Part shown: positions 1-21,142 of the stretch, piece by piece
How positions within the stretch are numbered: position 1 is the first letter of the stretch
Layout of the letters: each line of letters starts with the position of its first letter
IMG/VR virus record: IMGVR_UViG_3300002835_001317
Location: 1-21,142 of that record
Length of the DNA: 21,142 nt
Reading direction: 5' to 3' (one strand)
DNA from: a virus
The notes under the pieces: generated by a model
The model's input: the letters and a program-made list of their open reading frames with translations, nothing else
Database searches by the model: none
What the model was told of the DNA's origin: nothing
Made by a program: the position numbers and the translations under genes

Positions 1-11
1 GGGCTTTTTTG

Positions 12-31
12 TTTTAACACCTTTTAACACC
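12..31. repeat. Tandem 10-bp operator-like repeat, copy 1
   Basis: TTTTAACACC occurs twice head to tail at 12-21 and 22-31, one helical turn apart. It follows the tail of a terminator (the GGGCTTTTTT that opens the window) and precedes the promoter at 38-58. The same arrangement recurs at 3965-3984 and, inverted, at 7524-7543. A role as binding site for a phage regulator is inferred; no candidate regulator was identified. Confidence 0.65.
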
Positions 32-37
32 TTCGTA

Positions 38-58
38 TTGAAATAGTTTGTAAGTTTG
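38..58 (+). promoter_or_regulatory. Bacteroidota-type promoter for the 87-284 gene
   Basis: TAAGTTTG at 51-58 matches the Bacteroidota -7 consensus TAnnTTTG. A TTG lies at 38-40, with a 10-nt gap to the -7 element; this TTG-N10 spacing is also present at 4001-4021 and 7556-7576. No TTTG is seen at the more usual -33 distance. The start codon follows 28 nt later. Confidence comes from the repeated architecture. Confidence 0.6.
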
Positions 59-86
59 CCTTAACAATTTTTTTTAAAACAACGAT

Positions 87-284
87 ATGAAAGAAGAAAT
101 TTATAAAATATGCACACAGCTAAATGATGGACAAATATCTGTAACACAAGCACAAGAGCAGTTATTGCTTTTATTTAGTGTTAGCAAACGTTATCTTCTC
201 GAATCTATTTTAGAAGATTGTAAAAGTAGCTTTTCTGAATATCATTATGAAATAGTAGAAAGCTATCTTGATGATGGATGCTAA
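87..284 (+). CDS. Small hypothetical phage protein (65 aa)
   Basis: A 65-residue acidic protein of unknown function. It has an N-terminal helix (residues 1-12), a short turn around G15-Q16-I17 and a leucine-rich helix carrying the run LLLLF (residues 26-30), so it is probably an all-helical small domain. No signal peptide, membrane segment or catalytic motif is visible. I recall similar short proteins, with EI..I...L..G.IT at the N-terminus and a hydrophobic LL.LF motif, in Bacteroidota phages, but no function is known to me. The ATG is the first in frame after a promoter 28 nt upstream, and a strong terminator follows 19 nt after the stop. The gene therefore appears to be a single-gene transcription unit. 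Confidence 0.75.
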   Translation: MKEEIYKICTQLNDGQISVTQAQEQLLLLFSVSKRYLLESILEDCKSSFSEYHYEIVESYLDDGC

Positions 285-302
285 CTAATGTATAGGCGCA
301 AC

Positions 303-327
303 AGCCCTACTTCGGTGGGGCTTTTTT
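303..327 (+). terminator. Rho-independent terminator after the 65-aa gene
   Basis: AGCCCTAC (303-310) and GTGGGGCT (315-322) form an 8-bp stem with one G-T pair, closed by a TTCG tetraloop and followed by a run of T to 327. It lies 19 nt past the stop codon at 284. Confidence 0.88.
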
Positions 328-484
328 ATGCCCGTTCGGGTGCAAACCAAACCAATAGATGCGAAACAATCACCGATAGGGTATATTTCGCCAAAGGTCA
401 ATTATTCTTTACCTTTTGGCGAATTATCTCACCATTGGTGAGGGGCTTAAAATTGCCAGTAAGCGTAAATAGTGGCAAAAGTTG
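328..484 (+). other. Hairpin-rich stretch without a convincing gene
   Basis: I see no believable gene here. A 69-codon frame spanning 288-497 begins before the terminator and reads straight through it. Several inverted repeats instead fill the stretch. GCGAAA (361-366) can pair with TTTCGC (386-391). TTCGCCAAAGGT (387-398) can pair with 411-423, with one bulge. CTCACC (428-433) pairs with GGTGAG (437-442) across 3 nt. TTGCCA (453-458) is mirrored by TGGCAA (473-478). The first two helices share 387-391 and are mutually exclusive. This could be a small structured RNA or a set of operators; the function is unknown. Confidence 0.45.
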
Positions 485-492
485 TAGATTTG
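453..492 (+). promoter_or_regulatory. Probable promoter with overlapping palindrome
   Basis: TAGATTTG (485-492) matches TAnnTTTG, 17-29 nt before the candidate starts of the next gene. The interrupted palindrome TTGCCA-N14-TGGCAA (453-478) ends 6 nt upstream of it, where a regulator would overlap the polymerase site. No clear -33 TTTG is present. Confidence 0.45.
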
Positions 493-520
493 ATTAAAAG
501 ATTCTGCCATGCACGACAAC

Positions 521-694
521 ATGAAAATTACAATTAGAAGCTACGATATTGAAGTATCGACAGAACTGCCAAACGATGCTGGCATTGAGGACATTATTCA
601 GTCATTACGGGGTATGCTGTTGACCGCAGGCTTTCACATCAACACGATTAACAGTTTTATTGATATTGAGGGCAATATAACCCCTACTTCTTAG
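521..694 (+). CDS. Small hypothetical phage protein (57 aa)
   Basis: I prefer the ATG at 521 (MKITIRSYDIEV...). The in-frame ATG at 509 would add four residues (MHDN) and cannot be excluded. The product has an N-terminal beta segment, a charged linker, a helix (about residues 22-35, IEDIIQSLRGMLLTAGF) and a short C-terminal segment. It resembles the MKITI-type small proteins I recall from Bacteroidota phages, none with an assigned function. A TAnnTTTG element at 485-492 probably drives it. Its stop overlaps by 11 bp the end of a convergent minus-strand gene, and the sequence after it can form a terminator stem. Confidence 0.65.
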   Translation: MKITIRSYDIEVSTELPNDAGIEDIIQSLRGMLLTAGFHINTINSFIDIEGNITPTS

Positions 695-735
695 CCGATT
701 TATTCGGCAACTTCATGCCCTTTGGGGTTTTCTTT
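679..735 (+). terminator. Possible terminator between convergent genes
   Basis: AACCCC (679-684) can pair with GGGGTT (724-729), followed by TTCTTTT. Inside the loop GCCGA/TCGGC forms a second short hairpin. The long loop makes this weaker than the other terminators, and the sequence also encodes the end of the minus-strand 40-aa protein. Confidence 0.35.
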
Positions 736-806
736 TCGAATTCAGCAGCCAATTTTGGGTTGGTGGCGTACAAGAATTTTCGCTGGGCTTCACTTTTGAA
801 CGGCAT
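684..806 (-). CDS. Small basic phage protein, MPFKS type (40 aa)
   Basis: The minus strand encodes 40 residues starting MPFKSEAQRKFLYATNP and ending KLPNKSAKK. This matches a small protein type I recall from many tailed phages (MPFKSKAQRRFMYA...P.....W/F...TP), usually near head or portal genes. It has no proven function known to me. The protein is strongly basic, with a helix rich in K and A in the middle and a lysine-rich C-terminus, so nucleic-acid or virion contact is possible. It follows the minus-strand 95-aa gene by 18 nt and is probably co-transcribed with it. It overlaps the convergent plus-strand gene by 11 bp. Confidence 0.72.
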   Translation of the reverse strand: MPFKSEAQRKFLYATNPKLAAEFEKKTPKGMKLPNKSAKK

Positions 807-824
807 GGCGGTAGTTTTACCCCA

Positions 825-1112
825 TTATAGCGTTTTTCGGGCAATCCGCAGCAACTTATCTTCGTTAATATCGTAGGCGGTTGCCGCTTCGGTGGCTGCT
901 TGGTACCGATTCATACCGTGCCGCCGCAGTTCATCATACATTTCAACGGCAAATTCGATGCGTTTGCTGTATGAGGCTTTGATGCTGTTGTGATGCCCCC
1001 TTGGTGCGCATTGATAGTTGCTGGTTGGTTCGCCGTCTGGGCAATTTCTACCCCCGTATTGTTCAAAAAACGTGATGACGGGCTTGCTGGGTTGTTGTAT
1101 TTCATTCTCCAT
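825..1112 (-). CDS. Hypothetical minus-strand protein (95 aa)
   Basis: I chose the start at 1112 (MENEIQQPSK...). The frame is open further upstream, but that part runs through AT-rich promoter DNA and codes for low-quality sequence. Residues 1-45 contain a Cys/Gly/Pro-rich segment (GGRNCPDGEPTSNYQC, residues 20-35) that looks like a loop or metal-binding turn. Residues 45-95 form two or three amphipathic helices with an HTH-like ending (ATEAATAYDINEDKLLRIAR, residues 73-92). No family was recognised. It heads a two-gene minus-strand unit with the 40-aa protein and is divergent from the capsid gene, with which it shares a 157-bp intergenic region. A DNA-binding role is possible but unproven. 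Confidence 0.6.
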   Translation of the reverse strand: MENEIQQPSKPVITFFEQYGGRNCPDGEPTSNYQCAPRGHHNSIKASYSKRIEFAVEMYDELRRHGMNRYQAATEAATAYDINEDKLLRIARKTL

Positions 1113-1269
1113 AACGCAAAATTGTGAAAAAAAACAATGCATTTGATACATTGTTGGTAAATTTGTGTTAGTCGGCTGCGCTGCCGAGCCAAAATGGCGC
1201 AAAAGTCGGGCAAAGTTACCCCCGAAAAAGTAGGTAACACAAACAAATTGACAATTAAAAACAAATACA
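1113..1269. promoter_or_regulatory. Divergent promoter region upstream of the capsid gene
   Basis: On the plus strand TAAATTTG (1158-1165) matches the -7 element, with TTTG 12 nt upstream (1142-1145). On the minus strand CAATTTTG just ahead of the 1112 start is a near match. Between them lies an interrupted palindrome, ACAATG (1134-1139) and CATTGT (1149-1154), a plausible shared operator. The capsid mRNA would have a leader of about 100 nt. Confidence 0.5.
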
Positions 1270-2337
1270 ATGTCAGCATTATCTTCATTTATAGCTTGCC
1301 CAAATGTGCAGCTATCCCTTTTCGACTCCTTCGGGGTTGACAATTTGAAGGCAGAGGCTTTGCCCTTGCTTTCTTTTATCTTATCTGCGCCAAACCGGTC
1401 GGACGTTATCCAAAACCAGCTTAACTTTCGTGACCACGGTCGCAAAACAGTTGAGGTAGTTTACGGCCAGCGTTTCTTGGAATCTATGGTTCAGGACGGC
1501 GGTCGTGTAACTTGCGGAACTTGGTCTAACGATGGCGAAACTTCGGTTTTGTATTCGCTTACCCCTTCTGACGGTTACCACGTTGGTTTCAAACTAACTG
1601 CTTCTGAGTTAGAAGAACGCTGCGAGGCCGACACCAACTACATCGCAAAAGAGGTGTTCAAAATGATGGACGTTTTGGCCCGTAAAGTTGCAACCAATGC
1701 AGCCATCCAAATCATCGCCAACAGCGGTAACTTCGCTTCTGACGTTGATAATGGAAACCCAGCTGGAACTTCATTGTTCAAAAACGCTGATACGGTTTTG
1801 ACTGCTGGCGGTCCCAACTATGACGCTACCGAAGTAATTGCTTTCGAGAACATGGCTAACGAATTCAACGGAATGCCTTACGTTTTCGGCGGTGAAACTT
1901 GGTGGAAGTACATCAAAGCGTTGAACGCTGCTGCGCCCCCTGCATTTACTGATGGAGGTTTGTCAACTGGTCTTTATGCCCAGCAAGCTGGCATCACCTA
2001 CGGTTACGACCGCAGAATCCAGCTGAATGACACAGCCCCAACTGCTGCTTACAGCATCATCCCCGGAGCCGTTCAAATGATTTCGTTCAACGAATTCAAA
2101 GGTATTTTGGAGATGAACGACAGCACGCTTGTTCAGGGAACGCTTCAGCATCCTGATCCGAACTTGCCATTGACTTTCGACTACCGTGCCGAGTACACTT
2201 GCAACGGTGCAGACCAAAAGGTGTGGAACTTTGAAGTTGCGTTAAACCACGACTTCATTTTCTTACCTGCTGACATGTACCAAGCAGGAGACCGCTTGGA
2301 AGGTGTTAACGGCATCTTGAAATTCGTAGGAGTTTAA
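1270..2337 (+). CDS. Probable major capsid protein
   Basis: A 355-residue protein with the size and composition of an HK97-fold major capsid protein. It is mixed alpha/beta, rich in N, G, A and F, and has no signal peptide or membrane segment. A long central helix (about residues 114-150, TASELEERCEADTNYIAKEV... onward) could be the spine helix. The C-terminal part is beta-rich and ends with a hydrophobic FVGV. The assignment is inferred from size, a dedicated promoter with a long leader, an immediately following strong terminator (2357-2386) and adjacency to another virion-like protein; no diagnostic motif exists for this fold. GC content is visibly higher than in the neighbouring AT-rich genes, as expected of a highly expressed structural gene. 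It could instead be another abundant virion protein. Confidence 0.6.
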   Translation: MSALSSFIACPNVQLSLFDSFGVDNLKAEALPLLSFILSAPNRSDVIQNQLNFRDHGRKTVEVVYGQRFLESMVQDGGRVTCGTWSNDGETSVLYSLTPSDGYHVGFKLTASELEERCEADTNYIAKEVFKMMDVLARKVATNAAIQIIANSGNFASDVDNGNPAGTSLFKNADTVLTAGGPNYDATEVIAFENMANEFNGMPYVFGGETWWKYIKALNAAAPPAFTDGGLSTGLYAQQAGITYGYDRRIQLNDTAPTAAYSIIPGAVQMISFNEFKGILEMNDSTLVQGTLQHPDPNLPLTFDYRAEYTCNGADQKVWNFEVALNHDFIFLPADMYQAGDRLEGVNGILKFVGV

Positions 2338-2356
2338 TCTGCCTGCAATTCACAAA

Positions 2357-2386
2357 TAACGGGGGGAGCAATCCCCCCTTATTTTT
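2357..2386 (+). terminator. Strong terminator after the capsid gene
   Basis: GGGGGGA (2361-2367) and TCCCCCC (2372-2378) form a 7-bp stem with a GCAA tetraloop. Flanking TAA/TTA can extend the helix around a bulged C, and ATTTTT follows. It lies 20 nt past the stop at 2337. Confidence 0.9.
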
Positions 2387-2391
2387 AACCT

Positions 2392-2460
2392 ATGAAAAAA
2401 TACAAGCCAAAACCAAAACCGACATCACGGCCCGGAGGGTGTAACTGTGGTGGTCGATAA
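2392..2460 (+). CDS. Possible 22-aa basic Cys/Gly mini-protein
   Basis: An ATG-to-TAA frame of 22 codons (MKKYKPKPKPTSRPGGCNCG followed by GR) fills the gap between the capsid terminator and the next gene, which begins 9 nt later. The N-terminal half is a K/P repeat and the C-terminal half carries a CxC motif in a glycine-rich context. The fit between terminator and next start favours a real coding unit, but the shortness makes this uncertain. It could instead be a leader peptide for the 2470 gene. No function is proposed. Confidence 0.4.
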   Translation: MKKYKPKPKPTSRPGGCNCGGR

Positions 2461-2469
2461 TTTTTCATT

Positions 2470-3480
2470 ATGCCAACTACCTGTCTAACCGATTTGATAT
2501 TCGTGCCCGATGGATGCACGTCAACGCCAAGTAACAAGGTGTCATTGGCAACGCTGCCAGGCTTTGACTTATACCAAGCCGACTACGTAAGCGATGCCCA
2601 GCAATCCAGTGGCTACGATGTAATGACCGCCGCCGTTGAACGTGCCGGGGATAAGATTGTCAGCGATTTTCGTTCTTTTATGGACATCAAAGGTCGGTTC
2701 AATTCGGTGGTTGACAAAGGCACAATCGGATTTTTCGATGAGAATAAGGTAAACGATGCCGCCAAGGTTGGTAAATATGCTGGGGTTGAGATATTGGTTA
2801 GCGATTACCCATATCTTAAATTAAACCTAAACAGCGTTTCGATATTCTTCGCTGGGGCGGTTACCGACAACATCTACATTATCGACATTATTCAGGGCAC
2901 GATTATCGATACCATACCATTCACTTCAGTTGCTGGGCAGATTACCGAGGTTCTGATAAATAAAAGCTACCCTACAAACGGCCAAGATTTACATTTGATG
3001 GTTGCCGTTGACGCTGGCTTATCTGCCGCCTTCGACACTTGGATAAACCCAACCGCCTGTGCAAGCTGCACCAAAGGGCGGCGGTCAAGATTCAGCGACT
3101 TGTTGTTTACCCGTGCGGTTGAAACAAGCAAAACGGGTTCTTTGACTGACACAAATTTGGTGGGGATTGGTTACACGCACGGAGTTAGCCTTAACTATTC
3201 TATCGAATGCGATGACAATACTTGGCTTTGCCAATTTTCAAATCGGCTTCGCAGGGCAATGCTATACGCTTCGGGGGTTGAATTGATGGATGAAATCTTG
3301 TTCAGCGACAGGCTAAACAACGTAACCACGATTAACAAAGAAGACGCTAACGAAAAGCGCAGCCTTTACGTTCAGTATTACAACAGCGAAATGCAGACCT
3401 TGTTGGCTAATTTGCGGTTGCCGAATGATAGGTGTTACACCTGTACCCCAATGGTCGTGAACCGAGTAAATATCCCTTAA
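2470..3480 (+). CDS. Putative virion structural protein
   Basis: A 336-residue protein directly downstream of the capsid gene. The N-terminus has PTTCLTDLIFVPDGC, followed by a stretch leading to a helix (residues 55-75, VERAGDKIVSDFRSFMDIKG). The middle (about 100-200) is predicted beta-rich, like an Ig-like or jelly-roll insertion, and the C-terminus is helical again. Cysteines are unusually frequent, with CASC near residue 196 and CYTC near 325, a candidate for metal binding or disulphides. I recall proteins of this shape next to capsid genes in Bacteroidota phages, but the role (minor capsid, neck or scaffold-associated) is not established. The stop is 1 nt from the next start, so it is probably co-transcribed with the holin gene. 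Confidence 0.55.
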   Translation: MPTTCLTDLIFVPDGCTSTPSNKVSLATLPGFDLYQADYVSDAQQSSGYDVMTAAVERAGDKIVSDFRSFMDIKGRFNSVVDKGTIGFFDENKVNDAAKVGKYAGVEILVSDYPYLKLNLNSVSIFFAGAVTDNIYIIDIIQGTIIDTIPFTSVAGQITEVLINKSYPTNGQDLHLMVAVDAGLSAAFDTWINPTACASCTKGRRSRFSDLLFTRAVETSKTGSLTDTNLVGIGYTHGVSLNYSIECDDNTWLCQFSNRLRRAMLYASGVELMDEILFSDRLNNVTTINKEDANEKRSLYVQYYNSEMQTLLANLRLPNDRCYTCTPMVVNRVNIP

Positions 3481-3481
3481 A

Positions 3482-3904
3482 ATGAAATCTACCTTTGCAT
3501 ATATTTCGGCATCAATACTTGCATTTTTTGCACCAGTTGCTGGCATCATGTTAGCAGTTGGGGCATTCATTACCCTTGACACCTTGCTTGGGGTTATGGC
3601 CGCCCAGAAATCGGGCGAGAAAATCGAAAGCAAGAAACTGAGCAAGGTAGTTTGGAAGATGGTGATGTACCAATCGGTGGTCCTGACCTTCTTCGTGATG
3701 GACGTTTTCATTGTAGGCGACCTTCTTGGCCAGTTCGTGAATACATCTTTTGTGCTGACCAAAGCGGTAGGCGTTGCGTTAATCGGTATTGAGTTTAAGA
3801 GCATAGATGAGAATATCGAAAAAATGACAGGCACAACGCTTTTAAAGCGGTTATACGACATCATTCGCAAGGGCAAGGGCATTGTATCGAAAATCAAAGA
3901 ATAA
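3482..3904 (+). CDS. Phage holin, family 4 (holin_4_1) type
   Basis: A 140-residue membrane protein that would permeabilise the inner membrane at lysis. Hydrophobic segments are at about residues 7-30, 57-78 and 86-104, and the C-terminal tail is basic (residues 117-139). The segment TLDTLLGVMAAQKSGEKIES (31-50) matches the pattern of the phage_holin_4_1 (toxin secretion/phage lysis holin) family: an Asp after the first membrane helix, then a short polar loop with K.GE.I.S. Length is typical for the family. It lies 1 nt after the structural gene and is followed by a terminator at 3942-3963. The amidase and spanin-like genes lie about 15 kb away, so the lysis genes are not clustered. Confidence 0.78.
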   Translation: MKSTFAYISASILAFFAPVAGIMLAVGAFITLDTLLGVMAAQKSGEKIESKKLSKVVWKMVMYQSVVLTFFVMDVFIVGDLLGQFVNTSFVLTKAVGVALIGIEFKSIDENIEKMTGTTLLKRLYDIIRKGKGIVSKIKE

Positions 3905-3941
3905 GCCCTTAGAAACGAATTAATACTTTATTTGTTACAAC

Positions 3942-3963
3942 AGCCCCACATCGGGGCTTTTTT
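3942..3963 (+). terminator. Rho-independent terminator after the holin gene
   Basis: AGCCCC (3942-3947) pairs with GGGGCT (3953-3958) across a 5-nt loop, followed by six T. The stem end and T-run are almost identical to the first 20 bases of the window, so this terminator-operator-promoter block is duplicated. Confidence 0.88.
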
Positions 3964-3964
3964 G

Positions 3965-3984
3965 TTTTAACACTTTTTAACACT
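3965..3984. repeat. Tandem 10-bp operator-like repeat, copy 2
   Basis: TTTTAACACT occurs twice head to tail, at 3965-3974 and 3975-3984. It has the same unit, orientation and setting (terminator before, promoter after) as at 12-31. Confidence 0.65.
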
Positions 3985-4000
3985 TGTTGTTGATTTCGTG

Positions 4001-4021
4001 TTGAAATAACTATTAGGTTTG
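4001..4021 (+). promoter_or_regulatory. Promoter of the recombination/replication operon
   Basis: TAGGTTTG (4014-4021) matches TAnnTTTG, with TTG at 4001-4003 and the same 10-nt gap seen at 38-58. The first start codon is 22 nt downstream at 4043. The next terminator is at 7484-7516, so this promoter may serve all nine genes between. Confidence 0.65.
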
Positions 4022-4042
4022 CAGAACAAAATAACACATCCC

Positions 4043-4233
4043 ATGAAAATAACCTTAATCGAATCGCCGCTTGTTGGCGGCAGCAAAATTCAAATTATCG
4101 GCAAGCCCGACAAAGGTCGCCCGATACTATTTGCCACCTTCAGGTCGCAGCCACCTTTAGTGCCAAGCGAAATGGTCATGCGGCAAGCAAACATCGTTCT
4201 TTCTAATTTAATCACTTTTTACAAACAACACCC

Positions 4234-4237
<4 letters not shown>
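4043..4237 (+). CDS. Small hypothetical protein (64 aa)
   Basis: The ATG at 4043 is chosen because any earlier start would lie inside the promoter. The product (MKITLIESPLVGGSKIQIIG...) has three probable beta strands (residues 2-8, 14-20, 26-34) followed by a C-terminal helix (about 46-62), a small alpha/beta fold. No motif or family was recognised. It opens the recombination operon, and its stop codon overlaps the next start by 4 nt (ATGA), implying translational coupling. Confidence 0.68.
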
Positions 4238-4782
<545 letters not shown>

Positions 4783-4792
4783 AACAAAACCC

Positions 4793-5434
4793 ATGAAAAC
4801 AACCCCAATCTTTGAAGCCTTAACGGCAATCATGTCGGACTGCGGTGCAATCGGCAAAAACAAGAAAAACCAGCAACAAGGCTACAACTTTAGAGGTATT
4901 GATGACCTTTACAATGCAATTCACCCATTGTTCGCAAAGCACGGTGTGTTCATCACCAGCGAAGTAATGGGGCGGCATCGTGAAGAACGCACAACAGCCA
5001 AAGGCGGTGTTTTGATTTACACCATTTTGACCGTGAAATTTACCTTCTACGCATCGGACGGCAGCTTTGTGTCCAGCGTTACCGAAGGCGAGGCAATGGA
5101 TAGCGCAGACAAATCAACAAACAAAGCCATGAGTGCAGCGTTAAAATACTGCCTGATGCAGATGCTGTTGATACCTACCGAAGAACTAAAGGATGCAGAT
5201 GCCAATACTTATGAGGTTGCGGCCAAACCAGTAGTGATTGATTTTCTAACCTTGCCCGATCCGCAGCAAGAACTGGTAAATACGCTATTCGACATTAGCC
5301 AGCAACTGCCTGACGTTAGCAAAGAAAAGGCCAACCCGTTTAACGATGCCGATTGCATCAATGTAAAATCTTGGGCGAAAGATGAGGCAACAGTGAAAAA
5401 AGCAATTGACATTTACACCAAACAATTAAAGTGA
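4793..5434 (+). CDS. erf: ERF family ssDNA annealing protein
   Basis: A 213-residue single-strand annealing recombinase of the ERF family (P22 Erf type). It would anneal complementary single strands exposed by the exonuclease encoded next. Diagnostic segments are GYNFRGIDDLYNAIHPLFAK (residues 30-49) and GEAMDSADKSTNKAMSAALK (98-117), the conserved ERF core with its Lys/Ala-rich helix. The core ends near residue 135. The C-terminal third (140-213) is a variable tail, as usual in this family. Its stop overlaps by one base the ATG of the exonuclease gene (TGATG at 5432-5436). Together with the exonuclease and SSB it forms a Red-like recombination module. Confidence 0.92.
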   Translation: MKTTPIFEALTAIMSDCGAIGKNKKNQQQGYNFRGIDDLYNAIHPLFAKHGVFITSEVMGRHREERTTAKGGVLIYTILTVKFTFYASDGSFVSSVTEGEAMDSADKSTNKAMSAALKYCLMQMLLIPTEELKDADANTYEVAAKPVVIDFLTLPDPQQELVNTLFDISQQLPDVSKEKANPFNDADCINVKSWAKDEATVKKAIDIYTKQLK

Positions 5435-6042
5435 TGCAAGATTTCAAAATCAGATGTAGTGCCATTGGTCAAATTATGGCCAATGGCAGGGGGAAAGACA
5501 CGGCCGGGGCAACGTGCTATTCATATTTGCAAGATTGGATTGTCGAGCAGATATACGGGGTGCGCAAGCAGATTGACAGCCGACCAATGGAAAAGGGCCG
5601 ACTGGTCGAAGATGAAGCCATTGAATTCGCCGGGCAGCACCTTAACTGGTTTATGCCTGAGAAGAACGAAACCTTTTTTGAGAATGAGTTTATAACCGGC
5701 ACACCTGACGTTATTCACGGCAACACCGTTGTTGATATTAAATGCCCTTGGGATGTTTTCACTTTCCCAATGTGGGAACGCAACCCACCGAAAGGATATT
5801 GGTATCAATTGCAGGGCTACATGCACCTGTTGGGGCTTAAAAGGGCCCAGTTGGTTTACGTGCTAATGCCAACACCTGAAGAACTTGGCGGCATTCAGTT
5901 AGACCTGAGCAATATCCCAGCCAAATATCGGTTGAAGGTGTTTGACATTTACTATGATGAAGCCACCATAAATGCCATCTATGAACGGGTACAAATGTGC
6001 CGCAACATTATCGAAGTTGAACTTTTACCACAATTACAATGA
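5434..6042 (+). CDS. YqaJ/lambda-exo type exonuclease
   Basis: A 202-residue nuclease of the YqaJ viral recombinase (lambda exonuclease-like, PD-(D/E)XK) group, expected to degrade one strand of dsDNA ends and supply ssDNA to ERF. Motifs: RCSAIGQIM (residues 7-15), KGRLVEDEAIEFA (54-66, conserved Glu), TGTPDV (89-94, Asp92), VVDIKCPWD (99-107, catalytic D101-x-K103) and YWYQLQGYMHLLG (122-134, with Gln125). All core active-site residues are present. The ATG at 5434 is preferred over the GTG three bases upstream because it shares a base with the ERF stop. The 3' end overlaps the next gene by 4 nt. Confidence 0.9.
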   Translation: MQDFKIRCSAIGQIMANGRGKDTAGATCYSYLQDWIVEQIYGVRKQIDSRPMEKGRLVEDEAIEFAGQHLNWFMPEKNETFFENEFITGTPDVIHGNTVVDIKCPWDVFTFPMWERNPPKGYWYQLQGYMHLLGLKRAQLVYVLMPTPEELGGIQLDLSNIPAKYRLKVFDIYYDEATINAIYERVQMCRNIIEVELLPQLQ

Positions 6043-6509
6043 CAGAACGACAATTTGAACGCTATCTTTTGAAACAGGACAACGATAGCTTACTGAAGAT
6101 TCGCACCGAAATCGACCGCATAATCAACAGCAGAAACGATGAATTCTTTAAGATGCATCTAAAAACCGAACACCAACGCTACGTCATAAAAGCCGCTGCC
6201 GATTACTGGGGGTTACCTTATGAGGCCGCATACAGCAAACGCAGATTCAGGGAGGTTAAACACTTCAAGCATGCCATGAGGTTTGCGATGCGCTGCGCTA
6301 CATCAATGAGCCTGCAAGACATCGGCAAGATGCTGAACTGCGAGCATGCAACGGTTATGCACAGCATAAAGTTTGTGCAAGATTCTATACTGGCCGACCC
6401 ACAATACTACATGCGCTGCATCGAATTTTGCGAGCATATAAAAATGGTCATGCAAGAATTGGAATTGAACAAAAATACACCTATCTTCACATCAATAAAT
6501 TACAATTAA
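6039..6509 (+). CDS. DnaA domain IV-like DNA-binding protein
   Basis: A 156-residue protein whose residues 65-118 resemble the C-terminal DnaA-box-binding domain of DnaA. They run from a basic helix (KRRFREVKHFKHAMRFAMR) into SLQDIGKMLNCEHATVMHSI (91-110), which corresponds to the DnaA signature L.EIG..F..DHTTV.HA. The AAA+ domain of DnaA is absent. The N-terminal 60 residues are a charged helical region (ERYLLKQDNDSLLKIRTEID). By family knowledge it should bind double-stranded DNA sequence-specifically; whether it acts at a replication origin, on host DnaA boxes or as a regulator is unknown. ATGA overlap with the exonuclease gene indicates co-expression. Confidence 0.78.
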   Translation: MTERQFERYLLKQDNDSLLKIRTEIDRIINSRNDEFFKMHLKTEHQRYVIKAAADYWGLPYEAAYSKRRFREVKHFKHAMRFAMRCATSMSLQDIGKMLNCEHATVMHSIKFVQDSILADPQYYMRCIEFCEHIKMVMQELELNKNTPIFTSINYN

Positions 6510-6521
6510 CACACACAAACC

Positions 6522-6830
6522 ATGAGAAAAGAACAATTAGAACAACTCGGCTTTGAGCAAATCAAGGACGGCAGTTGGGCCCAAATGATTCGGCCAACGT
6601 ATTTAGATGTACCGATTATTGTACGTTCTTACCCCGACAAAGAAACGGCAACCGCTTCGATTGCCATTACCCAAAACGGGCAGAAGGGCGAACTGATTAT
6701 TGGCACGTGCGCCAACCGGGCTGCCGACCTTAAGCATCTGCTATCTTGGCTGTCGATGGACGGGAAGGAAATCGGCCAGCACATCGTGTCAAAAGCAATT
6801 CAACGTAAGAAACTAATCAAAACCAAATAA
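6522..6830 (+). CDS. Hypothetical protein (102 aa)
   Basis: Unrecognised. Residues 1-20 form a helix-strand unit (LEQLGFEQIKDGSWAQMI) and 28-75 alternate strand-like segments (PIIVRSYPD, ATASIAITQNG, GELIIGTC). The C-terminus is a basic helix (AIQRKKLIKTK). The fold is probably a small alpha/beta domain; there is no catalytic signature. It lies in the recombination/replication operon, 12 nt after the DnaA-like gene and 3 nt before the next. Its codon use and GC content look like those of its neighbours. Confidence 0.7.
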   Translation: MRKEQLEQLGFEQIKDGSWAQMIRPTYLDVPIIVRSYPDKETATASIAITQNGQKGELIIGTCANRAADLKHLLSWLSMDGKEIGQHIVSKAIQRKKLIKTK

Positions 6831-6833
6831 ACC

Positions 6834-7091
6834 ATGTACGCAGAAGAAAATTATCAAGCCGAATACGAGGCACAAGCGCAATACGAAGCGCAAGCGCAAT
6901 ACGAAGCTGAATTAAGTGCAAAGGCGCAATATGAGGCTGAATTAAGTGCACAAGCCGAAATAGAAAAAGAAAAAGAAATCAGAGAAAAAGCCATTAAAAT
7001 TCTAACCGAATATTATGGATTAGCACCTGATAATTCTTGCCAGCCCTACAATCTTATAGAATTAGTAATTTTTACACTTCAATCAAAATAA
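6834..7091 (+). CDS. Small repeat-containing helical protein (85 aa)
   Basis: An 85-residue acidic protein. Residues 1-42 consist of repeats of AQYEA and AQYEAELSA, giving heptad-like A/Y spacing consistent with one long helix or coiled coil. A KEKEIREKAIKILTEYYGL helix (residues 44-62) and a non-repetitive end follow. The underlying DNA has two 18-bp repeats (6873-6908) and two 30-bp repeats (6894-6953), so the array probably expands and contracts. No family was recognised. It sits directly before SSB in the operon. Confidence 0.65.
   Translation: MYAEENYQAEYEAQAQYEAQAQYEAELSAKAQYEAELSAQAEIEKEKEIREKAIKILTEYYGLAPDNSCQPYNLIELVIFTLQSK
6873..6953 (+). repeat. Overlapping 18-bp and 30-bp tandem repeats in a gene
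   Basis: An 18-bp unit beginning CAAGCGCAATACGAAG occurs at 6873-6890 and 6891-6908. A 30-bp unit beginning GCGCAATA occurs at 6894-6923 and 6924-6953 with a few substitutions. Both periods keep the reading frame. Confidence 0.85.
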
Positions 7092-7094
7092 ACC

Positions 7095-7460
7095 ATGTTA
7101 CAACTACAATTAATCGGCCGTATCGGCAAAGACGCTGAGTTAGTCGGCAAAAACAAAGACATCACTACCTTTTCGGTAGCGGTCGGCAAAGGCGAAGAAA
7201 CCCAATGGTTTCGCTGCACCCTTTTCGGCAAAGATGGCAAGCCTGCTGGGGTTGCTAAATTCTTAAGCAAAGGCACGCAAGTGTACATTAGCGGTCGGCC
7301 TGTGCTTGACATTTACAAAGACAAAGAAGGCAACGACAAGATCGGCAACGACATCAAGGTTTTAGTAAACCAAGTAGAACTGCTTGGTGGCATGCGTACC
7401 GAAACTGGCGGTGGCCGTTTACCTGAGATGCAAACCGATGGCGAGAACCTGCCATTCTAA
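7095..7460 (+). CDS. ssb: Single-stranded DNA-binding protein
   Basis: A 121-residue SSB. Residues 1-100 form the OB fold, starting LQLQLIGRIGKDAEL, with FSVAVGKGEETQWFRCTLFG (26-45) covering the conserved W.....FG segment and STR-like edge strand SKGTQVYISGRP (58-69). The C-terminus is short and ends DGENLPF, the acidic tip that recruits partner proteins. The glycine-rich linker is only about 15 residues, shorter than in cellular SSB (about 170-180 aa in E. coli), as is common for phage SSBs. It closes the recombination operon and is followed by a terminator. Confidence 0.93.
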   Translation: MLQLQLIGRIGKDAELVGKNKDITTFSVAVGKGEETQWFRCTLFGKDGKPAGVAKFLSKGTQVYISGRPVLDIYKDKEGNDKIGNDIKVLVNQVELLGGMRTETGGGRLPEMQTDGENLPF

Positions 7461-7483
7461 AATAGTGTGTTAGGTGTGAAATT

Positions 7484-7516
7484 GCCCCGGCCGAAAGGTT
7501 GGGGCTTTTTCTTTTT
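7484..7516 (+). terminator. Rho-independent terminator after ssb
   Basis: GCCCCGGCC (7484-7492) and GGTTGGGGC (7497-7505) pair over 9 bp with two G-T pairs around a GAAA tetraloop, followed by TTTTTCTTTTT. It ends the operon that starts at 4014. Confidence 0.92.
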
Positions 7517-7523
7517 CTGCCTA

Positions 7524-7543
7524 AGTGTTAAAAAGTGTTAACG
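7524..7543. repeat. Tandem 10-bp operator-like repeat, copy 3 (inverted)
   Basis: AGTGTTAAAA (7524-7533) and AGTGTTAACG (7534-7543) are, read on the minus strand, CGTTAACACT and TTTTAACACT, the same unit as at 12-31 and 3965-3984 but in opposite orientation. One of the two units has two changes at its edge. Confidence 0.62.
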
Positions 7544-7555
7544 CCGATTTTGGTA

Positions 7556-7576
7556 TTGATATTCTTTTTACTATTG
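7556..7576 (+). promoter_or_regulatory. Probable promoter for the 7601 gene
   Basis: TACTATTG (7569-7576) differs from TAnnTTTG at one base, with TTG at 7556-7558 and the same 10-nt gap as the other two junction promoters. TTTG at 7549-7552 could serve as -33. The start codon is 24 nt downstream. Confidence 0.5.
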
Positions 7577-7600
7577 CAGTACACAAAAAACATTTACACC

Positions 7601-7831
7601 ATGATCTACGCAAATCACCTTTACAACTTGGCAACCAGCAAGCCAAGAATCACCATGGCCGAAATCGAAGCCATGTGCCTTGAAAAAGCCAAGCAGGGCG
7701 AAATGTACTGCTGGGTTTTCAACCCGATTGCTGAAGATGACATTGAAAAGCTGCGAACCAACGGCTTTGAAATCGAAAAGCACAACAATTCAAGCTACCG
7801 AATTGATTGGGCGAAACCTACTAACCTTTAA
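7601..7831 (+). CDS. Small hypothetical protein (76 aa)
   Basis: The ATG at 7601 (MIYANHLYNLATSK...) is chosen; earlier starts would fall within the operator and promoter. The product is alpha/beta: an N-terminal helix (ANHLYNLATS), a second helix (TMAEIEAMCLEKAKQG, residues 18-33), a strand (EMYCWVFN), a helix (EDDIEKLRTNGF) and a final strand (SSYRIDW). This layout resembles small phage proteins I recall from Bacteroidota phages, with no known function. It is the first gene after the third operator-promoter junction. Confidence 0.7.
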   Translation: MIYANHLYNLATSKPRITMAEIEAMCLEKAKQGEMYCWVFNPIAEDDIEKLRTNGFEIEKHNNSSYRIDWAKPTNL

Positions 7832-7850
7832 CCTTTAATACCTAAACACC

Positions 7851-8384
7851 ATGAACACACAAAAATCACTAATCGAAATCGGCATTGCTTACAACCAAGA
7901 CAAGATGCAAGTTATGATGGCAATGCAAATGAACGGCAAGGGGCTGGTTGACTTTGTTTCACGCTACCCCGACCACGTTGCCATTGTAGCCTTTGACTAT
8001 GCGATTAAAAGCTACCCATATGGTGCTGACATCGAACGGCACGAACAAGGCATTAGAAACGGCACAACCGTTATCGGCCAAGATATGTGGCCACTATGCA
8101 CACCTTCGGATGACGGTTACAGCCTTGAATTGTCAAGATTCGGTGGCGAACCGCAGCAGGACTTTGCATGGTATTCGTTTCTAAGCGACAGCGACTTTAT
8201 GCTAATTTACAGCAGCAAAAAATGGAGCATCGGCTACCAAGAAGATGACCGCTGGCTGGCAATCGAAGGCATGACCAAAGAAGTGGTTGACAATGCCAAT
8301 GCGATGCCGTTTCACGATGCTTTTGAGTACATGCTGAGGATGGTTTCGGCTATCAAAGTAGGTGCTGAATGGTGCGATATTTGA
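7851..8384 (+). CDS. Hypothetical protein (177 aa)
   Basis: Unrecognised 177-residue soluble protein. The N-terminus has a helix with Met/Gln repeats (KMQVMMAMQMNGKGLVDFV, residues 18-36), followed by a conserved-looking aromatic core (GEPQQDFAWYSFLSDSDFML, about 98-117) and a C-terminal helix (DAFEYMLRMVSAI). Trp and Tyr are frequent. There is no membrane segment or known motif. It lies 19 nt after the 76-aa gene, probably the second gene of a two-gene transcript. A new promoter and structured leader begin just past its stop. Confidence 0.68.
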   Translation: MNTQKSLIEIGIAYNQDKMQVMMAMQMNGKGLVDFVSRYPDHVAIVAFDYAIKSYPYGADIERHEQGIRNGTTVIGQDMWPLCTPSDDGYSLELSRFGGEPQQDFAWYSFLSDSDFMLIYSSKKWSIGYQEDDRWLAIEGMTKEVVDNANAMPFHDAFEYMLRMVSAIKVGAEWCDI

Positions 8385-8526
8385 AAACAATTTGTATATT
8401 TGTGAAGGCATTAACACGCCCATGAAAGGTAAAAACAAAAATTAACCGAGCCGTTTGTTCGGGGGTTGCGTAGAAGATGAGGCCTGCCTTGGCCAAGTGT
8501 TAACTTCTTTTACCGCCCCCGACCAA
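8381..8526 (+). promoter_or_regulatory. Promoter and structured leader of the ParB-methyltransferase gene
   Basis: TATATTTG (8395-8402) is an exact TAnnTTTG match with TTG 11 nt upstream (8381-8383). The leader of about 120 nt contains a 7-codon ORF (8422-8445, MKGKNKN) and a perfect 7-bp inverted repeat, TCGGGGG (8459-8465) with CCCCCGA (8516-8522), ending 4 nt before the start codon. Inside it is GTGTTAAC (8497-8504), complementary to TTAACAC at 8411-8417 and similar to half of the junction operators. Translation control or autoregulation is possible. Confidence 0.5.
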
Positions 8527-9699
8527 ATGGCTTCTTTATTAAAACCTATGCAAAATTTAAGCATTAATCCTGAACTGAAAGCGTTAATCCCACCATTAAC
8601 AAGTGAGGAGTTTGCGCAACTTGAAGCCAACGTATGCCAAGAAGGTATTCGGGAGCCAATTATTACATGGCAAGGCACAATCGTAGATGGCCACAACCGA
8701 TACGAACTGGCCCAAATGTATGACCTGCCGTTTAAGGTGAAGGAGATGGCCTTTGCTTCGATGGAGGACTGCAAAGAGTGGATGATTCGCAACCAATTCG
8801 GTAGGCGAAATTTGAGCAATTACCAAAGGTCGGTACTTGCTTTAGAACTTGAAAGCGTGTTTAAGGCCAAGGCCAAAGAAAACCAAATAAGAAAGCCTGA
8901 ATCTGTTTTACAGAAATCTGTAGAACAAAAACCTATTGACACTCAAAAAGAACTGGCCAAGGTTGCTAATGTTTCGCATGACACCATCGCCAAGGTAAAG
9001 GTTATTGAAGCCAAAGCACCTGAAGAGGTAAAGGCCAAACTTTCAACAGGGGAGGTAAGCATTAACCAAGTTTACCAAGATATTAAGAAGGAGGAGAAAA
9101 AAGCCGAACTTGAAAAGAAAAAAGAAGAGTATTCGGAAAGAATAACTACAAAGTCAAACAATGATTTCAAGGTAGATATTTTCAATACAAATGAAAAATT
9201 TAGGGTTATTTATGCCGACCCAGCATGGAGCTATAATGATAAGCAAGACACCCCGCAATTGGGCGGTGCGGCGAAGCACTATCAAACCATGAGTGTTGAG
9301 CAAATTTGCCAATTGCCTGTAAAACAAATTGCAGAAAAAGACAGCGTTTTGTTTTTGTGGGTTACATCGCCTTTGTTGGAAGATTCTTTTAGAGTGATAA
9401 ATGAATGGGGGTTTAAATACAAAACTTCATTCATTTGGGATAAAGTAAAACATAACATGGGGCACTATAATTCTGTAAGGCATGAGATACTTTTAATTGC
9501 GACAAAGGGTAGCTGCGTGCCCGATAACAAGAGGCTTTATGACAGCGTTCAGGCAATCGAAAGGAATGACAACCACAGCGAAAAGCCTATTGAATTTTTA
9601 AACATTATTGATGACCTGTATAATTACGGGAACAAACTTGAAATGTTTTGTAGAAACATCAAAAAAAGCAACTGGTATGGATGGGGAAATGAATTATAA
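8527..9699 (+). CDS. ParB-like/MT-A70 adenine methyltransferase fusion
   Basis: A 390-residue protein from the ATG at 8527; an ATG at 8548 is also possible, and upstream in-frame codons lie in the structured leader. Residues 10-105 form a ParB/Srx-type domain with the motif VDGHNRYELA (53-62). Residues 139-161 are a helix-turn-helix (QKELAKVANVSHDTIAKVKV). Residues 185-205 form a charged coiled linker. Residues 222-390 are an MT-A70 family N6-adenine methyltransferase: YADPAWSY (229-236) is the catalytic DPPW motif in the DPAW form, FLWVTSP (276-282) follows, then the GF....F.W.K....G.Y.....E..L.A segment (295-326) and HSEKP (350-354). The domain order is known from other phages. It should methylate adenines in phage DNA, perhaps against restriction. 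It overlaps the next gene. Confidence 0.88.
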   Translation: MASLLKPMQNLSINPELKALIPPLTSEEFAQLEANVCQEGIREPIITWQGTIVDGHNRYELAQMYDLPFKVKEMAFASMEDCKEWMIRNQFGRRNLSNYQRSVLALELESVFKAKAKENQIRKPESVLQKSVEQKPIDTQKELAKVANVSHDTIAKVKVIEAKAPEEVKAKLSTGEVSINQVYQDIKKEEKKAELEKKKEEYSERITTKSNNDFKVDIFNTNEKFRVIYADPAWSYNDKQDTPQLGGAAKHYQTMSVEQICQLPVKQIAEKDSVLFLWVTSPLLEDSFRVINEWGFKYKTSFIWDKVKHNMGHYNSVRHEILLIATKGSCVPDNKRLYDSVQAIERNDNHSEKPIEFLNIIDDLYNYGNKLEMFCRNIKKSNWYGWGNEL

Positions 9700-10141
9700 A
9701 GAATACTATAATTCATCCCTTCAAAAGGGGCTTGAATTTCAGGACTTTGTTGCTATTGCTTTATTGAAAGAAATAGGCATACCGCTAACATCTTTGTCAA
9801 GCAAAAAATTTCAATTCTCTGTAGGTGAAAATCTACAGGGGATTGAGATAAAATTTGATGATAAATTCTTTGATACAGGGAACATATACATTGAGGTTAA
9901 AGAAAAAAGCAACCCTATAAATTTAAATTATGTCGATTCGGGCATTTATAGAAATGACAACACTTGGCTTTATTTAATTGGCAACTATTCAACGATGTTT
10001 ATTTTTGGAAAAAAACATTTGCAACTAATGTATGAATCCCAAAAGTATAGAGAGGTTGAAAACAGTACCAAAACTTCTATTGGGTTTCTTGTGCCCGTAT
10101 CCGATGCAACTAAATATTCACTTAAAAAAATCAATTTATGA
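9689..10141 (+). CDS. Putative PD-(D/E)XK-like nuclease, AT-rich
   Basis: A 150-residue protein starting inside the end of the methyltransferase gene (11-nt overlap); ATG at 9677 is an alternative start. It has the layout of a PD-(D/E)XK endonuclease: an N-terminal helix with a Glu (LQKGLEFQDFVAIALLKEIG, residues 11-30), then GENLQGIEIKFDDKF (46-60), then GNIYIEVKEKSNP (64-76) with E69-x-K71, and a core strand (TWLYLIGNY). Proteins with GIEIK.D...TGN.YIE...KSNP are familiar to me as uncharacterised phage genes; the nuclease call is inference from motif order. Base composition is clearly AT-richer than in the flanking genes, suggesting separate acquisition. Coupling to a methyltransferase resembles a restriction-modification pair. 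Confidence 0.55.
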   Translation: MNYKEYYNSSLQKGLEFQDFVAIALLKEIGIPLTSLSSKKFQFSVGENLQGIEIKFDDKFFDTGNIYIEVKEKSNPINLNYVDSGIYRNDNTWLYLIGNYSTMFIFGKKHLQLMYESQKYREVENSTKTSIGFLVPVSDATKYSLKKINL

Positions 10142-10914
10142 AACAACTACCTTGGTTTAAATTTAGCCCAGCCGACTGGATGATGGGCAGAATATCCCGG
10201 CAATCTTGCGAGGTGCAAGTGGCATTTTTAAGGCTATGCTGCATCTACTGGAATGCCGAATGCGTTATGACGTATGAGCACGCCGAACTTGAAGCCGATG
10301 GCTACCTTGAAAAGCTAATTGCCTTGAAGATGGTTGAGGTTTACGATGATGGCATTGGCATCAAATTTCTTGATATTCAGTTCAGTGAAGGCCAGCAAAA
10401 GCGTGAAAAAATGTCCAACGCTGGTAAGGCGTCTGCTGAACGTAGGCTGAACACAAGTTCAACGAATGTTCAACATACGTTCAACGAATGTTCAATAGAG
10501 AAGAGAAGAGAAGAGAAGAGTAGAATAAGAGAAGATAAGAAAGAGAATGTAAGCGCATACACCCGTGAAGATTTTTGTAATGATTTGCTTGGTGATTTCA
10601 AAACCGATGAAAACCTTCGTGAAGTAACGATGATGTGGCTTAAGCGAAAAAAGGTCATAACCAAGCAAAGTATGCTGATTTCAAAAAAAGAAATTGCCGG
10701 GCATACGCCAGCCGAAATGTACACGGCAATAATGTCGGCAGCCGAAAAGAATTGGGCGCAGCTATACGGCAGAAAAGATAAGCAAAGCAAAGGCACATCA
10801 ACAAGTTTGCCAGCTGGTAAGCCTTGGCTGGATCCGGCAACGATAGCCGCAGCAGAACGAAGCGCAAAGCGTTTAGAAGCCTTGGCCAACCCTTCACCTG
10901 ATATGCCGTTTTAA
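10138..10914 (+). CDS. Replisome organiser-like replication protein
   Basis: A 258-residue protein with the build of phage replication initiators (lambda O/DnaD-like). The N-terminal 85 residues (WFKFSPADWMMGRISRQSCE...) resemble the DUF1376/replication-protein winged-helix domain of such proteins. A low-complexity charged linker (about residues 95-140, SIEKRREEKSRIREDKKEN) follows. The C-terminal region (about 190-225, HTPAEMYTAIMSAAEKNW) resembles the helix that binds helicase or its loader. It ends with a P-rich tail. The linker DNA holds six 11-bp iterons and a purine-rich tract, as in lambda O. ATGA overlap links it to the upstream nuclease gene, and the helicase loader follows 19 nt later, the same order as lambda O-P. 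Confidence 0.78.
   Translation: MKQLPWFKFSPADWMMGRISRQSCEVQVAFLRLCCIYWNAECVMTYEHAELEADGYLEKLIALKMVEVYDDGIGIKFLDIQFSEGQQKREKMSNAGKASAERRLNTSSTNVQHTFNECSIEKRREEKSRIREDKKENVSAYTREDFCNDLLGDFKTDENLREVTMMWLKRKKVITKQSMLISKKEIAGHTPAEMYTAIMSAAEKNWAQLYGRKDKQSKGTSTSLPAGKPWLDPATIAAAERSAKRLEALANPSPDMPF
10435..10500 (+). repeat. Six contiguous 11-bp iterons (candidate origin)
   Basis: Units in register: GCTGAACGTAG (10435-10445), GCTGAACACAA (10446-10456), GTTCAACGAAT (10457-10467), GTTCAACATAC (10468-10478), GTTCAACGAAT (10479-10489), GTTCAATAGAG (10490-10500). The first two are the inverted form (GYTGAAC is the complement of GTTCARC), the last four the direct form. The 11-bp period is not a multiple of three and the encoded protein is not repetitive, so the repeat is maintained at DNA level. 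Confidence 0.8.
10497..10547 (+). other. Purine-only tract beside the iterons (candidate unwinding element)
   Basis: Fifty-one bases contain no C and only three T (10521, 10526, 10536). The first 24 (10497-10520) are pure purine in an AGAAG pattern. The tract directly abuts the iterons. Strand-asymmetric purine-rich DNA next to iterons is the known layout of the lambda origin; here it is a candidate duplex-opening region. Confidence 0.65.
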
Positions 10915-10921
10915 TTTTTTA

Positions 10922-10929
10922 TACCTTAG
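10922..10929 (+). promoter_or_regulatory. -7-like element 4 nt before the helicase loader start
   Basis: TACCTTAG resembles TAnnTTTG with one mismatch and stands exactly 4 nt before the ATG at 10934. Two other genes show the same spacing (11920-11927 and 15192-15199). If functional, transcription would start at or next to the ATG and give a leaderless mRNA. Confidence 0.35.
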
Positions 10930-10933
10930 CAGA

Positions 10934-11710
10934 ATGAAAACCTACACACTAACCGAAACAACCCTTGACCGCCGGGCCATCGAACTGGCCAGCATCGTAT
11001 TTCGCCCCAACAAAATGGTTTTGACAAAAGAACGTGCCGCCGCCGTGCGAAAACTTTGCACCGCATTCGACACCAACAAATCGTTTTTCTTGACTGGTGA
11101 TACTGGCACAGGCAAAACAATTTACACACGGTTGTTCTTAGCTGCCCAACCCGAAAAGCAATTTACCTTCTACAACATGCGGCATCTGTTTCGTGAGTAT
11201 GCGGCCATGAAAAACCCTGATGAATTTATATTATCCTTCATCCACAAAACGAAGTACGGGCATTTGATTTTAGACGATGTCGGGGCTGATGAAGCGGTCG
11301 GGGCGTTTGGGCGGCAGAACACGATCCTGTACGATATTATCGAAAGCCGAATGGATAGCAAGTTCATTACTGGCATTATTTCAAACAACACCCTGTCCCA
11401 AATTTTGGCACGATTCGGGACGGACGGCCAGCCCGATGCACGGTTAATGTCACGCTTCAAAAAGTGGGAAACGATTATCATGCCAGGTGATGACCTTCGG
11501 GGTGAGGTCGAAGTGATGCCGCTTTCTGAATGGCCCAAGGTTGTTTTGCCAGCCGAACCCGAAGAACAAGGCGTGCCATGCCCTGACCATTTACGTGCTG
11601 AGATTTACGAAAAGTTGGGCATCATTGCCAATCGGGTAGTTGAAGGACCGCCCAGCAAAGCCGACGAAATGCGCAACGCTTTTTGGGGCAAATACACACC
11701 GCCACAATGA
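10934..11710 (+). CDS. DnaC-like AAA+ helicase loader
   Basis: A 258-residue AAA+ ATPase expected to load the replicative helicase at the phage origin. Walker A is GDTGTGKT (residues 55-62), Walker B is LILDDVG (111-117), sensor 1 is SNN (150-152) and a probable arginine finger lies in RLMSRFKKW (170-178). These are the hallmarks of the DnaC/IstB-like group, in the usual order and length. The N-terminal 45 residues are the variable partner-binding region; the C-terminal tail (190-258) is acidic and Pro-rich. It follows the replisome organiser by 19 nt, and no helicase gene is seen in the window, so it probably recruits the host DnaB or one encoded elsewhere. It overlaps the next gene by 4 nt. 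Confidence 0.86.
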   Translation: MKTYTLTETTLDRRAIELASIVFRPNKMVLTKERAAAVRKLCTAFDTNKSFFLTGDTGTGKTIYTRLFLAAQPEKQFTFYNMRHLFREYAAMKNPDEFILSFIHKTKYGHLILDDVGADEAVGAFGRQNTILYDIIESRMDSKFITGIISNNTLSQILARFGTDGQPDARLMSRFKKWETIIMPGDDLRGEVEVMPLSEWPKVVLPAEPEEQGVPCPDHLRAEIYEKLGIIANRVVEGPPSKADEMRNAFWGKYTPPQ

Positions 11711-11922
11711 ACATAACCGAAATCGAAGCCTACTGGAAAGGTATTGACCTGACCAAGCCGCAACCCGAAATCAACATAGGCGGCGAACGCATCAACGACC
11801 TTAGCATGTTTACCAAATCGCATATCGCAATACTCAAATACAACGCTGGCAAAAGGGCATATCTGCCATATTACGAAAGGCTATATCGGGTTACACTTGC
11901 ACACATGAAAGTTAAGACCTAA
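11707..11922 (+). CDS. DUF6965-like small protein (71 aa)
   Basis: A 71-residue protein (MNITEIEAYWKGIDLTKPQP...) beginning at an ATGA overlap with the helicase loader. The pattern E..YW.GIDL....I..G..I.D...F..SH...L....G...Y.PYYERL resembles the DUF6965 family of small phage and bacterial proteins, for which I know no function. Residues 3-12 and 38-65 are probably helical. I am moderately sure of the family, not of any role. Confidence 0.6.
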   Translation: MNITEIEAYWKGIDLTKPQPEINIGGERINDLSMFTKSHIAILKYNAGKRAYLPYYERLYRVTLAHMKVKT

Positions 11923-11927
11923 CTTTG
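11920..11927 (+). promoter_or_regulatory. -7 element 4 nt before the VRR-NUC gene start
   Basis: TAACTTTG is an exact TAnnTTTG match with TTG 20 nt upstream (11897-11899), close to the classical -33/-7 spacing. It overlaps the stop codon of the preceding gene and stands exactly 4 nt before the ATG at 11932, so any transcript would be nearly leaderless. Confidence 0.42.
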
Positions 11928-11931
11928 CCAT

Positions 11932-12276
11932 ATGCCCAAAGTCGGTGAACATCTTTTGCAATTGGCCTGTGTGCGCTTTTTCAGGCAGTACTACCCTGAC
12001 CTGTATCGAAACCTATGGCACACGAACGGCAGGGCAATCAACGCATCAAACGGGGCCGTGCTGAAAGGCATGGGTGTAGTCGCTGGGGTGTCCGACCTTT
12101 TGTTTTTCTACAAAGGCACGTTACACGGCATCGAACTGAAGATGGGCAACGGCCGGCAAAGTGATGAACAAAAAGAATTTGAAAAGATGCTAAAGGCTAA
12201 CGGGGGGCGGTACTACATCGTGCGTACCCTTGACAGCTTCGCAAATTTAATTAACGAAATTGTGAAAAATGGTTAA
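11932..12276 (+). CDS. VRR-NUC domain nuclease
   Basis: A 114-residue nuclease of the VRR-NUC group (PD-(D/E)XK superfamily), which in phages is thought to cut branched or junction DNA during replication or packaging. Motifs: GEHLLQLACVRFF (residues 5-17, conserved Glu), KGMGVVAGVSDLLFF (45-59, catalytic D55 in the G..G.SDL signature), GIELKMGNGRQSDEQKEF (66-83, E68-x-K70 and the conserved S..Q). It is a stand-alone domain of the usual phage length (about 90-120 aa). The C-terminus overlaps the methyltransferase gene by 8 nt. It sits between replication and packaging genes, which suits a role in resolving branched DNA before packaging. Confidence 0.88.
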   Translation: MPKVGEHLLQLACVRFFRQYYPDLYRNLWHTNGRAINASNGAVLKGMGVVAGVSDLLFFYKGTLHGIELKMGNGRQSDEQKEFEKMLKANGGRYYIVRTLDSFANLINEIVKNG

Positions 12277-12919
12277 GAACACGTTTATTGAAATAGTATC
12301 GCCGTTCACAATGACCAGCGTTGAACGAATGGGTGCTTTGTATGATTCCCTTGAGTACATAAGGGCAAACAACATTCAGGGCGATTTCGTAGAATGTGGC
12401 GTTTGGAAAGGTGGCAACATTTTGGGAATCATGGAATACCTTGCATTTCACAAAATGACCGACCGAAAGGTATTTTTGTACGATACCTTTAAGGGCATGA
12501 CACCGCCTGAAGATATTGACAAAGACCTAAACGGCAGAAAGGCAGAAAGCATACTTGAAGACGTTATGTGCATTTCCCCAATTGATGAGGTTAGGGAAAC
12601 GATAAGCCGTTCAAGTTTTCCAATGGCAAACGTAATTTTTGTTCAGGGCGATGTTTGCGTTACCCTTAATGGTGCAAAGTACATACACGAAAGCAACTTG
12701 GCATTACTTCGGCTTGATACGGATTGGTATGCGTCAACCAAAAAAGAAATGGAGGTACTTTACCCTAAATTGAACTTTGGCGGAGTTTTGATTGTTGATG
12801 ACTACGGGCATTGGAAAGGTTCAAAAACTGCGGTTGATGAATACTTTGAAGGGCAAGGCATATCGCCAAAAATTGAACAAATTGACTATACTGGAATCAA
12901 AATCATAAAAAATGGTTAA
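12269..12919 (+). CDS. TylF-like O-methyltransferase
   Basis: A 216-residue S-adenosylmethionine-dependent methyltransferase of the TylF/macrocin O-methyltransferase family. Motifs: GDFVECGVWKGG (residues 38-49, SAM binding), FLYDTFKGM (69-77), LLRLDTDWYASTKKEME (146-162) and GGVLIVDDYGHWKG (171-184) with the metal-binding Asp pair. Length fits the family (about 210-250). Family members methylate sugar or polyketide hydroxyls, with a divalent metal. Here the target is unknown; host or virion glycans are possible. It is flanked tightly by the VRR-NUC nuclease and a ParB-like gene, with overlaps of 8 nt on each side, so it is fixed in the operon rather than being a loose insertion. Confidence 0.85.
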   Translation: MVKNTFIEIVSPFTMTSVERMGALYDSLEYIRANNIQGDFVECGVWKGGNILGIMEYLAFHKMTDRKVFLYDTFKGMTPPEDIDKDLNGRKAESILEDVMCISPIDEVRETISRSSFPMANVIFVQGDVCVTLNGAKYIHESNLALLRLDTDWYASTKKEMEVLYPKLNFGGVLIVDDYGHWKGSKTAVDEYFEGQGISPKIEQIDYTGIKIIKNG

Positions 12920-13406
12920 ACTTGTAAAAATCGGTTCGGTCAAGGGAAATAGCCGTAACCCAAGATTTATACGGGATGAGAAATTTAAAAAGCTGGTGGC
13001 GTCGCTTGTGGAGTTTCCTGAGATGGCTCATCTTCGTCCTTTAGTGGTCGATGAAAACATGACCGTACTTGGCGGCAATATGCGGCTAAAGGCGATGCAA
13101 GAACTGAAATGGAAGGAGGTTCCCATTGTAGTTGCCGAAGGTTTGACAGACGCACAAAAAGATGAATTTGTTATCAAAGACAATGTGGGGTTTGGCGATT
13201 GGAACTGGGAGCAGTTGGCCAACGAATGGGATGCTGAAGAACTGACAAGGTGGGGCTTGGAGATACCGGGATTTGATGCTGAACTGCCCAACGATGAAGA
13301 TGAAGAACAGGACGCTAACAGCCTGATAGTCGAGGCCGATATGATAACCTTGGAAGACCTTTTCGATGAACTGAAAGGGCGAGGGTTTAATGTTTCAATG
13401 AAGTAA
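12912..13406 (+). CDS. ParB/Srx-like nuclease-domain protein
   Basis: A 164-residue protein with a ParB-like N-terminal domain (residues 1-95): NSRNPRFIRDEKFKKLVASL (13-32), RPLVVDENMTVLGGNMRLKA (42-61, the ParB GG..R motif) and W.EVPIVVAEGLT (67-79). The remainder is acidic (PNDEDEEQD near 126-134), with no HTH. Such proteins commonly sit just before TerS in phages of this kind, and may bind or nick DNA in packaging, but their role is unproven. Its start overlaps TylF by 8 nt and TerS starts 1 nt after its stop. A second ParB-like domain exists in the 8527 gene, though the two proteins differ in length and architecture. Confidence 0.8.
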   Translation: MVKLVKIGSVKGNSRNPRFIRDEKFKKLVASLVEFPEMAHLRPLVVDENMTVLGGNMRLKAMQELKWKEVPIVVAEGLTDAQKDEFVIKDNVGFGDWNWEQLANEWDAEELTRWGLEIPGFDAELPNDEDEEQDANSLIVEADMITLEDLFDELKGRGFNVSMK

Positions 13407-13407
13407 C

Positions 13408-13770
13408 ATGGCAAACAACAAAACCGACATTAGAAAAAAACTGCTACTGGAGGCCCTTGAAAAGTCGCTTGGCATCGTTACAACCGCTTGCAAGGCGGCA
13501 GGCATTTCAAGGGATGCACACTACGAATGGTTGAAGAACGATGAAGAATACAAGCGGCAAGTAAACGAAATAAGCGAAATTCAACTTGACTTTGTCGAAA
13601 ACAAGCTAATTGACCGCATTAACAAGGGGGACACTACCGCCATAATCTTCTACCTGAACAGCAAAGGCAAAGCAAGGGGGTATAACAGGCAGCACGAAGA
13701 AAAGCGGGAGAACGTCAAATGGCCAAGCAACTTCACCTTCAACATCGTGAAAAACGATGAAGAAGTATAA
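13408..13770 (+). CDS. terS: Terminase small subunit
   Basis: A 120-residue protein with an N-terminal helix-turn-helix (residues 15-45: ALEKSLGIVTTACKAAGISR, then the recognition helix around DAHYEWLKND), the phBC6A51-type HTH found in many small terminase subunits. A central helical region follows (EIQLDFVENKLIDRINKGDT, residues 56-75), presumably for oligomerisation, and then a C-terminal tail. It should bind the packaging initiation site and stimulate the large subunit. Position immediately before TerL, with a 14-nt overlap, supports the call. Length is typical of this type. Confidence 0.82.
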   Translation: MANNKTDIRKKLLLEALEKSLGIVTTACKAAGISRDAHYEWLKNDEEYKRQVNEISEIQLDFVENKLIDRINKGDTTAIIFYLNSKGKARGYNRQHEEKRENVKWPSNFTFNIVKNDEEV

Positions 13771-15076
13771 TTTAAACCCGAAGCAGCATCAAACACTAAC
13801 CGCCAGCGAAACCGAACGGCTGTATGCTTATGTGGGAGGGATTCGGTCAGGCAAGACCATAACGGGGGCGCATTGGGCATTGCACAACATTATTCATCAG
13901 CCCGAAATTAAAGGGGGCATCTTCAGCAACACGGTTAGCCAGCTGAACACGGCAACCCTATCCGAATTCATTGGCGTACTTGAAGCATACGGGCTTTACA
14001 AGGGCGAACACTATGTGGCCAACAAAGACCCTGAACGCTACTTTGGTTATAAGTCAAAGTTCGAAAAGCACAACGGCGTTTGGTCATTTATGAACGGGGC
14101 ACAGGTAATCACGTTCAGCATCGAAACCATGATACGGGGTATTGAATTGGGCTGGTGCTGGGGTGATGAGGTGCAAGACGCTGCCATTGATAGCCTGAAT
14201 ATCGTCATGGGCCGTATGTCGGGGGCGAAGTTTCCCCGAACGCTTTGGACAATGACCCCACCAATGGACAACCCCGACATCGATGAACTGATATGGGGCG
14301 AGAAGCAGATTGCACATACCATCGGCACAACCTACGACAATAGGGCGAACCTGCCTGAAGGATATATCGAACAGTTAGAAAAGACATACGACAGCCTGAC
14401 CTTTAAACGTGAGGTGCTGGCCAATCGGGTTACCATGTCTGGCCTGAATTGGCTGTATTCGTTTGACAGGCAAAAGCACGTGGGCAGCAAGGCCACATAC
14501 GATACCAGCATGCCCGTTTACGTTAGCATTGACTTCAACAACAACCCGTTTACAGCTATCTTGGCACATCGGGGCAGACACCAAGACGGCAAGCAATTCA
14601 TTCACTACTTCGATGAAATAACGCTGACGGCAGACCATATTCAGGGCAAGACGTTCATTGAAGCTATGGTCGAAGAAATATTTAGGCGAACCCCAGCGCA
14701 AGTGCAGAACAGGTTGTACTTTGTAACGGGGGATGCCAGCGGCCGCCAGCAGTCGGTCATTGCCAAGGTCGGACAAAATATGTGGTCGGAGATTGTGGAT
14801 AGGATGCGAATCAGCACGAACAACCTACTTGTGCCGCGGTCGAACCCGCCCCATCAAGAATCAAGGCGGTTGTGCAATAGCATCTTCAGTAACTACGATG
14901 AAATACTGATTAACCCAAAGTGCAAGGTGCTGATAAGGGATTGCGAATTTGTTAAGGCGTTACCTGACGGCGGCGTTGATAAAGGCAGCAGGGCGAAGGT
15001 TGATAAACGTGCCGATGCCTTGGACTGCTTAAGGTACGACCTTCACGCCAACAACAAGCAGTTTATTTTCAGGTAG
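13757..15076 (+). CDS. terL: Terminase large subunit
   Basis: A 439-residue packaging motor. The ATPase domain has Walker A GGIRSGKT (residues 27-34), Walker B CWGDE (134-138, catalytic E138) and the coupling motif TMTPP (165-169). The RNase H-like nuclease domain has its three acidic sites at VSIDF (D259), TGDAS (D326) and ADALDCLRYD (D420 or D423). All core residues are present and the length is typical (about 420-500). The motor pumps DNA into the prohead and cuts concatemers. The start lies within the end of terS. The portal gene that usually follows is not found here; a tRNA on the opposite strand begins right after the stop codon. Confidence 0.93.
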   Translation: MKKYNLNPKQHQTLTASETERLYAYVGGIRSGKTITGAHWALHNIIHQPEIKGGIFSNTVSQLNTATLSEFIGVLEAYGLYKGEHYVANKDPERYFGYKSKFEKHNGVWSFMNGAQVITFSIETMIRGIELGWCWGDEVQDAAIDSLNIVMGRMSGAKFPRTLWTMTPPMDNPDIDELIWGEKQIAHTIGTTYDNRANLPEGYIEQLEKTYDSLTFKREVLANRVTMSGLNWLYSFDRQKHVGSKATYDTSMPVYVSIDFNNNPFTAILAHRGRHQDGKQFIHYFDEITLTADHIQGKTFIEAMVEEIFRRTPAQVQNRLYFVTGDASGRQQSVIAKVGQNMWSEIVDRMRISTNNLLVPRSNPPHQESRRLCNSIFSNYDEILINPKCKVLIRDCEFVKALPDGGVDKGSRAKVDKRADALDCLRYDLHANNKQFIFR

Positions 15077-15147
15077 TAGCCCAGTCGGGGGTCGAACCCG
15101 AATCGCCCAAGAAAAAATCGGGGTGTTACCAGTTACACTACCGGGCT
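15077..15147 (-). tRNA. Atypical tRNA, probably Lys (UUU), antisense to flanking genes
   Basis: On the minus strand, AGCCCGG pairs with CTGGGCT over 7 bp (acceptor). GTGT/ACAC forms the D stem with loop AACTGGTA, CCCGA/TTGGG the anticodon stem with loop TTTTTTC, and TCGGG/CCCGA the T stem with the canonical loop TTCGACC. The discriminator is A, with no encoded CCA. By position, nucleotides 34-36 are TTT. Anomalies are that no base 26 separates the D and anticodon stems, the variable loop is only 4 nt, and position 37 is T instead of a purine. The identity (Lys) is therefore tentative. It starts 1 nt past the terL stop and lies on the strand opposite to all nearby genes. Confidence 0.72.
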
Positions 15148-15191
15148 GTTTTCAAAACTAATAAAAACCTTTCACTTTCAAATCGATTGCA

Positions 15192-15199
15192 TAAATTAG
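15192..15199 (+). promoter_or_regulatory. -7-like element 4 nt before the 15204 gene
   Basis: TAAATTAG (one mismatch to TAnnTTTG) stands exactly 4 nt before the ATG at 15204 in an otherwise non-coding 56-nt gap. This is the third instance of this spacing. A TTG lies at 15187-15189. Confidence 0.38.
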
Positions 15200-15203
15200 T
15201 GTT

Positions 15204-15431
15204 ATGCAAGACCACGTTAACCAATTACTTGAAGTAAACGACCTATGGCCCGGCGATATTGTCTTCGCTAAGATTGACCCCGAAAGCCCAGCCATTGTAG
15301 TTACCATTTGCTATGACGGCAGCGATAAGCTGAAGTACGGCGTTAAGCACGTTGACGGGGTGGATAGCTACTACCGCTACGAACTTTTAAGCGAAGTTGA
15401 AGCCGAAATCAAACGCATCACGGGTAAATGA
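15204..15431 (+). CDS. Small hypothetical protein (75 aa)
   Basis: A 75-residue protein with WPGDIVFAKID (residues 14-24) leading into strand pairs (AIVVTICYDGSD, KLKYGVKHVDG), suggesting a small SH3-like beta barrel, then a C-terminal helix (LSEVEAEIKRIT). Acidic overall. No family was recognised. Its position before head-tail joining genes hints at a structural or morphogenesis role. It overlaps the next gene by 4 nt and may start a new transcript after the tRNA. Confidence 0.68.
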   Translation: MQDHVNQLLEVNDLWPGDIVFAKIDPESPAIVVTICYDGSDKLKYGVKHVDGVDSYYRYELLSEVEAEIKRITGK

Positions 15432-15931
15432 CTACCAAGGACTACATCGCAAAGCTGAACAAGGCTGAACGGGCAATCAACGGCAAGCGGTTTGTGGGTT
15501 TGTCTACAAGTGTTGGGAAAACACAATTTAAGCGCATATTTCAAGATGGGCTTGATGCTAATGGAGCACCTATTAAACCTGAGTATTCAACAAAGCCTAT
15601 ATATATTGGCCCGATGCAAACCCCTACCGCTGATGATGCTGGGTTTTACAAGGGCGGTTACAAGGCTTTCAAAAGCAAATTAGACCGTGGCAAGATGGTA
15701 TTGTTTCGTTTGTTTAACCAAATGTATCTTGAATCAATTGTCAACCCCGAACTAAAAGTTAGCGACACAGGGTTTGTTATAGCGACAGGCATGACCTACA
15801 ACGCTGGCAACCCGAAGGCTAAAGTTGATGCGCTTTTAGACAAATATGGCGATGCTTTCAAGTTTTCGGATGCCGAACGCAAAGAATTCACCGACAGGGC
15901 CGAACAAATTGTTGTAGATTTGTTCAAATGA
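15428..15931 (+). CDS. Putative virion morphogenesis (tail completion) protein
   Basis: A 167-residue protein. Residues 34-60 (FKRIFQDGLDANGAPIKPEY, then STKPIYI) show the pattern G.D.NG.....YSTKP seen in phage virion-morphogenesis/gpS- or HK97 gp10-like tail completion proteins. The C-terminal helix (FSDAERKEFTDRAEQIVVDL) is also typical of that group. The fold is alpha/beta with no catalytic residues. In such phages these proteins join head and tail or bind the neck. Overlaps of 4 nt on both sides place it in a tight structural operon. Confidence 0.6.
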   Translation: MTTKDYIAKLNKAERAINGKRFVGLSTSVGKTQFKRIFQDGLDANGAPIKPEYSTKPIYIGPMQTPTADDAGFYKGGYKAFKSKLDRGKMVLFRLFNQMYLESIVNPELKVSDTGFVIATGMTYNAGNPKAKVDALLDKYGDAFKFSDAERKEFTDRAEQIVVDLFK

Positions 15932-16575
15932 TTTCAGACATTCTATCGTACTTGAACGCCCGGCTGCCCAATATTTCGGCAGTTGCACGGCCGTTATGCC
16001 AGCTTGTTGAAGAAACAGGCAAAGACGGCAACCTGCGTACTTTCCCAGTTGTGTATGACGGCAAAGGCAACCTTGACTACATTACACGATTCGACTGGCG
16101 GACGGGTATGTCTTTTTGGTTGAAGAACGGGGCTGAGGATATTGAACTGCTGGATCGGGTTCGTGCCAACAAAGAACGGGTGCAAATCACCATACCATTA
16201 AAGTTTCATTGGATTGGTACCCGAAGCACATGGCAGAACGATACGCAGTATTTAGAACAATACATTTTGCTGGCCCTGCAAAAGGCTATCACGGTGGACA
16301 ATATCCCAAGCCTACGGGCAACGCTTGGCCTTGACCGCATCAAAACGGTAGTCACCAATCGGGAGTATGGTGCTGAAACGCTGGACGGGGTGTTTGACAA
16401 TATCGACCTTCGGTTGCCGCTGGATATGGCCGCTGCTATGCTGGAGGTGGATTTGACCATTACTGGCGATTTGAACTGCATTGTAGGTGCATCTTGTCCC
16501 GGCATTGCCGACCTTCTACTGCTTGAAAGCGGTGATTTTATACTAACAGAAACAAACGACTTTATCGAAATCTAA
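15928..16575 (+). CDS. Hypothetical structural-region protein (215 aa)
   Basis: A 215-residue protein not recognised. N-terminal helix (SDILSYLNARLPNISA), mixed alpha/beta middle (TFPVVYDGKGNL, DYITRFDWRTGMSFWL) and a long beta-rich C-terminal half. Length and position after a tail-completion protein suggest a tail terminator or connector component, but this is position-only inference. Its stop overlaps the start of the fibre gene by one base (TAATG at 16573-16577). Confidence 0.5.
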   Translation: MISDILSYLNARLPNISAVARPLCQLVEETGKDGNLRTFPVVYDGKGNLDYITRFDWRTGMSFWLKNGAEDIELLDRVRANKERVQITIPLKFHWIGTRSTWQNDTQYLEQYILLALQKAITVDNIPSLRATLGLDRIKTVVTNREYGAETLDGVFDNIDLRLPLDMAAAMLEVDLTITGDLNCIVGASCPGIADLLLLESGDFILTETNDFIEI

Positions 16576-17360
16576 TGGCGAATCAAAAGGTAACACAACT
16601 AACCGCTGCGACTACCAGCAACGATGCAGATGTTCTGTACGTTGTTCAGGCTGGGGTATCAAAGAAAACAACAAAGCAACTGCTAATGGCATCCACCTTG
16701 GCGGTAGCGAACAGCGCAGCAAGTACGGCGGCGTCTGCCAACACGAACGCAAACAATGCCCTTGCAACGGCAAACAACGCTTTAAGCCAAGTTGGTACGG
16801 CAGTTCAAAAGACTGGCGATACCATGACTGGGGACTTGGATATGGGCGGCAACCAAATAGAAAATGTTGGTACACCAGTTGCCAACACCGATGCGACTAC
16901 CAAGGACTATGTGGATACTGCATTGGGCGGCAAGTTAGATACTTCAGGCGGCACGATGTCAGGGGATATTGACATGGGCGGCCAAATGGTAAACAACCTT
17001 GGCACACCCGTTGCAACCGATGACGCTGCTACCAAAGGTTACGTTGATAGCGCATTGGCTGGCAAACAGAACACGGTGGCTGCCACCACGGGCACAGCAA
17101 TAACGCTTGACACACCAAAAGAATACGGGACGTATGCCGCACCAGCAACGGGCAACATAGCGGTTAGCCTGACAAATGCGGTTAGGGGCATTGACCAAAT
17201 TGTGTACCACGATGACAGCGTTGCACCGCTTATTGTCGTAACAGGCGGCACGGCGGTGAAGTTCGGGCCGATTAACTATGACCTAACCAAAGTAAACCTG
17301 ATTGTTTTCTTTTGGATGGGAGGCACGAATGTGGGTTACATCATAACACCAGCGGTTTAA
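16575..17360 (+). CDS. Tail-fibre-like repeat protein
   Basis: A 261-residue protein. Residues 1-40 (QKVTQLTAATTSNDADVLYV...) form an N-terminal segment frequent in phage fibre proteins. Residues 45-75 are an Ala/Asn-rich coiled-coil-like stretch. Two copies of a repeat lie at residues 81-120 and 125-164, each running from G.TM.GD.DMGG through N.GTPVA..DA.TK.YVD.AL.GK. This repeat is found in many tail fibres and forms trimeric beta-structured shafts. The C-terminal 95 residues are a beta-rich head. It probably contacts the host surface or links the receptor-binding protein. TAATG overlaps at both ends couple its translation with its neighbours. Confidence 0.82.
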   Translation: MANQKVTQLTAATTSNDADVLYVVQAGVSKKTTKQLLMASTLAVANSAASTAASANTNANNALATANNALSQVGTAVQKTGDTMTGDLDMGGNQIENVGTPVANTDATTKDYVDTALGGKLDTSGGTMSGDIDMGGQMVNNLGTPVATDDAATKGYVDSALAGKQNTVAATTGTAITLDTPKEYGTYAAPATGNIAVSLTNAVRGIDQIVYHDDSVAPLIVVTGGTAVKFGPINYDLTKVNLIVFFWMGGTNVGYIITPAV

Positions 17361-18142
17361 TGAGAAGGTTACGGTTACAAATGATGGCTGGGGGTGTACC
17401 TTTAGACCCTGATGCGGTTGCTTTTTTGACTGCCGCTGGCATTACAGACGGCACAATAACATCAGCCATTGATGCTTTAGTTACTGACCTTAAATTATAC
17501 GGCCTTTGGACTAAAATGAAAGCCATTTACCCATTTGTTGGGGGCACGGCTACAACGCATAAGTTTAACCTAAAAAACCCAGTTGATAGCAATGCTGCAT
17601 TTAGATTATCGTTTGCTGGAGGCTGGACGCATTCTGCAAATGGGGCATTGCCAAACGGCACAAATGCGTATGCCGATACTTTTTTAAATGCAAACACAAT
17701 GCTAACAAACACAAGCAATCACCTTTCATATTATTCAAGAACTTTATCTACCGCTGGGGTTAGAGTTGAAATTGGTTGTGCTATTGGGAACAATGTTTTT
17801 CATGTTAGACCTGCTGTCAATTATATTGCTGGAGATTTGCTTGCCGTTTCATTAAGCGATGTTGACGCACGAGGATTTTGGACTGGGACTAAAGAAAATT
17901 CGGCATCAAGAAAAGGATTTAAAAATGCATCATTAATTCAATTAGTAACAACAAACAACACAACTTTATACCCAAGCCTGAATATATTTATTGGTGCAAG
18001 AAATGATAGCGGAGTGCCATCTTTTTTTAGCGACAAACAATCAGCATTTGCATCAATAGGAGATGGCATTGACACCATAGATGTTATTAACTATTACACA
18101 GTTGTTCAAGCATTTCAAACCACATTAGGCCGCCAAGTATGA
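17360..18142 (+). CDS. Putative receptor-binding or tail protein
   Basis: A 260-residue protein starting at an ATG that shares a base with the preceding TAA. The region around residues 26-70 (AAGITDGTITSAIDALVTDL, then KMKAIYPFVGGTA) and the GWTHSANGALPNGTNAYADT motif (about 92-111) match a family I recall as widespread in Bacteroidota phages and annotated as hypothetical or tail protein. Residues 80-260 look like a LamG/concanavalin-type beta sandwich, a common receptor-binding fold. The codon composition is more AT-rich than in the adjacent fibre gene. Assignment to host recognition is inference from position and fold guess. Confidence 0.6.
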   Translation: MRRLRLQMMAGGVPLDPDAVAFLTAAGITDGTITSAIDALVTDLKLYGLWTKMKAIYPFVGGTATTHKFNLKNPVDSNAAFRLSFAGGWTHSANGALPNGTNAYADTFLNANTMLTNTSNHLSYYSRTLSTAGVRVEIGCAIGNNVFHVRPAVNYIAGDLLAVSLSDVDARGFWTGTKENSASRKGFKNASLIQLVTTNNTTLYPSLNIFIGARNDSGVPSFFSDKQSAFASIGDGIDTIDVINYYTVVQAFQTTLGRQV

Positions 18143-18411
18143 TAACACGAAACGAAATACCATTAGGGCAAGAAACCGAATTCGTGGGCTTGCTGACAAT
18201 TGAACAAAAGGATAGTTTGGTAGGGCATTTATTTGCCCCTGACAGCTACTACAACCCAATTCAAGATGGCAACGAGCCGCCCAACTGGGTGATTTCGATT
18301 GAGGAGATTGACCAAACGGTGAACGAAGAATTTATGTGGGTAAAGGATTTGCCGTTGATACCTTGGGTTGCCCCTAAACCAATAAACCCATTTGAAGATG
18401 CGAGCAATTAA
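18139..18411 (+). CDS. Hypothetical protein (90 aa)
   Basis: A 90-residue acidic protein, Pro- and Trp-containing at the C-terminus (PLIPWVAPKPINPFED, residues 72-87). No membrane segment. It overlaps the previous gene by 4 nt and its end overlaps the amidase gene by 14 nt. Small proteins in this place may be fibre chaperones or tail components, but nothing in the sequence proves this. Confidence 0.62.
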   Translation: MITRNEIPLGQETEFVGLLTIEQKDSLVGHLFAPDSYYNPIQDGNEPPNWVISIEEIDQTVNEEFMWVKDLPLIPWVAPKPINPFEDASN

Positions 18412-18817
18412 CTACATCGTTTTGCACACCACGGCCAGCAACATAACGGCCACGGCTGACAGCATTAACCGATACCATAAAAAGGTACTGAACTGGCAAT
18501 CGCCGGGCTATCATTTTATCATTGAACGGGATGGCAGAATAGTTGAGAACTGGCCGATCACGAAACCCAGCAACGGGGTGAAAGGGCACAATCATGATAG
18601 CATCAACATCAGTTACATTGGTGGCATTGATGCAAGTGGCAAGCCTGTGGACAATCGCACACCGCAGCAAAAGGACGCAATGGCTGAACTTGTGAACAGG
18701 CTGGCCAAGCAATTTCCCAAGGCTGAGGTTTTGGGGCATCGGGACTTCCCAAATGTTGCCAAAGCCTGCCCTTGTTTCGATGCTAAAAAATGGTGGGCAA
18801 CCGTTAAGAAATCTTAA
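18398..18817 (+). CDS. N-acetylmuramoyl-L-alanine amidase (endolysin)
   Basis: A 139-residue type-2 amidase (T7 lysozyme/PGRP-like), which cleaves the bond between N-acetylmuramic acid and L-alanine in peptidoglycan. By comparison with T7 lysozyme, zinc ligands are H10 (in YIVLHTTA), H114 (in VLGHRD) and C124 (in KACPCFD), with Y38 (GYHF) and K122 as catalytic-site residues. The enzyme is short and single-domain, without a cell-wall-binding domain or signal peptide, as expected for an endolysin acting on a Gram-negative wall and released by a holin. ATG at 18398 is chosen; a TTG two codons upstream is less likely. It ends the tail operon. Confidence 0.9.
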   Translation: MRAINYIVLHTTASNITATADSINRYHKKVLNWQSPGYHFIIERDGRIVENWPITKPSNGVKGHNHDSINISYIGGIDASGKPVDNRTPQQKDAMAELVNRLAKQFPKAEVLGHRDFPNVAKACPCFDAKKWWATVKKS

Positions 18818-18821
18818 AAAG

Positions 18822-18860
18822 GGTTTGGCCTATTGTATTTTAACTACATTTGGCTAAACC
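18822..18860 (+). promoter_or_regulatory. Promoter nested in an inverted repeat
   Basis: TTTG (18824-18827), a 17-nt gap and TACATTTG (18845-18852) form a good Bacteroidota -33/-7 pair. GGTTTGGCC (18822-18830) and GGCTAAACC (18852-18860) are near-perfect inverted repeats (8 of 9) that flank the promoter. An AAAAAGGG repeat lies on either side. The start codon follows at 18873. Confidence 0.6.
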
Positions 18861-18872
18861 AAAAAGGGAACC

Positions 18873-19907
18873 ATGAGTAAACAAAAAATTGAAATCATTG
18901 AGAAATACCTTGATGAACAACAACCGGGCTTTTTCGCCCGAACATTAGCAAGAAAAATTGTGGCCGAAAACCCGGGCCTGTTTGAGCAAACAGACAAAGA
19001 GATTGAATACGTCAGAAAAACAATAAGGTATCGCATTGGTGCGCTTGGCAAAAAGCATTTAGAATGGGCTAAGAACTCAGGCAAACTTCGCACCGAGTTT
19101 ATTAGGGATGAAATGAAGCCCAGCGAATACATGGCGAATTTCATTCAGCGTGGCGAAACAACCAGTAAGGCCGATTGGCATTTGCCTAAGCATCACAGAA
19201 AGGTTTTGGTCATGTCCGACATTCACATACCTTACCATTCTTTAGAAGCATTAGAAACGGCTATTGATTACGGGTTTAAAAGCGGCATTGACGGCATATA
19301 CCTAAATGGTGATGTGATTGATTTCGCCAAGATTAGCCGTTGGGAAAAGGATCCAGCCATTACATCTGCCGTTGTTGAGGTCGGCATGGCCCGTAACTTT
19401 TTTGAGGGGATTGCCAATTTGGGGGTTGATGTGTACTACAAATTAGGCAACCACGAAGACAGGTGGGAACGCTACATCTTGCAGAACGCACCTGAACTGC
19501 ATGGCCTTGACGGGCTGCAATTAAAAAACGCCCTTGGCTTAGATGACTTTGAAATTGAGTTAATCGACAGCAAACAGGTAGCCAAGTTTGGCAAACTAAA
19601 CGTCATTCACGGCCACGAATTCGGGGATAGCATCTTTAGTCCAGTTAACCCAGCACGGGGGTTGTTTCTGCGGGGTAAGGCTTCGACCTTGGCTGGCCAC
19701 AATCACCAAACATCGGAGCATCACGAAAGCGACCTAAACGGCAAAGGAGTTGCTTGCTTTTCTACGGGTTGCCTTTGTGATTTGCGGCCAGCGTATCGGC
19801 CATTCGCTTTTACCAAGTGGAATCACGGTGCGGCCATTGTTGAAATCGAAGAAGATGGCAACTTTAGTGTTGAGAACTTTCGTATTGACAATCGTAAAGT
19901 ACGATGA
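18873..19907 (+). CDS. Calcineurin-like metallophosphoesterase
   Basis: A 344-residue binuclear-metal phosphoesterase. Residues 1-105 form a helical N-terminal region with HTH-like charged helices. The catalytic domain runs from about 109: MSDIHIP (114-120, D116 and H118), NGDVID (145-150, D147), GNHED (192-196, N193 and H194), VIHGHE (244-249) and AGHNH (274-278). All five metal-binding motifs are present in order. In phages such enzymes are proposed to act on nucleotides or nucleic acid ends, but the substrate is unknown here. Its own promoter and operator-like palindrome suggest separate regulation from the preceding lysis/tail genes. It overlaps the following gene by 4 nt. Confidence 0.88.
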   Translation: MSKQKIEIIEKYLDEQQPGFFARTLARKIVAENPGLFEQTDKEIEYVRKTIRYRIGALGKKHLEWAKNSGKLRTEFIRDEMKPSEYMANFIQRGETTSKADWHLPKHHRKVLVMSDIHIPYHSLEALETAIDYGFKSGIDGIYLNGDVIDFAKISRWEKDPAITSAVVEVGMARNFFEGIANLGVDVYYKLGNHEDRWERYILQNAPELHGLDGLQLKNALGLDDFEIELIDSKQVAKFGKLNVIHGHEFGDSIFSPVNPARGLFLRGKASTLAGHNHQTSEHHESDLNGKGVACFSTGCLCDLRPAYRPFAFTKWNHGAAIVEIEEDGNFSVENFRIDNRKVR

Positions 19908-20482
19908 ATTGGACGGGGTTTGTTCTGCGGCATTGGGGCATCATTGCCCTGATTGCCGCTTTTATCTTGGGTAAGCAGTCATGTAACTACAAAGCCGAGG
20001 CAGAACGGCACGCCAGCAATTACGAGGCTATTCAGCAGACGGCATCGGCAACCGCCCGAACATTGACCTTGACTAACCAGCAATTGCAAGCCGAAAACAA
20101 GCGGCTACTTGACAGCCTGAACATCAAAGGTGGCCGTGTTGATTTCGTGTATAGAACTAAATGGCGCACCAAGATTGATAGCTTTGAGGTGGAGGTTGAT
20201 AGGTGGCATATCGAAACCTTGCCATGCCCGATCCAGTCATTCAAACTTGACACAATGTGCATGAAATTTGCCGCAACCGTGCATCCCGACCGCCCAGCAG
20301 TTGTTACCATTCAAACCGACTACGAATTGAACGTGGTTGGATATTGGCAGCGCCCAGGCAAATGGTTTGGCGGCAAGCTATGGAGTGCGATACTTGGCAA
20401 GAAAGATGCTTATGTCAAAATTTCATCACCATGTTTTGCCGATTCTTCTGTATATTTGAACAAATTCAGCAAAGCACAATGA
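19904..20482 (+). CDS. Membrane-anchored coiled-coil protein, spanin-like
   Basis: A 192-residue protein with one N-terminal transmembrane segment (about residues 8-22, RHWGIIALIAAFILG), then a long coiled coil (about 28-70, KAEAERHASNYEAIQQTASA... TLTNQQLQAENKRLLDSL), then a beta-rich domain (80-185) with two cysteines. The topology (short cytoplasmic N-terminus, periplasmic coil) matches an inner-membrane spanin or a DUF6549-type protein of Bacteroidota phages. Position close after the amidase fits a lysis role. No outer-membrane lipoprotein partner was recognised, so the spanin call is tentative. Confidence 0.58.
   Translation: MNWTGFVLRHWGIIALIAAFILGKQSCNYKAEAERHASNYEAIQQTASATARTLTLTNQQLQAENKRLLDSLNIKGGRVDFVYRTKWRTKIDSFEVEVDRWHIETLPCPIQSFKLDTMCMKFAATVHPDRPAVVTIQTDYELNVVGYWQRPGKWFGGKLWSAILGKKDAYVKISSPCFADSSVYLNKFSKAQ
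20435..20458 (+). promoter_or_regulatory. Possible internal promoter for the 20479 gene
   Basis: TATATTTG (20451-20458) is an exact TAnnTTTG match, with TTTG 12 nt upstream (20435-20438), 20 nt before the ATG at 20479. It lies inside the end of the spanin-like gene, so it may also be a chance match. Confidence 0.38.
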
Positions 20483-20853
20483 ACCCTATCTGCCCACAAG
20501 ATTTAACACCATGCAAGGTGTTGTCTGCACCTACGAACTGCCAACTGGCTGCCGACCTTGAAATCGGTACGGCCAATCCAAGCACCGCCTATGACGTATT
20601 TATCGTGCATAATGGGTCGAAAAAGGTCTTAAAGTATGACATAGTAAGCAGCGTGAGTGGCATGCTTACCATTGATTTGACCGTTAACCCGTTGTTCTTC
20701 AACAACAGCACAACATACACTTTATTCGTGGTGGCTAATGGTGATGACGTGGCGAACTTCGTGCCAATTGATGGGGCATACGATGGCTTTCTTCTTATTT
20801 TTTGGCGCAGCGATACGGCCGCACCTTCTACACAAATGATTCAACCAATATAA
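20479..20853 (+). CDS. Hypothetical beta-rich protein (124 aa)
   Basis: The start at 20479 is chosen; a longer frame from 20257 would overlap the upstream gene by more than 200 nt. The N-terminus is MNPICPQDLTPCKVLSAPTN with a second cysteine at C19, followed by alternating strands (YDVFIVHNGSKKVLKYDIV, MLTIDLTV, YTLFVVANGDD), suggesting a beta sandwich. No signal peptide is evident and no family was recognised. Its ATGA overlap with the spanin-like gene indicates co-translation. It may be a minor virion protein. Confidence 0.58.
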   Translation: MNPICPQDLTPCKVLSAPTNCQLAADLEIGTANPSTAYDVFIVHNGSKKVLKYDIVSSVSGMLTIDLTVNPLFFNNSTTYTLFVVANGDDVANFVPIDGAYDGFLLIFWRSDTAAPSTQMIQPI

Positions 20854-20865
20854 ACAACAACAACC

Positions 20866-21099
20866 ATGAACAACAACAATCAACAAACGGCGGTACATTG
20901 GCTTCAAGAAGCGCTGGAGGGTACAATTCTAACCCAAGACCAAACCATGCAAGTAATTGGCTTGTTTATGCAAGCCGATGAAATGTTCAAGGAGCAGATT
21001 ATTGGTGCGCACTTAACAGGACTTATATACCCATTAGAAATGGAAGCTACTAAGCAAGCAGAACAATACTACAACGAAACCTTTAACCAACAACCATGA
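20866..21099 (+). CDS. Small hypothetical protein (77 aa)
   Basis: A 77-residue protein with an Asn/Gln-rich N-terminus, a helix around AVHWLQEALEG (residues 9-19), a methionine-rich helix (TMQVIGLFMQADEMFKEQII) and a C-terminal AEQYYNETF motif. I recall very similar small proteins (T..V.WL...L, ...A..YY.ETF) in Bacteroidota phages, function unknown. It lies 12 nt after the previous gene and overlaps the next start by 4 nt. Confidence 0.68.
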   Translation: MNNNNQQTAVHWLQEALEGTILTQDQTMQVIGLFMQADEMFKEQIIGAHLTGLIYPLEMEATKQAEQYYNETFNQQP

Positions 21100-21142
21100 C
21101 AACACTTCTTTTAACTTCGCTATTCATCTTCGGCCTGTGGCT
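21096..21142 (+). CDS. Partial gene, hydrophobic N-terminus (runs off the window)
   Basis: ATG at 21096 overlaps the TGA of the 77-aa gene (ATGA). The 15 visible residues, MTTLLLTSLFIFGLW, are hydrophobic, consistent with a transmembrane segment or signal peptide. Because only this part is visible, the product cannot be named. Given the nearby lysis genes, a membrane protein is possible. Confidence 0.5.
   Translation, partial: MTTLLLTSLFIFGLW

What the first reader, a model, noticed from the sequence alone, without database searches (positions are those of the whole stretch)
10435..10547. Candidate lambda-type origin: six 11-bp iterons plus a purine tract inside the replisome organiser gene
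Six contiguous 11-mers lie in strict register (two inverted GCTGAAC units, four direct GTTCAA units), and a 51-bp tract with no C and only three T abuts them. The period is 11, so the repeat is not a by-product of a repeated protein; the encoded linker is not repetitive. In lambda, the origin lies inside the O gene as iterons followed by a purine-asymmetric AT-rich region, and O is followed by P, a helicase loader. Here the order organiser, iterons, purine tract, AAA+ loader is the same. The inverted pair followed by direct units adds a possible orientation signal. What I see is the repeats; origin function is inference.
Basis: partly seen in the sequence, partly recalled or inferred. Interest (0 to 1): 0.82.

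Follow-up and report, generated by a model that had tools for sequence, protein, structure and literature searches.

The report
Phage replication origin inside initiator gene
A freshwater bacterial virus, probably of Bacteroidota, seems to carry its DNA replication start site inside the gene for the protein that starts replication, an arrangement known from phages lambda and SPP1; relatives that swapped the protein's DNA-binding half also swapped the repeats, so the reading is well supported but not of a new kind.

Summary
The repeats and the purine tract are real, selected at the DNA level, and best read as a phage replication origin inside the initiator gene. Six 7-bp cores (consensus GTTNAAC) start every 11 bp from 10435 to 10490; the 51-bp tract (10497-10547: no C, three T) follows. 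Recoding the same protein with the phage's own codon usage never reproduces either (0/5000; 0/20000). In 17 distinct linkers of relatives, GTT and AAC of units 4-5 never change while the centre base does, even where that alters the protein. Relatives with an unrelated N-terminal domain (PHROG: DnaD-/O-like initiator) but the same C-terminal domain carry different, 12-bp iterons plus their own C-free AT-rich tract: repeat type follows the N-domain in 25/25 distinct genes. Distant relatives keep the layout with other repeat sequences. Correction: the 'two inverted units' are weaker copies of one near-palindromic core, so they give no orientation signal. Exception: L088-L090 have a 62-65% identical N-domain without repeats or tract. 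GC skew is uninformative. Binding and initiation are inferred, not shown. New member of a known kind.

The parts
10138..10914 (+). Gene of the putative initiator (replisome organiser), 258 aa
   Evidence: PHROG 29280, 9327 (primosomal), 5708 (DnaD-like loader)
10138..10434 (+). N-terminal domain (residues 1-99), putative iteron binder
   Evidence: Confident helical domain with two short strands; fold matches to DUF1376 and Lin1244-like phage proteins; replaced by another initiator-type domain in swapped relatives
10435..10441 (.). Unit 1, GCTGAAC (one mismatch to GTTNAAC)
10446..10452 (.). Unit 2, GCTGAAC (one mismatch; GTTCAAC or GTTTAAC in some relatives)
10457..10463 (.). Unit 3, GTTCAAC
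10468..10474 (.). Unit 4, GTTCAAC; GTT and AAC invariant in 17 linkers
10479..10485 (.). Unit 5, GTTCAAC; GTT and AAC invariant in 17 linkers
10490..10496 (.). Unit 6, GTTCAAT
10497..10547 (+). Purine tract (A31 G17 T3 C0), putative DNA unwinding element
   Evidence: Most purine-rich 50-mer of the window and 0/20000 recodings; least stable 60-mer of the gene begins at 10493
10561..10911 (+). C-terminal domain, shared by phages with either N-domain; putative loader contact
   Evidence: Homology resumes at 10516-10524 in swapped phages
10934..11710 (+). DnaC-like AAA+ helicase loader
   Evidence: phrog_50, 6.9e-17

Best explanation
This is the phage's replication origin, placed inside its initiator gene. 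Proposed steps: (1) the N-terminal domain of the 10138-10914 protein binds GTTNAAC cores that recur about once per DNA turn, building a nucleoprotein array on one face of the helix [repeats, spacing and DNA-level selection shown; binding inferred]; (2) the array destabilises the abutting purine-asymmetric tract, the least stable 60 bp of the gene [stability calculated; melting inferred]; (3) the C-terminal domain recruits the DnaC-like loader of the next gene, which puts the replicative helicase on the opened strand [gene order and homology shown; recruitment inferred]. The encoded linker is predicted to be poorly ordered, which leaves the DNA free to carry the origin. N-domain, iterons and tract form a cassette that can be exchanged whole.
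For: Array and tract exceed every synonymous recoding. GTT and AAC of units 4-5 invariant in 17 distinct linkers while the centre base varies, in unit 4 at a first codon position. Codon identity between clades 94% in the linker against 66% elsewhere, P = 6e-6. Repeat type follows the N-domain in 25/25 distinct genes across two C-clades; the swapped-in N-domain is classed as DnaD-/O-like initiator. Array single-copy in each type-A contig searched, absent from the two type-B contigs. Least stable 60-mer of the gene lies at the tract in both types. Loader gene follows. Layout recurs in distant relatives with other repeats.
Against: No binding, melting or replication data. GC skew shows no switch at the array. 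L088-L090 have a 62-65% identical N-domain without repeats or tract. The repeats lie between N-domain and crossover, so co-exchange is expected of any contiguous transfer. Local gene conversion could also raise codon identity. In most distant relatives the per-gene repeat test is not significant.
Confidence: 0.85

Rival explanations
1. Operator or autoregulatory array: the protein (or another one) binds inside the gene to limit transcription, and the true origin is elsewhere.
For: Phased repeats can be operators; GC skew does not mark this place as an origin; L088-L090 replicate without such an array in this gene.
Against: The array lies about 300 bp inside the coding region, not at a promoter; it is always followed by the C-free tract in type A and type B, which an operator does not need; repeat type follows the initiator's N-domain; the next gene is a helicase loader.
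Confidence: 0.08
2. Recombination linker: the purine tract is kept mainly as a crossover point for exchanging replication modules.
For: Homology between the two N-types resumes at 10516-10524, inside the tract; both N-domains occur with both C-clades; GA-rich runs recur in distant relatives.
Against: Does not explain the iterons or their 11-bp phasing; the tracts of the two types differ (GAGAAGAG against AATAAAGAAGG), so they are poor homology patches. It may be a side effect of the origin rather than an alternative.
Confidence: 0.04
3. By-product of the protein: a low-complexity charged linker (EKRREEKSRIREDK) whose codons happen to give repeats and purines.
For: Lys/Glu/Arg-rich linkers give purine-rich DNA; within-gene codon permutation alone is only weakly significant for the tract (p 0.035).
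Against: 0/5000 and 0/20000 recodings with the phage's own codon usage; all four Arg codons of the tract are AGA, 10% elsewhere; GTTNAAC kept in different codon phases while residues change.
Confidence: 0.02

Closest known systems
Phage lambda origin inside gene O, with P (PMC7466680, PMC5043065, PMC6022878)
   Same: Iterons in the middle of the initiator gene, followed by an A+T-rich tract with nearly all purines on one strand, then the loader gene P.
   Different: Lambda has four iterons, each a 19-bp imperfect inverted repeat; here six 7-bp near-palindromic cores at 11-bp pitch. No O-family match for this N-domain; the loader is DnaC-like.
Phage SPP1 oriL inside gene 38, with gp39 loader and gp40 helicase (PMC6316719)
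   Same: Direct repeats plus AT-rich unwinding element inside the origin-binding protein gene; separate helicase loader.
   Different: SPP1 has a second origin (oriR) about 13 kb away; in the type-A contigs searched the array occurs once. No sequence kinship to gp38 was seen.
Iteron plasmid origins (review PMC5043065)
   Same: Iterons in phase with the DNA helix beside an A+T-rich opening region.
   Different: Plasmid iterons bind monomeric Rep-type initiators (PMC5043065), and the origin usually lies outside the rep gene (own knowledge).

Membership tests
In-gene iteron origin (functional class of lambda O and SPP1 gene 38) | Repeated sites inside the initiator gene, beyond protein constraint | tested here: met
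In-gene iteron origin (functional class of lambda O and SPP1 gene 38) | Adjacent AT-rich or purine-asymmetric tract | tested here: met
In-gene iteron origin (functional class of lambda O and SPP1 gene 38) | Helicase loader gene next to the initiator gene | tested here: met
   phrog_50 DnaC-like
In-gene iteron origin (functional class of lambda O and SPP1 gene 38) | Initiator binds the repeats and replication starts there | not testable with these tools
   Needs binding assays and initiation mapping; GC skew uninformative
Lambda O protein family | Sequence match to O-like initiators | tested here: not met
   No O-like PHROG hit and no significant Pfam hit for the window protein; the alternative N-domain of swapped relatives does hit O-like families
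Lambda O protein family | 19-bp inverted-repeat iterons | tested here: not met
   7-bp cores at 11-bp pitch; lambda value from PMC7466680
DUF1376 (PF07120) / Lin1244-like N-domain proteins | Significant profile or fold match of the N-domain | tested here: inconclusive
   No Pfam match for the window protein; relative L095 weak, E 0.039; fold match to a phi19:1 protein annotated DUF1376, E 3e-5

The most novel reading that the evidence does not exclude
A C-free, GA-rich tract next to short repeats in the disordered linker may be a general origin mark of DUF1376/Lin1244-type initiators in Bacteroidota phages, with N-domain, iterons and tract exchanged as one cassette at a crossover in the tract; origins of uncultured phages could then be read from sequence alone.
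Probability: 0.35. Interest if true: 0.55.

Novelty: new member of a known kind. Interest (0 to 1): 0.42.

Why it matters
It gives a specific, testable origin for a group of uncultured freshwater phages, and a natural domain-swap set (two N-domains, two C-clades, two repeat types) in which initiator-origin specificity can be tested with existing sequences. One literature search for Bacteroidetes phage, origin of replication and iterons together found no paper; the library is partial, so this is only a lead.

Tried and rejected
GC skew over five contigs of 37-39 kb: no switch at the array, no other origin indicated. DnaA boxes in the window: 8 one-mismatch sites against 5.7 expected, no DnaA-type origin signal. 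Inverted-pair orientation signal: rejected. Codon permutation inside single genes: low power for the tract, because the linker supplies many of the AGA codons; the phage's own codon usage was used instead. PDB by sequence or fold: nothing significant. Bacterial genome scan: three distant hits only. A relocated origin in L089's contig: only a weak 11-periodic TTATAA stretch in an intergenic region, not pursued.

Full report
What was checked. The window is a 21,142-base virus record. Gene 10138-10914 encodes 258 residues with PHROG matches to 29280, 9327 (primosomal) and 5708 (DnaD-like loader); the next gene, 10934-11710, is a DnaC-like loader. The six heptamers and the 51-bp tract are as reported.

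More than chance. The array is the best 11-periodic stretch in the window. With the protein held fixed and codons drawn from the phage's other genes, the GTTNAAC register score (33/36) was never reached in 5000 trials (mean 25.0, sd 1.9, maximum 32), and the purine count of codons 10495-10545 (47 of 51) never in 20,000 (mean 40.4, maximum 46). All four Arg codons of the tract are AGA, which is 10% of Arg codons elsewhere in the phage.

What the repeat is. Among the window and 25 close relatives the linkers fall into 17 distinct sequences. In units 4 and 5 GTT and AAC are invariant and only the centre base of the heptamer varies; the two units sit in different codon phases, and in unit 4 the variable base is a first codon position. 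That points to selection on DNA. Between the two clades, codons of shared residues are 94% identical over residues 106-137 and 66% elsewhere (P = 6e-6).

A natural domain swap. L026-L030 and L145-L152 (overlapping sets of contigs) share the C-terminal domain but have another N-domain (MCGYIQLHRK...), another iteron (AAAGGGCACATC, 12 bp) and another C-free AT-rich tract. The full swapped protein, best match over residues 1-180, is classed as DnaD-like or O-like initiator. Homology with the window resumes at 10516-10524, inside the tract; upstream it is lost at about 8420-8550, where the window has a methyltransferase gene and a further gene. Both N-types occur with both C-clades, and repeat type follows N-type in 25 of 25 distinct genes. 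Because the repeats lie between the N-domain and the crossover, this is expected of any contiguous exchange; it is strong consistency, not proof. The array pattern is confined to this one place in seven type-A contigs and absent from both type-B contigs searched.

Wider relatives. Cellulophaga phi10:1 and Nekkels_1, Leeuwenhoekiella Arctus_1 and metagenomic relatives L095, L106, L118, L119, L142, L143 and L177 have short repeats in the linker followed by a purine-rich run, C-free over 46-68 bases in all of these but L177, whose linker run (GAGGAGAGTAGAGAAGAG...) is not the gene's longest C-free stretch. Repeat sequence varies; GTTCAAC at 11 bp recurs in Nekkels_1 (p 0.023, uncorrected) and, by eye, in the L095 linker. 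In most of these the per-gene tests are not significant, so the wider claim rests on a repeated pattern read by eye. Exception: L088-L090, 62-65% identical in the N-domain, have neither repeats nor tract; in L089 the next gene looks like a DnaB-type helicase from its sequence.

Structure. A 13-sequence model gives a confident helical N-domain with two short strands and a low-confidence segment 108-139, which most of the array and tract encode. Best fold matches are viral proteins, among them DUF1376 and Lin1244-like ones; nothing in the PDB is significant. The overall model is poor (pLDDT 64.5, pTM 0.36), so only the N-domain is used.

Mechanism and comparison. The layout matches lambda (iterons, then a strand-asymmetric purine tract inside O, then P; PMC7466680, PMC5043065) and SPP1 (oriL in gene 38, gp39 loader; PMC6316719). 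It works like these but is not a lambda O relative by any test here. GC skew neither supports nor contradicts. Binding, melting and initiation remain inferred. Host assignment to Bacteroidota rests on the named hosts of the nearest cultured relatives; the freshwater origin is a guess from the metagenome sources and was not checked.

Noticed in passing
window 12-33, 3965-3985; 7523-7541 in the other orientation: Tandem 10-bp repeats TTTTAACACC/TTTTAACACT between genes, in several relatives right after a terminator-like hairpin. By eye a TANNTTTG-like promoter box follows the first two, so they may be operators of a phage regulon.
   Followed up: partly
window 6039-6509: Protein with a stand-alone DnaA domain IV (Bac_DnaA_C, E 4e-11), a second possible DNA-binding replication factor in this phage.
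   Followed up: no
window 8455-9699: MT-A70 methyltransferase whose N-terminal part matches ParB-like families; absent at this place in the phages with the other N-domain.
   Followed up: no
window 9608-10141: Gene just upstream of the initiator, PHROG 13596 of unknown function; with the methyltransferase it lies in the segment missing from swapped phages. By eye it could be a nuclease.
   Followed up: no
window 4515-4694: GCTGCT-type tandem repeat (TRF period 9/18/33) encoding an Ala/Tyr-rich stretch in ORF 4234-4782.
   Followed up: no
L172:1083-1450: In a relative without the in-gene array, an intergenic AT-rich stretch with 11-periodic TTATAA motifs next to a gene that looks by eye like DnaA domain IV; possible relocated origin.
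   Followed up: partly
L164/L165 and L168/L169 (contigs G004, G007): 127-bp direct repeats at the contig ends, probably assembly overlaps of a circular map rather than true termini.
   Followed up: no
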